Source: Candidatus Melainabacteria bacterium (lineage in GTDB: Bacteria; Cyanobacteriota; Vampirovibrionia; Obscuribacterales; Obscuribacteraceae). From it: a stretch of DNA of 64,000 bases. A program made the position numbers and the translations under genes. Under the pieces are notes generated by a model. The model did no database searches. It saw only the letters and a list, made by a program, of their open reading frames with translations, and had not been told where the DNA came from. Positions 1 to 64,000 of this stretch are shown here, in pieces. Each line of letters starts with the position of its first letter. The first letter of the stretch is position 1. The stretch is from the NCBI GenBank assembly GCA_003963305.1, contig RXJR01000009.1:124001-188000 (forward strand). Direction: 5' to 3'.

Positions 1-163
1 CGATCCCTTTATCTATCTGTGGCATCTGTGTCTTATACGTTCAATTGGTTCTAAAATGTGCAGGCTACTGAGCGACATAACGGCTGGCGTTTAGCGTAGG
101 GAAAACCGTATGTTCATTCACTCCTTGTTATGGCAAACTTGATCTCAATGGAGTGCATTGCGC

Positions 164-460
164 ATGAAGAAACAATCTGCAGGTTACACAGCGGTTTCTG
201 CTGTGACGGCATTAGTAAGCGTTTTGCTGGGCGTCGCCTACGCCTACTGTTTGTCTACCAATTTCTGCTGGAAATGCCGGTCCGCTGATCGCGTGTACGT
301 TCAAGCTGTCGATTTTGACACAGTAGTAGTAACAAGATACAGATGCGAGAGCTGCGGAAAAGCTTGGGAGCCAGTCATAAAACCTCATTGGAAAGGTGGG
401 CGACTAGGTTGCCTCACTTGGATTATTCCGGGCCCTGGGCAAAAGCCGATACCTTTTTGA
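164..460 (+). CDS. small membrane-anchored zinc-ribbon-like protein
   Basis: Unrecognised 98-residue protein. Residues 11-29 form one hydrophobic segment, and two CxxC pairs follow (C35/C38 and C61/C64), a spacing typical of a small zinc ribbon. The rest is short and basic. The ATG at 164 is preferred over a TTG at 158 because a GGAG lies 10 nt before the ATG and only 4 nt before the TTG. No operon partner is visible; the next gene starts 121 nt downstream. It is probably a membrane-tethered metal-binding protein, but the function is unknown. Confidence 0.55.
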   Translation: MKKQSAGYTAVSAVTALVSVLLGVAYAYCLSTNFCWKCRSADRVYVQAVDFDTVVVTRYRCESCGKAWEPVIKPHWKGGRLGCLTWIIPGPGQKPIPF

Positions 461-581
461 TCACTTTTGTTCCTGAGTATGCGGCGCTATCATCACCCGT
501 GAGTTCAATTCACCATGGCTGTGCTTACCTCAACAGCACAACACTTCTCTATTTCATTTATTTGTGCGACGATGATTTCAT

Positions 582-1316
582 ATGACTATCATCGCGCTCT
601 TGCTAGCCTTGTCTCCGATTCTGACTACTTCCAGCGCCGGCCTCCCAATTTCAGCTGGGCAAACGGCAGAGTTGGCGGACCCGATCTTTCTTACCAGTCG
701 CAAATCCGATCAACCGAGCTCTATGGGAATTCCATTCTCGAATGCGCCGATCACTGGCTCGTATCCACGATACCCTGAGGTGCCCGCTTGGTCAGAAGGT
801 GTATCGAATCCAAACGCCTGGGAGATCGAGAAGTTGTGTGACTCTGTATCGCAAAACATGCATGACCGCCAATTCGATAAAGCCGAAAGCACACTCAACC
901 AGGCCATCAGTTTGAATGAACCATACTTCAATTCTGGGATATATTCATATTTGACTGACCAACTTTCGATCATTTACCAGCAACAGCACCGATTCTCTGA
1001 ACTAGAGAGTCTCTATCAAACCAAGTCAAAAAGGCTCAGTTTATGGGATTCTCAAGCCTTTCAAGATAGGGTCGCATCTTTATTTATTGAAGAAGAGCGA
1101 TTTGGCGAGGCGCGAGCTATCTTGAGGCAATACGTGCCTAAAATGAAGCCGCCACCTCCTGGAGGATTTTGTGGCAATCCATATCGCGATTACGCTGTCG
1201 CGCAAAATAGATATAAGTACTGCGTTAATAAAACTGCAAAAATGACCGATGAGCAACTCGATCGTATCTATCGTGAACTGGAAAAACAATTTACAGCCGA
1301 AACGATGAAACACTGA
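582..1316 (+). CDS. secreted hypothetical protein with TPR-like helices
   Basis: 244-residue protein with an N-terminal signal-like segment (residues 1-20). The central part (about 85-180) has the alternating small/aromatic pattern of TPR helices. The last 70 residues are proline- and tyrosine-rich and end in a charged helix. This tail, together with the 3' flank, is duplicated as a decayed copy at 2821-3053. No strong ribosome binding site is visible before the ATG. An intrinsic terminator follows at 1387-1422. The function is not recognised. Confidence 0.6.
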   Translation: MTIIALLLALSPILTTSSAGLPISAGQTAELADPIFLTSRKSDQPSSMGIPFSNAPITGSYPRYPEVPAWSEGVSNPNAWEIEKLCDSVSQNMHDRQFDKAESTLNQAISLNEPYFNSGIYSYLTDQLSIIYQQQHRFSELESLYQTKSKRLSLWDSQAFQDRVASLFIEEERFGEARAILRQYVPKMKPPPPGGFCGNPYRDYAVAQNRYKYCVNKTAKMTDEQLDRIYRELEKQFTAETMKH

Positions 1317-1386
1317 GTCTAAGCCACAAACTACATTGCGCCCGGCTGTGCCGTGGCTCCGTAACCTTTTGCTAGCTGACACGTAG

Positions 1387-1422
1387 GGAGGCAGCCGTTT
1401 GTAAATACGGCTGCCTCCTTTT
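1387..1422 (+). terminator. rho-independent terminator
   Basis: A perfect 12-bp GC-rich stem (1387-1398 with 1407-1418), an 8-nt loop and a TTTT tract. It lies 70 nt after the stop of the gene ending at 1316 and 30 nt before the next gene on the same strand. Confidence 0.85.
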
Positions 1423-1452
1423 AGAATAGGTCTGAATACCGGAGCAATCGTT

Positions 1453-1884
1453 ATGAAGAACAAGCGCACAATCGCAGCAATTTTCTCAATTATTCTCGTA
1501 TCCACCTGTCAACAATTGGATGCCAAAGCTCATAATAACGGCTCGTCAAAAGTTAGTGTAGTCGACCGTCATCCCGACAGCAGTTTTACTAAAGCAGTAA
1601 AAAAACACTGGCATTTAACACGAAGTGGCACTCCAATGAAGATTTCCGTCGACTTTCGACTCCATAACGGCATTTTCCAATGTATTTCCATGCAGGATTT
1701 AGCTCGTGAAAATCACGAGGTTGACGAATTGGTTGAACTATCAGTAGTCAAAGCCTTGGAAGCAGGGTGTCATGATTATTCAGCGCCCTCTACACAGAAC
1801 GCAGGAGAATATAATGCGCTGTTTGTTTTTGGCCCGAAGAGAAATTCTACGATAAAAATCGAATCGATCAAACGTGGCACCTAA
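1453..1884 (+). CDS. secreted TonB-C-terminal-like small protein
   Basis: 143 residues with a signal peptide (about 1-25, ending in DAKA). The body runs from a KHWH motif near residue 51 through alternating beta-strand-like segments to a final amphipathic strand. Length and order resemble the proteins at 4326 and 5715: a short N-terminal helix, a W/H-rich strand, then a long helix with an ALEAG or AIKLG core. All three look like isolated TonB C-terminal-fold domains without the proline-rich linker or membrane anchor needed for energy transduction. A GGAG lies 8 nt before the ATG. The role is unknown. Confidence 0.6.
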   Translation: MKNKRTIAAIFSIILVSTCQQLDAKAHNNGSSKVSVVDRHPDSSFTKAVKKHWHLTRSGTPMKISVDFRLHNGIFQCISMQDLARENHEVDELVELSVVKALEAGCHDYSAPSTQNAGEYNALFVFGPKRNSTIKIESIKRGT

Positions 1885-2125
1885 ACGTGCAAAGCAAATC
1901 GATTTTGTGTTTCAAAGATTGGACATTTTTGAACGTGAGTCAATTCGGTGAGCACCGTATGCAGTACCATAGGCGGCTTCGTTTTCGATTATTTGGTTAG
2001 AAAAACTTTCCTCCCATCGCGATTGCTACTCGCCATGCCTTAAGTTACGTTCGCTCTAACTTTTATCTTTTATCTTTTATCTTTTATTTGGTTATCTGGT
2101 TTTTCTACCACGAGGCTTAGTATCT
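1885..2125. other. intergenic region with 7-bp microsatellite
   Basis: About 240 nt with no supported gene. It holds four perfect tandem copies of CTTTTAT (2060-2087). The minus-strand open frame ending at 2126 borders it on the right. Nothing else is recognised. Confidence 0.5.
2060..2087. repeat. 4 x 7-bp tandem repeat (CTTTTAT)
   Basis: Four exact consecutive copies of CTTTTAT. A perfect short tandem array of this kind is prone to slippage. It lies outside any coding frame I can support. Confidence 0.9.
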
Positions 2126-2314
2126 CTATAGCAAATGCGCCAATACAGTTGAGCCATCAATAGCGAATGTCAGCTTATAGCCGTTCTCACCAACTAATTC
2201 TCCTGATGAAGGCACAGCCGGTTGAAGTTGACGAAGAAATACAATCAACTCACTAGCCGTTTGAAAAACACAATTCAGGCATTGGGGAACGAGCGAAATC
2301 AACAAATCGAATCT
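2126..2314 (-). pseudogene. 62-codon open frame continuing past the TGA of the upstream gene
   Basis: Directly after the TGA of the minus-strand gene at 2315-2743, the same reading frame stays open for 62 codons and ends at TAG (2126-2128). Its translation looks protein-like: a hydrophobic helix around SELIVFLRQL, then GENGYKLTFAIDG and a short leucine-rich end. No start codon with a ribosome binding site is visible inside it. It may be the severed C-terminal part of the 2315-2743 protein, separated by a nonsense mutation, or the remnant of a second cistron. Confidence 0.4.
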
Positions 2315-2743
2315 TCAATGCCCGGCGCCTTTGAGAAATTGCTGAATCAGTTCATCCTGATTGTCGCTTGTCATGGACGCTTCGTAGATAGCATCGGCGG
2401 CGGCATCGAACGAATCAGCTTTGGTTGCCTCGATGAGCGCGGAGATTGCTCTCGCTTTGTGAAATTCTACTTTGCCTGCATCTTCAGACGAGTCCGTTTC
2501 GCTGAGATTGAAATAGCATTCGTCGTAATACTCAAGCTTTTGTTGGAGTTCTTGCTTGCAAGTCAGCGACAGTGTCTTGCCTGCATTTAATTCGGCGAGT
2601 GCTTGTAAAACTACTTGATCATCAATTCCTGCCGTTTTGATTGCGTAACAGCAAGCGATCCTTTTCAAATAGGTTTGCTGCGCTGGAGACATGTGCTGCA
2701 ACTTATCGGCGAATTCTGCCGAAAGATTGAATAGCCTCTGCAT
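2315..2743 (-). CDS. hypothetical cytoplasmic helical protein
   Basis: 142 residues, mostly helical and acidic, without a signal peptide or membrane segment. An AAGGGAG sequence lies about 9 nt before the ATG, which supports this start. The family is not recognised. Small acidic helical proteins of this kind are often immunity or adaptor proteins, but nothing here proves that. The frame continues for 62 codons after the stop, so the gene may be a shortened version of a longer one of about 205 residues. Confidence 0.6.
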   Translation of the reverse strand: MQRLFNLSAEFADKLQHMSPAQQTYLKRIACCYAIKTAGIDDQVVLQALAELNAGKTLSLTCKQELQQKLEYYDECYFNLSETDSSEDAGKVEFHKARAISALIEATKADSFDAAADAIYEASMTSDNQDELIQQFLKGAGH

Positions 2744-2820
2744 GTCACTTCGCTCCCTTCAAAGGTGTGGATATATACATTAGTTTCCATGATTCTAGCA
2801 GCACAATCTTCACAGATGGG

Positions 2821-3053
2821 GCGCGAGCGATTTTGAGGCAATACGTGCCCAAAATGAAGCCACCAAAACCAGGCGGTCTTTGTGGCAATCCATATCACGA
2901 TTACGCTGTCGCGCAAAATAGATATAAGTACTGCGTTGACAAATGCAAAAATGACCGACGAGCAACTCGATCATATCTATCGTGAACTGGAAAAACGATT
3001 TACAGCTGAAACGATGAAACAGCAAGTCTAAGCCACAGACTACATTGCGCCCG
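2821..3053 (+). pseudogene. decayed duplicate of the 3' end of the 582-1316 gene
   Basis: 233 nt closely matching 1110-1344: the last 70 codons of the gene at 582-1316, its stop region and about 28 nt of 3' flank. A 2-nt deletion in the stretch after GCGTT shifts the frame, so the copy encodes only the first part of the tail and then leaves frame. There is no promoter or start of its own. It reflects an old partial duplication 1.7 kb from the source. Confidence 0.8.
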
Positions 3054-3056
3054 ACG

Positions 3057-3227
3057 GTGGAAGAAGCGAAGAAGCGCAGCGATAGCAACAAATACATCGC
3101 ATTTTACTACCAACAAATCGTTCTGATACTCGCAATCATGTTGGTTGTTGCCGTGGGGTATGCGCTGCGTCGAGCTTATCTAAATTTTCTTCCCAACGAA
3201 CATTCGAAGTGCCAGCCGGTTTACTAA
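3057..3227 (+). CDS. possible small membrane protein
   Basis: A short frame starting at a GTG right after the duplicated segment. It encodes 56 residues with one clear transmembrane stretch near residues 20-38, flanked by lysines and arginines. No good ribosome binding site is visible, and its 3' part overlaps the better-supported minus-strand gene at 3136-3453. It may be a remnant. Confidence 0.2.
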   Translation: MEEAKKRSDSNKYIAFYYQQIVLILAIMLVVAVGYALRRAYLNFLPNEHSKCQPVY

Positions 3228-3453
3228 ATCTAGCCGATAGCAAAGCGCCACCACATTTGAGGAGGACAAACGGCGCGCTAATTTCTCCGCCCACAGGTAA
3301 AGATGCTCGAGTTCGAAGCACTGTCGTTAATTTGTAAGCTGGAAAATATACCAGATAGCCATTAGGTGCGACTTCGATAACTCTGCAAATTGAGTAATGA
3401 CTTCGTTTGCTTCGGGCCGAATCTCCACCCTCATCTCCGGTTTTTTTCGGCAT
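3136..3453 (-). CDS. hypothetical small protein
   Basis: 105 residues. The ATG at 3453 has a perfect GGAGG 7 nt upstream, the best ribosome binding site in this part of the window. A basic N-terminus is followed by a strand-rich core (about 22-75: CRVIEVAPNGY, then GGEISAPFVLLK) suggesting a small beta-barrel, and a charged tail. No signal peptide, no family recognised. Flanked by debris on both sides. Confidence 0.55.
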   Translation of the reverse strand: MPKKTGDEGGDSARSKRSHYSICRVIEVAPNGYLVYFPAYKLTTVLRTRASLPVGGEISAPFVLLKCGGALLSARFSKPAGTSNVRWEENLDKLDAAHTPRQQPT

Positions 3454-3675
3454 CACAGTGCCTCCGAATTAGCAGTCATCAATCTCATGATGACACAAAA
3501 ACGGTAATCCTGATGTGGGAGTGTCATGCGAGAACAATCATGTTTCAATTTCAAAGCGTCGGAACAGGGCTTACACGCTGCTTGATCCAGATAAAGAGCG
3601 GTGTGATTACTAGCAACAGCCATCCAATCGAGCGCAACTTTACTCTATTAATTCAACTAGCCTTGGATTTGCAAC

Positions 3676-3990
3676 TTACTTCTGAGGAGTCTGCATAATC
3701 TGCCGGACAAACTCCGGCTGCCGATTATCCTTGAACGTAGTGAACAGTTCCACCCAGACACTTCCGCCAGCGAAAGGCTTTCCGCTGTTATTAGTTGGAT
3801 TCACTATCAAGGCTTCCTTTGCCTTGGGCAGTGAAAAAGTCACCATAAAGTTTGGCGGACCGCCACCCATTTGCTTGTGAACTTGAGCCGTCTCTTCACC
3901 CCAATCAATATTCTCAGGGTACCCCGTCGCAATCGCTTTTACTCTCACTTCTCCCTTATCATTTTTTCGCAGTTCTATTTTCTTCAATGC
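3676..3990 (-). pseudogene. truncated gene, 3' part only
   Basis: The frame from about 3990 to the stop at 3676 reads as a convincing protein end of about 105 residues: charged beta-strands, a GGGPPNFMVTF stretch, and GGSVWVELFTTF near the end. Upstream of about 3990 the composition changes and belongs to unrelated DNA in which another gene end runs on the plus strand. No start codon with a ribosome binding site is found near the junction. I read this as the 3' end of a gene cut by a rearrangement. Family not recognised. Confidence 0.45.
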
Positions 3991-4016
3991 TATGCAACAA
4001 AACCAATACACAAATT

Positions 4017-4253
4017 GCCGCACTGGCTCAGCCTGGCATCTTTGGTGGTGTTGGTAACGCCCGAGGGGCGGAGTTATACGCCCAGACATTTGCACAGCAG
4101 ACATATATAAAGAGTCTTTCTGGTCAAATTTCTGGATTCCCTCTTACCGAAGTCGCAAATGGTCTGTTCAAGAACGGATATTATGGTTGTATAGCAACTC
4201 TTATGCTAATGGAACTAACACTTCGCCACCACAGAGTGTATGCCACTAAGTAA
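4017..4253 (+). pseudogene. truncated gene end on the plus strand
   Basis: About 78 codons reading ALAQPGIFGG onwards, with protein-like composition (GAELYAQTFAQQ, then a hydrophobic stretch near the end). The frame upstream runs antisense into the minus-strand fragment at 3676-3990 and has no start of its own. A hairpin 20 nt after the stop (4273-4299) fits a genuine gene end. Probably the 3' remnant of a lost gene. Confidence 0.35.
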
Positions 4254-4272
4254 GTAGGACTTGGTTGTATTA

Positions 4273-4299
4273 TGGGAGGATGATGTTTACATCCTCCCA
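4273..4299 (+). terminator. hairpin, possible terminator
   Basis: A perfect 10-bp stem (4273-4282 with 4290-4299) with a 7-nt loop. The T-tract after it is weak. It sits between the gene fragment ending at 4253 and the gene starting at 4326. Confidence 0.55.
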
Positions 4300-4325
4300 T
4301 TCATATCTATGCGGGTGATTCAATC

Positions 4326-4847
4326 ATGTCAAGGCTATTCAAAATCTGCATTTTGATCTGTCTCATTACTATGACTTTTTGTCATATTTCTCCCGGTGAA
4401 ACTAAAAAAAAAAAGTGGCCTTATCCACTCACACTAACACCTGGTCCATGGCCAAATGCATACGGTGAAAGTACGAAGACCGTCTATAGCATTGCAACAC
4501 ATATCGCGAAAACACTTGGCGTGATTGAAAATGTCAAGGATTACGATTATCCTAAAACTGCCCCCGCTGTTGAGAAAGAGCTTCAGAAAATTTTTGGCAA
4601 CCAAACGGTCGATTGTCGAATATTGCTAACACCCGACGGCAAAATATCGGATCTGACTATCTGGAAAAGCACGGCTAGTCCAGATTTGGAAAAAAAAGCT
4701 TGTGATCTTATACGACAATCAAGTCCCTTTGATAAAAACAATTATCCATCGAATTTACGTTATGCCATCAGCTTTCCAAACGGTTCGAATAGCAAGCTTA
4801 TTTGGTGGAGTGAGCAAACCGATACCATGCCAAAAAGGGTAGATTAA
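4326..4847 (+). CDS. secreted TonB-C-terminal-like protein
   Basis: 173 residues: signal peptide (1-25), a short lysine patch, a W/P-rich linker, and residues 80-165 arranged like a TonB C-terminal domain (ELQKIFGN, then ILLTPDGKI, then LTIWKSTASPDLEKKACDLI, then a last strand). The order strand, DGKI turn, strand, helix is shared by TonB/TolA C-terminal folds. It is a paralogue-like relative of the genes at 1453 and 5715. The last codons overlap the end of an IS3 remnant, so the natural C-terminus may have been replaced by insertion-sequence DNA. Confidence 0.6.
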   Translation: MSRLFKICILICLITMTFCHISPGETKKKKWPYPLTLTPGPWPNAYGESTKTVYSIATHIAKTLGVIENVKDYDYPKTAPAVEKELQKIFGNQTVDCRILLTPDGKISDLTIWKSTASPDLEKKACDLIRQSSPFDKNNYPSNLRYAISFPNGSNSKLIWWSEQTDTMPKRVD

Positions 4848-5258
4848 GCATAAGTCAACATCTTAGAAGTACTATGCCACCATTTTTTACTTTTTCTCAA
4901 ATTGGTCCAGTGAACAATATTTGAGTGCTGTAATCGAATTCTATTGTAAAAGATTTCGATATATTCAAAGATGGCTATACGAGCAGCTTCCTTCGACTCG
5001 AACTTTTGTTGATAAATCAGTGCCTTTTTCAGAGAACTGAAAAAACTCTCCGCAACGGCATTGTCCCAGCAATTACCTCTGCGCTCATGCTTTGGCTGCA
5101 GTTCAGGTTCTTCAGTGTTTCGGTAAACAGATATTCTTTCTTCTGTGAAATCTGCTAAAAATATTTGTTTTAGGCTGACCTAGTTCGCCCTTTCATGGCC
5201 TTTTTTGGCTTTTCAGCTATCATCTTTTCTCCTACCCAATGATCATTTTCGGCGCACA
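4811..5258 (-). mobile_element. IS3-family insertion sequence remnant
   Basis: About 450 nt holding the end of an IS3-type transposase on the minus strand. Tentative imperfect terminal repeats are visible: near 4821 the plus strand reads CCGATACCATG and later GGGTAG; near 5250 the minus strand reads CCGAAAATG and later GGGTAG. A complete IS3 element is about 1.2-1.5 kb, so most of it is deleted. Near the right end a minus-strand ATG at 5223 with a good GGAG starts only 17 codons, which may be the vestige of orfA. Boundaries are estimates. Confidence 0.6.
4844..5155 (-). pseudogene. IS3-family transposase (OrfB, integrase core) fragment, frameshifted
   Basis: The minus strand reads KEYLFTETLKNLNCSQSMS in one frame and then, after the loss of one base near 5084, RRGNCWDNAVAESFF, SLKKALIYQQKF, ARIAIFEYIEIFYN in the next. 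The SMSRRGNCWDNAVAESFFS block is the IS3/IS150 OrfB signature around the catalytic glutamate of the DDE triad. The first part of OrfB is missing. The stop overlaps the stop of the plus-strand gene ending at 4847. Not functional. Confidence 0.85.
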
Positions 5259-5533
5259 TGCCTAAGGCAACCTCCAAAAAAAGTCAATCTGCCAAGAAAT
5301 CCGTATCGGTTTCCGGTTCGAAGCGGAACGCTCCAGCCAAGGATTCAGTAATTCTGAGACTCTCGCTTACCCTTGAAAAAGGTTTGTTTACCGTCTACGC
5401 AGAAAGCTATGCTCAGTTTTTTGCACTCGCAGTTGTTGGGCAACAGGGAGCTAGACCCATGATCGACGGCGTTGTGCAAAATGGCGGGGCGCTCAGTACC
5501 CTAGGAGTAGACTCAAAATATTTCGGGTGCTAA
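5258..5533 (+). CDS. doubtful small protein
   Basis: 91-codon frame starting at the edge of the insertion-sequence remnant. The first 27 residues are rich in lysine and serine; the rest is mildly hydrophobic. No ribosome binding site is visible before the ATG. It may be a gene fragment fused to insertion-sequence DNA or simply an open frame. Confidence 0.25.
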   Translation: MPKATSKKSQSAKKSVSVSGSKRNAPAKDSVILRLSLTLEKGLFTVYAESYAQFFALAVVGQQGARPMIDGVVQNGGALSTLGVDSKYFGC

Positions 5534-5714
5534 ATCGCCTTTGTTAAGCATCAGCTGGATTCCAGTTACGCGATTCCGGGCAACACCTCTCCAAGCGGGG
5601 CGTGTAACGTCGCACCCTGAGCGATAGCAACAGGCTGCGTTTGCTTAAGATTCTTTTTTCTCTAAGCGTCAGAGCAACCTCAGGCTAGAATAAAGACAAA
5701 GCACGGAAGCTTTT

Positions 5715-6140
5715 ATGAGAAACAAAGTGGAATTTATTACAGGTTTGCTGATGCTGAGCTTGATTGGAAAATCAGCAGATGCACATACTTCGAGTTCACA
5801 TGGAAAAGATCGGCTAGATCGTTCTTTTTCATCGATTGTTAAGAGTCATTGGAATGTATCTCATACGGGAACCTTGTATAAGATAAAAGCGAAATTTACC
5901 GTGGGTGATAAGGGCGTCGCAAAAATCGAATCCATGGAAAATGTGCTGGGTAATACAGTTATTACGACAGACAATCCTCAAGAGGTTGATCCAGCACTGG
6001 GCATTTCGATAGCCAAAGCGATTAAGCTCGGTAGTGAAGAATATGCAGCAAACGGTCATCCTAGAGGCGCAAATTACATCGGTTGGTTTATAACGGCTCC
6101 TCATGATACACATAAAGTACGAATTAGCTTGATCAATTAG
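5715..6140 (+). CDS. secreted TonB-C-terminal-like small protein
   Basis: 141 residues with a signal peptide (about 1-23, ending in SADA). The body resembles the protein at 1453 in length and order: SHWNVSHTGTLYKI here, KHWHLTRSGTPMKI there, followed by a helix with ISIAKAIKLG. GGAAG lies 5 nt before the ATG. The two proteins are clearly paralogues 4 kb apart, separated by mobile-element debris. Function unknown. Confidence 0.6.
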   Translation: MRNKVEFITGLLMLSLIGKSADAHTSSSHGKDRLDRSFSSIVKSHWNVSHTGTLYKIKAKFTVGDKGVAKIESMENVLGNTVITTDNPQEVDPALGISIAKAIKLGSEEYAANGHPRGANYIGWFITAPHDTHKVRISLIN

Positions 6141-6353
6141 TTAGATTCCAATAATTGCCTTTCGGCTGATGGAGAGAAGCTTGTTGCGATACGAAAGTCT
6201 GTCGTTGTGCACAAAAGCAACTTATATCCGACAAATTTGAATCCGACTCAGCTTGAACCGATTCGAATTCTGTATCCCCAAAATTGTTTCGCCCGTATAT
6301 CCACTATATGGTCGAGGTGGGACTTGACCCCCGGGGTTCACGGTACTGCGACA

Positions 6354-6380
6354 ATCAAAGCAACCGCCCGCTTGCTTGAT
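6354..6380 (-). terminator. weak hairpin at the end of the 6380-7597 gene
   Basis: A stem of about 9 bp with one bulge (6354-6363 with 6372-6380) abuts the stop codon of the minus-strand gene. There is no clear T-tract, so termination is uncertain. Confidence 0.35.
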
Positions 6381-7597
6381 CAGTTATGGTACAGCCTCGA
6401 TATTTCCCGCCTGGCCATCGCCAGAGAAACGGTCCACTCTGTATCCGGCTTCCCATCCACTAGCACACTAGTAATGTCCTTGTTCGAGTCCAAAATGACT
6501 CGTAACTTTCCGGCAGAAGTTTTGCAATCAAGCGCTACAGCTTTTCTTGTTTTCGGATTAGTTTCAATGACAAACTCACGCCAGCTTGAGGGCATCGCAA
6601 GCGGCGTCGAGCTATAAAGCACCGCCATACTCCGCTCCTTCTCCGTCCTGGGTGGACGGGCATGAGCTTTATGCGACTGCTCAAAACCAAGTTCAAGAGT
6701 GTCATAAATTCGCTTCTTCAGCACATCAGCATCGGTGAACGACGCCTTCAGATCGAAGTTCTCCGATTCAAGTTGCCACACATCAGACTTATACTTCGCA
6801 ACCAATCCATAGCTAATCGGAATCCCATTAACGGTATCTGCGCTCCAAAAGACCTGACCGACAGTGGGAGTTGAATAGAGAATTCCTTGATACCAGGAAC
6901 CGTTATCTCGAATGCCACTGGGATCGGGATGCGGAACGTATCGAATCAAACGATTCTCCTTGTGGCAAAATTCACGGATGCGACTTATCGTCCAGCGCGC
7001 TTTCAAGTATCGTTCAATAGGAAGATTCGCCTCAAGCGCGCTCGACGGTTTGCTAGTAAGAGCGGCAGTCAAATCTGCCAATTTTTTGGCGCTGAAACTA
7101 CGACCGTGGAAAGGTTCATATCGCTCATCAAAGTCAAAGTGCAGTCGCTTATCGTTATTGAATTTCGACCAGGTGGAAAAAGCCCACACTTGTGTCTTTC
7201 CTTGCAATGATTCGATATATCGCTTCAAATCCGTATTGGAGTGCTTCGACAAACAGAACGTGACTTCATCACCGTTACGAACAGCCGTTTCATACACGGC
7301 GCGTCCTTCTTTATACGACGCGGCTTCCGTGGTGTTTGTTGAGTCTCGAAGAACGTGTTCGACCTTGACTTTCACATCGAATTCAGCATTGTCGCCGTGA
7401 AAGTCATACGAAGTATGAGGACTGATACTCACAATTTTGAACGCTAGACACCAGTTGTATGGAAAGAACAGTTGCTCTTTACTCTGCTTTGCTTGCACTG
7501 ATGGCTTGATTTTGGCAGCATCAGCGTCCGTTCCCAATTGCAAACCTCCAAACAGAATGAGAAAGAAGCAAAAACACGAGATTCGATGTTCTAACAT
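6380..7597 (-). CDS. secreted hypothetical protein
   Basis: 405 residues with a signal peptide (1-27, ending in TDADA). The mature part is mixed alpha/beta with no membrane segment. A DFHGDNAEFDVKVKVEHVLRD stretch near 65-85 looks like a beta-sandwich strand pair, and two tryptophan-rich segments lie near 150 and 240. GAGGA just upstream supports the ATG at 7597. The next gene upstream, the nuclease, ends 220 nt away and runs the same way, with a repeat-rich spacer between. Family not recognised; an envelope or secreted role is inferred only from the signal peptide. Confidence 0.6.
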   Translation of the reverse strand: MLEHRISCFCFFLILFGGLQLGTDADAAKIKPSVQAKQSKEQLFFPYNWCLAFKIVSISPHTSYDFHGDNAEFDVKVKVEHVLRDSTNTTEAASYKEGRAVYETAVRNGDEVTFCLSKHSNTDLKRYIESLQGKTQVWAFSTWSKFNNDKRLHFDFDERYEPFHGRSFSAKKLADLTAALTSKPSSALEANLPIERYLKARWTISRIREFCHKENRLIRYVPHPDPSGIRDNGSWYQGILYSTPTVGQVFWSADTVNGIPISYGLVAKYKSDVWQLESENFDLKASFTDADVLKKRIYDTLELGFEQSHKAHARPPRTEKERSMAVLYSSTPLAMPSSWREFVIETNPKTRKAVALDCKTSAGKLRVILDSNKDITSVLVDGKPDTEWTVSLAMARREISRLYHN

Positions 7598-7659
7598 ACT
7601 TCCTCATTCCCATTCTTCAGCCCGAAGGCTTCACCGAACTCTCAGACCTCAATCAACCT

Positions 7660-7815
7660 CTTCAGTTCCACCACTTTCCTTAATCGCTCCACTTCTAAGC
7701 GCTTAACCTTAACTCAACTCAACTCAGCTCAACCCACTTCAGTTCCAGCACTTTTTTCAAGCGCTCTACTTCTACGCGCTTCATCTCAACCGACTTCGCT
7801 TCACTTCAAATCAAC
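7660..7815. repeat. imperfect direct repeats, pyrimidine-rich spacer
   Basis: A 45-bp unit at 7660-7704 recurs at 7737-7781 with about 80 percent identity. Around them are many short CTCAACT-type motifs (7710-7735, 7800-7835). The spacer separates two minus-strand genes and encodes nothing I can support. Confidence 0.75.
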
Positions 7816-7819
7816 TCAC

Positions 7820-8974
7820 TCACTTCAACTCACTATTCAACAAATTCGCCAAGCGCGCCCCAGCCAGCTCCACCCGCTCCAGACCAATCTTGCGCGCCCT
7901 GGCTTTGTATGCCTCCGTCAACTGCCACGGACCATTTGTCTTGCCGACAGGCTTTGCATAAGCCGCACTCTTAGCCAGCTTGTATGACTCCTTAATCCAA
8001 ATTTTTTCGTCCGACTTCCTCGAAGCACCAGTTTTCAAATCAGGCAAAGTCTTCGCAAACTCAATCGCCGGCTTCAACGCCCGGTCATCGCCGACGATAC
8101 CATCCCAAACCGAATGCAGATTATCCGGCGCTCCCTTTAATTTACAGTCGTTGCCACCCTTATCTCCATTTAAATCCGCCGACGTCACCCGAGTAACGCA
8201 ATGAAGAGGCTGATGAACATCTCCAACCAGGTGAAGAAGCCAGACAAGGTCGTAAGATTTGAGATCATCAGACTTCCCCGAAGCCCCCAGGACCTCCCTG
8301 AAAGCCCTGATTTGCGTCTGAGCATTCGGCTCTACATACGGTGGCAATTTACTATGGTCACTTGTAAACGGAGTGTCATTGTAATGCCAGTATTTATGCA
8401 ACTTGAAATCAGAATAGCCCAGATTCTCTGCACATTGCGGACCATCAGGCTTGTTTCCTTTCTCCGCACCATCTGCAACATAATGACGATCTTTCTTAAT
8501 GTCATCCGCCCAGGTAGCAGCCTGCGCAAATATCCACATGTTTCTCTCATCACCACTTACATCCGCCGGTACCGCATCTACCCACTTCTGAAAGTACGGA
8601 TTCTTCTCCAACAACTGCATCGCTCTAGCTTTTGTTTCCGGACGCAACTGCCTCCAGGCAATACACGCCACCACCTCATGACCGAAGTCATACCAGGCAT
8701 AGGCCGGCTGCATCAACTGCACCGACAACAAGGACTCCAACGACTCCAGCGGCAACACTCCAACCGCCAAAATCGCAGCGACACCACAAACTGCCCGTTT
8801 CAACAGCCTTCCAGACCTTTCACATTGTCCTACAGCCCGTTTCAGCAGCAGTCCAGACCTTTTAAATTGTCCTACAGCCAATTTCAACTGCCTTCCAGAC
8901 CTTTCAAATTGTCTTACAGCTGGTTCCATCGGCTCACCATCTCGATCCAATTGCTGCCTCGCACTTTTTGACAT
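7820..8974 (-). CDS. S1/P1-type nuclease, secreted
   Basis: 384 residues from the ATG at 8974, which has GGAG 5 nt upstream; an upstream ATG at 9037 lies in a repeat and lacks such a site. S1/P1 nucleases are trinuclear-zinc enzymes cutting single-stranded nucleic acids or nucleotides. Expected ligands are visible: W94 and H99 (WYDFGH), D157 (ATWADD), H193, H248/D252/H258 (HLVGDVHQPLH), H287 and D291 (NLHSVWD). In this family the mature protein begins at the tryptophan ligand, and here AYA precedes W94, a good signal peptidase site. The first 93 residues are odd: three 14-residue repeats (about 22-63) followed by a hydrophobic segment (66-90), giving a greatly lengthened signal region. Confidence 0.9.
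   Translation of the reverse strand: MSKSARQQLDRDGEPMEPAVRQFERSGRQLKLAVGQFKRSGLLLKRAVGQCERSGRLLKRAVCGVAAILAVGVLPLESLESLLSVQLMQPAYAWYDFGHEVVACIAWRQLRPETKARAMQLLEKNPYFQKWVDAVPADVSGDERNMWIFAQAATWADDIKKDRHYVADGAEKGNKPDGPQCAENLGYSDFKLHKYWHYNDTPFTSDHSKLPPYVEPNAQTQIRAFREVLGASGKSDDLKSYDLVWLLHLVGDVHQPLHCVTRVTSADLNGDKGGNDCKLKGAPDNLHSVWDGIVGDDRALKPAIEFAKTLPDLKTGASRKSDEKIWIKESYKLAKSAAYAKPVGKTNGPWQLTEAYKARARKIGLERVELAGARLANLLNSELK
8791..8927. repeat. 3 x 42-bp in-frame tandem repeat in the nuclease gene
   Basis: Units at 8791-8832, 8833-8874 and 8875-8916 plus a partial copy. Each encodes 14 residues of the type QFERSGRxLKxAVG. It lies in the N-terminal extension before the signal peptide core. Confidence 0.85.
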
Positions 8975-9006
8975 TCTTTCTCCACCCTGAACCCCCACCA
9001 CCTCTC

Positions 9007-9052
9007 GCCCCGCAATTCCACAGCCCCGCAATTCCACAGCCCCGCGATTTTA
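9007..9052. repeat. about 3 x 16-bp tandem repeat upstream of the nuclease gene
   Basis: Two exact copies of a 16-bp unit (9007-9022, 9023-9038) and a partial third. It lies just upstream of the chosen start of the S1/P1 nuclease and would be coding if the earlier ATG at 9037 were used. Confidence 0.8.
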
Positions 9053-9157
9053 CCAGCTATTAGACAACCACAACAGTTGGCAAACTGTTTCATGGACAAA
9101 TGCACCTCGCTGATTCAATTCTAAGATGCTGCCAGACTTGCCTTGAGGGCTAAAAGA

Positions 9158-9595
9158 GTGCTTCGACATATCAAAATAACGTTGATCACCGAACTTGCCG
9201 TCATCATTGGAATCATGGTCTGGACGTACTGTTATCCGTGCCCTCCTGAATTCGATGAAAGCGCTCAACCACCATTCTCTGGCCCGCAGTGGTATCGAGA
9301 GTGGCGCTACAACTTTGACGGTCAACGATTTATCAATTCAATGGTCTGGAACTATCACAACCCGTCCCTCAATCAAGCATTAAAGCCCAAAATGCTTAAA
9401 TTAAGTGAGCCTCTAATAGAATCTGGCTTTTGGTTGCTCTTTGCGCGCAGCTGTGTGGACAACGGTTTGAACTTAGCAATTCTATCTCCGCTACTAGCTT
9501 TGTTCCTGTCAATCGAATCACAACGCGGCAAACGAAGAGCGGCTTTTAGCCATGATCGGAAATCAAATCACTTTCAAACAATGTCGGCCGAATAA
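9158..9595 (+). CDS. hypothetical membrane protein
   Basis: 145 residues from a GTG at 9158 with GAGGG 8 nt upstream; a TTG at 9143 overlaps that site and is less likely. One N-terminal membrane helix (about 5-24), an extracytoplasmic part rich in tryptophan and tyrosine (FSGPQWYREW), a second hydrophobic segment near 100-120, and a basic tail. No family recognised. It is divergent from the nuclease gene. Confidence 0.5.
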   Translation: MLRHIKITLITELAVIIGIMVWTYCYPCPPEFDESAQPPFSGPQWYREWRYNFDGQRFINSMVWNYHNPSLNQALKPKMLKLSEPLIESGFWLLFARSCVDNGLNLAILSPLLALFLSIESQRGKRRAAFSHDRKSNHFQTMSAE

Positions 9596-9738
9596 GTTAT
9601 TCTCCATGCACTCCATAATTGCTGTTGTGTTTATTTGCAGAATTCTGTTGTAATGTGGTTTAAACCGGTTCACTTTCAAGTTCATACTTGTATCAGTGAT
9701 AATGGGAGCAACTCAGTAAGCTACAAGGAGAAAGCGTT

Positions 9739-10257
9739 GTGGAGGATTATTTTTCCGTTCTTGGAGCGACGCTGGTTCTGCTCTTAACAGCTGGCTGTCT
9801 GGAGGTTAAGGCTAGTAATTCTGTGGATTTGAAACATGCAGCTATATCTGGTGACGCTATAGATAAGCTTGCCACTGGTCAATCGGTTCATATGAACAGT
9901 GCCGATGAGTACATTTGCCAGGGAAGCGCAAACCGGGTGGTACCATTGCTGCGACCCGATGGAAATGGCATAGTTGCGATCGTAGCCATTTCTTCTAACG
10001 AGAAAACAGCAATCTTAAATCCATCAGGCATTGACTATGGCGAAATCCCGCCCTTAACGAAACTTACCCCAGCTCAGGCAGACCAACTTTGGGGCTCCAA
10101 ATCTGACGCTCAACAAGGGTTGCAACGAACATACAAGCTTAGTTCGAAGTGGAATCAACACTTTTTGATCGATTTATCCTTCAAGAATGAACAGCTTGAA
10201 AAATACAGAATCAGAAGTCCTTTGCTTCGTGCGCCCGATTGGAAATTAGTGCACTAA
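9739..10257 (+). CDS. probable lipoprotein
   Basis: 172 residues starting at GTG with AAGGAG 8 nt upstream. The N-terminus is a hydrophobic signal followed by the lipobox LTAGC (Cys near residue 20), so it is probably lipidated. The mature part is mixed alpha/beta with no recognised domain. A hairpin follows at once (10260-10289), suggesting a single-gene transcript. Confidence 0.65.
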   Translation: MEDYFSVLGATLVLLLTAGCLEVKASNSVDLKHAAISGDAIDKLATGQSVHMNSADEYICQGSANRVVPLLRPDGNGIVAIVAISSNEKTAILNPSGIDYGEIPPLTKLTPAQADQLWGSKSDAQQGLQRTYKLSSKWNQHFLIDLSFKNEQLEKYRIRSPLLRAPDWKLVH

Positions 10258-10259
10258 AA

Positions 10260-10289
10260 GAGGAGAAGAAGCAAATGTTTCTTCTCCTC
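10260..10289 (+). terminator. hairpin after the lipoprotein gene
   Basis: A perfect 11-bp stem (10260-10270 with 10279-10289) with an 8-nt loop begins 2 nt after the stop codon. T-rich sequence is weak downstream on the plus strand, while the minus-strand side ends in TTTTAG. Confidence 0.65.
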
Positions 10290-10439
10290 CAAGTCGTTAA
10301 ACTTTAGTTCACCGCCGCTGGCGGATTAGCGATCATACATGCTACCACGGGAGGTGGCAACAAATTTGGGTATTCCGCTTGCTACGTTATACCGTTGGGT
10401 TCCTGGAGCGGCATCAAGAGCGAAAAATAGGAGGAAGCA

Positions 10440-10958
10440 ATGAGCGAAGTAAAGGGCTGGGCATGCTGGCAGGAACCATACAACGCCTATGAAATCGGTA
10501 CCGACGATCAGATCGTAAACGTTGGAAATCGTTCTGCATTTGTTCGATCTATTGATGGAACCGGACAATTTGGCGCAATAATGCAAAAGATTAGTGCTGA
10601 CAAATTCAGAGGAAAGCGAATCCGATTTTCGGGTTTCCTGAGGTGCAAAGATGCTCAGAATGGCTGCGGATTGTTTATGGAAGTGTTTGCGCTCTTCCCG
10701 GAGAATAATCCGCTGCGAGCCCTAGACAACATGAGTAAGCGACTCGTGTCCGGAACGATGGAATGGGTCAAATGCGAATTGACACTCGATGTTCCAGATG
10801 ACGCTTATGGTATCAATATTGGGGCAAGACTGTTGGGACAGGGTCAGCTGTGGATTGACGGACTGAAATTCGAAGAGGTTGGGCGGGATGTTCCATTGAC
10901 GGATGAATTCTGTCGTTATCCGAGCGAGCCACAAAACTTAGATTTCAAAGATTCATAA
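10440..10958 (+). CDS. jelly-roll (carbohydrate-binding-like) protein
   Basis: 172 residues, no signal peptide, with a strong AGGAGG 5 nt before the ATG. The order of motifs (an FGAIMQKI strand, then RIRFSGFLRC, a DNMSKR segment, MEWVKCELTLDVP, and GQLWIDGLKFEEV) matches the beta-jelly-roll module found after AraC-type or other regulators and as stand-alone proteins in many bacteria, related in fold to carbohydrate-binding modules. Here it stands alone, without a DNA-binding part. Probably a cytoplasmic ligand-binding protein; the ligand is unknown. Confidence 0.6.
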   Translation: MSEVKGWACWQEPYNAYEIGTDDQIVNVGNRSAFVRSIDGTGQFGAIMQKISADKFRGKRIRFSGFLRCKDAQNGCGLFMEVFALFPENNPLRALDNMSKRLVSGTMEWVKCELTLDVPDDAYGINIGARLLGQGQLWIDGLKFEEVGRDVPLTDEFCRYPSEPQNLDFKDS

Positions 10959-11293
10959 CCCGGTCTCGATGCAGAACACAGCCCGAGTCAAGTTGGTGCT
11001 TTCTCGAAAACACTTAAATAATCTGGTCAAATCTCAGCTGCGAGGAAGCTATTGCTTTGAGCTGGAGCGCCAGGAGACTGTGCATAACAGCAGCAAACAT
11101 TGAGCAAGGTACACACGCATAGTAAGTTTCTCAGCACTCAAATACCTCACTTGGTATTTCCATTATTTCACAAAGCTCGCGTTGGGTGATGTAGCTTTCA
11201 GCTCAACTACTGAGACTCCGCAAAGAGACCCTCGCAATTCAAATGCGGTTATTACGCTGGGCTATCTCAGCAAATTCGACTATCCTCATTCTT
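10959..11293. other. intergenic region without a supported gene
   Basis: About 335 nt. It contains a 20-nt stretch (11176-11195) identical to a segment inside the following TPR gene (12242-12261). Open frames here lack ribosome binding sites and clash with the signal peptide of the TPR gene. No promoter is clear. Confidence 0.4.
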
Positions 11294-12781
11294 ATGAAAG
11301 GGCACTTGAAATCAATTTTGTTGTTGGCGGCGTTAGTCGTCGGCTGTCCTTGTTTGGCGAAGAATGCTTCTTCAGGCTCTAGTTCGATCGTGCTCGCAAA
11401 AGTATATTTTGCCAGAGGATTAAACAATCTCAGGCACAAAGAGCTGCGTCAGGCGGTAAGCAATTTTACCAGAGCTACACAGCTGAATTCTAAGTACGCC
11501 GCTGCCTTCAATAATCGAGGGAACGCTCTGACCGATCTTGGCGATTTTAAAGGAGCGATGGCCGATTTTGACAAGGCAATAAAATTAGACCCGACAGCAT
11601 CCTACGCTTACAACAATAGAGCCACTTTACACGAAAAGCTTCAAGACAAATCGGGTGCTTTATCTGACTACGCTAAAGCGATTAACCTTGATCGAAACTA
11701 TTCAACCGCTTACTATAACCGAGCCCAGCTCCGCTTAGATATGAACGATTTAGAAGGGGCTCTGATTGACTGCAATCAATCAATTAGAATCAATCCGAAT
11801 GAATCTCGTCCATATTACACACGCGCCAGAATATCGATAACCCAAAACAATTTAGTAAGCGCGATCAAAGACTTAGACCAGTCCATTAAGTTTGATTCGC
11901 GAGATGCTGCTGCCTATGGAAATCGTGGTTGGGCTAAGCATCGAATTGGGCAGAACCAATCGGCGCTAGAAGACCTCGATCAAAGTATTCGCCTTGACGG
12001 AAGTAACAGCCTCAATTTCCAGACGCGCGGCAATGTGAAGCTGAGTTTGGGAGACCAGAATGGAGCGTTAACTGACTGGGAAACAGCAATCAAACTTTGT
12101 CCGACGAGTGTTGTTTATTGCCTGCGCGGGATTACCTTTTTGACGCTAGGGAATCGCGCATCCGCGCTCCATGAGTTTGGAATGGCTGTAAGGCTTGATC
12201 CAAACAACGATTTTGCTTACTGCAAAAGAGGCGACATTCGGTTCGCGTTGGGTGATGTAGCTGGCGCCTTTGACGATTACAATCTCGCAATTAAAACTAA
12301 TTCCCACATGAGCCTTGGTTACCGTTACCGAGCTTACGCGAATTACAAGATTGGCAATATAAGACAAGCGATTGCCGATATAGACGAAGTAATCAGATTG
12401 AATCCAGCCTATAGCTACAACTACACCGCGCGGGGTCTGTTCCGTGAAGAGATCGGTGACGAAAAAGGATCTGTTGAAGATTTTTCCAGTGCCATTGAAC
12501 TAGATCCAAACCTAGTCTGCAATTACCTTTTCCGGGCAGATGCAAATTGCAAACAAGGGTGTGCACTTCAGTGCGCATCAGACTACTTCGATGCCTTACA
12601 GTTAAATCAGCAAGCGTCTTGGAAACACTTGATAGATTTTTGCCGGCAGAGGTATGCCGAACTTTGTGAAAACAGTGGCAAAATCTGCCAATTTAGCAAG
12701 ACCAATTTGATACCACACACGGTGCACAGCGACATCAGTCCCGAGGAACAAATGTCGTTATTCTGGTTCCTTTATCGTTAA
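11294..12781 (+). CDS. secreted tetratricopeptide-repeat protein
   Basis: 495 residues from the ATG at 11294. This start gives a clean signal peptide (MKGHLKS, hydrophobic core, CLA cleavage region), whereas the frame-first start 51 nt upstream would bury it. About twelve consecutive 34-residue TPR units follow, with the usual pattern (AAAFNNRGNALTDLGDFKGA, DFDKAIKLDP). TPR arrays are protein-binding scaffolds; an envelope scaffold is likely. The last 70 residues are cysteine-rich and outside the repeat. No ribosome binding site is evident. Partner unknown. Confidence 0.8.
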   Translation: MKGHLKSILLLAALVVGCPCLAKNASSGSSSIVLAKVYFARGLNNLRHKELRQAVSNFTRATQLNSKYAAAFNNRGNALTDLGDFKGAMADFDKAIKLDPTASYAYNNRATLHEKLQDKSGALSDYAKAINLDRNYSTAYYNRAQLRLDMNDLEGALIDCNQSIRINPNESRPYYTRARISITQNNLVSAIKDLDQSIKFDSRDAAAYGNRGWAKHRIGQNQSALEDLDQSIRLDGSNSLNFQTRGNVKLSLGDQNGALTDWETAIKLCPTSVVYCLRGITFLTLGNRASALHEFGMAVRLDPNNDFAYCKRGDIRFALGDVAGAFDDYNLAIKTNSHMSLGYRYRAYANYKIGNIRQAIADIDEVIRLNPAYSYNYTARGLFREEIGDEKGSVEDFSSAIELDPNLVCNYLFRADANCKQGCALQCASDYFDALQLNQQASWKHLIDFCRQRYAELCENSGKICQFSKTNLIPHTVHSDISPEEQMSLFWFLYR

Positions 12782-12848
12782 TAAAACAACCTGACGTCGG
12801 CGCGATTGTAGCAACGCGAAGCAATTTGCGAGCGGCAGCTCCGGATGG

Positions 12849-12877
12849 ATGACGTAATGAGCCTGTGGCACTATACT
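12849..12877 (+). promoter_or_regulatory. promoter module, copy 1
   Basis: A -35-like ATGACG (12849-12854), a 17-nt spacer ending TGTGGCAC, and -10 TATACT (12872-12877). The same module, same spacer length and same flanks recur at 13718 and 14792. It stands 44 nt before the gene at 12921. Confidence 0.65.
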
Positions 12878-12920
12878 AAGGAATTATCGGCTGGGAATAT
12901 CTAGCGCCAAAAGGTGCCGC

Positions 12921-13241
12921 TTGATACAAGAAGTGACAGACAGTGAAAAGTCCAAAATTTCAATAAACTATTGGCTCGTGCCGATCATTGGCATTTTAGT
13001 TTTTCTTGTTTCGGGAGTTGGTTTCGGCTGGTTCATTCTTCTTCAGATGCAGGCACACGGATTGCATCAGGGTGACTATTTTCGCTTTGGTCACTTTCAG
13101 CTTTATCTTTTGGGTGCAGGCGGAGGAATATTTGCCATTGCCATAATCGCAATATCTGCAATATTGGCTGCTGTTACAACTATGCTTACTATTAGTTGGG
13201 GACCTAAAATTTTCTCGATTCTAAAAAGCAAGCGGAAGTGA
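12921..13241 (+). CDS. small two-helix membrane protein
   Basis: 106 residues. The TTG at 12921 follows an AAGGTG at a short distance; a GTG four codons later is an alternative. Two membrane helices (about 19-42 and 65-92) with short charged ends and a glycine-rich second helix. No recognised domain. It follows promoter copy 1, and its leader shares CAAAAGGTG-CGCT with the leader of the gene at 14982, so the two are probably co-regulated. Confidence 0.5.
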   Translation: MIQEVTDSEKSKISINYWLVPIIGILVFLVSGVGFGWFILLQMQAHGLHQGDYFRFGHFQLYLLGAGGGIFAIAIIAISAILAAVTTMLTISWGPKIFSILKSKRK

Positions 13242-13330
13242 GACACCCCATCGCCAATCGTACTCATGGAACCACGTCAAACACTCTAGAGCGTCTGACA
13301 AAGTGGCGCTGAACCGTTACCAGTCGGTAA

Positions 13331-13540
13331 AAAACACAGCAAGAGACAGTCCTAAACTCTGCTCTTCTGACTGCTTCACAGCCCGGCGACCTTACTGCGT
13401 TACTCAACCATAGGATCGACGCCCCCGCTCTAGTCCAACTTTTAACAGGACTGAAACCCGCTGAACGCTATCCAAGGGCGTTCTTACTGTTGAGATAAAG
13501 CAACTAGAACGAGAAGGCGTTTATTCACGAGGGATGATGA
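13331..13540 (+). pseudogene. decayed winged-helix-like fragment
   Basis: One frame (13331-13498) reads ETVLNSALLTASQPGDLTALL and on to TGLKPAERYPRAFLL. After a shift near 13490 the next frame continues TVEIKQLEREGVYSRG. The order short helix, TGL turn, helix, L-x-LE-x-x-G and a basic end resembles the C-terminal winged helix of DprA-like or similar DNA-binding proteins. No start codon or ribosome binding site. I take it as a frameshifted remnant; the family assignment is weak. Confidence 0.3.
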
Positions 13541-13717
13541 GCTTTTCGAGCATGCAATGGATGAACTCAACATACATAATCCGCTTTTCGAGAAGTCCGT
13601 CCATGAGCACTGCTGCGAAGAAACGAGAAACGACAAAGCTGATGAGAGATCTGCGCAAATTGCATCCTACTAATCGACGAGAATAGAACGTCCAGCACAA
13701 TTGGAAGCCCGGTAAAG

Positions 13718-13746
13718 ATGACGCAAGGGTACTCTGGCACTATAAT
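13718..13746 (+). promoter_or_regulatory. promoter module, copy 2
   Basis: ATGACG (13718-13723), 17-nt spacer ending TCTGGCAC, perfect -10 TATAAT (13741-13746). Nearly identical in layout to copies at 12849 and 14792. It drives the mini-PspA gene. Confidence 0.7.
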
Positions 13747-13809
13747 GAAGGAACAGTCAGCTGTGAATGTCAGCCGAGCGCCGTGACGCAGATAATCTTT
13801 GTCGATAGA

Positions 13810-13986
13810 ATGCCTATTCCAGAAGACTCAAAAATACAGATAATAAAACGGCAAATTGAAGCTTGGAAAAATAGAGCTGCGATGGCTCGACAGCAAGGAT
13901 GCGACGATTTGGAAAAACAAGCCCTGGACCATAAAAGAGAGTACGAAAACGAACTGGCAAAACTTCAAGAGTTTGAACTTGAGTGA
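13810..13986 (+). CDS. mini-PspA: isolated PspA/Vipp1 helical segment
   Basis: 58 residues from the ATG at 13810. A GTG at 13783 is possible, but the MPI start lies in a block shared with the gene at 14982, including AGAATGCCTATT and ACTCAAAAAT. Residues about 16-50 match residues 68-97 of the full PspA at 49209-49964: W, NRAAMA, QQG, DDL, KQAL and Y are identical, about 19 of 30 positions. In PspA/Vipp1 this is the conserved part of the long coiled-coil hairpin. The amphipathic helix that binds membranes and the rest of the hairpin are absent. It could join or poison PspA rods; that is inference. Confidence 0.7.
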   Translation: MPIPEDSKIQIIKRQIEAWKNRAAMARQQGCDDLEKQALDHKREYENELAKLQEFELE

Positions 13987-14055
13987 CATGCACTCAGACT
14001 AAGAGAATGATGACAAAGAACATACAAGGTTATGAAACTGTCGGGAATGTGAACC

Positions 14056-14247
14056 ATGGAAGAAGACAACGACGAAGAAGCACTTAAAATACAAACTGGT
14101 GAACTGTTGAAATGGCTTGTGATACGTCGTTCATCACCTGGCGAAGGACCTGAACTACGCGCTTCTCCTGTGCCAAAACGTCCGTCACCTGACAGTGGTA
14201 CAAATGCTGCAAATCTAAACAGTCCTGGGGCGGAAGACGAAATATAA
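14056..14247 (+). CDS. possible small acidic protein
   Basis: 63 residues, acidic at the N-terminus (EEDNDEEALK), then a short helix (GELLKWLVIRR) and a serine/proline-rich disordered tail. A GGGA lies about 10 nt before the ATG. It lies between the mini-PspA gene and the FtsH-like membrane protein on the same strand. Could be genuine; no family recognised. Confidence 0.35.
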   Translation: MEEDNDEEALKIQTGELLKWLVIRRSSPGEGPELRASPVPKRPSPDSGTNAANLNSPGAEDEI

Positions 14248-14262
14248 GCAAGCAGGCTTATA
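14243..14262 (+). promoter_or_regulatory. 7-bp palindrome upstream of the 14310 gene
   Basis: TATAAGC and GCTTATA around a 6-nt spacer, overlapping the stop of the preceding small gene. It is AT-rich, without a T-tract, so an operator or an mRNA hairpin is more likely than a terminator. Confidence 0.4.
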
Positions 14263-14309
14263 AGCACGGCAGGCACGTTAGAGAAACAAATTAAGGAGCA
14301 CAGAATAGC

Positions 14310-14768
14310 GTGGTGCGTGAAAAAAGACTAGCACCAGTCCTGTGTCTCATTGCGGCAGTAGTGCTTTGCTGTGAGTGGCTTGCTGACGAGACGCATCGTT
14401 GTCCAGAATTTGCCTACAGTCAGTTTCAGAACATGCTGAGGGCAGACACTATTGATCAGAACCTCGTCACTGTGGTGCTCCCTCCCTATACGAATAGTTT
14501 CGGTCGCGATTATGTGCGCTTGTGGATAAAGGGAGATCCTCTATGCCACTTCATGTTTATTCCGACAGACTTTTTAAATCATGACGGACCAGCTCTGAAA
14601 AAAACGCGCGCATATAGAATTCAGAGTTGTGGCAATTGTGAGATCATCGGAATCGGGTTGAAGATATTTTTTGAGATAGTAATCGCTGGGTGTATCCTTC
14701 TGGCATTTCGCTCAAAGCTGTCGAATGAAACAGAACATCGGCAATCGACTCAGGAAGAGACCGCTTAG
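14310..14768 (+). CDS. membrane protein resembling the FtsH periplasmic region
   Basis: 152 residues from a GTG with AAGGAG 11 nt upstream. Two membrane helices (about 8-24 and 117-137) flank an extracytoplasmic domain. That domain begins CPEFAYSQFQNMLRADTIDQN, close to the pattern at the start of the FtsH extracellular domain (YSEFL...V..G.V..V), and the two-helix layout equals the N-terminus of FtsH. No AAA or protease part follows; a short Gln/Glu tail ends the protein. FtsH homology is inference from pattern and topology only. Confidence 0.5.
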   Translation: MVREKRLAPVLCLIAAVVLCCEWLADETHRCPEFAYSQFQNMLRADTIDQNLVTVVLPPYTNSFGRDYVRLWIKGDPLCHFMFIPTDFLNHDGPALKKTRAYRIQSCGNCEIIGIGLKIFFEIVIAGCILLAFRSKLSNETEHRQSTQEETA

Positions 14769-14791
14769 CAGAATCGCGAAGTTCGGGAAAA

Positions 14792-14820
14792 ATGAAGCAT
14801 TGACGCTGTGGCGCTATACT
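14792..14820 (+). promoter_or_regulatory. promoter module, copy 3
   Basis: ATGAAG (14792-14797), 17-nt spacer ending TGTGGCGC, -10 TATACT (14815-14820). Third copy of the module at 12849 and 13718. A further TCTAGC-CAAAAGGTG-CGCT block is shared with the leader of copy 1. Confidence 0.65.
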
Positions 14821-14981
14821 AAAGAAAAGGTCGTTACGCATGTCTAGCATCAAAAGGTGTCGCTCAATAGAGCAGTTTTAGCTTGAAGAGTCTGAGGCTA
14901 GACAGAAAAGCAATTTGGCAATGGTCATCGTCATATTGTTTGGTCAATTCAATCAAAGGCTTCAGACACTCGGACACAAGA

Positions 14982-15287
14982 ATGCCTATTTCCAACGATA
15001 CTCAAAAATCGGTAGTTCAAAACTCTTGGTTCGCAGGACACCACCATCCGTGGCTGAGCTCTGCAATTGGACTGTACTTGGCTGGCGTATTTTCGTTTGG
15101 CACAGACCTGTATTTGTTCTGGCTAAACAGACCGGATGACCTCGACAGAGGTCCGCATTTTATAGATGACTTCACTTTCACGATAATGGTCGAAGCGCTG
15201 GGCGGCTGCATCGTGTACGTGCTAATCGCAGTTCTGCAATGTCTATTTGATTTTTTGCGCTGCGTCTTCTACAAGTCTGAAACATAA
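14982..15287 (+). CDS. small two-helix membrane protein
   Basis: 101 residues from the ATG at 14982; the start block (AGAATGCCTATT) is shared with the mini-PspA gene. Two membrane helices (about 26-46 and 68-92), with an acidic loop (NRPDDLDRGPHFIDD) between them. An upstream in-frame start at 14883 would add 33 residues with no homology support. The leader from promoter copy 3 is long, about 160 nt. Family not recognised. Confidence 0.5.
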   Translation: MPISNDTQKSVVQNSWFAGHHHPWLSSAIGLYLAGVFSFGTDLYLFWLNRPDDLDRGPHFIDDFTFTIMVEALGGCIVYVLIAVLQCLFDFLRCVFYKSET

Positions 15288-15409
15288 ACAAAATGCGCGG
15301 GACAGGGCTAAGTGAATCAGAAACCTCCAGGAGCCTACGTATTGGACGAATTCGCCTGCTGGCGAACTTAATGTACTGTTACTAATTAAAAGCTCTCTTG
15401 CTGCACACG

Positions 15410-15838
15410 CTAATCTGCTAGTTCTAGAGTTGGGTCAATGAAGCTGACACCCGCGGCAACCCTATAAACAGCGGTAGCTAGCTCCTCTTCGGAACACGTG
15501 CTGGATATGGCTCCAGTAAATCCGCTCCGCCTAATTTGATTGTGATATTTGGATGCTGTTTTTCGATTGAGCACGATGAGTACACCTGCGCTGGCAACAT
15601 GATTTATGCGTCGACAGAGCTCCACCATTTCCAATGTATCAAGCGAGACCTCTAAAACATACAAGCTCGGAACACTGCTCGCGTTTTGGGCAGTCGCCGG
15701 CTCAATCACGCTTACTAATCTTGAGAGCTTTGATAAAAATTCAGGCTCAAACTGACCGTGAATGAAAGCTTTCTCGAGCACCACAATACCTAGCGGAAAC
15801 AAGAACACAAACAATTGTACTTTACTTCTTAAATGCAC
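15410..15838 (-). CDS. orphan, degenerate response-regulator receiver domain
   Basis: 142 residues from a GTG. The order of segments (LYVLEVSLDTLEMVELCRRI, AGVLIVLNRKT, RSGFTGAISSTCSEEELATAVYRVAAG, SFIDP) matches the second half of a NarL-type receiver domain up to the usual linker. The acidic pocket at the N-terminus is not recognisable, and no helix-turn-helix follows. No ribosome binding site is visible before the GTG. Possibly a truncated gene or a phosphorylation-independent receiver. Next to it on the other strand is an open frame without a start codon. Confidence 0.5.
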   Translation of the reverse strand: MHLRSKVQLFVFLFPLGIVVLEKAFIHGQFEPEFLSKLSRLVSVIEPATAQNASSVPSLYVLEVSLDTLEMVELCRRINHVASAGVLIVLNRKTASKYHNQIRRSGFTGAISSTCSEEELATAVYRVAAGVSFIDPTLELAD

Positions 15839-15874
15839 CGGTTTCGGGCATTAAAACAAGAAATCGGTAAATGA

Positions 15875-16069
15875 GTTACACAGTCTCTCAAGTCGAAACC
15901 AAATCTCCAAACCTTTGATGATTGCGAACGTGAATTACCTGTAGCGGACAGCCTCGCTCCAACTAGTTTGCCGCAAATTAGCAATGCTGATCTAACGCCC
16001 GACGCTCTTCAATTTGGGAAGCCTACGAAAATGAAAGTGACTCGACTGCACAATTACACAGTCGACTGA
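15875..16069 (+). pseudogene. 64-codon open frame without a start codon
   Basis: From a TGA at 15872 the frame stays open to TGA at 16067-16069 and reads like protein (LKSKPNLQTFDDCERELPV, later PDALQFGKPTKMKV). No ATG, GTG or TTG with a ribosome binding site lies near its beginning. It may be the 3' end of a gene whose front was lost, next to the truncated receiver gene. Confidence 0.3.
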
Positions 16070-16137
16070 CGCACCCGTTGACCTAACCTGTATTCAACAT
16101 CTAAGGTCTTCACGTCACTTTCACAATCGAGGTCAAC

Positions 16138-17568
16138 ATGTTCTTCACTGTCACCAAACTCCAGACTTTGATTATCGACACAGACGACTTTCGCACAGAC
16201 CCTCAGCTGCTGCAGGAAATAGTCCAATGCCTCGATCTCGTCTTGAAGGTGATTTTAGTCACTCGAAGCAACCGCCCCCACGACGCCTTCGAAAACCGCA
16301 CCACCCGACCGAAGAATACTACCGAACATCTGCGCTACAACGCTCTGCTCAAACGCATCATGATTGAGTCCAAAACACCTCCCGCATCGACCGTGCTTTT
16401 ATGCCGCGACCGGCTCACTCTGGAACTTGCCAGAACACTGCTGATCGGAACTGTCGTATTTACTAACCAGACACTGCCTGCGGAAGAGAGATTTCTGCTC
16501 TACCAGGAGAGCCCCGATTACGTAGTCACCACTCTCGACGCCTTACTAAAATGCCTCTCCCTAGAGGACCAGGGCTTCGTCGCCGAAATTGAATCTGCAC
16601 CAAATCGCATCATCGAATCTTCCTACAACTATTCTTCACCAGCAGTTCTCGAAACACCCCCATCACCCCCATCTCTGTCGACCCCACCGTCATCGCCCCC
16701 ATCCGCATCTAACTCGTCCAATTCAGATTCATCTCCAGTGCCGGAAGAAGACCTGACAGCGCGAATAGTTGAACTACCGAACCTTGAATATCCTGACTGC
16801 CCAATCTTTGTTATGGGCAGATACTTTGGACCGGGCGATCCCCGACACCAAATACATGCTCTCAGCCTGCGCATCTTGAAATTCAAACGACACCATTTAC
16901 CTCACCTCGATATCTTCGGAAAACTCTTCACTACCGGAATAGAAGTCGCCACAGACGGTGCCTACGACCTTATAACCCAAGTACCCAGCCGTCCCGAAGT
17001 TGGTGACCGCCTGGGCTATCTACTCTCTAACATCAAGCAAAACTCCACGATCATTCAGCCAGACACCGTTGAATCAAACACTTTTAAATCCGATATCATT
17101 CGTCCCGATACCATTAATCCAGACGCCATTCAGCCGGATATTTTGCGATGCGTCAAAACTTACCCGTCTTTAAAAGGCCTGAACCTGCAATCCCGCCGAG
17201 CTAATGTCGCCAAAGTCTTCAGCGTACAGAAGGACGTTCAAGGCAAGCGCATTGTAATTATCGACGACGTAATCACCACAGGCGCCACCATCAACGCTTG
17301 CATAGAACAACTGAAAGCTGCCGGTGCCTCCTCCATAACATGCGTTTTTCTCGCCTATCACCCATATGCCATCAAAACCCGTCCATTTGAATACTTCTCG
17401 TGCTACACGTGCGAAGAACCTCTGGACGTAAAGTTCGAATCTGATTCAGATATTTGCTTCGAGTGCCATCACGAATCGGACTCCGAAGCAGTCCATTCAA
17501 AATTAAGTTTCAGTGATGCGCTAAATGACCGACTCGGCCAATCGACTCAGCCAATCCTCGAACTCTAA
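16138..17568 (+). CDS. phosphoribosyltransferase fused to HAD-like domain and zinc ribbon
   Basis: 476 residues, GAGG 5 nt before the ATG. Residues 1-140 resemble a HAD fold: LIIDTDD (D14, D16), then ILVTRSN, then STVLLCRD, though several catalytic positions are uncertain. Residues 165-200 are a Ser/Pro linker. Residues 210-410 are a type I phosphoribosyltransferase, with the PRPP-binding signature IVIIDDVITTGAT at 372-384, as in ComF or amidophosphoribosyl enzymes. A DTINPDAIQPD-type short repeat interrupts the domain near 310-335. The end carries two CxxC pairs (C422/C425, C440/C443). Probably nucleotide or DNA-uptake related; substrate unknown. Confidence 0.7.
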   Translation: MFFTVTKLQTLIIDTDDFRTDPQLLQEIVQCLDLVLKVILVTRSNRPHDAFENRTTRPKNTTEHLRYNALLKRIMIESKTPPASTVLLCRDRLTLELARTLLIGTVVFTNQTLPAEERFLLYQESPDYVVTTLDALLKCLSLEDQGFVAEIESAPNRIIESSYNYSSPAVLETPPSPPSLSTPPSSPPSASNSSNSDSSPVPEEDLTARIVELPNLEYPDCPIFVMGRYFGPGDPRHQIHALSLRILKFKRHHLPHLDIFGKLFTTGIEVATDGAYDLITQVPSRPEVGDRLGYLLSNIKQNSTIIQPDTVESNTFKSDIIRPDTINPDAIQPDILRCVKTYPSLKGLNLQSRRANVAKVFSVQKDVQGKRIVIIDDVITTGATINACIEQLKAAGASSITCVFLAYHPYAIKTRPFEYFSCYTCEEPLDVKFESDSDICFECHHESDSEAVHSKLSFSDALNDRLGQSTQPILEL

Positions 17569-17810
17569 AGTCCTTTGACGGGTGGGTCTCACGGTTTGCC
17601 AAAAAACAAGGACAGCTGGCGGACCTAGATAAGGAAGGTGGTTTTACCTTCTCGTCAGAGTTTAAACCCTTTGAACGCCATTTGAATTTGGACAACTGAC
17701 TGCATTGATGAGTTAAAAAACTTTCCGAAGCTTTCTTATATTGAACGGAAATTTCTCTCTTAGGGGGCCCAGAAGGGGCCCAGACGAAATTGCGAAATCC
17801 GGAAAAGCTT

Positions 17811-17883
<73 letters not shown>

Positions 17884-18171
17884 AAAATGCGTAAAACGCC
17901 GGAATGCCATTATAAGGGATGCTGTCCGGTCAGGCGTCGAAAGTCTTCGTCGTATCTTAATGGTTGAGCTGTCAGTGGCTGTCAATGGTTGATTGGGCTA
18001 ACGCTTCCGCCATTTGTATCGATCAGTAAATCCGTGCAGATCCCGTATGCGTGCGTTCACGCGTACATGCACTCGAGCTTATGGCTGTCTCCCGGAACCT
18101 TCTCGAAAATTGCCCCGTCGAGCGCTCGGAAGGCAAAACAGAAACAACAATACATTTTAAGGGGATTTGAA

Positions 18172-18417
18172 ATGACTACTATCATCGAACAACAAGACAC
18201 TGGAAGTTCCGCTGTAGGAATGATTCTCGGCATCCTTTTAGCCGTTGCGCTTATCGCTGGTGGTCTCTACTACTTCGGTGGCGGCATGACTCACACTGAA
18301 ACAAACACAACTATTTTGCCCGCACCTAGCGCTCCAGCACCAGCACCGCAAGTAAACATCAGTGCTCCAGCGCCAGCTCCGGCACCTGCTGCTCCTTCAG
18401 CTGATTCAGCACAATAA
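18172..18417 (+). CDS. small single-pass membrane protein with Ala/Pro tail
   Basis: 81 residues from the ATG at 18172, with AAGGGG 7 nt upstream. The open frame extends further up, but only this start has a ribosome binding site. One membrane helix (about 14-36) is followed by a low-complexity tail of alanine, proline and serine, probably periplasmic. Similar AP-rich anchored proteins occur as stress or envelope proteins; no specific function can be assigned. Confidence 0.65.
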   Translation: MTTIIEQQDTGSSAVGMILGILLAVALIAGGLYYFGGGMTHTETNTTILPAPSAPAPAPQVNISAPAPAPAPAAPSADSAQ

Positions 18418-18440
18418 TTTCTTCTACGAACTGAATCCTG

Positions 18441-18480
18441 AAACACGAAACGTCGGACTTTTGGTCTGGCGTTTTCGTTT
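18441..18480 (+). terminator. possible terminator
   Basis: An imperfect stem-loop: CACGAAACG-tcg-GAC, loop TTTTG, GTC-tgg-CGTTTTCGT, then T-rich sequence. It lies 30 nt after the stop of the gene at 18172. Confidence 0.4.
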
Positions 18481-18972
18481 TGTGCTTCTTGTAGCACCGA
18501 ATCTGGTGCCTGCACGTTTGGTTGCTTCGCGTCGACGGAGTGATTCGACGGACAAACGGGACTGGTGCTTCTGCCAGACATTCTGTGACTCGCATTACAT
18601 TAAATCGATTCGTCTTCTCCATGCCCTGAAACGTAAAGCAAATGTTCCCTCCGACCGCTTGACTTTACCCAGGCTTTACTTGATGTTAAACGACCGGGTG
18701 TGTCCTCCGCGTGCGCTCGGTTTCTAGTCTTTACGAGCTGTTTTTGCCGCTTCCACGTTATTGATCGATCTGAAAACCGAGCGTATGCTGAACTCAGTAT
18801 CACGGATCGCTGAACGCACAATTTGCTTCGCGCACTGAGCAAGACTAGCTCCTGCGCTAGCTTTGTGCACCCGGAGAAAGCGACTGACATGAGAATAAAG
18901 ACGATGCGATTGCGGGCAGAAACGAAAGGTATTTTTCGATTCTCTCGCGTTTCATCTTATGTGGAGTGAGAT
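18481..18972. other. intergenic region, no supported gene
   Basis: About 490 nt. Open frames on both strands lack ribosome binding sites and have no protein-like composition. Only the ribosome binding site of the following gene (GGAG, 18962-18965) is recognisable. Confidence 0.5.
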
Positions 18973-20535
18973 ATGGCAATTGCAACTAATATACTGATCG
19001 CGGCTTTGATGGTGGGTTTAGCAAGCGATTTGCTTTTCCACGACAGCATTGTGCACTCGACGCCGAACGGACTGAGTGTGCTGCTGTGGTCGTCGGTGGT
19101 GAGCCTGGCAGTTTCATTCATTGCTGCGTTCAAGAAGCGCGACGTCGATCGAAAGTGTTTGTGGTGGCTCGTGCCGGTTAATCTGTCGGCTTTTGCCTAT
19201 ATGTGGCGTGATTCGGCAATTCTGCACGGCATCGATATGTATTTGATGTTTTTCAGTCTTGTAATGCTTTCCTTTTCATTGAAAGGAAATGTTGTGCAGG
19301 CGCATGGAATCTTCAGGTATGGCGTCGCTTCTCTCAACACAGTTATTGATGCTGTCATTGAAGCCATGAATCTGATCAAGATTGATTTGCCATGGCGTCA
19401 GCTTGTGCCGCCCGAACTGAGGAGCAAGGTTCCAGCTCTTGTTCGCGGTTTCGCTTTCGCTATTCCACTGTTGCTGCTGTTCTGCGGATTATTCATCAGT
19501 GCTGACGCCGCGTTCGCCAGTCTGTTGAATAAGGGGTTGCGCTTCAATTTTTCGGACCTGTCAGTACACACCGCGATTTTGCTTGGATTCACCTGGTGCA
19601 CTGCCGGATATTTGCGCCCCATGTTCGCCGCTGACAGAGGTGCAGACTTGCTTGCCACCATGCAATATCATGACTCTAAGGGCGAAATGCAGATGGATGA
19701 TAACGATAGTCTGAAGCTCAAGCCTGTGATCGGGCGCTTCGAGTTGAACGTTGTTCTTGCTTTGTTGAATCTGCTCTTTCTATCATTTGTGATGGTGCAG
19801 TTCCGCTATTTCTTCGGCGGTTCCAACGTCGTTGAAACGACTGCTGGTCTGTCATATGCTGAGTATGCTCGCAAAGGATTTTTCGAGCTGGCAACGGTAT
19901 CGGCCCTGGTGCTGCCGATGCTGCTGGTTGGAGATTGGTTGCTGCCTCGTCACCGCGATAAGTTCGATAAGGTTTTTCCGGTGCAGGCTGGAATTCAGAT
20001 CGCTCTTTTGTTTGTGATTATGCTTTCTGCATTCCAGCGCATGAATCTCTATCAGCAAGAGTATGGACTAACTGAGCTGCGGTTCTATGTATCGGCATTT
20101 ATCGGATGTATGGCTGTGCTCTACGTTATCTTTTCGGCGACTGTGCTGACGGGACGAAGATCTATGTTTGCGTATGCCGCTTCGATTGCTGCTTTTGCGG
20201 TTGTGGGCATCATGCAACTCGCTAATCCAGATCGCATCATCGTTGCCGCCAACATCGACAACGCTGTAAAGGGAAAGCCGTTTGATGCGCAATATGCATT
20301 GTCTTTGAGCAATGACGCGACTGCATATCTTGCGCAAAACGTTCATAAACTGCCGTTCGCCGCCCAGAAGGAAATTGCCGCTTCGCTGGTCGCTCAAGAG
20401 CACGGAGCCTGGCATTACGACTTGCGCAGCTTCAACTTTGCCAAATTCGAAGCATTTAACGCAGTGCAAAAGAATCTTCCACTGTTGAACGCAATTAACA
20501 CGGTCGGCGCGATCCCAGATCCAGCCACCCACTAG
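18973..20535 (+). CDS. polytopic membrane protein, DUF4173-like
   Basis: 520 residues with GGAG 6 nt before the ATG. About 11-12 membrane helices in the first 420 residues, including the GLFISADAAFASLL segment typical of DUF4173/DUF4153-type integral membrane proteins, and a soluble C-terminal part of about 100 residues (NIDNAVKGKPFDAQYALSLSND onwards). Family members are often near two-component or heavy-metal genes, but their role is unsettled. It stands alone here, with the M16 peptidase gene 170 nt downstream on the same strand. Confidence 0.7.
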   Translation: MAIATNILIAALMVGLASDLLFHDSIVHSTPNGLSVLLWSSVVSLAVSFIAAFKKRDVDRKCLWWLVPVNLSAFAYMWRDSAILHGIDMYLMFFSLVMLSFSLKGNVVQAHGIFRYGVASLNTVIDAVIEAMNLIKIDLPWRQLVPPELRSKVPALVRGFAFAIPLLLLFCGLFISADAAFASLLNKGLRFNFSDLSVHTAILLGFTWCTAGYLRPMFAADRGADLLATMQYHDSKGEMQMDDNDSLKLKPVIGRFELNVVLALLNLLFLSFVMVQFRYFFGGSNVVETTAGLSYAEYARKGFFELATVSALVLPMLLVGDWLLPRHRDKFDKVFPVQAGIQIALLFVIMLSAFQRMNLYQQEYGLTELRFYVSAFIGCMAVLYVIFSATVLTGRRSMFAYAASIAAFAVVGIMQLANPDRIIVAANIDNAVKGKPFDAQYALSLSNDATAYLAQNVHKLPFAAQKEIAASLVAQEHGAWHYDLRSFNFAKFEAFNAVQKNLPLLNAINTVGAIPDPATH

Positions 20536-20704
20536 CTTTTCCGCGTCCTCCTCGGAAAGAGCTCGCCCTGCCGCCTTGCCAAGGGTGGTGGGGCAGCGCT
20601 CTTCCCGACCCCCAGCAATGTTAAAATGTAGCGTGCCGCAGAGCCGGTCTATACAAGAGATAGCGCGATCGCATATAGATGCATCGCAGGGATATTTAAA
20701 CAAA

Positions 20705-21958
20705 ATGATTCGAAAAACTACTTTGCCCAACGGAGTTCGTATCCTGACAGAAGTAGTTGATGAAGTTTATTCGGCGTCGATTGGCGTCTATGTCGATGTC
20801 GGTTCGGAAGATGAAACCGAGCAGAACAATGGCGTTTCGCATTGCCTGGAGCACATGCTCTTCAAAGGAACTTCGAAGCGAACTGCGCAGGAAATTTCGC
20901 AGGAAATCGAAGACGTTGGTGGCAGTCTTGGTGCTGCGACCGGCAAGGAAAATACTTGCTTCTACGGTCGGGTCATGGGCGATCAGTTGGATGTTGCGGT
21001 TGATTTGCTGCTCGACATGATAGTTGATGCCAATCTTGATAAAGAAGATTTTGAGTTGGAACGCCAGGTCATTCTCGAAGAAATCAAAATGTATGACGAC
21101 GATCCGGAAGATTATGCTCACGAGACGCTGATTCTCAATATTTGGCCGAATCATCCACTCGGGCTGCCTATTACAGGAACAGTCGAGACGGTTTCGGGAT
21201 TTGATGAGAAAGTGGTGCGCGAACATGTCGACCGTTTCTATCGACCTGAGCGGCTTGTTATTTCGATTGCGGGTAAATTCGACGAACAAAAAGTAATCGA
21301 TCAGATCGCCACTGCGCTTTCCGATATGAAGCCAGGTAAGCGGCACGACAAAGTTGGTGCTCCGAAGATGAAGCGCTACCGAGCCGTAAAACATCGCGAT
21401 ATCGAGCAGGCGCACATCTCAATTGTCAGCGATGGACTCAGTATCACCGATCAGGATCGGTACGTTTTCGCCATTCTCGATTTGTGTTTGGGCGGCAATA
21501 TGTCATCCCGTCTGTTCCAGGAGGTGCGTGAGAAGCGGGGATTGGTTTACACAATCAACAGTTTCCGCGAAAGTCATCGCGCCAACGGATTGTTCGGAGT
21601 CTACGCCGGTGCCAGTCCGAAACAAGTTGGCACAGTGCTGGACCTGATTTCCGAAGAATTCCAGCGCACGAAGAGCGAGGGTTTTACGGAGCAGGAAATC
21701 AATCGCGGCAAGATTCAATTGCGCAGTGAGCTTCTGCTGGGTCTGGAGTCGATGCGCAACCGCAGCGCCCGGAGTGCTTATGGCGAGCTTTTCTACGGAA
21801 GGCAATTGGAAGTCGATGAGATTGTTGCTGATATCGATCGTGTCACGGGGCAACAGGTGAAAGACCTTGCTAACAGGCTGATCAAGCCCGATTTGCTTTC
21901 GATGATTGTGGTTGGTCCGGGGTCTGAGCTGCAGCCCGATTACGAGTTGGCTTGTTAG
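20705..21958 (+). CDS. M16-family zinc metallopeptidase
   Basis: 417 residues from the ATG at 20705, the start matching the usual TTLPNGVRI beginning of the family; the upstream extension of the frame is not conserved-looking. The inverted zinc motif HCLEH (H46, E49, H50) is intact, and the third zinc ligand is expected at E126 in ERQVILEEI. The C-terminal half carries the RGLVYTINSF segment of the non-catalytic domain that helps position substrate. Homologues (YmxG/PqqL/mitochondrial processing peptidase group) cut peptides. It opens a same-strand run with dut and the lysine genes; in Firmicutes a YmxG gene likewise sits beside dut and dap genes. Confidence 0.9.
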   Translation: MIRKTTLPNGVRILTEVVDEVYSASIGVYVDVGSEDETEQNNGVSHCLEHMLFKGTSKRTAQEISQEIEDVGGSLGAATGKENTCFYGRVMGDQLDVAVDLLLDMIVDANLDKEDFELERQVILEEIKMYDDDPEDYAHETLILNIWPNHPLGLPITGTVETVSGFDEKVVREHVDRFYRPERLVISIAGKFDEQKVIDQIATALSDMKPGKRHDKVGAPKMKRYRAVKHRDIEQAHISIVSDGLSITDQDRYVFAILDLCLGGNMSSRLFQEVREKRGLVYTINSFRESHRANGLFGVYAGASPKQVGTVLDLISEEFQRTKSEGFTEQEINRGKIQLRSELLLGLESMRNRSARSAYGELFYGRQLEVDEIVADIDRVTGQQVKDLANRLIKPDLLSMIVVGPGSELQPDYELAC

Positions 21959-22026
21959 GCGGCGCTTTAACAGAGTATCGAATGAACCGAGTATCGAATG
22001 AACAGATTGTCGAGTGAGGAGGAATT

Positions 22027-22509
22027 ATGAGCGAAGTTGTCAAATTGAAAGTGAAGAGACTCCCTCACTGTAAGGCGCTCCCTTCATACGCCACACCGGG
22101 TTCGGCGGGTCTCGACCTTTCTGCTGCGATATCCGAGTCGGTCGAGTTGAAGCCGGGTGACCGCATGAAGATGCCAACCGGCATCCAGATTGAAATTCCC
22201 GAGCGCCATCAGGGTCAGGTCGTGCCGCGTTCCGGCTTGGCTGCCAGGGCTGGAATCTCGCTCACGAACAGCGTCGGCACGATTGATTCTGATTATCGTG
22301 GCGAAGTAATTGTTTTGCTTATCAATCACGGTGCCGAATCTTATACATTCGAACCGGGAGAGCGCATCGCGCAGCTCGTTGTTATGCCGATTCCGTACGT
22401 TGAGGTCGAAGAAGTTGACGAGCTTTCATCAAGTGAGATTCGCGGAGCCGGCGGATTCGGTTCAACGGGGCGGAACTCTTGTGTGGCTGAAACGCCCGCC
22501 AAGGTTTGA
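22027..22509 (+). CDS. dut: dUTP diphosphatase
   Basis: 160 residues with GAGGAGGA before the ATG. Hydrolyses dUTP to dUMP and pyrophosphate, keeping uracil out of DNA. The five trimeric dUTPase motifs are present in order: AGLDLSA, PRSGLA, GTIDSDYRGEV (with the catalytic Asp), RIAQLVV, and RGAGGFGSTG, the phosphate-covering tail. Normal length plus a few extra residues. Starts 68 nt after the M16 peptidase gene and is followed by dapB after 39 nt. Confidence 0.96.
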   Translation: MSEVVKLKVKRLPHCKALPSYATPGSAGLDLSAAISESVELKPGDRMKMPTGIQIEIPERHQGQVVPRSGLAARAGISLTNSVGTIDSDYRGEVIVLLINHGAESYTFEPGERIAQLVVMPIPYVEVEEVDELSSSEIRGAGGFGSTGRNSCVAETPAKV

Positions 22510-22548
22510 CTACTATTGACCTCTTTTCAAGGTTGCAACGGAGTAAAA

Positions 22549-23418
22549 ATGAGCGAATCGGGCACTTCTACCAAAACTGTAAAGGTAGTTATAGCCGGAA
22601 TAAATGGCAGAATGGGGCGCACCGGAGCTCAGGCAGTCTTCTCAAACCCTGAGTTTGAGCTGGTCGGCGCGTTTGGCAGCGCATCGGCACCCTACGTAGG
22701 CGCCGACGTGCGCTCAATCTTGGGTATGGCAGACGCAGCCAACGCTGGTATACTTGTCAGCAACGATTTTTCGGAATCTGTAGCCCGGTGCAAGCCTGAT
22801 GTTCTTCTGGACGTCACCCGCGCCGAGGTCGCCGTCGCGAATGCGAAGCGTGCCCTCGAGCAGGGAATTCGCCCAGTCATAGGTACATCCGGCATCTCCG
22901 CCGAAAGCTTGAAGGAGCTGTCTGACTTGTCGGCTAAATTGAAAATCGGTGCAATGCTGGTGCCCAACTTCTCAGTTGGTGCCGTTTTGATGATGGAATT
23001 TGCCCGGCAAGCTGCCTGCATTTTTCAGAATGTGGAAGTTGTGGAAATGCATCACACGAAGAAGGTAGATGCTCCATCAGGCACGGCCATGCACACTTTG
23101 CAGATGATGTCTGAGTCGGGAAGCAATTTCAATCCGCAAATCGTAAAAGAAAAAGAATTGATGCCTGGAGCCCGTGGCGCCAAGAACGACGCAAACATTC
23201 GTGTGCATTCGTTGCGACTGCCGGGTTTGATTTCGCATCAGGAAGTGCTTTTCGGCTCTGATGGTGAGCTTTTGAAGGTTACACACGACAGCTTCAATAC
23301 GAGCTGTTTTACGAAAGGAATTTTGCTTGCTTTGAAAGCAGTATGCGATCTCGACCACTTAGTTGTTGGTCTGGACGGCATACTGATGAAAAGCGTGGTG
23401 CCGCTGGGTGCGAAGTGA
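22549..23418 (+). CDS. dapB: 4-hydroxy-tetrahydrodipicolinate reductase
   Basis: 289 residues from the ATG at 22549 (GGAG 5 nt upstream). Reduces the product of DapA to tetrahydrodipicolinate with NAD(P)H in lysine and diaminopimelate synthesis. The nucleotide-binding motif GINGRMG (17-23) and the signature EMHHTKKVDAPSGTA (166-180), with catalytic His and Lys residues, are intact. Slightly longer than the usual 245-275 residues because of the N-terminal leader and a few inserts. It is followed by asd and dapA, so three steps of the pathway are encoded together. Confidence 0.95.
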   Translation: MSESGTSTKTVKVVIAGINGRMGRTGAQAVFSNPEFELVGAFGSASAPYVGADVRSILGMADAANAGILVSNDFSESVARCKPDVLLDVTRAEVAVANAKRALEQGIRPVIGTSGISAESLKELSDLSAKLKIGAMLVPNFSVGAVLMMEFARQAACIFQNVEVVEMHHTKKVDAPSGTAMHTLQMMSESGSNFNPQIVKEKELMPGARGAKNDANIRVHSLRLPGLISHQEVLFGSDGELLKVTHDSFNTSCFTKGILLALKAVCDLDHLVVGLDGILMKSVVPLGAK

Positions 23419-23502
23419 TGTCACTTTGACGGTACTGATACCCCATAGAAAAGTGCGGAATTGTTCCGCTTCGAATTGTCCAACAGAGAGGAACCAGGAT
23501 AG

Positions 23503-24546
23503 ATGAAAAACTCAGTGCGACCCATCAACGTAGCAATCGTTGGGGCAACCGGTAGAGTCGGTCAGGAGCTGTTGCGGGTCTTGGAAGAGCGAAACTTCCC
23601 GATCGGCGAACTAAAACTTTTGGCGAGCGCCCGCTCGAAAGACTTGACCATCGCATTCAAGGGTAAGTCGTATCCTGTTCAAGAGATGAGCCCGGAGGCA
23701 TTCAAAGGCATCGACATCGTGCTCGCTTCCGCCGGTTCGGACATCATCAAAGACCTCGCTCCTCAGGCAGTTGAGCAGGGCGCTGTCGTCATCGACAACT
23801 CAAACGCCTTCCGCATGGATCCTTCGGTACCACTAGTGGTGCCTGAGGTGAATGGTCATGCCGTCAAGACTCACAAAGGCATCATTGCCAATCCGAACTG
23901 TTCGACTGCCCAACTCGTGCCGGTTCTGAAGATATTGCACGAACTGGGTGGATTGAAGCGTGTCATCGTTTCCACCTATCAATCCGTCAGCGGCGCCGGT
24001 AAGGAAGCCATGGACGAACTGGAAAATCAGACCAGAGCGCTAATGAACGATCAAGACTATCCGCCGCAGGTTTTCCAGCGTCAGATTTCGTTCAATTTGA
24101 TTCCTCACATTGATGTGTTCCTCGACAATGGTTACAGCAAGGAAGAGATGAAGGTCGTGCAGGAGTCACAGAAGATTCTCGAACTGCCGAACCTCCCTGT
24201 TACCTGTACTGCTGTTCGCGTGCCTGTCACAATCAGCCACAGTGAAGCGGTAACGGTTGATCTGGAGCATCCGGTCAGCCCTCATCAGGCTCGGGAAGCG
24301 CTTGCAAATAGTTCCATCATCGAAGTCTGGGATGAGCCGGAAAAGGGCATCTACCCGACACCGCTCGAAGCTGCTGGTAAAGATCCAGTGTTCGTCGGAC
24401 GTATCCGTCGCGATACCTCGTCAGAAAACGGTTTGAATTTGTGGGTCGTTGCCGACAACTTGAGAATCGGTGCCGCACTGAATGCAGTGCGTATCGCCGA
24501 GTATGTTGTTGAGCACAACTTATTGAGACAGCCGGTAGCCAACTAG
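23503..24546 (+). CDS. asd: aspartate-semialdehyde dehydrogenase
   Basis: 347 residues. Converts aspartyl phosphate to aspartate semialdehyde with NADPH, the branch point for lysine, threonine and methionine. Visible motifs: GATGRVG (14-20) for NADP, NPNCST with catalytic Cys133, VSGAGKEAMDEL, and VPVTISHSEAV with the substrate-binding His. Length is typical. 84 nt after dapB, and dapA follows 29 nt later, so an operon is very likely. Confidence 0.96.
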   Translation: MKNSVRPINVAIVGATGRVGQELLRVLEERNFPIGELKLLASARSKDLTIAFKGKSYPVQEMSPEAFKGIDIVLASAGSDIIKDLAPQAVEQGAVVIDNSNAFRMDPSVPLVVPEVNGHAVKTHKGIIANPNCSTAQLVPVLKILHELGGLKRVIVSTYQSVSGAGKEAMDELENQTRALMNDQDYPPQVFQRQISFNLIPHIDVFLDNGYSKEEMKVVQESQKILELPNLPVTCTAVRVPVTISHSEAVTVDLEHPVSPHQAREALANSSIIEVWDEPEKGIYPTPLEAAGKDPVFVGRIRRDTSSENGLNLWVVADNLRIGAALNAVRIAEYVVEHNLLRQPVAN

Positions 24547-24575
24547 GTCTTGCATGAATCCAGGGAGGACGACTA

Positions 24576-25505
24576 GTGATCCAGACTGACGCTCCGATGT
24601 TCGGGCGCGTGATGACAGCAATGGTGACACCGTTCGATGAGCAGTCGAACATTGACTTCAAGGCAACCGAGAAGCTTGTAAAACATCTTTTGTCGACCGG
24701 AACAACGACTTTTGTCGTCGCCGGCACCACCGGCGAGAGCCCGACACTCGATGATTCCGAAAAGCGGGATTTACTGAAAGCTGTTATCGAAGCAGTTGAC
24801 GGCAAAGCCAGGGTCGTCATGGGCACTGGTTACAATGCCACTGCTAAGTCAATCAAGGCGTCACAGGAAGCTGAGAAGCTCGGTGCCGATGGTTTACTGG
24901 TCGTCGCTCCCTACTACAACAAGCCAAGTCAGTCCGGACTGGTCAGGCATTTTCACGAGGTCGCCCGGTCGACCAGCTTGCCGATAATTGTCTATAACAT
25001 TCCCGGAAGGACTGGTATCAACATCAGCCCCGATACCATGCTCGAAATCATTGCCAATGACAGCAACATTCATGCACTGAAAGACTCGACCGGTAATGTT
25101 GAACAGTCAGCAGAGATAGCTGGAAAGGCTCGAGACACCTTTAAAATCTATTCCGGTGATGATTACCTGACCCTGCCGTTCCTCTCCATTGGTGGTGCCG
25201 GAATCGTCAGTGTCGCGAGCCACATCATTGGTCAGCAGATTTCCACCATGATTGAAGATTTCTTTGCCGGGCGACACGACGCGGCACGTGCGAAGCACTA
25301 CAAATATTTGCCTGTGTTCAAAGGCTTGTTTGCAGCACCGAACCCGACATGTGTTAAGTATGCGCTCTCGGTGCTCGGCATTTGTTCGGAACATTTGCGG
25401 TTGCCGCTAGTTCCTCTGACCAGTGCGGAGAAGCAAGTAATGGATCGACTTTTGAAAGAAGCTGACGTAGCAGCGAATTTGACCGCTCAAAAGTCTGTCG
25501 TTTAA
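24576..25505 (+). CDS. dapA: 4-hydroxy-tetrahydrodipicolinate synthase
   Basis: 309 residues from a GTG with AGGGAGG 7 nt upstream. Condenses pyruvate with aspartate semialdehyde. Schiff-base lysine K169 lies in HALKDSTGN; Y140 in YNIPGRTGIN and the TTGESPTL segment (51-58) complete the active site of the TIM barrel. Usual length about 290-300. It sits between asd and rnj, an arrangement also seen in Firmicutes. Confidence 0.96.
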   Translation: MIQTDAPMFGRVMTAMVTPFDEQSNIDFKATEKLVKHLLSTGTTTFVVAGTTGESPTLDDSEKRDLLKAVIEAVDGKARVVMGTGYNATAKSIKASQEAEKLGADGLLVVAPYYNKPSQSGLVRHFHEVARSTSLPIIVYNIPGRTGINISPDTMLEIIANDSNIHALKDSTGNVEQSAEIAGKARDTFKIYSGDDYLTLPFLSIGGAGIVSVASHIIGQQISTMIEDFFAGRHDAARAKHYKYLPVFKGLFAAPNPTCVKYALSVLGICSEHLRLPLVPLTSAEKQVMDRLLKEADVAANLTAQKSVV

Positions 25506-25519
25506 TCAGGAGTTCAGCG

Positions 25520-27397
25520 GTGGCAGTCGAGAACACAGAATCAGGGAAAGTCGAGCTTGGCACTAACGTACTCAAGATTATTCCCATAGGCGGTCTCGGC
25601 GAAATCGGCAAGAACACTCTTGCGATTTGCTACGGCGACGACATCATGCTGGTTGATGCCGGTCTGGCATTTCCCAACGAAGACATGATCGGCGTCGATC
25701 TCGTCCTTCCCGATATTTCCTTCCTCGTTGAAAATCAAGACAGAATAAAAGGTCTGGCCGTCACGCATGGACATGAGGACCACATTGGCGGTATTCCGTT
25801 CATTTTGAAAGAGATGAGCATACCTGTCATTTACGGACCCTCGCTTGCCATCGGGCTTCTGGAAGGAAAGCTCAAAGAAGGCGGGCTGGACAGTCGAACT
25901 GTCATGCGTAAAGTGCGACCGCGGCAGAAAGTGAAGATTGGTTGTTTTACGGTGCAGTTTATTCGCTGCACACATTCGATAGCCGACTCATTCAGCTTGA
26001 TTATCAATACTCCGGTTGGCACGTTGATTCACACCGGTGATTTCAAGTTCGACTTCACGCCGGTTGATGGCGAACTTTTCGATATAGCCAGTTTGACGAA
26101 AGCGGCGGAAGAAGGCGTTCTTCTTTTGATGAGCGACAGCACAAATACAGAGCGCGAGGGATTCACTCCGTCTGAGAAAACAGTGTGGAAAAAAATCAAC
26201 GAAGTGTTCTCCAGCGCACCAAAGCGAATCATAGTCACAACATTTGCCAGCAATGTTCATCGCATCAGGCAGGTTTTGCAGGCGGCGATGAAGTACGATC
26301 GAAAAGTATCGATTCTCGGGCGCTCCATGCTAAATCTCGCCAGCATTGCGCGTGAACTGGGATACATGACTTTCCCCGATGGATTGCTCATTCCCATCGA
26401 TCAGATCAATAAGTTGCCACCAAATAAGGTAGTGATTCTTACAACAGGCAGTCAGGGCGAACCTCTTTCTGCGCTAACTAGAATCGCTAACGATGAGCAT
26501 AAGCAGATCAAGATAATGCAGGGTGACACGGTCGTCATTTCCGCCACGCCTATTCCTGGTAACGAACGTTCGATTGCAAACACGATCAACGCGCTGTTTG
26601 TGCGCGGTGCCGACGTAATCTACGGGCGCGATGCCGGTGTGCACGTCTCCGGTCACGCCTGCAGGGAAGAGCAGAAGTTGATGATCAACTTGTGCAAACC
26701 GAAATTTTTCATGCCTGTGCATGGTGAATATCGCATGCTTGTCCTGCATTCTGAGCTGGCACAAGAATGCGGTGTCGAGAAAGACAATTGCTTCGTCATG
26801 GATAACGGAGATGTGCTCGAACTGGATGACGAGCGTGGTGCCGTCACAGGCAGAATCAAGTCTGGAATCATTCTTGTAGACTCTTCGCGTGCCTGGCACA
26901 TCAACGAAGAAATCGTTGACGAGCGGCGCCATCTCGCGGCTGACGGTCTTGTCGCGGTCGCTTTGACGTTGAATGGCAAGCGCGAGATTATCGCCGGTCC
27001 CGATGTCAGCTTGAAGGGTGTCATCTTTCCGCGCGGCATGGCGCCCGACGAGTTCGTCAGCAAAGTGCAGAGCGAAGTGAGAAATATTTTGAACGTCAAG
27101 CCGACTGTCGATGCTCTTGCCGAAGCTGAACTATCTCATTTTATTCAAGGTGGACTGGAAGGATTTTTCGCTGAGAAAATGCGGTCCCGTCCGCTGGTGC
27201 ATGTAATGGTGCATCAAGTCTCGATGCCTTCTACCGGTAATACGGAATCCAGAGATGGTGGTACGGCATCCAGAGATGGTAGTACGGAATCAGCCGAGTC
27301 TAGATTCGACAAAAATTGCAAGATTCAAACCAGAGAAAGCAGACTCGAGTCTACGGAAACCAAGTTGGAATCCAAGCAGACCATCGAACCAAAATGA
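25520..27397 (+). CDS. rnj: ribonuclease J
   Basis: 625 residues from a GTG with AGGAG 7 nt upstream. An endo- and 5'-exoribonuclease of the metallo-beta-lactamase/beta-CASP class, acting in mRNA decay and rRNA maturation. The HGHEDH zinc motif (83-88), HTGDFKFD and the beta-CASP region (SNVHRI, later ISATPIPGNE) are present, then VHGEYRM. The family length is about 550-560; the extra 60 residues are a low-complexity tail from near-repeated DNA (ESRDGGTASRDGSTES). The last 4 nt overlap mnmH. Confidence 0.95.
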   Translation: MAVENTESGKVELGTNVLKIIPIGGLGEIGKNTLAICYGDDIMLVDAGLAFPNEDMIGVDLVLPDISFLVENQDRIKGLAVTHGHEDHIGGIPFILKEMSIPVIYGPSLAIGLLEGKLKEGGLDSRTVMRKVRPRQKVKIGCFTVQFIRCTHSIADSFSLIINTPVGTLIHTGDFKFDFTPVDGELFDIASLTKAAEEGVLLLMSDSTNTEREGFTPSEKTVWKKINEVFSSAPKRIIVTTFASNVHRIRQVLQAAMKYDRKVSILGRSMLNLASIARELGYMTFPDGLLIPIDQINKLPPNKVVILTTGSQGEPLSALTRIANDEHKQIKIMQGDTVVISATPIPGNERSIANTINALFVRGADVIYGRDAGVHVSGHACREEQKLMINLCKPKFFMPVHGEYRMLVLHSELAQECGVEKDNCFVMDNGDVLELDDERGAVTGRIKSGIILVDSSRAWHINEEIVDERRHLAADGLVAVALTLNGKREIIAGPDVSLKGVIFPRGMAPDEFVSKVQSEVRNILNVKPTVDALAEAELSHFIQGGLEGFFAEKMRSRPLVHVMVHQVSMPSTGNTESRDGGTASRDGSTESAESRFDKNCKIQTRESRLESTETKLESKQTIEPK

Positions 27398-28443
27398 CCT
27401 GGCGTGAACTCGCACCCGAGCGACTGTTCGACCTGAAAGATGCACTGGTCATCGATGTTCGATCGCCGTGCGAGCATAAAGCCGAGTACATACCGCACTC
27501 CGTCAATATCCCTTTGTTGGAGGACGACGAGCGCGTTTTTATCGGCACCACTTATGCGGTCGAAGGCGAAATGGTGGCACGTCGAAAGGCGCTGAAGATC
27601 ATCTCGCCAAAAATTCCCGATATCGTGGACAAAATTCTTGAATTGAAGAATCAAGGGCAGCACATTGTCGTTCATTGTTGGCGGGGCGGGTTGCGCAGTG
27701 AAACGGTTGCCAGTTTTCTTACGGTTGTTGGAATCGATTGTTGGCGCCTTACGGGCGGTTTCAAGGGCTGGCGTAAGGTCGTAATGAATGACTTCGCGCG
27801 CGCTCAGTATTCATTTACTCCAGTAATATTGCACGGTCGTACGGGCGTTGGTAAGTCTGAAATTTTGCGTGCTCTCGAAAACCTGGGAGCAGACGTTTTA
27901 AATCTCGAAGAATTGGCGAATCATCGGGGCTCCGTATTTGGTGCGCTTGGGCTGAGTGTGCAGCCGACTCAGAAGAACTTCGAGTCTGAGTTGTGGCTTA
28001 AGCTGCGTCAATTTACTAGCCGTCCGGTTTTTATCGAAGCCGAGAGTCGCAAGATTGGCAGGATAGCTCTGCCCGACTTTCTCATTGACCGCATTGCCAC
28101 AGGCAGAAGAGTTGAAGTGACTGGTTCTATGGCGCGTCGGGTCGAACGCATAACGGCTGAGTACGCCAATGTGTTTACTGACGAATTAAAGGCTGAGGCG
28201 GTTGCTGCGATGCAGAACCTGCGTGTGCGCCTTGGAAACAAACGAACCGACGAGATTGCTGCTTTTGGACTTAACGGTCAGTTAGATCAAGCAATTAAAG
28301 CTCTTTTATCTGACTACTACGATCCCTTGTACGATGGTCATCTGGCGAAGAACGCGCCTTACGAGATAACCGTCTCCGGCGATGATGTTGAGCTGGCCGC
28401 CAGGCAGCTGATGCAGTGGGCCGCTGATGCGATGGGCAGCTGA
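27394..28443 (+). CDS. mnmH: tRNA 2-selenouridine synthase
   Basis: 349 residues from an ATG that overlaps the rnj stop (ATGA). MnmH (SelU/YbbB) replaces sulfur with selenium in the wobble thiouridine of tRNA, through a geranylated intermediate. The N-terminal rhodanese domain contains C95 in HCWRGGLRSE, the signature of this family, and a P-loop GRTGVGKS spans 148-155. The C-terminal end (QLMQWAADAMGS) lies in an array of 16-bp repeats that runs on past the stop. Whether the host makes selenophosphate (selD) cannot be seen here. Confidence 0.93.
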   Translation: MTWRELAPERLFDLKDALVIDVRSPCEHKAEYIPHSVNIPLLEDDERVFIGTTYAVEGEMVARRKALKIISPKIPDIVDKILELKNQGQHIVVHCWRGGLRSETVASFLTVVGIDCWRLTGGFKGWRKVVMNDFARAQYSFTPVILHGRTGVGKSEILRALENLGADVLNLEELANHRGSVFGALGLSVQPTQKNFESELWLKLRQFTSRPVFIEAESRKIGRIALPDFLIDRIATGRRVEVTGSMARRVERITAEYANVFTDELKAEAVAAMQNLRVRLGNKRTDEIAAFGLNGQLDQAIKALLSDYYDPLYDGHLAKNAPYEITVSGDDVELAARQLMQWAADAMGS

Positions 28444-28532
28444 TGCGGTGGGTAGCTGATGCGGTGGGCAGCTGATGCAGTGGCAGCTGATGCGGTGAGT
28501 AGCTGAAGCCGTGGGCAGCTGATGCAGTGGGT
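28407..28532. repeat. 8 x 16-bp tandem repeat across the mnmH stop codon
   Basis: Eight units of the type GCTGATGCGGTGGGCA begin at 28407, 28423, 28439, 28455, 28471 (15 nt), 28486, 28502 and 28518. The first two encode the last residues of MnmH, the stop falls at the start of the third, and the rest are downstream. The unit is not a multiple of 3, so growth inside the gene would break it. Confidence 0.9.
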
Positions 28533-28577
28533 CTCTAAGTTACAATGTAGCGAAGGCAAATGAGGGTGAACGCAGCG

Positions 28578-29162
28578 ATGGCCAAAATTCTTCAACTCGT
28601 CGGTGATTTTGTCGAAGATTATGAGGCGATGGTTCCATATCAAATGCTTCTGATGGTCGGCCATCACGTAGACACCGTCTGCCCTGGTAAGAAGAGCGGC
28701 GACAAGGTAAAGACGGCAATTCATGACTTCGAAGGCGACCAGACTTACACAGAAAAGCCTGGTCACAATTTTGCGATTACTGCCGATTTCGACAATCTGC
28801 GTGCAAGTGATTACGATGCGTTGGTCATTTCGGGTGGAAGGTCACCCGAATATCTGAGATTGAATCCTAAGATTCTGGATTGCGTCAGACATTTTTTCGA
28901 TGAAAACAAACCAGTAGCGGCAGTGTGTCATGCCGCGCAGATTCTTTCGGCAGCAGGTGTTCTCAAGAATAGGTCATGCATGGCTTACCCGGCCGTGTCA
29001 CCTGAGGTAACCGGATGCGGTGGCACATTTGTCGAACAGAACAAAGACTTTACCAACGCCCATGTCGATGGAAATCTCGTTAGTGCCGCTGCCTGGCCCG
29101 GACATCCCGACTGGATCCGTAAGTTTCTTGAACTGCTAGGAACAAAAATTTCTCTAGCTTAG
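28578..29162 (+). CDS. DJ-1/PfpI-family protein
   Basis: 194 residues from the ATG at 28578 (GAGGG 11 nt upstream); an ATG at 28560 is the alternative. Class I glutamine-amidotransferase-like fold with the nucleophile elbow AVCHAAQIL (C117, H118) and an acidic residue near 14-16 (VEDYE). Family members act as deglycases, chaperones or proteases, and the exact activity cannot be read from sequence. Its stop overlaps the stop of the convergent polyproline gene by 3-4 nt. Confidence 0.88.
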
Positions 29163-29431
29163 AAATTGCGATTAAAGGGCGCAGGCGGCCTTGGCGGTGG
29201 TGGCGGCGGCGGCGGCAGTGGAGGGGGAGGCGGCGGCGGTGGCGGGAATGAGCCTGAAGATCTTGTATATGATGGGCGTGGTTGTGGCTGCCAGTGCCCT
29301 TGTGTTGGTTGGATCTTTTTTAAGGGTGTTTCAGCTTTGCGATTGAGCATCGCGTAAAGCGCCCCTAAGATCGCGCAGATGGCTGCCGTTACCGCTGCAA
29401 TTGTAGTTGTGGACCTTTTGTTCAGGCTCAT
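29159..29431 (-). CDS. membrane-anchored polyproline protein
   Basis: 90 residues: one membrane helix (about 9-28), a Gln/Pro-rich linker, then two runs of 8-9 prolines and a short RNF end. The ATG overlaps the stop of the AAA+ gene upstream (ATGA, 4 nt), which strongly suggests translational coupling. Polyproline stretches need EF-P to be translated and form extended arms, often docking sites. It is likely a membrane tether or partner for the AAA+ protein; this is inference. Confidence 0.7.
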
Positions 29432-30852
29432 CGGGTGCTTAACTCGCTGGGTACGAAACCGATGTCTTTCGATCCGAGCAGGCTCTTAGTTAAACTGCCT
29501 CCCGCAACGACCATTTCGTGCATGGCTTCATCAAGGTGACGGTCGGAAACAACAATTGGGTCGCCATCTGGAGCAGCGAATAGCGCAGCTTTGCGCATAA
29601 GTTCTCCGATAAATGCACCACTTGCCCCGGCGGTACGTTTGATGAATACGTCCATGTTATCTACTTTTACTGTTAGTCCTTTGGAGTAGACTTCAAAGAG
29701 ACGTTTTCTGCATTCAGCGTCGGGCAGCGGCACTTCGTACGCCTGGTCGATTCGTCCCGGACGTGCAGCCAGAGCCGGTTCCAATATCTCAGGTCTATTA
29801 GTGGTGAGCACAAACAGAACGTCAACATCGTCGGATAGACCGTCCATTTCGTTCATTAACTCTAAAAGCAAGTGCTGATTACAGTTGCCTTGCTGACTTC
29901 GATCTTCAGCAATCAAGTCGACGTCTTCAATGATCACCATAGACGGTGCTAACCATCGGGCAAAGAAGCAAGTTCTGCTAATTAACCCCTGTCCTCTTCC
30001 CGTCACAAGTAGCACAGTGCGTTCTCTCATTGCGGATGCAAGATACATCGCCGTCATTGTCTTACCGGTGCCCGGCTTGCCATGCAGAAGAATGCCTCGT
30101 TTCAATTTGCGCCCGGCATTTTTCAAAGCCTCGCTATACTTGCCGACTTCCGTGGTCTGGCGTTCAATGCGTTTAAGCAAGCCTTCCGGCAATATGATTT
30201 GTTCTCGCGTGATCACTGGCACCGTATGGAACTTCAACGTGCCACCACCGCCGCTGCCTACACTACTGGCGCTGCCTTCGATGACTGAAAGCATTTTGCC
30301 GCGATAGATGTTGTTCTTACCCATAAGCCGCTGAATGTCTTTTATGAATTTTTCTGCGGTGGCGCGGTTTTCAGCCATAACATCAACGACAATCGGAGCG
30401 GCGTTGGCAAAGTCCATCATTGAGCCTTGTCTGAGCAGCAGCACAAGCTTTGGATTGCCGTTGATCAGGTAGAGACCGCCCTGCACGCAGGCTAGTTTCT
30501 TGCCGCCGTCCAATTCCATATTCAGGTATTGGACAGTGCCCTCTTTGGCGCCGCCCAGACCAACAAAGCTTGCCACCGACTGTGATGCGACAAGATCTGC
30601 CAGTGACGTACCGGTAAGATTGTTCAGAAATCCGCCTTGAATTCCAAGAATGCTGCACGTCCGTCCATCTTTGGTCGTCAGCTCGTCGATGGCAATCTGG
30701 AGATTTGCCTGGTTGTACCGATCAAACTGCTCAGTGACGATAGATAGAGTGGCTGGATCTTTTCCCATGTGTTCGTAGATCTTGGTCCTCAGATCTTTTG
30801 GTAGAAGATTTGCAGGCACCAGGTCTTTCATGTTGAAACCAGAGAAAGTCAT
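29428..30852 (-). CDS. AAA+ ATPase with unknown N-terminal domain
   Basis: 474 residues from the ATG at 30852, with GGAGG 8 nt upstream. Residues 1-200 form a domain I do not recognise, ending in a Gly/Ser linker. The AAA module follows: Walker A GKPGTGKT (258-265), Walker B VIIEDVD (306-312), a sensor-1 TTN, and an arginine-finger region (ALAARPGRIDQ), close to the FtsH/Cdc48 clade. There is no protease domain and no membrane helix. It forms a two-gene unit with the polyproline membrane protein and may be a membrane-recruited unfoldase. Confidence 0.85.
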   Translation of the reverse strand: MTFSGFNMKDLVPANLLPKDLRTKIYEHMGKDPATLSIVTEQFDRYNQANLQIAIDELTTKDGRTCSILGIQGGFLNNLTGTSLADLVASQSVASFVGLGGAKEGTVQYLNMELDGGKKLACVQGGLYLINGNPKLVLLLRQGSMMDFANAAPIVVDVMAENRATAEKFIKDIQRLMGKNNIYRGKMLSVIEGSASSVGSGGGGTLKFHTVPVITREQIILPEGLLKRIERQTTEVGKYSEALKNAGRKLKRGILLHGKPGTGKTMTAMYLASAMRERTVLLVTGRGQGLISRTCFFARWLAPSMVIIEDVDLIAEDRSQQGNCNQHLLLELMNEMDGLSDDVDVLFVLTTNRPEILEPALAARPGRIDQAYEVPLPDAECRKRLFEVYSKGLTVKVDNMDVFIKRTAGASGAFIGELMRKAALFAAPDGDPIVVSDRHLDEAMHEMVVAGGSLTKSLLGSKDIGFVPSELSTR

Positions 30853-31042
30853 TGGTATTTCCTCCAGCAATTCGATTCAGCTACTTTTCATTTAACGAGG
30901 AATCGATAAGGTTGAATCGAGGCAAAAATTGATTGATTTGTGATTGATTGATTTGGTTGGATTTGATTGTCCCCATTACAACTCTGGAACGGGTTCAAGT
31001 TGCCTAATGCACTTGATTAATTAATCAGTTGTCATTAGCGTC

Positions 31043-31140
31043 TCGACCTTCATCCTTGTGTCGAGTTTCATTCGTATGTCGACCTTCGTTCTTGTGTCGA
31101 GCTTCATTCGTATGTCGACCTTCGTTCTTATGTCGACTTT
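31043..31140. repeat. 5+ x 18-bp tandem repeat
   Basis: Five full units of the type TCGACCTTCGTTCTTGTG (31043-31132) and a partial one. Alternate units differ in a consistent way, so the array also reads as 36-bp double units. It lies about 190 nt upstream of the AAA+ gene. Confidence 0.9.
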
Positions 31141-31220
31141 AGACGTCCTGGTCTTTCTGTTTTTCCGTTTGGCTGCAATCAGGTCTTAAATGGCATGCTC
31201 TTGGCTTCCCTTGCTCCCCT

Positions 31221-31320
31221 GTTGCCTCAGTCTAAAAATCTAACCCTTACAACCGTGTTGCCTCAGTCTAAAAATCTAACCCTTACAACCGTGTTGCCTC
31301 ATCTAAAATCTAACCCTTAC
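31221..31320. repeat. 3 x 36-bp tandem repeat
   Basis: Units at 31221-31256 and 31257-31292 are identical; the third (31293-31320) is shortened. The copies are directly adjacent without spacers, so this is not a CRISPR array. Confidence 0.9.
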
Positions 31321-31338
31321 TCGAAGGTAGTTAATTAC

Positions 31339-31425
31339 ATGACAAACGATGCCCACCAGTACTGGGTCGCCCCGCATGGAATTAATTACATTCAAGTAAG
31401 GACCTCAGAGGTAGTCGTGTCCTGA
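31339..31425 (+). CDS. doubtful 28-residue open frame
   Basis: ATG at 31339 followed by 28 codons (MTNDAHQYWVAPHG, then INYIQVRTSEVVVS). The upstream part of the same frame is only tandem repeat. The weak GGTAG before it is a poor ribosome binding site. It could be a small protein or chance. Confidence 0.2.
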   Translation: MTNDAHQYWVAPHGINYIQVRTSEVVVS

Positions 31426-31645
31426 GATCGAAACAGAGCGGGCTTTTCCGGTGTTTTTATTGGCTAAACTGCGGAACGGACCTGGCTACGAGCCTGGACT
31501 GATGAGCATTTGCGCGATATATACGCTGTGTAGCACGTCGGCTGGTACCTCAAGGCTCTTACGGCTATGCGCCTGCCTAGTCCAAACTTGAGTTTGTGTC
31601 AAGTATTCGAGCATTTCGGAGCCGAAAAAACACCCCTAAAACGCA

Positions 31646-31674
31646 CATCCCTCCCTGGTAAGGTGGGAGGGATG
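31646..31674 (-). terminator. probable terminator downstream of sepF
   Basis: A perfect 10-bp stem (31646-31655 with 31665-31674), 9-nt loop. On the minus strand it is followed by TGCGTTTTAG and a later T6 run. It is 170 nt after the sepF stop. Confidence 0.65.
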
Positions 31675-31844
31675 AACTAGTTGTGGTGGATTAGGTAAGG
31701 AGGAAACAAGGCACCTGACGGGAAATCCGTCCTGCGCTCTGTTCTTACATAATACCAGTGGATAACTGAGTCGGCTGTTAAAAAACTTGAAGTGCCGGTT
31801 GTCTAACACCCACCCGCAACAGGTGAGAATTCATTAATTAAATG

Positions 31845-32369
31845 CTAATGAATTGTCGACCATGTACTGCTCGTTGACGAGTCGTACTGAGTTGGTGTCG
31901 GATAGAGGAAATCAAGTGCGCCGAAACCACCAAGCGCGGTTGAGGAGGATGAGGCAGCGGCAGAAGCAGATACCTTATCGAATTCCTTGCCGGGGGCGGT
32001 GATCTTAATGTTGCTCGGGCAGAACAAGTAGACTTGCTCGCTCAGTTTGTGGAAATCGCCGTCGAGTGCTGCTGATGCACCAGCGACAAAATCAACGAGC
32101 CGGTTGGCGTCGATCTTCTTCATGTTCTCCAGTGAAATTGTGGTGGCAGCGCGTCCGCGTAAGCATTCAACAATTTCAATCGCTTCTTCAAACGAGACAG
32201 GAGCAAAAATTGAGATCTGAGTACCAAATTTTGTCGGTGGAGTACGCAGCGTGCTCAGTGTTCCTTTTCGGTCGTTCAGGGCAGGGAATAAATCCACTTC
32301 CTTCTTCGCGTTGCGGCCGCTGTTTACGGTTGGCTTTTCTGTCGAAACATTTTTACTTTCGTCTACCAT
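31845..32369 (-). CDS. sepF: cell division protein SepF
   Basis: 174 residues from the ATG at 32369 (AAAGGA 5 nt upstream). SepF binds FtsZ and the membrane and shapes the division septum in Gram-positives and cyanobacteria. The core (about 45-125) has the family pattern: a strand, then SFEEAIEIVECLRGRAATTISL, a helix, then RLVDFVAGASAALDG and VYLFCPSNIKI. The N-terminal membrane helix is less clear than in Bacillus, and the C-terminal tail is serine-rich. It is near ispD and the condensin genes. Confidence 0.9.
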   Translation of the reverse strand: MVDESKNVSTEKPTVNSGRNAKKEVDLFPALNDRKGTLSTLRTPPTKFGTQISIFAPVSFEEAIEIVECLRGRAATTISLENMKKIDANRLVDFVAGASAALDGDFHKLSEQVYLFCPSNIKITAPGKEFDKVSASAAASSSSTALGGFGALDFLYPTPTQYDSSTSSTWSTIH

Positions 32370-32546
32370 AGTAGTCCTTTGCAATTATGCCTGGTGCAAG
32401 TATCTGCTGCGTATATCCTGCGCCTACTTTTATCAACCGATCGGAGTGCCATCTCAGATGGTGCACGCATGTTGTCATCAATTCTAATCAATTCGTAGCA
32501 ATAAGCAAGTACCGATAACGTGAATTCTCTGTCCCTGAGCTGCTTG

Positions 32547-33263
32547 CTAACTTCCTTGCGAGAGCATAGACGCCAGAGACTGACATAGAGAGAGGTCTTC
32601 AGGATTTGTAATTTTTAGATTATATGGCGAACCCATGACGATATGCACTTTATGTCCACTGTGCTCGAGTATCGTGGAATCGTCAGTGGTGCCAAAATTA
32701 TCCGCTGCGGCTTTTCGGTGAGCATTGAGGAGCCATTCAAATTTGGCTGCCTGTGGCGTTTGTATCTGCACGAGCTCGTTTCGGTCCAGTGTATCGCCTA
32801 CAATATTGTCTTTGGCGCGTTTAATAGTATCAGTCACTGGCATTGCAACCGTGCATGCACCGTTGGCGGTTACAGATTCAATGACCTGATTTATCAGTTT
32901 CTCCGTGAGCAGGGGTCTGGCAGCATCGTGCACCATGACAAATGTGGGCGGCTGGCTGAGCTGACTCAGTCGCTCGAGTCCGTTATGGACGGAGTTTTGC
33001 CTGGTTAAACCACCAGCGGTGACGATTACTTTCGAAGCCTGAGCCTCTGGAAGTAATCGCTTGATTTCGGCTTGCACCGTATCCAGTGACATCTCCGGTA
33101 CGCACAGGGCGATAACGTCTATTTGCTGGTGAGCGGCCAGAGTTGATAACGACCAGAGATATAGCGGCCGACCTTCCAGTCCTACGAACTGTTTGGCAGC
33201 ATCAGTCGGCTTGGCTTTGAAACGTTCCCCGGCTCCCGCAGCGGGAAGAACTGCAGCGATCAT
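32547..33263 (-). CDS. ispD: 2-C-methyl-D-erythritol 4-phosphate cytidylyltransferase
   Basis: 238 residues. Transfers CMP to methylerythritol phosphate in the non-mevalonate isoprenoid pathway. The N-terminal nucleotide motif LPAAGAGERF and the VHDAARPL motif are intact, as are TDTIKRA and IQTPQ near the substrate pocket. Normal length. Its start overlaps the scpB stop by 4 nt, so it is co-transcribed with the smc-scpA-scpB genes. Confidence 0.95.
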   Translation of the reverse strand: MIAAVLPAAGAGERFKAKPTDAAKQFVGLEGRPLYLWSLSTLAAHQQIDVIALCVPEMSLDTVQAEIKRLLPEAQASKVIVTAGGLTRQNSVHNGLERLSQLSQPPTFVMVHDAARPLLTEKLINQVIESVTANGACTVAMPVTDTIKRAKDNIVGDTLDRNELVQIQTPQAAKFEWLLNAHRKAAADNFGTTDDSTILEHSGHKVHIVMGSPYNLKITNPEDLSLCQSLASMLSQGS

Positions 33264-34153
33264 TCGTCTGTTGAGTCTGGCTCAGGATTTTTATCAGTCA
33301 ATTCGGACGAGCCTGTGCCATCAAGTTTAGCGTCGAATTTCGCTCTGCTAACCGCAGCACCTTCGGTATTGTTTGAGAGGTCGGGACTGACGCTTACATT
33401 TATCGAAGGGATATCGTCTGCGGTGCCTGTTGCTCCGTCAGCACCAATATCATCCATCATCACTGTGATATCGCCGTCACCGTCAGCGCCTGCCGGTGCG
33501 ATACTGCCGTCAAGCTCTTCCGGGCGAAAAACTAAAGATGCATCCGGACTCGTATCGAAGAGAACTTCGAGCTGTTTAGCCTTACTCGATTCGATCGCCT
33601 CTGGATGAATGTTGGGCGCCACACCACCAGCCTGCTCTTCGTCACCAGACACCGCTTCTTTCGTCAACTCTTTTTCTTCTTTTCGAAGCTGAGTTCGCAA
33701 AGACTTGGCATCGTGCGATAGTCGGAAATATTCCTGGAATTTTTTAGTAGTGCTCAGAGTCGGCGACCGCCCCTCTTCCTTTTTGATAATCAGTTCGCGG
33801 GACATCAGCTCTTTGATGTGATCGTATGCACCGGCGCCTCTGATTTTGATGATTTCGGATTGTGCCACTGGTTGCTTGATGGCAATTGCCGATAACGTGC
33901 GAATCAAGCTGACCGGCATTTCCATCGGCACAAATTCATCGATAATCGATGCATATTCATCTTTTACTTGAATGATATATCCATTGTCATCGGCGATTTC
34001 GAGCCCGCTGGCGCGCTCTTCATAATCGTGGATGAGATCGAGAATCGCCTGGCGAACGACTTGCACGTCTTCGTTGACAATGCGCGCAATAGCCTGCGCT
34101 CTCATTGGCTTATCGGTCAGAAATAATATTGCTTCGATTTTTGACTTAAGCAT
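33260..34153 (-). CDS. scpB: condensin subunit ScpB
   Basis: 297 residues. ScpB dimers clamp ScpA to the SMC head domains in chromosome condensation. Residues 1-165 have the two winged-helix units (LKSKIEAILFLTDKPM, later IKQPVAQSEIIKIRG and IKKEEGRSPTLSTTKKFQEYF). The remaining 130 residues are an unusual acidic, Gly/Asp-rich, disordered extension; the usual length is about 180-200. It starts 10 nt after scpA and overlaps ispD. Confidence 0.92.
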   Translation of the reverse strand: MLKSKIEAILFLTDKPMRAQAIARIVNEDVQVVRQAILDLIHDYEERASGLEIADDNGYIIQVKDEYASIIDEFVPMEMPVSLIRTLSAIAIKQPVAQSEIIKIRGAGAYDHIKELMSRELIIKKEEGRSPTLSTTKKFQEYFRLSHDAKSLRTQLRKEEKELTKEAVSGDEEQAGGVAPNIHPEAIESSKAKQLEVLFDTSPDASLVFRPEELDGSIAPAGADGDGDITVMMDDIGADGATGTADDIPSINVSVSPDLSNNTEGAAVSRAKFDAKLDGTGSSELTDKNPEPDSTDE

Positions 34154-34163
34154 GACTCTGTTC

Positions 34164-35408
34164 TCAACTTACTACGTTCATCGACTCTGCGGCTGTATGC
34201 GGATTGATCGAATTTAGAGGGACTTCTTGATCAATAGGACTTCCGTGTTCTAGAGGACCGTCGCGATCTAGAGGAACTTCGAGGTCTAGAGGGGCTTCGT
34301 GATCAACAGGAACTTCGAGGTCTAGAGGGGCTTCGTGATCAACAGGAACTTCGGGGTCTAGAGGGACCTGGCGATCCACAGGAACTTCGTGCTCCGCCGG
34401 AATTTCGTAGTCCACGGGAGCGTCGCCGCGAACGACATATAAAGGACCATAGAAATCTCTCTGTTCCAGTGTTAGTTTACCGGCATTTGACAGGAAAAGA
34501 ACAGCTAAAAATGCGTCTACCCAATCACCATGTCCACCGAGTAGTTGAATGATGCGCAGGAGTTGCACCAATTCACCCTCACCGATAGCGCTGGTGAGTA
34601 TACTTTCGACGCGACTGATAGTATCTTCGATATCCTCATCGTGAGCCAAATCTAAGAGATCGCCCACATCATTTGCGCTGTGCTGTCCCGCTAGCTCAAT
34701 GCGTTGACGCGGTTCACGAGCTTGTCTGGTCTTCTCGATCTTTTCTGCTTCACGCAGGGCATCGATAAGTTGATCGAGTGTGACCTTACGCTGGCGGTTC
34801 TGTCGGTTGTTGGCTTTGCGCACAAGTGCCCGTTCGAGGTCGAGCAACGTTAACTGGCGCGGTTCAGACTTGCCATCGAACGACAGTGAACCGTCGTCCT
34901 CATCGAAATCTACGAAGTCATCACCGGCATCCACTGCCACTGCCGCTGCCAGCATTGCCTCTGCTTTCATGCGCAGCAAGACACTGGCGTGGAATAAAAT
35001 CTTTCCGCTCTGCCGTAAATTCTCTTTCGGAACGGCAGCAATTGCTTTCAAGAATTTATCGGTAACATCGATAATGTCTATATTTTTTGGATCGATTTCA
35101 CCGGACGATGCCATCTTAATGAGAATTTCAATACCACCTGCCTGGTCGGCATTGGTGGCGGCAAATTTCACTTCAGTTGCAACAACCGGTGCGGCGATTG
35201 TTAGCTCGACTGGCGCTGATTCGATCGCATCCAGCATGGTTGGATCGATGCGAGTGGCATCCGGCTTCCCGCCAAAGCGAGCTGCTTCCTCACTATGCCG
35301 CGCTGCATCACCTTCGAAAAGACCCAACTCATTGTCAATCAAACCGTGACTGACTCGAAATTTCGCAGACTGTTTGCGTGCTTTTGGTTTTTTAGGTTTC
35401 TCGTCCAT
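34164..35408 (-). CDS. scpA: condensin subunit ScpA (kleisin)
   Basis: 414 residues from the ATG at 35408; a GTG two codons earlier, abutting the smc stop, is also possible. The kleisin bridges the SMC heads. The core is recognised by IEILIKMASSGEIDPKNIDI, DKFLKAIA, and LLRMKAEAML in the N-terminal half, and by a winged-helix end (VDAFLAVLFLSNAGKLTLEQ). Extra N-terminal basic residues and about 75 C-terminal residues are non-standard. The tail consists of 12-residue repeats of the type VPVDHEAPLDLE. Confidence 0.9.
   Translation of the reverse strand: MDEKPKKPKARKQSAKFRVSHGLIDNELGLFEGDAARHSEEAARFGGKPDATRIDPTMLDAIESAPVELTIAAPVVATEVKFAATNADQAGGIEILIKMASSGEIDPKNIDIIDVTDKFLKAIAAVPKENLRQSGKILFHASVLLRMKAEAMLAAAVAVDAGDDFVDFDEDDGSLSFDGKSEPRQLTLLDLERALVRKANNRQNRQRKVTLDQLIDALREAEKIEKTRQAREPRQRIELAGQHSANDVGDLLDLAHDEDIEDTISRVESILTSAIGEGELVQLLRIIQLLGGHGDWVDAFLAVLFLSNAGKLTLEQRDFYGPLYVVRGDAPVDYEIPAEHEVPVDRQVPLDPEVPVDHEAPLDLEVPVDHEAPLDLEVPLDRDGPLEHGSPIDQEVPLNSINPHTAAESMNVVS
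34222..34413. repeat. 18/36-bp in-frame tandem repeat in the scpA 3' end
   Basis: Degenerate 18-bp half-units arranged as 36-bp units, for example two near-identical copies around 34291-34360. They encode acidic VPxDxE/APLDLE hexapeptides at the C-terminus of ScpA. Confidence 0.85.
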
Positions 35409-35414
35409 GATCAC

Positions 35415-38400
35415 CTACACGCTAACAGGCTGTGGCTCTGGCTTTTGCTCTTCTTCAGGAATGTGGATTTCGCGGATTCCAACGACTCTGGAGTAGCCGT
35501 CTGCACGCAGTGAGACACCTATGGCGTGATCGGCGTTTTCGATCATCGGACGGCGCAAACTGACAGCTACGAATTGAGCGGTCTTGGACTGGCTCTTCAC
35601 CATGCGCGCCAGGCGCTCGGCGTTTGAACCGTCGAGCATCATATCGACTTCGTCGAAAGCATAGAACGGAGCTGGAGCAAATCTCTGGAAGGCAAACACG
35701 AAGGAGAGCGCGGTCAGTGATTTCTCTCCGCCTGAAAGTGCCTCGATGCGTTGCATCTTCTTGTCTCGTGGTTGAGCGCGTATAACCAGACCGCCCGCAA
35801 ACGGGTCGGCTGGATTTTCCAGCTCCAATTTCCCGTGACCGTGAGAGAGCTCGGCAAAGATATCCTGGAAGTTCTGATTGATCTGGTCGAATGCCACCAT
35901 GAATTCCTGGCGCTTCATTACGTCGTAACCAGAGATGCGTTGTTGAATTTCTTCACTCTCATGGGTGAGAGTGGAGAGCTGTTCGGACATTTCCTTTTGC
36001 CGCTCGTCAGTCTGGTTGTACTCTTCCAGAGCCTTCATGTTGACCGGTTCGAGTGCACGCATACGCTTGTCGAGGCGGTCGGCTTGATGCTTGAGTTGTT
36101 CGACTGTGCCAGCCGATGGCGGCTCGTAATTTGGATTCTCTTCGAGCACCCGTGCGATTTCTGCACGCAATGTTTCCAACTCTTGCTGTAAATCGAAGTG
36201 AGCCATCTTGTGGGCCGTGCGCTGCTCGGCAACGCGCTTGAGCTCCTGGTCTGCCTTCGTTTTTTCGACTTCGGTCGCTGTAACTTGTTCGTGAATTTGT
36301 TCTTTTGTATCGCGAAGGTTTTCCAGCTCGTCTGAAATTTCGCTGACACGCTTTTCCATGTCAGTGATCGATTGCCGCAGGGTGGCAATCGTGCTTTCGT
36401 AAGCAGGCTTCTGCGCCTGGATTTCGTCAATCTCGGCTGAAACTTCAGCCAGTTGTGCAGTCAGTGTTTGATGATTGGCTAATTCCAGATTTTCTTCAGT
36501 TTCGGCTTTGTCAATCAATCTCTGAATGTCTTTGTATTCTTTGTCGACAGTTTCGAGATCTGCGCGCAGCTCTTCCGATTCATGAATCAGCTTCTCAATG
36601 GCTGTTCTGGCGCCCTGATCGCGCACTTCGTTGAGCGCGTCTTCGAGATTGGTGATTTGTTTGACCAGATCCTTCAAGTGGAATTCGATGCTGGCAAGCT
36701 CTTGATCTATTTGATCGATTTCATCGCCACTGGTGCGCAGTTTCGGCTTGACGCTCTCAATCTCTTCATCGAGATCTTTGGCTTCTTTGATTTTCGCTTC
36801 CAATTCAGCCTGCTTCTTACCGAGATCGGCGCGAGCAGCGGTCGATTTGTCGCGCTCTTCATTCAAGCTAGACTGCAATTCTTTCAATGAATCTTGCAGA
36901 TAGCGAATCTGATCGGCAAGATTTTTGCTCGTTTGTTTCAAGACAGACAGGTCCGTCTCGCCCTTCGACGAGAAGTGCAACTTGTTTTTGTTGTCCTGAC
37001 CACCGGACATACTGCCCGATTTGTCGAACAGTTCGCCTTCGAGTGTCACCATGCGAGCCTGGTTGAGCAGACGTCGGGCGTTTTCCATACCATCCATGAC
37101 GATCGTCTGACCGCATGCATATTGGAACGCTTTGGTGAAACGTGGATTGAAATCGATCAGGTTGTATGCGAAGTCAATTACGCCAGGGCGGCTTGGCAGC
37201 AAGCCTGGAGGCTGGGCTGCAATTTTGTTGAGCGGCACGAAAGTGGCGCGACCCGCCTGATTCTTCTTCAGGAACTCGATGCAGCGTTGCGCGATTTCAT
37301 CGTCATCTACAACGACGTGGCTCAATCTTGGACCAATGCAGGTTTCCAGTGCCACTACATATCTGTCGTCTACTTTTCCAAGCTGCCCGATTGTGCCGTG
37401 CACGCCGGACAGTCCGGAATTTGCGATTGCTTCTACTGCCCGTCCATAGCCGCTTTCACCTGCCACTTCTCGTGTGGTCTCGACTTCGATCAGGCGTCGG
37501 TTCATCTGCTCCAGCGCCAGACGTTTCGATTCGATTTCTTCTCTGGTGCCTTCGAGTTCAGCTTCCAGCTGTTGAATTGATCGATCGATTCCAGCTACAA
37601 GCGCTTGCTGATCGACTACGCGGCGCTCATAAGAGGCGATGGCACCTTTGGAGTTTGCGGCTTTGCCTATAGCTTCAGTTGCCGAACTGCGCAGCTTTTC
37701 AAGCTCTTGCTCGATGGCTGTGCGGCGAGTCGAAAGTTCCGTTTTTCTTACTTCCAGCTTATGGCGCTCATCTCTGAGCTGCTGCAAGTCGGTATGAATA
37801 GTCGTGACTTTATCGGATGTTTTGTCTTTTTCCTGACGTAACACCTCGATTTCTGCCATTACGGCACTGAAAGCACCCTGTTTTTCGAGCAAGCCCAGAT
37901 GCACTGTTTGCTGGTCTTGCTTGTGCTGTTTCTTTTGCTTTTCGATATCTGCAAGATGCTTATCGATTGTTTTTATTTGCGATTGAACGCTTTTGAGCAG
38001 CTTGGATTTCTCACCAATGACGCCAGTCAGGTTGGAGAGTTTGTTCTCTTCACGAGTCAGGTCACCTCGGGTGTTCTCCAGTTCCTGACGCAATAGCAGT
38101 TGCTCATTGCCACCTTTCTCGCGAATCTCTTGCTCGATTCGTCCCATCTCTGAACGCATCTGGAAAAGCGCGACTTCAGCTGCTTCCAGCTCTTCCTGCA
38201 ACTTTTCTTCTTTGGCATTCAGTTTTTCAATTTGAGCCAGTTCTTTATTTGTCTTCTCTTCGACTTCCTGAGCCCGAACGAAAACCAGGTCTTTTTCGAC
38301 CGCCTCTTTCTGCGTCTTCAGGTCGAGATACTTGAGGGCTTGATCTCGGTCTGTCTTCAAAACTTCAAGGCGCGTCAGAATTTCGGCAAGGATAATTTTT

Positions 38401-38951
38401 TGATGCTCGATTTTCTCAGCGACTGCCTGCAACTCCGTGCCGGCCTGACCGATCAGTCGATCGAACTCCGCCACGCCGGCCAGTTCGTCGATGATTTTTC
38501 GGCGTTCGGTGGCGCTCATGGTGACGATACCGGTGACGTCACCTTGCATGATTACGTTGAATCCTGTCGGGCTGACGTTATATTTCATCAGCTCTTCATG
38601 TATTTCGGTAAGGGTAGCAGTCTTACCGTTCAACCAATATGTGCTGGTATAGCTGTTCTCTTTAACCTTGATTCTGCGGCTGACTTCGAGGGTTTCATTT
38701 TCGCTATTAAGGAAGCGAACTGTAACGCGCGCTTCGTTCTTGCCGCTCAAATTGTTTAGAAGATCGGGCAGTCTTTCTGCTCGCATGCTCCTCGTCGAGG
38801 ACAAACCGAGGGCAAACAAAAGACTGTCGATGATGTTTGACTTGCCGGACCCGTTCGGACCAGAAATGGTCGTAAAGCCGTCCAGCAGCGGAACTAGAGT
38901 GTGCTTTCCGAATGACTTGAAGTTATCAAGCTCGATTTCTTTTATTCGCAA
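35415..38951 (-). CDS. smc: chromosome segregation ATPase SMC
   Basis: 1178 residues, full length. Walker A GPNGSGKSN (31-39) in the N-terminal head; the hinge lies near 500-640 (SGVHGTIGQLGKVDDRY, then GGQDNKNK); long coiled coils on both sides; C-terminal head with signature LSGGEKSLTALSF and Walker B YAFDEVDMMLD. SMC with ScpA and ScpB, encoded directly after it, forms the condensin that organises chromosomes. The order smc-scpA-scpB-ispD on one strand suggests one transcript starting in the 560-nt gap at 38952-39515. Confidence 0.97.
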   Translation of the reverse strand: MRIKEIELDNFKSFGKHTLVPLLDGFTTISGPNGSGKSNIIDSLLFALGLSSTRSMRAERLPDLLNNLSGKNEARVTVRFLNSENETLEVSRRIKVKENSYTSTYWLNGKTATLTEIHEELMKYNVSPTGFNVIMQGDVTGIVTMSATERRKIIDELAGVAEFDRLIGQAGTELQAVAEKIEHQKIILAEILTRLEVLKTDRDQALKYLDLKTQKEAVEKDLVFVRAQEVEEKTNKELAQIEKLNAKEEKLQEELEAAEVALFQMRSEMGRIEQEIREKGGNEQLLLRQELENTRGDLTREENKLSNLTGVIGEKSKLLKSVQSQIKTIDKHLADIEKQKKQHKQDQQTVHLGLLEKQGAFSAVMAEIEVLRQEKDKTSDKVTTIHTDLQQLRDERHKLEVRKTELSTRRTAIEQELEKLRSSATEAIGKAANSKGAIASYERRVVDQQALVAGIDRSIQQLEAELEGTREEIESKRLALEQMNRRLIEVETTREVAGESGYGRAVEAIANSGLSGVHGTIGQLGKVDDRYVVALETCIGPRLSHVVVDDDEIAQRCIEFLKKNQAGRATFVPLNKIAAQPPGLLPSRPGVIDFAYNLIDFNPRFTKAFQYACGQTIVMDGMENARRLLNQARMVTLEGELFDKSGSMSGGQDNKNKLHFSSKGETDLSVLKQTSKNLADQIRYLQDSLKELQSSLNEERDKSTAARADLGKKQAELEAKIKEAKDLDEEIESVKPKLRTSGDEIDQIDQELASIEFHLKDLVKQITNLEDALNEVRDQGARTAIEKLIHESEELRADLETVDKEYKDIQRLIDKAETEENLELANHQTLTAQLAEVSAEIDEIQAQKPAYESTIATLRQSITDMEKRVSEISDELENLRDTKEQIHEQVTATEVEKTKADQELKRVAEQRTAHKMAHFDLQQELETLRAEIARVLEENPNYEPPSAGTVEQLKHQADRLDKRMRALEPVNMKALEEYNQTDERQKEMSEQLSTLTHESEEIQQRISGYDVMKRQEFMVAFDQINQNFQDIFAELSHGHGKLELENPADPFAGGLVIRAQPRDKKMQRIEALSGGEKSLTALSFVFAFQRFAPAPFYAFDEVDMMLDGSNAERLARMVKSQSKTAQFVAVSLRRPMIENADHAIGVSLRADGYSRVVGIREIHIPEEEQKPEPQPVSV

Positions 38952-39515
38952 CAGGAACTCCCGCTACTGCACTTCCAGCCCGCATTAGACTACACACTAG
39001 ATGTGGTGTCAAGATTTTTTAAGTGCAGGAGAATTTTGGATCGCCCGAACTTCTGAATACACCAGCATTGTAAGCTGTCTGGTGTGCCCTTGTCACCACA
39101 GCCGGTTCTATACCTGAAGGTGGTATCAGAGCTAAAAAGGCATAGTTTTGTCGATCTATCCATACTTGTCGGATATCTTTATGGTGTAAATTCGATCTGG
39201 TATCAAATCTGAAACCGCCCTCGAAGCAGGGAATTACGGACTTTTTATGTGCAGGAAGAACGAATTCGATGATTGTTTTGCCATCTCCGGCTCATAATAA
39301 TTCGCGACCGATGCTCAGTAGATATCGACCGGCTATGCCGAAAAAAATTGGCACCGCAAATACTTGGCATCTAGTTTTCAATTCTATCCAGAAATTGTCT
39401 ATTTATCAGACATTTAAACGGGAAAACGAGGTTTGGTGTTAACTTTTGCCTCGGCGGGAATAAATGATCAGAACTCGTTAGTACATCCCGGCGGGGGATT
39501 AGCTTCATCGCGGAC
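38952..39515. other. divergent intergenic region between smc and the PATAN gene
   Basis: 564 nt that must hold promoters for smc (minus) and the gene at 39516 (plus). No perfect sigma-70 promoter is evident. A motif of the type TTTTTA(A/T)GTGCAGGA recurs at about 39013 and 39244, and GGTATCA(A/G)A at about 39125 and 39200; these could be regulator sites. No coding frame is supported. Confidence 0.45.
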
Positions 39516-41120
39516 ATGTTAAAGAAAACTGGGACGACAAAATCACTCCCCAGGCTGCCCAGCACGCCAGGTTTGGCGGACATTCACGCCTATTTGCAAA
39601 GAGCTCTAGAGCATCGCGGCACGACCATTGAGATCTGCTGGACTCCAATGGACGGGTTGAGTGAATATTCCCTCTCCATCGAGTGCAGTCCGAGGGGCGG
39701 AGACGCTGAATGGCGCATGTATGCAGGCAGTGGTAGCCGCTCTCAGTTGCTCTGGAACTACGTCAGTTGCGATGTCTTGCTGGTCTATAACCTTGTCTGT
39801 TCGTCGTGCGGTGACGGTTTCAACTCTGTAAGCACCCCTGCCGAACCGATTTCTGACACCTGGCGCGAATCCGGCAGCGGTCAAGACACTTATTATCGGT
39901 TGGAAGCTCTCAATGCGCCCAAACAGGAGCCGCTTACTCCAACCCAGGAAAATGCCGCTCTTTTAATGCCGAAGCCCACCAGTGCCCTGACTGGCGACCT
40001 GGCTCATGTGCAGATGCCGACGCTTTTGCAATCTATTCTTATGGCTCAAATGAATGGGCGCCTGAAGATAGTCAGCAACAATCGGGGGGCTGAGGTTTAT
40101 TTCAAAGACGGCATTCCAGTCCATTCATTTACTAACGACACAGTTGGCGAAGAGAGCATCTTCGAGATTTTGACGTGGAAAGAAGGCGATTTTTCTTTTG
40201 AAGCAAAGGTGACAACCGATGCTCGCACGATTCGACAGAATCTCGACAGCCTGCTCCTGCAAGGCATGCAGCTGATCGACAACGCTACTTATTTGCGTAA
40301 CAGCGGGCTGCGACCTGAAACCTTAGTTTCTCGCAAATATCAAAATCTCAGTGAAAAAGAATTCGAATCAATGGTGGCGTCCGGTGCCCCGATTCCAATG
40401 ACTTTTCAAAAGAAATTCTATCGTTCAATCGATGACGGAAAGCCTGTGCAGCATCTGCTGGAGAAGCTGCGCTTGCCGCGCAGTCAGTGGATTCCTCTAA
40501 TGTGCAACATGATGCGTTGCGACCTGATCACGCTCTCGCAGGGAACAGGCGCTGCCAAATCGGTGCGTCCTGCGCTCGAACCTAAGAGCATTGATAAGCG
40601 CGCCATTCAAAACGTGATGATGAGTTTGCGCCGCCCTGAGACGGGGCTTTTCACTTATCCGGCGTTCCTGTATTTCCTTGAGCAAGAATACTTCCGGGGA
40701 TATCGCTCTGCCAGCCCGATTTCGGTGGTTGTTTTTCAGATGAGAATGGCTAGCGGAAACCTGGATCCGGTCAGAGAGCCATTGCCGTTAGCCGCTGTCA
40801 GCGAAGCTGTGCGCCGAATTAGTCGCGTCAAGCGTCACGTCGACATGATGGCTCATTATGAAACATTCGATTATGCCCTGCTCTTGCCGAATACCAAGAC
40901 GAGCGGTGCTGCGGTTTTTGCCAACAGAATCATGAAGACTCTGACTGCCTCTCCACTGCTTCCGGGAATGGACATGGATAAGCTGTCCTTTGCTTTTGGT
41001 ATTGCTTCAATACCCGAGGATTTTCTTGATTTGAGTCTGCTCTTATCGGCAGCTGAAGTGGCTAAAAATGCCGCAATGAACAGCCCTTCGCCTATCGTTC
41101 TTTATAAGGACATCAAATAA
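39516..41120 (+). CDS. PATAN (DUF4388) protein with degenerate GGDEF domain
   Basis: 534 residues. Residues about 165-260 are a DUF4388/PATAN domain (LAHVQMPTLLQSILMAQMNGRLKIV, AEVYFKDGIPVHSF, WKEGDFSFE), a module of cyanobacterial and myxobacterial signalling proteins. Residues about 385-534 follow the fold of a diguanylate cyclase (a RRISRVKRHVDMMAHYETFDYALLLPNT stretch), but the GGDEF motif reads HYETFD, so it should be catalytically dead and may bind a partner or nucleotide. The N-terminal domain (1-130), with CSSCGD, is unrecognised. A response regulator and kinase follow on the same strand. Confidence 0.75.
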   Translation: MLKKTGTTKSLPRLPSTPGLADIHAYLQRALEHRGTTIEICWTPMDGLSEYSLSIECSPRGGDAEWRMYAGSGSRSQLLWNYVSCDVLLVYNLVCSSCGDGFNSVSTPAEPISDTWRESGSGQDTYYRLEALNAPKQEPLTPTQENAALLMPKPTSALTGDLAHVQMPTLLQSILMAQMNGRLKIVSNNRGAEVYFKDGIPVHSFTNDTVGEESIFEILTWKEGDFSFEAKVTTDARTIRQNLDSLLLQGMQLIDNATYLRNSGLRPETLVSRKYQNLSEKEFESMVASGAPIPMTFQKKFYRSIDDGKPVQHLLEKLRLPRSQWIPLMCNMMRCDLITLSQGTGAAKSVRPALEPKSIDKRAIQNVMMSLRRPETGLFTYPAFLYFLEQEYFRGYRSASPISVVVFQMRMASGNLDPVREPLPLAAVSEAVRRISRVKRHVDMMAHYETFDYALLLPNTKTSGAAVFANRIMKTLTASPLLPGMDMDKLSFAFGIASIPEDFLDLSLLLSAAEVAKNAAMNSPSPIVLYKDIK

Positions 41121-41212
41121 CTGCCGTCATCTGCCCGGTGGCGGCATCGCGTTGCTAGATACGTTATTATGGCAGCGCACGGAATCACAGGATTCTCAAG
41201 CGGACGCAGTTC

Positions 41213-41902
41213 ATGGCAAAGATCCTTGTTATCGAAGACGACCATAGTGTTCGTTTCACAATCACAGATTACCTGACGAGCCTGTCGCACATTGTAGAGG
41301 CTGTTGAATACGGGCAAGAGGGCTTGGACTTGCTGGCCTCGTATCCATATGATCTGATCATCCTTGACCTGACGCTGCCCGACATGGACGGGCGCGACAT
41401 CCTGGCTGAATTTCGGGGCAAGGGTGGTACTACACCTGTTTTGATCCTGAGCGGGCGTCGTTCGGTGGAGGAGAAAGAAGCGGGGCTGGACTCCGGCGCA
41501 GACGATTATCTCGTCAAACCATTTGATATGCGTGAGTTGAATGCGCGTTTAAAAGCGCTGTTGAGGAGACCGGCTGCTCTCATGCAAGAACGGCACAGCG
41601 TCGGTGATTTTGCACTTGACCCCGACAGTTGCGCAATCGTTCGCAAAGGCATTTCCATCAAGCTGCAGCCCAAGGAATTTGCGATGATGGAGTTGTTCAT
41701 GCGTTATCCCGATAAGATTTTCAGTTCGGACGCATTGCTTGATCGGGTCTGGGCATCGGCATCTGAGACATCGCCTGAGACGGTTCGGGTGCATATTACA
41801 AAGCTTAGAAGCAAAGTAGACATAGATGGACGACCATCCATCATCACAACAGTCAAAGGCGTGGGTTACAAGTTGGATTCTGTTGCATGCAAGCTCGACT
41901 GA
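41213..41902 (+). CDS. OmpR/PhoB-type response regulator
   Basis: 229 residues. Receiver domain (1-120) with acidic pocket EDD (8-10), phosphoacceptor D52 in LDLTLPD, and K102 in VKPFD. DNA-binding winged helix at 130-225 (KLQPKEFAMMELFM, SPETVRVHITKLRSKV, KGVGYKL). Followed 79 nt later by a sensor kinase, so the pair is a two-component system. Target genes are not evident; the convergent TadE/TadG-like operon is a neighbour. Confidence 0.93.
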   Translation: MAKILVIEDDHSVRFTITDYLTSLSHIVEAVEYGQEGLDLLASYPYDLIILDLTLPDMDGRDILAEFRGKGGTTPVLILSGRRSVEEKEAGLDSGADDYLVKPFDMRELNARLKALLRRPAALMQERHSVGDFALDPDSCAIVRKGISIKLQPKEFAMMELFMRYPDKIFSSDALLDRVWASASETSPETVRVHITKLRSKVDIDGRPSIITTVKGVGYKLDSVACKLD

Positions 41903-41980
41903 GTTACTCAACGCTGGTGTTAGAGCACGTTGGTCGACTTGTCGGGCAGATCAGCGTCACTGATTGTGAGAGTTTTTGAG

Positions 41981-43759
41981 ATGCGATTGACACTCTCTAA
42001 AAAAGGTCTTTTGTTGATTCTATTGCCATTGCTGGTGCAGCTCTCTTGTTTTGTCGCTTACGATCGATTGCTTTCAAAGGCAGTCAGTCTCTATCAGAAG
42101 CAGATGCACAACACTCTCGTGATAGGGCATCTGAACTGGCTTGGAGTCCTTCTTTCTGTTTCGTCGCTGTCCGCAAATGGATACGCAGTGAGTGGCGATA
42201 AAGAATTTCTCGATGTCTACAGATCGGTTCGTGATGATACCAGGAGAGAACTAAAGGAGAACTCCGCTCTGTTTGCAGTCAGCGGTTATGAAAAGGATTA
42301 TGGACATCTGGCAGATCTGGCAGCAAAGTTGCATGGGCAGTTGGATTCAGTAGTCGCTGCCAATCAGTTCGGTCACAAAGGCGGAGATGTCGCTGTCAAT
42401 GCTGATGTGAAGGAACTCTGGAGAGACTTGTGGTTGACGCGTAAGACAATACTAGAGAAAGAACAGGTCAGAACACCGTTACGGCCAAAAGATGTTCCGG
42501 ATGCATTCTCTTCGCTCAGAATCTTGACTAATTCAGGAATAGTTCTCAGCATCGCCATCGCCATCGGTGTCATGCTCTTCTACTCCCAGGACATTGCTCG
42601 CCGATTGCGCACTATGATGGAAAACGTCTCGCGCTTGCCTGCGGGCAAACCGCTGCTTGAACGTGTTGAAGGTAATGACGAAATAGCCACGTTCGATTCT
42701 TCCTTCCACGATATGGCTAAAGCTCTGGCTGAAGCCAGGGAGAAAGAGCGGGCTATCCTGGATAATGCTATTGATATCATCTGTGCCCTTGACTCCGGTG
42801 GACGGTTTACCCAGGTGAGCAAATCGGTGTTCGCGGGCTGGGGACGAGAGCAGGAGCAAGTGCTGCGCAGCACCGCATTTGATGTTATTAAAGCGGAGCA
42901 TCATGATACATTTCGAACGGCTCTCGAACGTGCTTTAAGCACTGGTGAAAAAATTCACTGTGATGTCCAATTAGCAGGCCCTGAGCAAACTGATGTTCTC
43001 TGGACTGGAGCCTGGTCAGCTGAGAATCAGAGTTTCTATTGCGTCGTTCATGATGTGACAAAGGAGCGCGAGATAGAGCGCATGAAACGCGATTTCGTCG
43101 CCATGATCAGTCATGACTTGCGCAGTCCGCTCATGTCCGTTCAAGTGTTTCTTCAGCTTCTAAGTTCGGATCATTTCGGCGAAATGCCCGACCAGGTAAC
43201 AAGGCGCTCTAAAATGTCAGCCTCAGATATGGCCCGCTTGATCAATTTGATCAATAACTTGCTTGACATAGATCGCCTTGAGGAAGGGCAGATGAAAATC
43301 TTCCGCGAAAAGGTTGAAGTGTCTAAGCTTTTTGAACGCAGCTGCGAGTCGGTTGATTCTCTTGCTGAGCGCGCTTGCATCAAACTTGCAGTGGCTGATT
43401 CTACCGACGAAATAGAAGTGGACGAAGGTCTGATTATTCAAGTTTTGGTCAACCTTCTCTCCAATGCCATTAAGTTTTCTCCGTCGAACACGGTGGTTTC
43501 GTTGGAGTACAGGCGAGAAAATGAGCAGGCATATTTCGCTGTTGTAGACCAGGGAAGGGGCATTCCAAAAGATCAGCTCGCTCTCGTTTTTGAGCGGTTC
43601 AAACAGGTCGACGAAAAGGACGATGCACGCAAAAAAAAGGGCAGCGGGCTTGGACTGACGATATGCAAGCGAATCATCGAAGCGCACGGCGGCACAATCG
43701 GGGTCGAAAGTGAAAAAGGCGCAGGCAGCACTTTCTGGTTCAGAATCCCGTTGTCATAA
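41981..43759 (+). CDS. membrane sensor histidine kinase with PAS domain
   Basis: 592 residues from the ATG at 41981. Helix 1 (8-27), an extracytoplasmic all-helical sensor (30-180) of CHASE3/four-helix type, helix 2 (184-202), a HAMP-like linker (203-255), a PAS domain (256-360), HisKA with H378 in MISHDLRSPL, and a HATPase domain with NLLSNAIKFS, DQGRGIP and GSGLGLTIC. All catalytic boxes are intact. The last 20 nt overlap the 3' end of the convergent TadG-like gene. Signal unknown. Confidence 0.93.
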   Translation: MRLTLSKKGLLLILLPLLVQLSCFVAYDRLLSKAVSLYQKQMHNTLVIGHLNWLGVLLSVSSLSANGYAVSGDKEFLDVYRSVRDDTRRELKENSALFAVSGYEKDYGHLADLAAKLHGQLDSVVAANQFGHKGGDVAVNADVKELWRDLWLTRKTILEKEQVRTPLRPKDVPDAFSSLRILTNSGIVLSIAIAIGVMLFYSQDIARRLRTMMENVSRLPAGKPLLERVEGNDEIATFDSSFHDMAKALAEAREKERAILDNAIDIICALDSGGRFTQVSKSVFAGWGREQEQVLRSTAFDVIKAEHHDTFRTALERALSTGEKIHCDVQLAGPEQTDVLWTGAWSAENQSFYCVVHDVTKEREIERMKRDFVAMISHDLRSPLMSVQVFLQLLSSDHFGEMPDQVTRRSKMSASDMARLINLINNLLDIDRLEEGQMKIFREKVEVSKLFERSCESVDSLAERACIKLAVADSTDEIEVDEGLIIQVLVNLLSNAIKFSPSNTVVSLEYRRENEQAYFAVVDQGRGIPKDQLALVFERFKQVDEKDDARKKKGSGLGLTICKRIIEAHGGTIGVESEKGAGSTFWFRIPLS

Positions 43760-45569
43760 ATTTGTCTATCTGACACGGCGTCATGAATTTCTCTTTGTGA
43801 AAAGCTATCTCACCTGCCATTCCGTCGCTGGCGTAAGTTGGTCTCAATTCACCGGCGTTCGCTGCTGTTTTCTGGGGCTGTCCTGGTTGTGGTGCATTCG
43901 CCCCTCCAGGTGGTTTAGGCGTCGATGTCTGTGGTTGAATCAGATTTAGTTTGAAGAAGTAGTATGCTGAGCCGCCGAAACGTCCATCCCAGGTATAGGA
44001 GTTGTATCGTCCACGAGGCAAGCCCAGTGATCCTAAGATGGGCGGATTTTGGCTGGAACTCGTTAAAATCGCATTGCTCATTCTCGTGTCAACAATTGGC
44101 TCGCCGCCGTGCTTGCCACCGCTTGCGGTGCCACTGCGGTAGACGTTGTCGATGAAAGTTACGTCGAAGGGATAACCCCTGCTTGTAGCCAGAAATGGTT
44201 TCAGCGAAGTGGCACAGATTTGCTGATCGCTCAAGACTCCATAGATTCTGGGATTCGTTTCAAGCGAGCGTTTCTTGATCCACCCTTTGCTGGAGCCTGT
44301 GGAATAAAAGGTATAGACATTGATAAAGCCAAGATCGTTTGAGGCAAACGATGGAGCGATGGCGTCGGTTTGCATATCTACAACCGCTTTGACGTTCACT
44401 GCCGGTCCGCCCCGACGCAGCCAGTCGTAAAATACCCTGGACCACATTTGAGCTGCAGAAGGTGCCCAACCGACTGTGGTGCCGCCCAGTTTTCCCTGTG
44501 GGTAATCGTCACCAGATGTGGTGGTGCGTATGGCCAGCGCTGTTGTGTTTAAAATCGGATCTGTTCTAAAGTCTGCTACTTTCCCCAGTTCGCCCAATTT
44601 CCCATCGGGAAAGGAAACGAACAGCGCCCCCGGCGCGTTATGCGGCTCAGGAGGTGTTCCACATTGTGCGCATGCTGTGACGTGCACCACGTGCTTCCCT
44701 TCTGAGCCCGGAGTGTTGTTGCCCATATACTGTTCGTCTGCTTCGGCTCGGACTATGCTTGGCACAAAGTAGGGCAAACCCGGATCGAGTTGGAATTTGG
44801 AATGGTCAACCAGAAATATACTGTCGTGAATGGCAGCAAAAACGAAGTCTTTTCCGGAATAAGGAACGTTGATGTAGGCTCGATAGAAGTTATTTTCTTG
44901 TGCTGAGGCAGGCGTAAATGCGTAGGTGCTCGGCAGAGGAGTTTGTGTATTGGTGCGAGAACCGGGAATGCAACCAATTGAAATCTTGAGTGAACCGGGT
45001 ATGAGCGTCGCGCCGTTACCGCCCATCCTCACAATATTGGCGTTGTAGGCGTTTGTAGCTTCCGCGATTACATCAATCGCTTGACCTTCACGATCAAATT
45101 GTTGATGTCCATTTGCGGCCGCTTGCAGGGACTGGATTAATCTGTCCTTTGCACCCATTAAAGATTGATAGTCGGCATCGGCAAACTGTCTCATCGACTG
45201 ATCGCCAATAGTATCAGCTACGATCATGTCCAGTCTGATTGTTGCAAGCAAGTCGTTAAAACTGCGCACCGGCAGTGCATAGCCATCAGATGCGGTGAGA
45301 CCTTTTCCCTTCGCTGCCGAATCAGTGAGCGAGATGTAGCCAAACTGAGGATCGTTGACGACTATACTGCTCATAGCCCGAGCCGCTGCCAGTGCGGCTG
45401 CTTGGGTGGCCGTTGTTTGTTCCTGGTGGGTGCCCAGCATTGATGTGAAACGCCAGCTAAAGACGGCCAGAACTAGAACGATTCCTCCAAGCGTTACCAG
45501 CAAGAGTGGAAGAATGCCACCACCGTTCTTGTTGCGGATAGTTCGTGCCCATGGGTATTTCATGGTCAT
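43740..45569 (-). CDS. TadG-like pilus-associated membrane protein
   Basis: 609 residues. N-terminal membrane helix (19-40) followed by THQEQTTATQAAALAAARAMSS, the pattern of TadG/TadE-type pseudopilins (hydrophobic helix, then an AADAAALA-like stretch). A large extracytoplasmic part with several Cys (CAQCGTPPEP) and a Pro/Gln-rich end follows. It starts 2 nt after the TadE-like lectin gene, so they form an operon. Tad pili need TadA-C and TadZ genes, not present here. TadG assignment rests on the N-terminus only. Confidence 0.6.
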   Translation of the reverse strand: MTMKYPWARTIRNKNGGGILPLLLVTLGGIVLVLAVFSWRFTSMLGTHQEQTTATQAAALAAARAMSSIVVNDPQFGYISLTDSAAKGKGLTASDGYALPVRSFNDLLATIRLDMIVADTIGDQSMRQFADADYQSLMGAKDRLIQSLQAAANGHQQFDREGQAIDVIAEATNAYNANIVRMGGNGATLIPGSLKISIGCIPGSRTNTQTPLPSTYAFTPASAQENNFYRAYINVPYSGKDFVFAAIHDSIFLVDHSKFQLDPGLPYFVPSIVRAEADEQYMGNNTPGSEGKHVVHVTACAQCGTPPEPHNAPGALFVSFPDGKLGELGKVADFRTDPILNTTALAIRTTTSGDDYPQGKLGGTTVGWAPSAAQMWSRVFYDWLRRGGPAVNVKAVVDMQTDAIAPSFASNDLGFINVYTFYSTGSSKGWIKKRSLETNPRIYGVLSDQQICATSLKPFLATSRGYPFDVTFIDNVYRSGTASGGKHGGEPIVDTRMSNAILTSSSQNPPILGSLGLPRGRYNSYTWDGRFGGSAYYFFKLNLIQPQTSTPKPPGGANAPQPGQPQKTAANAGELRPTYASDGMAGEIAFHKEKFMTPCQIDKFMTTGF

Positions 45570-45571
45570 GA

Positions 45572-46753
45572 CTAATTAGTAAGAAAGACGGTCACTTGCT
45601 GTTGACCTGAGTTGTTGTAAAAGCCGAGAGGACCATCGTTCAAGCGTAAGTAGAGGCGACCGCTTTCAACCGGCGAGTAGTTGAGGAAGTCTTTGCCGAC
45701 CCGGAACAACTCTCCTGTTCTCGTTACTCGGCCGATCATTACGCCTGTCGGCATGCCGAAGTTAGGCGATACTGTTGGTGCGCCGTCCGCATCGTAGGGT
45801 GGGAAGGCGCCGGGACCCGCGTGGCTCCAGGCTCCCATGGCGTGAAAGTTCCATGCCACCGAAACTCGATTATCAGGACCGACGTCTATTCCCGTATCGA
45901 ACCAGTTATCGTCGTCGTTTGGTGAGTATGGTGCTGGTCCCTGACCCGTAATGATCATGTCTTTCTGTTCCAATATCGTTTGCCCGACCAGGGGCACGAA
46001 GATTAACGGTTGTGGATAGTTCCAGCCGCCCAGTTGGAAGCCACCGCTATTGGTGCCACTGCCGGGTACGATGCCTGTTCCTGAAGGGGCGGTGGTGCCG
46101 GCATTCGGATCAGCGCCTGCGCCGATGGCCAGTCGTTCAGGCTGTTCCAGGGCAATGTTTGTGGAGACTTGAATGGTCGCTGGTCTGCCGCAGCCGGGAA
46201 TGTCTTTCAACAAGGGAATGCCGGTGAGCGGAACCAATGGACCCATTTCGTAGGTCAGACGGGCTGCGCACTCATATATGTTGACGTCTGATTCGATTTG
46301 TTTGGAGCCCGGAGGTCTTTGAATGCCCAGGTTGGGTCCAATCACCGATGTGCTACCTGTGGCGATTTGAGTGACATTGATGAAGAGGTCTGCGCCGCAG
46401 CCGTTGTAACCTCCGACCGGTTTTAAGTGAGCAAAACGTCCCAGACCCGAATCTGCCAGCCCTGTGACGGCGTTTTGCATCTCGAACAAGGCACTGTCGA
46501 TGCTATTGGCGGTAGCTGCCTTGAAGCTTGCTTGCCGGCTGGCAAGAGTTATTGCGGCATAGCTGGCTGTCGTTGCTACAAGGTCAATCAGGCAGAAAAC
46601 TACCATGACGATTACGACCAGGGCCACGACGAATTCAGCAACACCGGCCGAACCTGCCTGATCTCGCCAGCGCCTGCAACGCATTGAGCGAAGCAGCAAA
46701 CCGCCAGGCTGAGGCAGTCGAACCGCGGAAAGTGTAATTTCCTTACGTTTCAA
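45572..46753 (-). CDS. TadE-like pseudopilin fused to a LecA-type lectin domain
   Basis: 393 residues from a TTG; a later ATG at 46684 (residue 24) is an alternative and neither has a clear ribosome binding site. GSAGVAEFVVALVVIVMVVF (34-53) is the TadE-type helix with its conserved Glu40. A variable region rich in Gly/Pro follows. Residues about 240-393 read like the PA-IL (LecA) galactophilic lectin fold: NWFDTGIDVGPDNRVSV, GAWSHAG, GVMIGRV, GRLYLRLNDGP, YNNSGQQQVTV. In LecA this region binds calcium and sugar. The fusion would place a lectin at a pilus or on the cell surface. Confidence 0.7.
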   Translation of the reverse strand: MKRKEITLSAVRLPQPGGLLLRSMRCRRWRDQAGSAGVAEFVVALVVIVMVVFCLIDLVATTASYAAITLASRQASFKAATANSIDSALFEMQNAVTGLADSGLGRFAHLKPVGGYNGCGADLFINVTQIATGSTSVIGPNLGIQRPPGSKQIESDVNIYECAARLTYEMGPLVPLTGIPLLKDIPGCGRPATIQVSTNIALEQPERLAIGAGADPNAGTTAPSGTGIVPGSGTNSGGFQLGGWNYPQPLIFVPLVGQTILEQKDMIITGQGPAPYSPNDDDNWFDTGIDVGPDNRVSVAWNFHAMGAWSHAGPGAFPPYDADGAPTVSPNFGMPTGVMIGRVTRTGELFRVGKDFLNYSPVESGRLYLRLNDGPLGFYNNSGQQQVTVFLTN

Positions 46754-46899
46754 TTGATATTTGACCGTAGTACGAAGGTTTTAAAGGGTTCTATGAAAAT
46801 ACTGGAAAAGACGCAGTGTTGTCAAGTTAGAAAACCTAGCGCAGGTATTTGGTGTATCCGTTAGCCAGGTAATGTTTTGATTAACGAGATCTGGTCTGC

Positions 46900-46923
46900 G
46901 TTGCCACTATATACAGTGGCAAC
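46900..46923. promoter_or_regulatory. 9-bp perfect palindrome
   Basis: GTTGCCACT and AGTGGCAAC around ATATAC. It lies about 150 nt upstream of the TadE-like gene and 135 nt after the end of the TPR gene, both on the minus strand. Without a T-tract it looks more like an operator than a terminator. Confidence 0.5.
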
Positions 46924-46960
46924 ACTCAGCTCTCGTTTAGTCTTGCGCCGTTCAGTTTCG

Positions 46961-47010
46961 CATTCGCTACTTAAGCTTTGCATTTGCTACTTAAGCTTTG
47001 TATTTGCTTG
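46961..47010. repeat. 2.5 x 20-bp tandem repeat
   Basis: Units at 46961-46980 and 46981-47000 (CATTTGCTACTTAAGCTTTG type) plus a partial copy. They lie just beyond the stop of the TPR gene whose own last codons are a 21-bp repeat. Confidence 0.85.
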
Positions 47011-47057
47011 TGCGGTCTTGCATGCACTCGTGCAACTTCCGCATTTATTCATTCAGT

Positions 47058-47906
47058 TCACTCATTCATTTCATTCTGTTTCTCGTTCATTTCATTCTGT
47101 TTCTCGTTCAGTTGCTTTTTCAAAGTCGCTACTTCAGTGCGATTCGCTTCAGCTGGAGCGAGTTTTAGAAAGGTCGACAACTCCTGTTCGGCCGATTTTT
47201 TGTCGCCTGAATCAGCCAGCAACATCGCCAGGTTCAAATGCACGGCGGCACGTTTGTTTCCGAGCAAAATGGATTTCTGGTATTCAGATATTCCTTCACG
47301 CTTAATTTTGGCCGCACTCTTTGTGTCCTCTTCAGGTAATTGAGAAAGCGCCCAGGCTAGGTTGTAGTGCGCATCCGAGTCTTGCGGAAATTCATGAACG
47401 CCTCGGCGAGCGGTTTTGGCCAGTTTCTCGAACTGGTTCTGGTGCCTGAGCAGTCTTAGAAGTGGTCCATAAGCTGCTTTTCGAGTTTCTGCTGGTGCGT
47501 TTTTGACGTCCAGGGCCATTTCGAACTGCATAATCGCAGCCTTTTCGTCTCGATTGGCATCAAGAAAGTGCGCCAGGGCGAGGCGAGCATCGGCGTTATT
47601 GGGCTCGAACACAGTGGCTTCCCGGGCCCGGTGAATCGCTTCATCAAGATCGCCGGCTGCTTCGTATGCCTGAGCTGCCTTAATCAAGATGCTGACATCT
47701 GATCGATGGGTGGCAATTGCCAGTTTGTATAGCCGGCAGGCGTTCTGAAAGTGCCCCTGGCTCATTTCTCTGTCAGCTTCAGCTTCGGCAGAATCGCCGT
47801 AAACCTGCGCTGCGCAAAGCATTCCGGTCAGGATGGCAATCGGGAGGGTGAAAAATATCCTGCGCTTTGGTCTATCTATATATAAAGACTTTCTCTGAGC
47901 TTTCAC
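47058..47906 (-). CDS. secreted TPR protein
   Basis: 282 residues from a GTG. Residues 16-38 are a signal peptide (basic start, hydrophobic core, VYG cleavage region), then about five TPR units (GHFQNACRLYKLAIA, DLDEAIHRAREATVFEPNN, later HYNLAWALSQLP and HLNLAMLLADSGD). The last 21 residues are a tandem EKQNEMN repeat from a 21-bp DNA repeat (47070-47111). Probably a periplasmic scaffold. The start lacks a clear ribosome binding site. Confidence 0.75.
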   Translation of the reverse strand: MKAQRKSLYIDRPKRRIFFTLPIAILTGMLCAAQVYGDSAEAEADREMSQGHFQNACRLYKLAIATHRSDVSILIKAAQAYEAAGDLDEAIHRAREATVFEPNNADARLALAHFLDANRDEKAAIMQFEMALDVKNAPAETRKAAYGPLLRLLRHQNQFEKLAKTARRGVHEFPQDSDAHYNLAWALSQLPEEDTKSAAKIKREGISEYQKSILLGNKRAAVHLNLAMLLADSGDKKSAEQELSTFLKLAPAEANRTEVATLKKQLNEKQNEMNEKQNEMNE

Positions 47907-47989
47907 GGAGGCTAAAGTTGTTCCATTGAAACTTTTATACGAGATCTAAGAGTTCTTGACGATCAATATCAGGTTCTGTTGCAAAGAGT

Positions 47990-49141
47990 CTAGCGCGTTT
48001 GTGCCGCGGCTCTGGCTTCTTGATCTTGTTCGTGCAGCACGATCTGTTTTTCGAAGTATTCCTTGAAGGTTCCATTCAAAATTGCCTCTCGGCACTCGAC
48101 TGCCTGGCGAATCAAGTGATGGATGTTGTGAATCGACAGTAATGTTCCACCCGCTTGCTCTCTGACCCGGAAGAGATGGTGCAGGTACGCCTTCGTATGC
48201 ATCTTGCATGTGAAGCATTCGCAATCGTCTTCAAGCGGGGTGAAGTCTTTGTTGTACTTTGATGTGCGCAGCGAGATGCGTCCCTGCCTGGTAAAGGCAG
48301 CGCCATGTCTAGCCAGGCGAGTCGGCGAAACACAGTCGAACATGTCGATACCGCATCTGATGGCATAAGAGATATCCCATGGTGTGCCTACGCCCATCAG
48401 ATAGCGAGGTTTGTCAGTGGGCAGAAGCGGCGTTGTGTATTTGACGATGCGCTCTATAGTGCTTCGATCTTCGCCGACCGCCACGCCTCCGATTGCAAAT
48501 CCCGGCAGGTCAAAGCCTGTCACAGCATCAACAGATCGGGCGCGCAGTTCTTCATACATACTGCCTTGCACGATGCCGAACAGAGCCTGGTCGTCTTTAC
48601 GGGCGTGATGCTCGACGCATTTCTCGAGCCATCTATGTGTACGCTCCATTGATGCCAGCGCTTCATCGTATGTAGCGGGATTCTTCACGCAATCATCGAA
48701 AGCCATGATGATATCGGCACCGATGTAGTTTTGAATTTCCATCGATTTAGCCGGTCCGATGAAGTGTTCTCGACCGGTACGATGATCTTTGAAGAAAACC
48801 CCGTCTTCTGTTATCCGGCGCAACATGTCCAGGCTGAATACCTGAAATCCGCCTGAGTCGGTCAAAATCGGTTTATCCCAGCTGATGAACTTGTGGAGAC
48901 CGCCGGCTTCTCGCACCAATTCGTGGCCCGGTCGCAGATATAGATGGTAGGAGTTGCTCAGAACGATTTGCGCATCGCAATTTCGTACCTGGTCGAAAGT
49001 TACGGCTTTCAATGCACCGTTAGTTCCAACCGGCATGAAAACTGGCGTTTCGACGACACCGTGTGGTGTCGTGAATCGTCCGGCTCGTGCGCCAGACCAG
49101 GGACAAACCGCTTCCAGCTCGAATTTCAGGGCAGTGCTCAT
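47990..49141 (-). CDS. tgt: tRNA-guanine transglycosylase
   Basis: 383 residues from the ATG at 49141; a TTG five codons earlier is possible, neither has a strong ribosome binding site. Exchanges guanine for the queuosine precursor preQ1 at position 34 of Asp, Asn, His and Tyr tRNAs. DSGGFQVFS carries the catalytic proton acceptor, FDCVSPTRLARHGAAFT the nucleophile region, and CECFTC with a later His binds zinc. Typical length. It is separated from pspA by a terminator. Confidence 0.95.
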   Translation of the reverse strand: MSTALKFELEAVCPWSGARAGRFTTPHGVVETPVFMPVGTNGALKAVTFDQVRNCDAQIVLSNSYHLYLRPGHELVREAGGLHKFISWDKPILTDSGGFQVFSLDMLRRITEDGVFFKDHRTGREHFIGPAKSMEIQNYIGADIIMAFDDCVKNPATYDEALASMERTHRWLEKCVEHHARKDDQALFGIVQGSMYEELRARSVDAVTGFDLPGFAIGGVAVGEDRSTIERIVKYTTPLLPTDKPRYLMGVGTPWDISYAIRCGIDMFDCVSPTRLARHGAAFTRQGRISLRTSKYNKDFTPLEDDCECFTCKMHTKAYLHHLFRVREQAGGTLLSIHNIHHLIRQAVECREAILNGTFKEYFEKQIVLHEQDQEARAAAQTR

Positions 49142-49160
49142 GGCGTAAATATACAAACAA

Positions 49161-49186
49161 AATGGGCGCCGTTACCAGCGCCCATT
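49161..49186 (-). terminator. pspA terminator
   Basis: A perfect 9-bp stem (49161-49169 with 49178-49186), 8-nt loop, followed on the minus strand by TTGTTTGTATATTT. It lies 23 nt after the pspA stop and within 20 nt of the tgt start, so tgt needs either readthrough or a promoter squeezed into the hairpin region. Confidence 0.85.
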
Positions 49187-49208
49187 AAGAGAATCTGCGT
49201 GGAGAAGA

Positions 49209-49964
49209 CTAAACTTCGTCTTCTTCTTTCACATATTTCGCGTCAACTGTGATGTCTCCATCACCTTTGGTTTCGATTAGAACCGGCTCTTTAACGCTGA
49301 TTTTGTTGTCTGCCTTGCCCATAGATTGCTTCAAGGCGAGCAGTTCCATCTCGACGTCTGACTTTCCTTCAAAGTTCTTGAATTGTTTATCCAGACTGTC
49401 AGTGCTCAGCTCAGCCAGGGCAGCAGCTTTGGCTTCGCGCTCCTGGACTTTTGTTTCCATCTTTTCAATAACTGACATGGCGCCTGAGGAGGTCGTTTTG
49501 GACAAGATCTCATTGGCTTTCGAAGTGGCTTGAGCTGCCTTGTCACGAGCAATAAGAACTTGTTTCTTGGTGTAAGCCTTCTGCACTTCAGCTTCGAGGT
49601 CGGTCAGTCTCTGACGCAGCGTCACTGTCGACTCTCTCTGCGACTTGAGCTGTGTTTCCAGGTCAGTGGCAGCCTGCACATACTGTTGACGGCGTTGTAG
49701 CGCTTGTTTGGCCAGGTCGTCGTTGCCCTGCTGAACCGCCATTGCGGCGCGATTTTGCCAGGTTTCAGCCTGGTCTTTATTCTTCTGAAGTTGCTGCTCG
49801 AGCTGCTTTTCGGTGGCAATTGCCTGAGCCACTGCCTGCCTCACCTGAATCAAATTGGATTGCAAATCCTGATAGGTTTGCTCCAGCATGATCTGGGGGT
49901 CTTCCATCTTTCCCAAAATCGCGTTGAACATAGCCCTGAACAAGTTACCGAGGCGTTCGAACAT
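49209..49964 (-). CDS. pspA: phage-shock protein A / Vipp1 family
   Basis: 251 residues, AAGGAG 9 nt before the ATG. An ESCRT-III-related protein that coats and repairs membranes. Amphipathic helix alpha-0/1 begins MFERLGNLFRAMFNAIL, followed by DPQIMLEQ (the PspA start signature) and a long coiled-coil hairpin with WQNRAAMAVQQGNDDLAKQAL at 69-89. A charged tail (EPVLIETKGDGDITVDAKYVKEEDE) ends the protein, as in PspA rather than the longer plant/cyanobacterial Vipp1 tail. A fragment of this protein is encoded separately at 13810. Confidence 0.92.
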   Translation of the reverse strand: MFERLGNLFRAMFNAILGKMEDPQIMLEQTYQDLQSNLIQVRQAVAQAIATEKQLEQQLQKNKDQAETWQNRAAMAVQQGNDDLAKQALQRRQQYVQAATDLETQLKSQRESTVTLRQRLTDLEAEVQKAYTKKQVLIARDKAAQATSKANEILSKTTSSGAMSVIEKMETKVQEREAKAAALAELSTDSLDKQFKNFEGKSDVEMELLALKQSMGKADNKISVKEPVLIETKGDGDITVDAKYVKEEDEV

Positions 49965-50267
49965 TGATTGACAACTCCTTCCAAGTGGACTTTGGTCGCT
50001 AGGGTCTGATGATCTCAGTTGTTAGCATTAGTTAAATAAGCATAGCAAACCCTAACTTCTCTTATGCCCACTATTGAGCGCTCTGATCCTCTTTTGGGCA
50101 GCGAAAATAACCCGGCGTCTGCTGGAATCGCGCAACCGTGCCATTCGACGCTTGCAAAGCGCACTCAGTCACGAAAAACGTACAAAGTAACGAATTTCGC
50201 CTACGATAGTAGTGGGGCGATGAGCCAGGTGGGAACTTCCCAGTTTTTATGGACATTTGAGGCATTC

Positions 50268-50492
50268 ATGGCACTGATTCCGAAGGACATAGCAGACCAG
50301 CTGGCAGGTGCGGGTGAGTCGGTGCTGGCTATCGCCGTTCTGGTCGGTCTGGGCGCCTGGGGCGGTTTCTGGTTGGACGGCAAGTTGGATACTGCTCCCT
50401 GGTTGGCGATTGTTCTATCGCTTCTCGGTATGTGTCTTGGTTTATGGCGTATGGTGGCGAAGGCCCTGGCTGCTGACAAATCAAGCAAGTAG
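50268..50492 (+). CDS. atpI: ATP synthase protein I (AtpI/AtpZ-like)
   Basis: 74 residues from an ATG with GAGG 5 nt upstream; the frame extends further up, but that part looks non-coding. Two membrane helices (about 15-35 and 42-62) with the GLGAWGGFWLDGKLDTAPWLAIV pattern of the AtpI/AtpZ family, which assists c-ring assembly or magnesium uptake. It heads the ATP synthase cluster, as in many bacteria. Confidence 0.8.
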   Translation: MALIPKDIADQLAGAGESVLAIAVLVGLGAWGGFWLDGKLDTAPWLAIVLSLLGMCLGLWRMVAKALAADKSSK

Positions 50493-50682
50493 GTTGCGTT
50501 GTTTTACTAGTTTGGTGCAGCGGCATCAGAAACGAAATAGATTCTGATAGCCTTTATGTGCTGCGACTTGCATCTGGTATCATTCCTGGTCGAAGCGGCC
50601 TGGTCAGGCAGCCTCAGTCGCAGCTTGGCTGCAAAGACGATCCTGGGATATATCAACGGACATTCGGCGGGACCACATCTAG

Positions 50683-51435
50683 ATGTTAGGCAAGAATCTT
50701 TTTCTTTATCAGTTAGGCGTCGGCACTCCCACAGATGCGATCGGCGTCATCCACGCCGACACGATCGGGTTGAGTGCACTGTGTATGCTGGGTATCCTCG
50801 GTGTCGGGTCGATGGTGGCAGGAAGCATGCAGGTCGCCGGACCGGGCGGAAAAATGCAGGCGATTGTCGAGGGGCTGTACACTTTCGTCGACGACCTGGC
50901 ACATGGGCAGATTGGGCATCACTACAAGACTTTCTTCCCTCTGATCGCAGCAATATTTATTTTTGTGTTAACTGGAAACTTCCTCGGAGTTGGTCCTTAC
51001 AAGCTCTTTGAAGAAATCATTCCGGGCTGGCCGAAGCTCAATGGTGAGACCGGACCGCATGCAGAAGCGTTTGAAATTGCGTCACCGACTACAGATATCA
51101 ATGTCACGGCAGGGTTAGCTCTTGTTGCCTTGATTGTCTATCTCGGTTCCGGCTTCTGGAAGCATGGTGGCAAGTATGCCAAGACCCTCTTCCTCACACC
51201 GATGGCGCCGATCGAAGTTATGGACATGGTGGTGCGCCCTTCCACACTCGCTCTTCGTTTGATGGTTGTAATTACCGCCGACGAGTTGATGCGCGGCGCT
51301 TTCTTGCTCATGTGCCCGATCCTGGTTCCGACAGCGATCATGGGATTCGAGCTCTTCATCGGAGTGATTCAGGCTTTCGTATTTGCGCTTCTGACATCGA
51401 TTTATATCGGACTGACTGTAGCGGAACACCACTAA
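50683..51435 (+). CDS. atpB: ATP synthase subunit a
   Basis: 250 residues, five to six membrane helices. The proton half-channel region is visible: the essential Arg in RPSTLALRLMVVITADEL, and the final helices ELFIGVIQAFVFALLTSIYIGLTV. Works with the c-ring to convert proton flow into rotation. A 338-nt gap with repeats and hairpins separates it from atpE. Confidence 0.95.
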   Translation: MLGKNLFLYQLGVGTPTDAIGVIHADTIGLSALCMLGILGVGSMVAGSMQVAGPGGKMQAIVEGLYTFVDDLAHGQIGHHYKTFFPLIAAIFIFVLTGNFLGVGPYKLFEEIIPGWPKLNGETGPHAEAFEIASPTTDINVTAGLALVALIVYLGSGFWKHGGKYAKTLFLTPMAPIEVMDMVVRPSTLALRLMVVITADELMRGAFLLMCPILVPTAIMGFELFIGVIQAFVFALLTSIYIGLTVAEHH

Positions 51436-51447
51436 AGAACCGCGCGA

Positions 51448-51509
51448 ACATGGAGCGCACGCGTCTCGCGTGCATCGTACATGGAGCGCAAACGTCTCGC
51501 GTGCATCGG
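51448..51509. repeat. 2 x 31-bp tandem repeat in the atpB-atpE gap
   Basis: Units at 51448-51478 and 51479-51509. The first contains the perfect hairpin GCACGCG-TCT-CGCGTGC; the second is changed at two positions. The hairpin could attenuate or process the atp transcript after atpB. Confidence 0.85.
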
Positions 51510-51647
51510 TCATCGCAGTTTCAAAGCGCCACCACTTTTCGCAGATGTCGGGCAGTCTGGGCTGCGTAGACTATGCACGGCTAACGAAAATACAGCTTTT
51601 ATTAAGGCAACATGCGCTTTAAACAACGCAATAGCGCTGGTTTGACT

Positions 51648-51656
51648 TGTTATAAT
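51648..51656 (+). promoter_or_regulatory. extended -10 promoter upstream of atpE
   Basis: TGTTATAAT (TG-N-TATAAT) is a perfect extended -10 element 118 nt before atpE. The -35 side is poor, as usual for extended -10 promoters. It would let the c subunit and following genes be made independently of atpI-atpB. Confidence 0.6.
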
Positions 51657-51773
51657 TTGAGGCGGCTTGAGGGGAGACTCTCAACTTGCGTGACAACGCA
51701 AGGCAGTTGTCTCTAGCGTCATTTGCATGCGCAGCGCTCAAGTCGTCACTCTGTGAGTTCAAAGGAGAACGTT

Positions 51774-52061
51774 GTGGAACACCAACTCATTGCACAAGCA
51801 GCCACTGCTGCAGTAGACCCATCCACTATGGTGAAGTGCGCATCCCTCGTAGGCGCTGGTATCGCTGTTGTAGGCGTTTTCGGTCCTGGAATCGGCATCG
51901 GCGTTGCAGGTGCTCGTGCTCTCGAAGGTATGGCTCGTCAACCTGAAATGGCTGGTAAGTTGTTGGCAAACGCCATCATCATCGCCGCTTTGATGGAAGC
52001 TCTTGGGCTGCTCGCTTTCGTTGTCGCCATTCTTCTTTACCTGAACGGCACCAAAGTCTAA
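51774..52061 (+). CDS. atpE: ATP synthase subunit c
   Basis: 95 residues from a GTG with AAAGGAG 6 nt upstream. Two helices joined by the ARQPE polar loop. The ion-binding carboxylate is E75 in ALMEALGLLAFV. The helix-1 motif is GPGIGIGVAG; the glutamine found in sodium-binding c-rings (GIGQG) is isoleucine here and no ESTG follows E75, so proton coupling is expected. The N-terminus is about 15 residues longer than usual. Confidence 0.95.
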   Translation: MEHQLIAQAATAAVDPSTMVKCASLVGAGIAVVGVFGPGIGIGVAGARALEGMARQPEMAGKLLANAIIIAALMEALGLLAFVVAILLYLNGTKV

Positions 52062-52092
52062 GTCTTCTCAACAAAACAGTAGAATCCAAGAT

Positions 52093-52569
52093 ATGTTTGA
52101 CTTAAATCTCACCTGCCCGATTTTCGTTGTTATGTTTTTAGGCTTCATGGTCCTTCTCAATGAGATGGTCCTGAAGCCTGTTGGCAAGGCGCTCGCAGAC
52201 CGGCAAGCGATCATCCGTGGCAACATTGATGCCGCCGCCGCCGCTCGCGAGAAAGCAAACGAAGTGGTGGCACAGTATCACGCTCGCATTCAGACAGCCA
52301 ATGCTGAAGCGCAGGCGTTGATCACTGAAACGACCACTGCAGCCGAGAAGACTCGTGCTGCCGAACTGAAGAAGGTGTACGACAAGGGTCAAGCAGAGAT
52401 TCAAGCAGCCCGAGAAAAGCTTGCATCCGAAAGAGGTGTCTTGATAGACGAGCTCGTCGAGCAAGAGAAAGGGCTGGTTGAAAGCATTACTAAGAAACTG
52501 ATTGGCGACAGCGCCCACATCAGTTTGGATTCAGGCACCATTAAACGTGCCTTGGAGGAAGCTAGATAA
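52093..52569 (+). CDS. atpF': ATP synthase subunit b'
   Basis: 158 residues: one N-terminal membrane helix (about 7-25) and a long Ala/Glu/Lys coiled coil forming part of the peripheral stalk. Subunit b' beside b is a feature of cyanobacteria, chloroplasts and some photosynthetic bacteria; most other bacteria use two identical b chains. Its stop overlaps the atpF start (TAATG). Confidence 0.88.
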   Translation: MFDLNLTCPIFVVMFLGFMVLLNEMVLKPVGKALADRQAIIRGNIDAAAAAREKANEVVAQYHARIQTANAEAQALITETTTAAEKTRAAELKKVYDKGQAEIQAAREKLASERGVLIDELVEQEKGLVESITKKLIGDSAHISLDSGTIKRALEEAR

Positions 52570-53147
52570 TGTTTCTGTTTGCAGTTGAATCGGGCGAGCA
52601 GTTGTCGGGATATGCCGCGCTCGCACATCTTTTCGAGAACAACGTAATCAACTGGCTGGTGCTGGTTGTTTTGTTGATCATTCTCTGGAACAAAGTAACT
52701 CCTGCGATGTTCGCTAAGCGCGAAGAAAGCATCACTACTGCTTTGCGTGAAGCATCTGAGGCTCGTGCGCAGGCTGAAGCGCTCTTGAAAGAGCAAGAAG
52801 CCAAAGTCGCCAACGTCGAGCAGGAAGTCGCTAAGAAGAAGACTGATGCTCAGGCTCTAGCCGAAGAGCTGCGCGTGCAACGTCAAAAGCAAACAGAAAA
52901 AGATCTCGCTGATCTGACGCTGAAACTGCAAAATCAGATTTCCACGGAACGTGCCGTTGCGGTCACAGAACTTCGTGGCGTCGCAGCAAAAGCGGCTATC
53001 CATCTGACTGAACAAGCTTTGCCTTCGATGATGAACGACAGTATCAGAGGTAAATTGCTCAATCAGTTTATGGAGCAGCTTGATAGTTCTACATCGCAGC
53101 GATCCAGTCTCTCAGACGAAGATCGTTTGCAAATGAAGACGCACTAG
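52569..53147 (+). CDS. atpF: ATP synthase subunit b
   Basis: 192 residues: membrane helix about 27-45 (VINWLVLVVLLIILWNKV) preceded by a longer N-terminus, as in cyanobacterial b, then a coiled coil (ALREASEARAQAEALLKEQEAK). Pairs with b' as the stator. ATG overlaps the b' stop by 1 nt. Confidence 0.92.
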   Translation: MFLFAVESGEQLSGYAALAHLFENNVINWLVLVVLLIILWNKVTPAMFAKREESITTALREASEARAQAEALLKEQEAKVANVEQEVAKKKTDAQALAEELRVQRQKQTEKDLADLTLKLQNQISTERAVAVTELRGVAAKAAIHLTEQALPSMMNDSIRGKLLNQFMEQLDSSTSQRSSLSDEDRLQMKTH

Positions 53148-53171
53148 GCAACTGGGAAGCAGGGAAGAGGA

Positions 53172-53726
53172 ATGAAAACAGAATTAGCTACAGTTGCCAG
53201 CCAATATGCCGATGCAGTATTGGAACTCGCCGTGAGAGACGGCAACGATGCTCTGGCAGACAAGATTCTCAGCGAATTGGTGGCAATCAATCAAGTCACT
53301 ACTGACGTTCCTGATCTCGATCTGATTCTCGGACACCCGGGAATTCAGAGCGAAAAGAAAAGAGAGTTGCTCAGCTCGCTTTTCTCCAAGTCTGTAAATG
53401 ACCTGACTATGCGTCTTTTAGAGCTTCTTCTCGACAAGAGACGTTTGAATCTGCTTCCGGAAATCGAACGTCAATTTCGTCAATCATTGAATAATCGCAA
53501 AAATATCGTTGGTGCAAGCCTCGTTTGCGCCGACAAATTGAGTGACTCAGCTGTCGCCGATATCAAGGCGAGATTGACTGAGCATCTCGGAAAGAAACTG
53601 GAGCTCGAAGTCAAAGTTGATCCGTCCCTCATAGGCGGTGTTGTCTTGAGACTGGGCGACCAGGTTATCGACGGTAGTCTCAAAGGCAAATTACAGAGCA
53701 TCGAACGAGCACTACTATCAGTCTAG
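53172..53726 (+). CDS. atpH: ATP synthase subunit delta
   Basis: 184 residues. N-terminal helical bundle (VASQYADAVLELA) that binds alpha, and the C-terminal signature KVDPSLIGGVVLRLGDQVIDGSLKGKL. Connects the stator stalk to F1. Normal length; 24 nt after atpF with a purine-rich ribosome binding site. Confidence 0.94.
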   Translation: MKTELATVASQYADAVLELAVRDGNDALADKILSELVAINQVTTDVPDLDLILGHPGIQSEKKRELLSSLFSKSVNDLTMRLLELLLDKRRLNLLPEIERQFRQSLNNRKNIVGASLVCADKLSDSAVADIKARLTEHLGKKLELEVKVDPSLIGGVVLRLGDQVIDGSLKGKLQSIERALLSV

Positions 53727-53776
53727 ATTTACTCCCACCGCAACGAGACCGCATCAATACAAGAGGTTAGAACAAA

Positions 53777-55303
53777 ATGGCTATTCGCCCTGATGAAATC
53801 ACTTCCATCCTTAAGCAACAGCTCGATACGTATCGTTCGACGCTGAACGTCTCCAACGTAGGAAGCGTTCTCAGCGTAGGCGACGGTATCGCCCGTATCT
53901 ACGGCATGGAAAAAGCCATGGCTGGTGAATTGGTCGAGTTCGACGACGAAGACCGCACCGCTGGAATGGTTCTTAACCTCGAAGAAGACAACGTCGGTGT
54001 TGTAATTCTCGGTGAAGGCAGAAAAATCTATGAGGGCATGTCGGTTAAGACGACCGGTCGTATCGCATCGACACCAGTTGGTGAGTGCATGCTCGGACGT
54101 ATCGTCAATCCGATCGGTCAACCTCTCGACGGCAAGGGACCAATTCAGGCAACTGAATTCAGCCCGATCGAAGTGAAGGCACCAGGTATTGTTCAGCGTA
54201 AATCAGTACATGAACCTCTCATGACAGGTATCGCTGCTATCGACGGCATGATTCCAATCGGCCGCGGTCAGCGCGAGCTCATCATCGGCGACCGTCAGAC
54301 TGGAAAGACTGCCATCGCCATTGATGCCATCATCAACCAGAAGACACAGCCTAATCGTCCAGTTTGCATCTACGTAGCAATCGGTCAGAAAGAAAGCAAC
54401 ATCGGTCGTATTCAAAAGATTCTCGAAGATAACGGCGCCATGGAGTACACGGTAATCGTGGACGCTCCTGCGACATCTTCTCCAGCTATGCAATTCCTGG
54501 CACCATATACAGGGGCTGCAATCGGCGAGTACTTTATGCAACGCGGTCAGCATGCACTCTGTGTATATGATGACTTGTCGAAGCATGCTGCTGCTTATCG
54601 CGCTATGTCATTGCTGCTCCGTCGCCCACCAGGTCGTGAAGCGTTCCCTGGAGACGTTTTCTATCTCCACAGCCGTTTGCTCGAGCGCGCCGCCAAATTG
54701 AGCGACAAGCTTGGTGCCGGCTCTCTCACTGCTTTGCCGATTATCGAAACACAAGCTGGTGACGTATCCGCTTACATTCCGACAAACGTAATTTCCATTA
54801 CTGACGGTCAGATCTTCCTTGAAACTGACTTGTTCTACGCCGGTGTCAGACCAGCCATCAACGCCGGTATTTCAGTAAGCCGAGTCGGTGGTGCTGCTCA
54901 GACTAAAGCGATGAAGTTGGTGGCAGGTAAGTTGAGACTCGACCTGGCTCAGTTCCGCGAATTGGAAGCTTTCGCTCAGTTCGCATCTGACCTGGACAAA
55001 GCTACTCAAGACCAGATTCGCCGCGGACAGAAATTGACTGAAGTTCTGAAACAGCCACAGTACAACCCGCTGCTTCTCGCTCAGCAAGTATCTATTCTCT
55101 ACGCTGCCAACCGTGGTTTGCTGGACGATGTAGAACAGAAAGACATTCCTCGCTTCAAAGAAGAATGGTTCAAGTATCTTTCTGCGCAGGCGAAAGACGT
55201 TGAAGCCAAACTCAATGCCGGAGACAAACCGAGCAAAGAAGACGAAGATGCCCTCTACAACGCAATCGTCAAGTTCAAAGAGACTTTCTTCAAAAAGGCT
55301 TAG
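53777..55303 (+). CDS. atpA: ATP synthase subunit alpha
   Basis: 508 residues. Walker A GDRQTGKT, Arg finger region in [10 protein letters not shown]-type sequence ([14 protein letters not shown]), and the usual beta-barrel N-terminus ([11 protein letters not shown]). Forms the non-catalytic sites of F1. Full length, 50 nt after atpH. Confidence 0.97.
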
Positions 55304-55325
55304 TTCGAGTCAGGGAAGCAGGTAA

Positions 55326-56207
55326 ATGCCAAATCTAAAGGCGATCCGAAACAGGATCAAGAGCGTTCAAGCTACACAAAAAATCACTCGCGCCATGCGA
55401 CTTGTCGCAGCGGCAAAAGTGCGTCGCGCACAGATGAGAGTGGAAGCCGCCAGGCCGTTCACTACAGCTGTCGTTAAGATGTTGCAAGAGGCTGTTTCTG
55501 GAGTAGCGCCGATCGATCTGCAGGGAATGGACATCTTGCAGACGAGAGACGTGAAGTCGGTTGGACTGATCGTCATATCCTCAGACAGAGGGTTGTGCGG
55601 TTCTTACAACACGACTGTCTTTCGTGAAGCGATGCAGCGCATAATGCAGTTGCAGAAAGAAGGCAAAGAGGTAAAGCTCATTCTTGTTGGTTTGAAAGCC
55701 GCAGGCTTCTTCAAATCGATCAAGATTGAAAAGCTGAAGTCTTATACTTTGTTGCCTGCTGTTCCGAGCATTCAAGAGAGTGAATTGATTGCCGACACTG
55801 CCGTGCAATTTTTCCGCGATAAGGTGGTCGATAAGATCGAAATCGTCGGCACTAAATTCATTTCGATGATGAGATCCGAAATCATCAACAGCAATTTCAT
55901 TCCGGTCAAACTTCCTGAAAAAGCTCAGCATTCAGTGCTTCGTCCTGAGAGATTGTTCGAGCCATCAATCGAAGAAGTGATGCAGAAAGAATTGCTGCCC
56001 AAATATTTGCAGAACGTGATCTATCAGACTCTTCTGGAAGCATCGGCCGCTGAGTTAGCCGCTCGAATGAAGGCGATGACAGACGCATCCAACAATGCGC
56101 GTGACCTCATTGCTTCGCTCAGTTTGGTATACAACAAAGCGCGTCAGGGAAGCATCACTCAGGAATTGCTTGAAATCGTCGGCGGTGCAGAAGCTCTCAA
56201 GGGCTAA
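55326..56207 (+). CDS. atpG: ATP synthase subunit gamma
   Basis: 293 residues. Central rotor shaft: N-terminal coiled coil (IRNRIKSVQATQKITRAMRLVAAAKV) and C-terminal helix (AMTDASNNARDLIASLSLVYNKARQGSITQELLEIVGGAEAL). The redox-switch insert of cyanobacterial and chloroplast gamma is not evident. It is the last gene of the cluster; beta and epsilon are not found here. Confidence 0.96.
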   Translation: MPNLKAIRNRIKSVQATQKITRAMRLVAAAKVRRAQMRVEAARPFTTAVVKMLQEAVSGVAPIDLQGMDILQTRDVKSVGLIVISSDRGLCGSYNTTVFREAMQRIMQLQKEGKEVKLILVGLKAAGFFKSIKIEKLKSYTLLPAVPSIQESELIADTAVQFFRDKVVDKIEIVGTKFISMMRSEIINSNFIPVKLPEKAQHSVLRPERLFEPSIEEVMQKELLPKYLQNVIYQTLLEASAAELAARMKAMTDASNNARDLIASLSLVYNKARQGSITQELLEIVGGAEALKG

Positions 56208-56214
56208 GCTCACG

Positions 56215-56742
56215 TCAATTGACCTGTTCCTTAGCAGAAACTGGCATTCTGCCTTTGCCGAATAGCCCGAAATATATAAGTAACAAGAAAGGGCCCACGG
56301 CGCCAAATGCGATGAAGGGCAGAAATGCTGCCGTTGAAATATTGACGTCAATGTAAGAATCGGCCGGCATGGTCTTGTTATAGTGAACGAGAACCGTTTT
56401 ACCAGCGGGAAAACGGCTGGCGAGGTCTGCGCTGCTTTTCTCATCGAATGACTTGTTGGTGAAAATTTGTCCGGCAGTCAGAAAGGTGTCCTGTACATTG
56501 GAAAATGATGCACCGTTGACCGCATATTCATACTGGACTGCAACGGTATAGCCGTTCATGTGTTGGCGGCGCGGCTCGGCCATTCGATCAGTTTTTTTGA
56601 CAGTGCCGGTAACCGTTGGCCACTCCTGAGCCTGTTTAAACTTCTGGACCAGGCTGTACTGCTCCAGGAAAAATTTCGGGATGAAAATTGCGTAGATGAC
56701 CACCAGCAACCCACATATCACCTTTGCCGATGTCTGATTCAA
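56215..56742 (-). CDS. DUF3592-type membrane protein
   Basis: 175 residues from a TTG with GGAGG 10 nt upstream. One membrane helix at each end (about 7-27 and 137-160), with the DUF3592 pattern between: WPTVTGTVKKTDR, then VQYEYAVNGASF, then FPAGKTVLVHYNKTMPADS. The middle part is extracytoplasmic. Convergent with atpG, 7 nt apart. Function unknown. Confidence 0.75.
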   Translation of the reverse strand: MNQTSAKVICGLLVVIYAIFIPKFFLEQYSLVQKFKQAQEWPTVTGTVKKTDRMAEPRRQHMNGYTVAVQYEYAVNGASFSNVQDTFLTAGQIFTNKSFDEKSSADLASRFPAGKTVLVHYNKTMPADSYIDVNISTAAFLPFIAFGAVGPFLLLIYFGLFGKGRMPVSAKEQVN

Positions 56743-57006
56743 CTTCGTTTATCCTCCAATGCGCTTCGGTCAGGAAATTTAAATGCTGAGTGATCCTTAC
56801 CACGCAAAAATTTGATTGAGACGTGCGCGTCTATTCGTTCGCGAAATTTACTTCATTCAAGTCTGGAAACAGTCTAACCATGGATGCTTGACAGCCTCGG
56901 GGCAACCGTGAATAAAAGCAAAATTTATAAGCGAAGTAAAGAAGTATGGCCTTATGATTCGCATGTTCAAACCGAGCTACCTTTCCGACAAGGATCGCGA
57001 CAAAAT

Positions 57007-58848
57007 ATGATAAACACCCTCTCATCTCAGACCGGCGTGTCTGTTAAATCAACATACAACGTGAAAAATCTCAAATTAGCAAAGTGGGTATCGGAAGCAA
57101 TTGCACTGTGTAAACCAGACAAAGTGCACTGGTGTGATGGATCTAAAGAAGAGTACGACACTCTTTGCAAAGAGATGGTCGACAGTGGAATGTTACTCCG
57201 TCTTAATCCGGAGTTGCGTCCTAACAGTTTTTTAGCTCGTTCTGATGTCTCTGATGTCGCCAGAGTCGAAGAAAGCACTTACATATGTTCGGAACTGGAA
57301 AGTGATGCCGGTCCTACAAACAATTGGATGGCACCAGTTGAAGCAAAAGGAATTTTGACCAACCTGTTCGACGGTTGCATGCGCGGACGCACAATGTACA
57401 TCATTCCGTTCAGCATGGGCCCGCTCGGTTCGAAAATTGCTCAGATCGGAGTAGAAATCACCGATTCACCATATGTAGTTGCGAGCATGCGCATCATGAC
57501 TCGCATGGGCAAAGCAGTAATTGATGTGCTCGGTGAAAATGGTGAGTTCGTTCCATGCATGCACACAGTTGGTAAGCCGCTCTCCGTCGGTGAGAAAGAC
57601 GTAGCCTGGCCATGCAATCCTGAAGTTAAGTACATCTGTCACTTCCCTGAAACTCGCGAAATCTGGTCATACGGCTCCGGATATGGTGGCAATGCTCTGC
57701 TTGGCAAAAAATGCTTTGCTTTGAGAATCGCCTCGACAATGGCACGCGAAGAAGGCTGGCTGGCTGAGCACATGCTCATTCTCGGTCTCGAGTCTCCTGA
57801 AGGCGTGAAGAAGTACATTGCTGCGGCATTTCCGAGCGCTTGTGGCAAGACCAACCTGGCCATGCTTGTTCCTCCGGCCCCATTGAGCGGCTGGAAAGTC
57901 ACCACGATCGGTGATGATATCGCCTGGATCAAGCCTGGTGAAGATGGCAAGTTCTATGCCATAAATCCGGAAGCTGGATATTTCGGCGTTGCCCCAGGCA
58001 CCTCCGTAAAGACGAATCCTAATGCTATCGCCACCCTCAAAGAAAATTGCATCTTCACCAACGTCGCACTGACTCCGGAAGGCGATGTCTGGTGGGAAGG
58101 TCTGACTGATACACCGCCTGCGGTACTGACCGATTGGCAGGGGCAGGAATGGACTCCAGGTTGTGGCCGACCAGCGGCTCATCCGAACGCCCGTTTCACA
58201 GTATCGACGACGAGCTGCCCATCACTCGACCCCAACTGGGACGACCCAGCTGGCGTGCCTATTAGCGCTTTCGTCTTTGGTGGTCGTCGTGCCACAACTG
58301 TGCCGCTAGTAGTTGAGTCGTTGAGCTGGGATGCCGGCGTCTATATGGCAGCCACGCTCGGTTCTGAAACCACTGCAGCCGCAATAGGCAAGGTCGGACA
58401 GGTCCGCAGAGACCCAATGGCAATGCTGCCATTCTGTGGCTACAACATGGGCGATTACTTCTCGCACTGGCTGGAGATGGGCGCTCAACTCGAATCAGCA
58501 CCACCTATTTATTGCGTAAACTGGTTCAGAGTGGATGAGAAAGGCAAATTCATGTGGCCTGGATTCGGTGAGAATCTGCGCGTTCTGAAGTGGATTTTCA
58601 ACCGGACAGAACAGAAAGCTGATGCCACAAAGACCGAACTGGGTTGGATGCCAGGATTCCAAGATATGGACTGGGTTGGTTGTGATTCAGTGACGGAAGA
58701 CAAATTCAATAAATTGATGACTGTCGATACGGAACTGTGGCGCAACGAAGTCGAGTCACATAAGGAGTTCTTCGAGAAGCTGGCTAACAAGCTGCCCAAG
58801 CAATTCGAAGCGCTAAGAGATCAGCTCCTCGCAGTCTTCCAAGCCTAG
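57007..58848 (+). CDS. pckG: phosphoenolpyruvate carboxykinase (GTP)
   Basis: 613 residues from the ATG at 57007, which fits the family length of about 600-620; an ATG at 56884 would add 41 residues of no family-like sequence. Converts oxaloacetate and GTP to phosphoenolpyruvate and CO2, the entry to gluconeogenesis. Signatures: [12 protein letters not shown] (P-loop with the reactive cysteine), the metal-binding region DDIAW, and [17 protein letters not shown] rather than ATP type, because of the ACGKTN loop and length. Single gene. Confidence 0.95.
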
Positions 58849-58851
58849 GAC

Positions 58852-58948
58852 CCCGAGCCACACTCGGGACCAGCCTGCACCATGGAACGCACTCGTCCCG
58901 AGTGCCCCGAAACTCACAAGTCCCGAGTCAAAACGGCACTCGGGACTT
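58852..58948 (+). terminator. cluster of CCCGAGT inverted repeats, terminator-like
   Basis: A perfect 11-bp stem (58918-58928 with 58938-58948) with a 9-nt loop, preceded by two more CCCGAG/CTCGGG pairs (58854-58868, and CCCGAGTGCC at 58908). No T-tract follows. The elements can pair in several alternative ways. Confidence 0.65.
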
Positions 58949-59073
58949 CACATATCCAGTACATACGCCATCAGTGTCCGATAGCAATCAACTTAATCAC
59001 CTTACAAAGAGGTGAAAACTCTGGTAGCCTAGGTCTTACGCAGGTATCACTTTAGCTACTGCAGACTCACAGC

Positions 59074-59079
59074 TATAAT
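59074..59079 (+). promoter_or_regulatory. -10 box immediately before the SpoIID-like gene
   Basis: TATAAT (59074-59079) ends 6 nt before the ATG at 59086. Transcription from it would start at or within 1-2 nt of the ATG, giving a leaderless mRNA. The -35 position holds TTTAGC, a weak match. Confidence 0.5.
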
Positions 59080-59085
59080 GTCACA

Positions 59086-60702
59086 ATGTTGCAGAGCGGC
59101 TTGAACACCAAATCAATCACTGAGACAGTTCGTTCCTCCGAATCGCGAGATGAGGCAGAGGTCACCGCTTGTATTGCGGCCGTGCGTGCGTACCTTGACG
59201 CAGAAGCTCAGGAAGCTGCATTGGCAAGCCAGTCGGAACTCCCTCCAGCAACCAACAGCTGGCGGAATGCGTCGCGGCTTGAAGCTGCCGGCATCAAGAA
59301 AAAGCTTAAGCCGACCACCAACCTGTGGCGCTTTAGCGGACTTTCGATCGCTCTATGTATCTGGATTTCTATGTTCGCGACAGCTAAGTCAGAGGCAGCT
59401 GATCTGCTGCCAGACACGCTTGCCCTCAACAGTGTTTCAGACGCCCGCTATGTGCCTGCTCAGACCAGGTCGAAGCATACGCTCGTGAAAATTGGACTGG
59501 CGATAAAGGTCAGCCGGGTCGACATTGAAGCGCTCGACGGAGCACAGGTTCGTGACGCCTCGACTGGTGCCCTGGTTGCCACTCTACCGGCTCAGAGCCT
59601 GTGGACCTTGAACATTGATAGCGCCAAAAATATTTCGTTCACCGGTAAAAACAACAACGTTGATGGCGCTCAACTAGCCAGCTCTCAGCCTCCGCCTTCT
59701 ACAATCAGCAAAGTCGCCTATTTCCCGACAGCTCCGCGTCTCGACACCAACAAGTTTTTGTTGCCGTCGCAGAGCGCTTCTGATACTGCTGACGGTGTCA
59801 GCGGCTACATGGTTGTGCCCCGCAATGATAAAAAGGGCAATCAGGTCGTTGTTGTGAACGGTAAGCTCTACCGTGGCGCAGTCTGGCTCAAGCCGGGTGC
59901 GCCTGACGGTGCTAGCGATGCCGGCGGTATTACCGTCATTAACATTGTCGATCTCGAGGATTACTTGCTTTCCGTGCTGCCTGGCGAAATGCCGTCAAGT
60001 TGGCCGCTGGAGGCTTTGAAGGCTCAGGCAGTGGCCGCCCGTTCGTATGCAATCGCCAACATCGGTAAGCATTCGAAAGAGGGCTACGATCTGCGAGCCA
60101 CTATCGACGATCAGGTTTACAACGGTGTTTCCAGCGAAAATGCCAACTCCAACCGGGCTGTTGCTGAGACCGAAGGATTGATTCTGAAACATGAAGGCAA
60201 GCCGGTTTCAGCTTTTTTCCACAGCACCAGTGGTGGTAGCACTGAAGTAGCCGAGCATGTCTGGGGGCGTCCTGTACCCTACCTGCGCATGGTTCCTGAC
60301 TACGACGACATGTCGCCGCACTTCGCCTGGAATCGAAAAGTTAAGGTTGATGACATGGCACGAGCTATCGGCGCGGATCTTGGTCCACTGACGTCCTTTT
60401 CTATCGTTTCGCGCACTCCCTCCAACAGAGTCAAAGACACCGTGCTGGTGGGCGCCAACGGCTCAAAAACCATCTCGGGCGAGACACTGCGAAAAGTCTT
60501 TAAGCTCCCCAGTACCAACTTTAATATCGTTTGCAAAGACAACACTCTGGAATTCCTCGGACGCGGCAATGGTCACGGTCTTGGGCTGTCACAGTGGGGC
60601 GCCCGGGCGCTCGCTGAACATGGGTATAATGCAGCTCAGATTCTTACGTATTACTATAAAGACGTATCCGTTGATTATTTGGCCGATTCAGTCGGCATCT
60701 GA
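59086..60702 (+). CDS. SpoIID/LytB-domain protein
   Basis: 538 residues. An N-terminal cytoplasmic part (1-80) is followed by a membrane helix (83-100) and an extracytoplasmic region. The SpoIID domain (about 260-530) has the diagnostic motifs: LEDYLLSVLPGEMPSSWPLEALKAQAVAARSYA, then FFHSTSGGSTEVAEHVWG, and GRGNGHGLGLSQWGARALA. In Bacillus SpoIID is a lytic transglycosylase; in non-sporulating bacteria it remodels peptidoglycan. The N-terminal region with an IAAVRAYLDAEAQ helix and W-N-A-S-R resembles membrane-decarboxylase gamma-chain tails, a weak likeness. No ribosome binding site precedes the ATG. Confidence 0.88.
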   Translation: MLQSGLNTKSITETVRSSESRDEAEVTACIAAVRAYLDAEAQEAALASQSELPPATNSWRNASRLEAAGIKKKLKPTTNLWRFSGLSIALCIWISMFATAKSEAADLLPDTLALNSVSDARYVPAQTRSKHTLVKIGLAIKVSRVDIEALDGAQVRDASTGALVATLPAQSLWTLNIDSAKNISFTGKNNNVDGAQLASSQPPPSTISKVAYFPTAPRLDTNKFLLPSQSASDTADGVSGYMVVPRNDKKGNQVVVVNGKLYRGAVWLKPGAPDGASDAGGITVINIVDLEDYLLSVLPGEMPSSWPLEALKAQAVAARSYAIANIGKHSKEGYDLRATIDDQVYNGVSSENANSNRAVAETEGLILKHEGKPVSAFFHSTSGGSTEVAEHVWGRPVPYLRMVPDYDDMSPHFAWNRKVKVDDMARAIGADLGPLTSFSIVSRTPSNRVKDTVLVGANGSKTISGETLRKVFKLPSTNFNIVCKDNTLEFLGRGNGHGLGLSQWGARALAEHGYNAAQILTYYYKDVSVDYLADSVGI

Positions 60703-60710
60703 GGTTACTT

Positions 60711-62063
60711 TTGCTGGTCCAGTTATTTGCCGTCTTTGTCATGCTTGCAATTCTGAGCACGCTCATTATCGTGCACGAGTGCGGGCACTTTTCAGTTGCC
60801 AGGTTTTTCGGGTTCCAGACCCCTGTCTTTGGTTTCGGATTGCCCTTCGGACCGCACTGGGTGGTTGGTAAGAAGTGGGGAACCGAGTTCCGCATTCACG
60901 CCTGCCTGCTTGGCGGCTACGTGGCAATTCCTGAGTTGGGCGATGAATCAGCCGCATCTGAAGACGCCTTCGGCGTTCCATTGAAGCCTTTTCGCAAGTT
61001 TCCTATCTGGCAAAGAGCCCTGGTAGCCTTTGCTGGTGTGGGTTTTAATATCATCTTTGCTTACCTTGTCATGCTCGTCATGTTCCTGACTTTAGGCGTG
61101 CAGTCTCAACCGACTGTGGTCACTAAGCTGATTCCAGCAGATTCAATTGCTGCCAGAGCAGGCATCAAGGTAAACGACACTATTGTTGCCATCAACGGTA
61201 AACCGGTTTCCAGTACTGACGAAACAGTGGCGGCTCTGAGCGCTCACCGCAGTGAGTTGGTGCACGTGCAGATCATGCGCGACTACCAGCCGATCACAAT
61301 CGATGTAACGACCAGTGATAAAGGCAAGGTCGGCATGCAGCTCGAGGGCAAAGGACCGGCGACTTACAAGAAAGTCGAGGGCAATTTCTTCGAGGTCGCT
61401 CGCCAGGCTCTGGTCAAACTATGTACCCTGACTTACAGCATGATGAGTGCACTCGGTCAGATGGTCGAAGGTTTGCTCAGTGGCGGTGGCGACAAAGCCT
61501 CGCCGGGGCACCCAAAAGTGAGCCTGGGTGACCTGCATGGCGTTTTTGCGGTTATTAAGATTGGGGCGGATATCGCTCAACAAGATTGGACTCAGTTATT
61601 CCTTTTCACGATTCTGATCAGCATGGACCTGGCCATCATCAACTTGTTGCCCTGGCCGGCTCTCGATGGCGGACACCTGGCGTTTATGACGTTCGAGGCG
61701 ATTCGCGGTCGTCCCATGGGCGAACGTGCTCAGGGTGAAATCGTTAAATGGGGTTTTGTCAGCCTGATTGTGCTGATGGTTGTCATAATGGTTAATGACG
61801 TCCGTGCGCTGGTCACAGGGCAACTGGAGTACAAGAAGGACAAACAGCAGGAAGACAAAGCCGATAGCAAGACTGGTGATAAGTCACCTGAGAAACCTGC
61901 CGGTGAGGCGGGAAAAGCTGCTGTTCAATCGTCACCTGCTGTTGAATCAGCGCCTGCCGTTGATTCAGCGGTAACGGAAAAAGAACCATCCGCTCCGCCT
62001 GCTGATGATAGTGCGGCTGAAAAGAAACCTGACGCGGCTCAGTCGCCTGAACCTGCAAAATAG
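60711..62063 (+). CDS. rseP: site-2 zinc metalloprotease RseP
   Basis: 450 residues from a TTG with GAGG 6 nt upstream. An M50 intramembrane protease that cleaves membrane-bound regulators. HECGH (22-26) lies in the first membrane helix, a PDZ domain spans about 135-225 (LIPADSIAARAGIKVNDTIVAINGKPV), and LPWPALDGGH holds the third zinc ligand. The usual length is about 360-450. The last 75 residues are a Lys/Ala/Pro low-complexity tail. Starts 9 nt after the SpoIID-like gene; coupled expression is likely. Confidence 0.92.
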   Translation: MLVQLFAVFVMLAILSTLIIVHECGHFSVARFFGFQTPVFGFGLPFGPHWVVGKKWGTEFRIHACLLGGYVAIPELGDESAASEDAFGVPLKPFRKFPIWQRALVAFAGVGFNIIFAYLVMLVMFLTLGVQSQPTVVTKLIPADSIAARAGIKVNDTIVAINGKPVSSTDETVAALSAHRSELVHVQIMRDYQPITIDVTTSDKGKVGMQLEGKGPATYKKVEGNFFEVARQALVKLCTLTYSMMSALGQMVEGLLSGGGDKASPGHPKVSLGDLHGVFAVIKIGADIAQQDWTQLFLFTILISMDLAIINLLPWPALDGGHLAFMTFEAIRGRPMGERAQGEIVKWGFVSLIVLMVVIMVNDVRALVTGQLEYKKDKQQEDKADSKTGDKSPEKPAGEAGKAAVQSSPAVESAPAVDSAVTEKEPSAPPADDSAAEKKPDAAQSPEPAK

Positions 62064-62084
62064 TCTAAATCGAGGAATCACGCC

Positions 62085-62339
62085 ATGCCACTATACGAAT
62101 ACAGATGCCATGACTGCCGAGAAGTTTTCGGTGTGGAACGATCGATGAGTGAAGTTTCCGAGAAGGAAAACTGCACCGCATGCGGTTCATCATCGGTGAA
62201 TCGCATTTGGAATGCCACGATTCGTGCCGGCGGCACTACACCTGATGTAGGGCAGGGCACGTCACGCGCTTCAAGTGGTGGCGGCGGCGGTGGCGGTTGC
62301 GGCTCTTGCAGCACGCATTCATGTGGTACGTGTCATTAG
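62085..62339 (+). CDS. FmdB-type zinc ribbon protein
   Basis: 84 residues. MPLYEYRCHDC start and paired cysteines C8/C11 and C30/C33 are the FmdB/CxxC_CXXC_SSSS zinc ribbon. A glycine run and a Cys/His tail (GCGSCSTHSCGTCH) follow. Related proteins are putative regulators. The 3' codons form the first unit of a 41-bp repeat array. Confidence 0.85.
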   Translation: MPLYEYRCHDCREVFGVERSMSEVSEKENCTACGSSSVNRIWNATIRAGGTTPDVGQGTSRASSGGGGGGGCGSCSTHSCGTCH

Positions 62340-62431
62340 CAGGTAGATGCAGCACGCACTCATGCGGTACCTGTTATTAACAGGTAAGTTCAGTGCACCC
62401 TCATCCGGCACCTGTCACTAACAGGTGAATT
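62309..62431. repeat. 3 x 41-bp tandem repeat linking two convergent gene ends
   Basis: Units at 62309-62349, 62350-62390 and 62391-62431. The first encodes the last residues and stop of the FmdB-type protein; the third contains the stop and last codons of panB on the other strand. Confidence 0.9.
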
Positions 62432-63299
62432 CACCGCGCACAAGGTCTTCTTCGTCTATGAGGCTGCGCAACTCAGACTCTTCGTCAGGCGGAAACGTGA
62501 ATGATTCGGAGCTGTTTGGAAAGTCTTTGCTGGTGACATCTTTGGCATAGCTCATGATCGCTTCCTGGCAACTTTCGGCCAGGTTGGCGTAACGACGAAC
62601 GAAGCGTGGCTTGAAGTCAGTGTATTTGCCCAGCAAGTCATCCGTAACAAGTATCTGTCCGTCTGTGTCGTTGCCTGCGCCGATTCCGATTGTAGGAATC
62701 GTCAGTCGATCGGTAATCATTTTAGCCACTATGGACGGTACCATCTCCAGCACTACTGCGAAGGCGCCTGCTCTCTGCAGGGCCATGGCTTCGTGAAACA
62801 GTCGGGCTCCTTCTTCAGCCGATCGTCCCTGCACGCGAGTGCCTCCCAGTCCGTGCACCGACTGAGGGGTGAACCCGAGATGTCCCATGACCGGAATTCC
62901 CATTCCTACCAGGCGTTCTACGATTTCGAGATTGAGCTTTGTGGCGCCTTCCAGTTTGACCGCCTGAGCATTCGCTTCTTTGATAAATCGACCGGCATTG
63001 GTGATCGCCTGAGTGACATCGACCTGGTAGCTCATAAAGGGCAGGTCTGCCACCACGAGAGCTGTCTGCGCACCTCTCGTCACAGCTTTGGTGTGATGCA
63101 GCATCTCCTCCATCGTGACAGCATGCGTGGTGCGGTGGCCCAGTGCCACCATGGCCAGGCTGTCACCGACGAGAATCAGGTCTACGCCTGCTCGATCGAG
63201 TATCTGGGCGGTCGAATAATCGTAGGCTGTTAAGCAAACAATCTTTCGTTTTTCGGACTTGTACTTTTGTAGCGTGAGGGTCGAAACCGGTTTGCTCAT
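62418..63299 (-). CDS. panB: 3-methyl-2-oxobutanoate hydroxymethyltransferase
   Basis: 293 residues. Makes ketopantoate from ketoisovalerate and methylene-tetrahydrofolate in pantothenate and CoA synthesis. TAYDYSTAQILDRAGVDLILVGDSLAMVALGH, then DLPFMSY, VKLEGA, PVMGHLGFTPQS and IGIGAGNDTDGQ follow the family order, with metal ligands in VGDS and ADLPF. The C-terminal 25 residues are acidic and partly encoded in the 41-bp repeat, longer than the usual 265-275. No panC nearby. Confidence 0.94.
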   Translation of the reverse strand: MSKPVSTLTLQKYKSEKRKIVCLTAYDYSTAQILDRAGVDLILVGDSLAMVALGHRTTHAVTMEEMLHHTKAVTRGAQTALVVADLPFMSYQVDVTQAITNAGRFIKEANAQAVKLEGATKLNLEIVERLVGMGIPVMGHLGFTPQSVHGLGGTRVQGRSAEEGARLFHEAMALQRAGAFAVVLEMVPSIVAKMITDRLTIPTIGIGAGNDTDGQILVTDDLLGKYTDFKPRFVRRYANLAESCQEAIMSYAKDVTSKDFPNSSESFTFPPDEESELRSLIDEEDLVRGEFTC

Positions 63300-63421
63300 T
63301 TTGCCTGCCGTGGTTGCCGAAGTATGAACAATGAGATCATATCAAGTATTTGATGTAATACGTTTTTATATTCTCATTGTTGCCGATTGCGGCTCAGCTG
63401 CCCGTTACAGACTGCAATGAC

Positions 63422-63997
63422 CTAATATCCGCGTTTCTTGATCTGCTCCTGTCGAGCTCTTTTTCTCGCTTCCTCTTGCTGCAGTGAAACGATGTGCTTG
63501 GGGTCGTAAGGATAGCGACCAGCTACTTCGTGGAATTCCTGATACTTTAAACCTGCATCAGCAGGTAATCCCATCTTCTCCAGAAGATAAGCGAAGTTGT
63601 AGATGCAGCCGTCGTATTTAGGTTGCAGTGCCATTGCTGCTTGATACTTTGCAGAAGCGCCGTTTAAGTCGCCCTGCGCTTCCAGCACTGCTCCCAGGTT
63701 TTGTGTTGCGTCGAAGTTTTGTGGGTCTAGTTCGAGAACTCGATTGAATGTTTGTTTTGCGCCATCCATATCGCCGTCATCGACTTGCGTGAGACCCTTG
63801 CGCACGAGCGCATTTACTTCTTCTGGATCGTACTGATTGCCTTTTCTTTTCTTATTGGCATTGGCGCGCAGAGCCTTTTCCATTTCTGCAATGTGTTTGA
63901 CTACGTCTGCATTGTTTCGCGTCATGGCAGCGACGTCTTTCCACGCTTCCACGCTGTCTATGTTTCTGCCTTCGAACTCCAGAGATTTTGCTGCCAT
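63422..63997 (-). CDS. TPR protein, possibly cut by the window edge
   Basis: At least 191 residues. A charged helical N-terminal part (1-75) and about three TPR units (GLTQVDDGDMDGAKQTFNRVLELDP, NLGAVLEAQGDLNGASAKYQAAMALQP, NFAYLLEKMGLPADAGLKYQEF), ending in a basic tail. The ATG lies 3 nt from the window edge, so the true start may be further out. No signal peptide is visible in this part. Confidence 0.7.
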   Translation of the reverse strand: MAAKSLEFEGRNIDSVEAWKDVAAMTRNNADVVKHIAEMEKALRANANKKRKGNQYDPEEVNALVRKGLTQVDDGDMDGAKQTFNRVLELDPQNFDATQNLGAVLEAQGDLNGASAKYQAAMALQPKYDGCIYNFAYLLEKMGLPADAGLKYQEFHEVAGRYPYDPKHIVSLQQEEARKRARQEQIKKRGY

Positions 63998-64000
63998 TGT

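Follow-up and report, generated by a model that had tools for sequence, protein, structure and literature searches.

Why should one predicted promoter occur in three copies within a few kilobases, with small genes behind it that include free-standing pieces of PspA and FtsH, proteins that both act in membrane integrity (PspA in membrane repair, FtsH as a membrane protease)? The question is raised by five open reading frames (ORF1 to ORF5) in a 64-kb stretch (the window) of contig RXJR01000009.1 from Candidatus Melainabacteria bacterium (GCA_003963305.1; genome searched, 7,480,726 bases), a non-photosynthetic relative of cyanobacteria. The original prediction had read the locus as a possible membrane-stress cassette, generated by repeated duplication of a promoter with exchange of the gene behind it. 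The cassette is plausible; the proposed mode of its origin was supported in part.

Promoter, leader and start-codon repeats

The −35-like hexamers ATGACG, ATGACG and ATGAAG, the 17-nt spacer and the hexamers TATACT, TATAAT and TATACT were present at 12849, 13718 and 14792 exactly as claimed; the repeat itself was also recovered, with its extent corrected to 47 nt, i.e. longer than previously seen (from 12837, 13706 and 14780; see Table 1). In ungapped comparison to copy 1, identical residues amounted to 35/47 for copy 3 and 32/47 for copy 2; the best unrelated match to copy 1 in the window reached 24/47 on the plus and 27/47 on the minus strand. A matrix derived from the three copies scored at most 17 for all else in approximately 0.4 Mb from this genome and related ones and 53–55 for the copies, the latter values being high because the same copies built the matrix. 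The pattern ATGANG-N11-TGGCRCTATAMT matched three times in the 7,480,726 bases, always at this cluster (backward control: 0 matches), and the short core TGGCRCTATAMT occurred once more on another contig; the probability that three random sites fall within 2 kb is about 2e-7. The promoter hexamers and the adjacent GTGGCRC were retained and the flanks diverged. By these comparisons, the three predicted promoters are homologous copies, all located within 2 kb; no further copy of promoter or leader was detected in the own genome or the genus. Their hexamer pairs are predicted, from the consensus match of copies 1 and 2, to be of sigma-70 type. A sigma-54 promoter (TGGCAC-N5-TTGC) was discarded as candidate: TGGCRC is followed by TATAMT, and no TTGC element is present.

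The leader block had been described as common to copies 1 and 3 only, which holds with 24/30 identical nucleotides. All three differences in its central 22 nt lie in the predicted stem and keep the pairing; as a comparison of n=2 sequences this is suggestive of a preserved stem. The thermodynamic signal for RNA structure in the leaders was not significant overall (z −0.3, 0.25, −1.4), and no known RNA family was recognised in them, the tRNA gene being the sole match of that search.

The exact match AGAATGCCTATT between copies 2 and 3 at the start codon was likewise found. In G000:C11, the corresponding peptide MPIPEDSKIQ heads a 65-aa protein with what looks like one predicted membrane helix, and the 5'-UTR of this gene is that of ORF5; behind the block, G002 has a PspA tip and G001:C22 a different body, close to a relaxase gene. 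The start-codon block is a separate, shuffled module, found ahead of unrelated bodies at other places in this genome and in the genus. Because it precedes other bodies, the idea of gene bodies swapped behind a common 5' end fits the start-codon block better than the promoter, the promoter and leader copies being private to this genome. Half of the outcome that the original prediction had named as its refutation (neither further copies nor conservation in relatives) was accordingly observed, for promoter and leader, whereas the start-codon block recurs.

In the plus-strand terminator scan, a candidate lay past ORF1 at 13463–13483, and the stretch from 13718 to 14768 was free of candidates; this suggests three transcription units, P1-ORF1, P2-ORF2-ORF3-ORF4 and P3-ORF5; terminator-like sites were also present within ORF1 and ORF5, and the scan is weak evidence.

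Table 1. Features of the cluster and its surroundings (positions in the window).
Feature	Position	Strand	Remarks
Promoter copy 1	12837..12883	+	ATGACG at 12849, TATACT ends at 12877; sigma-70-type 9/12; one of the three genome matches
Leader block, copy 1	12897..12926	+	TCTAGC..CAAAAGGTG.CGCT; stem of five pairs with an AAAA loop (predicted)
ORF1	12921..13241	+	106 aa; membrane protein with two helices; begins at TTG 12921 or GTG 12933
Promoter copy 2	13706..13752	+	ATGACG at 13718, TATAAT ends at 13746; sigma-70-type 10/12, best of the region
ORF2	13810..13986	+	58 aa; start ATG 13810; free-standing PspA hairpin tip
Start-codon block MPIPEDSKIQ	13810..13839	+	shared with G000:C11 in 27/30 nt, all three differences synonymous
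ORF3	14056..14247	+	63 aa; C-terminal tag VPKxPxPxSG
ORF4	14310..14768	+	152 aa; GTG start; predicted free-standing FtsH TM-periplasmic-TM module
Promoter copy 3	14780..14826	+	ATGAAG at 14792, TATACT ends at 14820; below cut-off of the consensus promoter scan
Leader block, copy 3	14840..14869	+	from repeat comparison; predicted fold
5'-UTR and start block (CAATCAAAGG..CAGACACTCGGACACAAGAATGCC)	14950..14993	+	recurs in G000:C11, G002:C78 and G001:C22
ORF5	14982..15287	+	101 aa; two-helix membrane protein; start ATG 14982
tRNA-Thr(CGT)	17811..17883	−	synteny with relatives breaks at tRNA 3' end
Full-length PspA of the genome	49209..49964	−	251 aa; PF04012, E=1.3e-47; outside the cluster, for comparison

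Free-standing pieces of PspA and FtsH

The proposed PspA fragment is well recognizable in ORF2: its residues 8–53 match residues 60–105 of the NCBI PspA model TIGR02977 (E=4.7e-5, at 23 bits versus a family cut-off of 243 bits), its region around residues 7–53 matches PspA-like frames, mostly of full-length size, in 49/50 family genomes, and a match to residues 65–104 of Vipp1 was obtained among PDB sequences (E=0.03). ORF2 represents the tip of the PspA alpha1-alpha2 hairpin as a free-standing protein. It shares with the PspA/IM30/Vipp1 family (PF04012, TIGR02977) the hairpin tip with its W, RAxMA and DLxxQAL motifs but has neither alpha0 nor alpha4 and alpha5, and the greater part of the hairpin is missing; the full alpha0-alpha5 ESCRT-III-type core is absent, the 58-aa frame being closed by a stop after the tip. 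Short free-standing tips were also found in genomes G002, G043, G056, G054, G003, G059 and G062, and the tips separate from full-length PspA with support of 94/92 in a tree of 41 columns. The nearest of them (G002, 69% identity) gave a dN/dS of approximately 0.25, which indicates that ORF2 is a gene under purifying selection. That ORF2 arose recently by truncation of the full-length PspA in this genome is disfavoured by the same separation of tips and PspA (94/92, 41 columns only).

In the case of ORF4, no sequence family matched the protein itself, and a profile search against the sequences of solved structures gave no FtsH match; one of three distant homologues matched FtsH_ext (PF06480, E=0.018). 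A structure model from four sequences (pLDDT 71.5, medium confidence) had E. coli FtsH as top Foldseek match (E=4.5e-3), and in the finer fold comparison the first nine entries were all FtsH or FtsHi: the Z scores to 2muy, 9a2p, 7wi3 and 4m8a ranged from 7.6 to 8.5, with 8.5 over 69 residues for 2muy and 8.4 over 126 residues, both membrane helices included, for 9a2p. According to the model, ORF4 corresponds to the N-terminal module of FtsH as a protein of its own, with membrane helix, periplasmic alpha/beta domain and membrane helix in the order of FtsH; unlike in FtsH, neither the AAA+ ATPase nor the M41 zinc protease domain was found in its 152 residues. The earlier description as FtsH-like is thus retained for the N-terminal module only. 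Due to the absence of the defining parts, neither ORF2 nor ORF4 is a full member of the PspA or FtsH family.

Both flanking genes encode small membrane proteins as originally described. ORF1 is an orphan (no convincing homologue in the searches), and it has no ATG start. ORF5, which starts approximately 160 nt past promoter 3, has one clear homologue (G001:C2, 68% identity, flanked by two integrase genes) and is conserved, under purifying selection (dN/dS approximately 0.2). ORF1 and ORF5 align weakly and collinearly along their length (E=0.04 in one comparison); as evidence of homology this was rejected, since the similarity did not stand out significantly from local shuffles that preserve composition (5%) and disappeared with the G001 homologue of ORF5. 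The two might be distant paralogues, at a level that is not significant. Searches among viruses, phages and plasmids gave no homologue of ORF2, and those among viruses none of ORF4 and ORF5.

The Psp operon of Proteobacteria combines PspF and a sigma-54 promoter with PspABC. A PspA-derived protein (ORF2) beside small membrane proteins is reminiscent of this arrangement; however, neither PspB and PspC nor PspF could be recognised in the cluster, and PspA is represented by a fragment only. With promoters of another type than sigma-54 and no recognisable Psp partner, the cluster does not qualify as a Psp operon; it is best described as truncated homologues of known proteins in a new arrangement.

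Genomic setting

The cluster is located in accessory DNA that is bounded exactly by the 3' end of tRNA-Thr: the alignments with two related metagenome-assembled genomes (JAFEAT010000024.1 and PLZS01000099.1) reach this end and stop at 17802–17806, where an integrase gene is situated in PLZS01000099.1 and the contig of JAFEAT010000024.1 itself ends. Left of the tRNA gene, the contig of the window carries integrase and relaxase genes. The precise synteny break, the integrase in one relative and the mobility genes elsewhere in the flank resemble tRNA-associated genomic islands; unlike in these, an attachment-site repeat of the tRNA end was absent from the 141 kb of contig left of tRNA-Thr, and the left boundary was not found within 124 kb. 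It may be that the element extends past the contig, or that decay has removed the repeat. As the repeat is absent, a genomic island is probable rather than proven.

Proposed mechanism and alternative explanations

Our tentative preference, with a confidence short of even, is for non-catalytic pieces of PspA and FtsH that would be regulated together and compete with the host machines or modulate them. The shared promoter would co-express the three units, and an operator could lie in the conserved bases next to the −10 box. As the active parts are lost and the assembly or partner-binding surfaces kept, the pieces would act as competitors or adaptors. In Vipp1, helix alpha5 docks across the hairpin tip of the neighbouring subunit (PMC8281802), and the alpha1-3 hairpin attaches to membranes also in isolation (PMC12636044). 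A tip on its own could thus take the place at which helix alpha5 docks between PspA subunits and cap or dilute the polymers or, alternatively, limit them by occupying and coating the membrane surface. The FtsH piece would associate or compete with assemblies of FtsH or with its membrane partners, ORF1 and ORF5 would be accessory, and the net effect would be a tuned envelope response of the host, possibly to the benefit of a mobile element.

In favour of this mechanism we count the homology and uniqueness of the promoters, the identity of the tip with its own family and purifying selection, the FtsH N-terminal fold and the FtsH_ext match, the absence of a plus-strand terminator candidate from 13718 to 14768, the synteny break at the tRNA gene, left of which genes for integrase and relaxase lie, and similar company elsewhere: in G059 a PspA tip overlaps a free-standing Clp_N gene, and in G001 the ORF5 homologue is followed by a gene made of two ClpX zinc fingers only. 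Against it count that a protease N-domain gene is close to only two of ten free-standing tips examined, that ORF2 comprises only about 40 hairpin residues, far below the alpha1-3 construct of PMC12636044, that the promoter copies are conserved in no relative, that the FtsH match stems from a medium-confidence model of four sequences, and that the mobile-element boundary is unproven. A search on dominant-negative FtsH or ClpX fragments gave no match in the collection of papers covered.

About equal confidence, likewise below even, is assigned to a neutral local duplication, in which promoter and 5' region were copied twice in the turnover of accessory DNA and the small genes behind simply stayed, with unrelated functions and no special co-regulation. 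The restriction of the copies to 2 kb of one genome, the high turnover of the accessory region and the remains of a gene nearby (39 nt at 13639–13677 match a gene elsewhere in the own genome) are consistent with such a process, whereas the retained hexamers and GTGGCRC between diverged flanks, the purifying selection on the ORF2 and ORF5 homologues and the two genes that echo one process, membrane quality control, argue against it. A tandem duplication of the whole small-membrane-protein gene, with ORF1 and ORF5 as diverged paralogues including promoter and leader and the PspA-tip unit inserted later behind a third promoter copy, would explain why promoter and leader together are common to copies 1 and 3 only; it is considered unlikely, as the collinear ORF1-ORF5 alignment that speaks for it does not withstand the shuffling control or the comparison with the G001 homologue.

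Quite improbable is a toxin-immunity or conflict module, in which the small proteins would be immunity or decoy proteins of polymorphic Rhs toxins and mobile elements instead of stress regulators. Such a role is hinted at in G062, where a PspA tip with the C-terminal tag of ORF3 (see below) and an Rhs-like gene overlap at the end of the latter, and on the contig left of the tRNA gene and the window, where the gene next after an Rhs-repeat gene is a free-standing Clp_N gene; but no Rhs gene adjoins ORF1 to ORF5, toxin genes are lacking next to the majority of free-standing tips, and the RHS match in G062 is weak (E=0.017).

The competitor mechanism might be extended to the family: its accessory elements would carry sets of stand-alone, non-catalytic domains of host quality control (PspA tip, FtsH N-terminal module, ClpX zinc fingers, Clp_N), here under a duplicated promoter, that act jointly as dominant-negative or adaptor modulators of the envelope and proteolysis response. 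This generalization is regarded as doubtful. Free-standing PspA tips and FtsH N-terminal modules would be natural probes of PspA polymer limitation and of FtsH docking to membrane partners; if they are competitors, they would constitute a simple evolved tuning of membrane quality control, possibly by mobile elements, and the three promoter copies offer a ready test of co-regulation.

ORF3 and its C-terminal tag

The small gene ORF3 between ORF2 and ORF4 was missing from the original prediction. Its C-terminal tag belongs to the consensus [S/A][R/P]VP[K/R]xPLPxxGxGxxALPLP, followed by a mostly acidic end, and ORF3 was recovered at E=9e-4 by a tag profile built without it. Outside the family, the tag was found in 0/386 genomes of the phylum, at a cut-off at which the profile also missed ORF3, so that this search was not exhaustive. 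Within the family, matches occurred in 19/50 genomes at E values up to 0.1, the weakest probably by chance, and the tag was located at the C-terminal end, or close to it, in many proteins that are not otherwise related, including several PspA tips, an IF3 N-domain, a copy of ribosomal protein S2 and winged-helix and zinc-ribbon-like proteins; one might guess at a targeting or partner-recognition tail.

The C-terminal tag and its genomic neighbourhoods

ORF3, the 63-residue reading frame between the PspA-tip gene ORF2 and the FtsH N-module gene ORF4, ends in a tag with the approximate consensus [SA][RP]VP[KR]xPLPxxGxGxxALPLP, followed by an acidic terminus (see the table for coordinates). The tag is common to many unrelated proteins in as many as 19 of 50 genomes from the same bacterial family (E up to 0.1, the weakest matches being probably due to chance), its carriers comprising PspA tips, an IF3 N-domain, winged-helix and zinc-ribbon-like proteins and a copy of ribosomal protein S2; it was found in none of 386 genomes sampled from the phylum, at a cut-off that did not recover ORF3 either.

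Tagged PspA tips were also encountered beside Clp_N or Rhs genes. In G059, such a tip overlaps a free-standing Clp_N gene (match E=4e-12), the two being arranged as if in a single operon; in G062, a tagged tip and the end of an Rhs-like gene overlap. Left of the window, the contig to which the window belongs encodes a 2076-aa Rhs-repeat protein, followed after a 60 nt gap by a free-standing Clp_N gene.

Coordinates of the features (window positions unless a locus is named)
Feature	Position	Genome:contig
Tag of ORF3	14164-14244	G000:C9
Further tag loci	L098-L127	
Tagged S2 copy	L139:8468-9286	G063:C55
Tagged PspA tip and Clp_N gene	L076:725-1532	G059:C482
Rhs-repeat and Clp_N genes	L149:1938-8846	G000:C9
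Match to a G000:C5 gene	13639-13677	G000:C9
Repeats at tRNA-Thr	17763-17785; L157:7096-7116	
Palindrome element	L009:1100-1240; L010:1880-2030	
ORF5 homologue and ClpX zinc-finger gene	L071:9460-10097	G001:C2

A probable gene remnant, repeats and integrase genes

The interval from ORF1 to promoter 2 contains a 39-nt stretch that matches a gene elsewhere in the genome and is probably a gene remnant; the matched gene, as judged by eye, resembles a GDSL-type hydrolase. In G001, the homologue of the two-helix membrane protein ORF5 is followed by a 109-aa gene that consists of two ClpX zinc fingers only, the pair being flanked by two integrase genes. Reading by eye also revealed an element with TGTCGACA palindromes common to G001 and G002, which adjoins the ORF5 homologue in the former and a PspA tip in the latter, there in opposite orientation to the tip gene. 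Tandem direct repeats of similar sequence, GGGGCCCAGAAGGGGCCCAG and GGTGCACAGAAAGGTGCACAG, likewise read by eye, adjoin the tRNA-Thr 3' end in the window and in the related locus L157, and are possibly integrase arm sites.

Follow-up and report, generated by a model that had tools for sequence, protein, structure and literature searches.

A stand-alone hairpin tip of PspA in Candidatus Melainabacteria and its possible bearing on a bacterial ESCRT-III polymer

Candidatus Melainabacteria are non-photosynthetic relatives of cyanobacteria. The 64,000-nucleotide stretch of one such genome analysed here (the window) encodes both a full-length PspA, a membrane-repair protein that forms polymers, and, on the opposite strand and not adjacent to pspA, a 58-codon open reading frame that resembles a short internal part of it (Table 1). 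The locus raises the question of whether part of an ESCRT-III-like polymer protein can be kept as a gene of its own and, if so, what such a piece could do. We refer to the product as mini-PspA.

A conserved gene homologous to the PspA hairpin tip

The mini-PspA frame runs from an ATG at 13810 to a stop codon at 13984-13986; the GTG at 13783 is probably unused, since relatives begin at the equivalent of 13810. BLASTP aligned residues 13-45 of mini-PspA with residues 63-95 of the window's PspA at 21/33 identities and 46 bits (E 2e-12, a single-comparison value), a register in which position i of mini-PspA corresponds to position i+50 of PspA. The Smith-Waterman score of the pair was 112, against a mean of 32 (sd 5.2) and a maximum of 63 for 5000 shuffled versions of mini-PspA, so composition does not explain the likeness. 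When the whole genome of the organism (7.48 Mb, 44 contigs) was searched, PspA was the best match of mini-PspA other than itself (E 3.5e-8). A reading made from the letters alone had called the frame a stand-alone 58-residue slice of PspA, and the open frame, the identity and the shuffles bear this out. The agreement with the conserved hairpin stretch, which that sequence-only reading had put at about 19 of 30 positions, holds at 21 of 33; residue 68 of PspA, where it had begun the stretch matched by residues 16-50, pairs in this register with residue 18.

Table 1. Coordinates of the features discussed (window positions unless a locus or contig is named)
Feature	Position	Strand	Basis or remark
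mini-PspA, 58 aa, stand-alone hairpin tip (PspA residues 51-108)	13810..13986	+	Turn at G30; BLASTP, NCBIfam, ortholog, AlphaFold2
Optional 9-codon extension of mini-PspA from upstream GTG 13783	13783..13809	+	ORF list, relatives' starts
Sigma-70-like promoter match 5' of the mini-PspA ORF, 10/12 consensus positions	13718..13746	+	Consensus match only
63-aa neighbour ORF; C-terminus resembles the Pro-rich tail of five other mini-PspA	14056..14247	+	Tail profile E 0.007
Full-length PspA, 251 aa, presumed partner of mini-PspA, carries α5	49209..49964	-	PF04012 E 1.3e-47; solved homologues
Clp_N-hairpin fusions	L008:1033-1647 (own contig C9 about 92200-92840), L012, L049, L085, L097		

Profile searches gave a graded picture. 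The NCBIfam PspA model TIGR02977 matched the GTG-start reading of mini-PspA at E 4.2e-5; its equivalog cut-off of 242.95 bits lies above the scores of both mini-PspA (23.4 bits) and the window's full PspA (125.2 bits). With PF04012, the search that the sequence-only reading had proposed, the window gene was not reported at E<=1, while three of its stand-alone siblings and a Clp_N fusion were (E 0.0009-0.0021), in corresponding positions and, for the siblings, at 18-19 bits, below the Pfam gathering score of 33.9 bits. Mini-PspA carries the hairpin-tip pattern of PspA/IM30 (W..RA..A......L...AL). It begins at the equivalent of PspA residue 51, without the membrane helix α0, and ends at the equivalent of residue 108, without α5, so that the membrane-binding helix and both ends are indeed missing, as had been claimed. 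An α5-like C-terminus was considered and rejected: the ELAKLQEF end slightly recalls α5C, yet it scored 18 against a mean of 17.1 and a 95th percentile of 23 for shuffles. By sequence, then, the 58-codon ORF and the hairpin tip of the window's PspA (49209) are homologous, which supports describing mini-PspA as a detached part of an ESCRT-III-like polymer protein; because it lacks α0 and α5 and scores below the family cut-offs, it does not classify as a member of PspA proper.

AlphaFold2, given 28 alignment rows, predicted two helices for mini-PspA (residues 5-29 and 32-57) with a mean pLDDT of 85, rising to 92-95 in the core blocks, and nearly the same result came from five minis alone, with no PspA rows (helices 8-29 and 32-57). 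The prediction is thus a helix-turn-helix of high model confidence. The top Foldseek matches of the model were hairpin tips of Vipp1, Snf7 and PspA at about 1 Å rmsd, with E-values of at least 0.3, as may be expected of a short hairpin. VIA placed the model on E. coli PspA 51-110 (Z 9.5) and on Synechocystis PspA 52-110 (Z 8.7); Z-scores of this size are also obtained with unrelated hairpins, and the fold alone therefore proves nothing.

Two other species of the genus, G001 and G002, were available for comparison. The G002 ortholog has 59 residues, with an extra Met, and is 69% identical to mini-PspA, its last seven residues (LQEFELE) being unchanged; the two genes are 79% identical in DNA, with a dN/dS of 0.25. 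When the changes between them were placed at random, the frame was broken in 2930 of 4000 trials, and an equally low pN/pS arose in only 4 of the 1070 others. The mini-PspA gene is real and is conserved in G002 under purifying selection. No mini-PspA was found in G001 (87% complete), where only PspA-type frames were seen. On frame loss in close relatives, one of the two outcomes that the sequence-only reading had said would refute it, the congeners are divided: the frame is kept in one and was not found in the other.

Around the two loci, nothing is conserved between the organism and G002 beyond TPR proteins. The mini-PspA gene is surrounded by small ORFs without Pfam matches. For the neighbouring ORF at 14056-14247 Pfam likewise gave no match, and a link between it and the tailed minis described below is uncertain on this sequence resemblance. 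An RNA element at the locus was rejected, Rfam having no match in 13000-15300. We also observed a recurring gene head, made up of a leader like GACRCTCGGACACAANRATG and a start like M(P/T)IP(E/D/N)xSKIQ, that is common, in part, to the mini-PspA genes of the organism and of G002. It also occurs on the window ORF at 14985-15287 (head at 14967-15015), on an ORF of contig C11 of the same genome (L010:1480-1536) and on a 189-aa ORF adjoining the G002 mini (head sites on the minus strand of L011, about 1640-1720 and 880-960); the proteins that bear it are otherwise unrelated to each other.

Free and fused tips in the family

A nine-row profile was run against all 50 available genomes of the family, and short-frame matches were inspected. 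Matches, mostly to full PspA, were found in 49 of the 50 genomes. Stand-alone hairpin proteins numbered 11, in eight genomes of five genera (G000, G002, G003, G062 and G066 with one each; G033, G067 and G070 with two each), a count that leaves out G069:C1, G035:C418 and G025:C36 as well as G034:C260, which was inspected, and that includes L048 despite its weak match (E 0.015 with the nine-row profile A2; 8e-5 with a wider profile). All eight mini-bearing genomes also encode a full-length PspA, a co-occurrence that says little because 49/50 genomes match, most of them with full PspA; minis are absent from most PspA-bearing genomes of the family. Six minis are 58-66 residues long and carry near their end LQEF or LNEF (five) or LQDF (one), and this LQEF-like C-terminus recurs in several genera where PspA has no such motif at that place. 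Five minis bear a Pro-rich tail, RVPKxPxPxSGAGxxAxPLP. The same kind of tail, without a recognisable hairpin, was seen on an ORF adjoining a mini in G067 (L089:2369-2752), and the tailed member L089 has a basic, hydrophobic N-terminal stretch. A tree of the 58-column module was poorly resolved, with the minis in two clusters (local support 0.76-0.83), and this sequence-based tree does not show whether they had a single or a multiple origin.

The tip also occurs fused to other domains. Five Clp_N fusions, one in each of five genomes (L008 of the organism itself, G033, G014, G063 and a 1292-aa protein of G027), carry it at the C-terminus or internally; Pfam confirmed Clp_N in 4/4 of those tested, and the G063 protein is so labelled from its 67% identity to the G014 protein. 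In two further proteins, of G005 (L044:1796-2281) and G027 (L045:3433-3909), the tip is N-terminal to a conserved domain with several cysteines, for which Pfam had no significant match. Two others, L094:2328-3410 (G065) and L095:2539-3639 (G028), place a PspA-like hairpin behind an unusual N-terminal domain that looks SRPBCC-like by eye.

To look further afield, we ran a ten-mini profile against a sample of 292 genomes of the phylum; 128 gave matches, and among the matches listed, to about E 7e-6, no open frame shorter than 185 residues occurred except 13810-13986. With another mini as query, a search of 53 genomes of the order returned no short frame from outside this family. A species-wide scan with two short peptide patterns, which distant minis may escape, returned 37 loci, including four minis that all belong to the family set; the others that were aligned were PspA-like. 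Most named matches belonged to Candidatus Melainabacteria/Obscuribacterales or Cyanobacteria MAGs, and a few titles were vague or discordant ('bacterium', 'Actinobacteria', 'Proteobacteria'). A mobile-element origin was rejected: viral contigs gave no confirmed match, plasmids and phages none, and PHROGs nothing significant. The literature that we searched held no description of hairpin-only PspA proteins. Tandem repeats and fusions, NlpC/P60 and PspAA among them, account for <2% of homologues in a broad survey of PspA architectures (PMC11237479), and a word search of its main text found no mention of Clp/ClpN, of Melainabacteria or of truncated, short, partial, fragment or small-protein forms. 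As far as these searches reach, free hairpin-tip PspA proteins appear to be new.

Retention of the α5-docking residues

In published PspA/Vipp1 structures, and likewise in ESCRT-III polymers, one subunit's hairpin tip is the docking site for α5 of another, and polymer formation depends on α5 (PMC8281802; see also PMC11919738); Vipp1 without α5 is reported not to polymerize (PMC8281802). For Synechocystis PspA, fixed contacts between the tip and α5 are described for W71, K74, R88 and L91 with F196 and M212, and fixed lateral contacts for R44, K55, L125, K128, L138 and R142 (PMC11746142). W19, R22, K36 and L39 of mini-PspA map to the four tip residues (the residues at these offsets were checked; the +2 offset for Synechocystis PspA is inferred from W, K/R, R/K and L being spaced alike), and L34 maps to L86 of the Nostoc protein, for which a cross-link to L193 of α5 is reported. 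Of the lateral contacts only K55 coincides with the slice, at its very start (position 3).

We compared the fate of these positions in 24 non-PspA hairpins, allowing conservative changes, over the 27 columns in which 47 full PspA rows show at least 90% conservation. Of 34 rows outside the ordinary PspA set, these 24 remained after leaving out L091 and L092, which nearly duplicate L090, three second-type PspA and the PspA-like long proteins L051, L066, L094, L095 and L102. Retention was 100% for W19, 96% for R22, 100% for L34 and 83% for L39 (mean 95%), against an average of 43% for the other 23 columns, and only 6 of 17550 column sets equalled these four in a column permutation that ignores the relatedness of the rows. 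The fifth docking residue, K36 (R88 in PspA), was retained in 29% of the hairpins. The core positions A26 and A38 were kept as well as the docking residues, and hairpin packing may therefore explain part of the signal. By these alignments the slice is the α5-docking tip of PspA, with docking residues among the best kept, which gives a sharper form to the sequence-only reading's idea that a free piece could cap or poison rods.

Possible roles of a free docking tip

What the gene product does may be considered against three kinds of known protein. To PspA/Vipp1 (IM30, PF04012, bacterial ESCRT-III) mini-PspA is alike in tip sequence and predicted fold, and it has counterparts of the docking residues W71, K74, L86 and L91; it differs in comprising about 58 of 250 residues, in lacking α0, α4, α5 and most lateral contacts, and in scoring below the family cut-offs. 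The laboratory fragments PspA 1-144 (4WHE) and IM30 α1-3 include the same tip, but they are constructs more than twice as long, whereas mini-PspA is a natural gene for the tip only. The third is DM14 of Lgd/CC2D1A/CC2D1B, eukaryotic ESCRT-III regulators, a short helical hairpin like the mini-PspA model, on which it superposes (TM 0.91 on the query for 6ei6 in Foldseek; Z 7.3 for 5vny in VIA), though such a match in shape is common to many unrelated hairpins. The DM14 hairpins of CC2D1/Lgd are reported to bind to ESCRT-III subunits to the exclusion of polymer contacts and to inhibit polymerization in vitro, with Lgd overall a positive regulator (PMC6286407, PMC11275157). DM14 is repeated four times in tandem alongside a C2 domain, and through a KARRxxR motif it engages a negatively charged surface of Shrub (PMC11275157). 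Mini-PspA has one hairpin without KARRxxR, tandem repeats or C2, and would bind α5, unlike DM14; we found no evidence of common descent between them. The likeness would be in role, as both would occupy an ESCRT-III polymer contact.

We tentatively favour, at a little short of even confidence, a reading in which mini-PspA would be a regulator of PspA that offers the docking tip to α5 and cannot propagate the lattice. The distal hairpin tip (the end of α1, the turn and the start of α2) would be made as an independent protein that keeps the docking surface and lacks α0, most lateral hairpin-hairpin contacts and α5. With the docking surface kept and the other parts gone, mini-PspA could accept α5 without passing the lattice on; by occupying α5 of free or rod-end subunits, it would buffer monomers or cap rods. 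We infer that mini-PspA is expressed, that it binds α5 and that it affects the polymer.

The main rival, a general two-helix interaction module, descended from PspA but turned to new partners such as Clp adaptors or its own dimer and with no role at the PspA polymer, seems somewhat unlikely to us. It would account for the fusions to Clp_N and to the Cys-containing domain, the Pro-rich tails, the distance of the sequences from PspA save at a few positions and the absence of linkage to pspA. However, W19, R22, L34 and L39 are kept, and a new partner would not be expected to require precisely these residues, unless they serve hairpin stability. We consider it improbable that the tip binds lipid, marking or shielding membranes without engaging PspA. 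Isolated IM30 α1-3 is reported to bind negatively charged membranes in vitro and to lie at the cytoplasmic membrane in vivo (PMC12636044), but the net charge of the six short minis is negative (-2 to -4, one -17), unlike a binder of anionic lipid, and minis have no amphipathic α0. A functionless leftover of a decayed pspA copy could be suspected from the setting among small ORFs without Pfam matches, the patchy distribution and the duplication of part of the mini-PspA start elsewhere in the genome; it is largely refuted, and very improbable, given the intact frame under purifying selection in G002 and the similar lengths and LQEF-like C-terminus, absent there from PspA, shared by other genera. 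Chance similarity of coiled coils, for which the silence of PF04012 on mini-PspA and the weak Foldseek E-values speak, is refuted by the shuffle test, the genome-wide E-value and the siblings' PF04012 matches in the same positions.

Reading the tip as an α5-docking regulator points to a single interface and a few residues, and to a simple polymerization assay. Domain-fused tips would recruit PspA to Clp_N-type partners or link it with them, and to judge by the Clp_N fusions the tip may serve as a modular means of contacting PspA, perhaps from the side of proteolysis. More broadly, and as a possibility to which we give somewhat less credence than to the favoured reading, free tips might regulate bacterial ESCRT-III in trans through α5, with the Clp_N-borne tip as a PspA-recruiting adaptor, a bacterial counterpart by analogy of DM14/CC2D1. 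A natural 58-residue docking site would offer a handle on how bacterial ESCRT-III polymers start, are capped and disassemble, matters that in our assessment are largely open; if the reading is true, the family would have made a regulator of polymerization out of a slice of the polymer.
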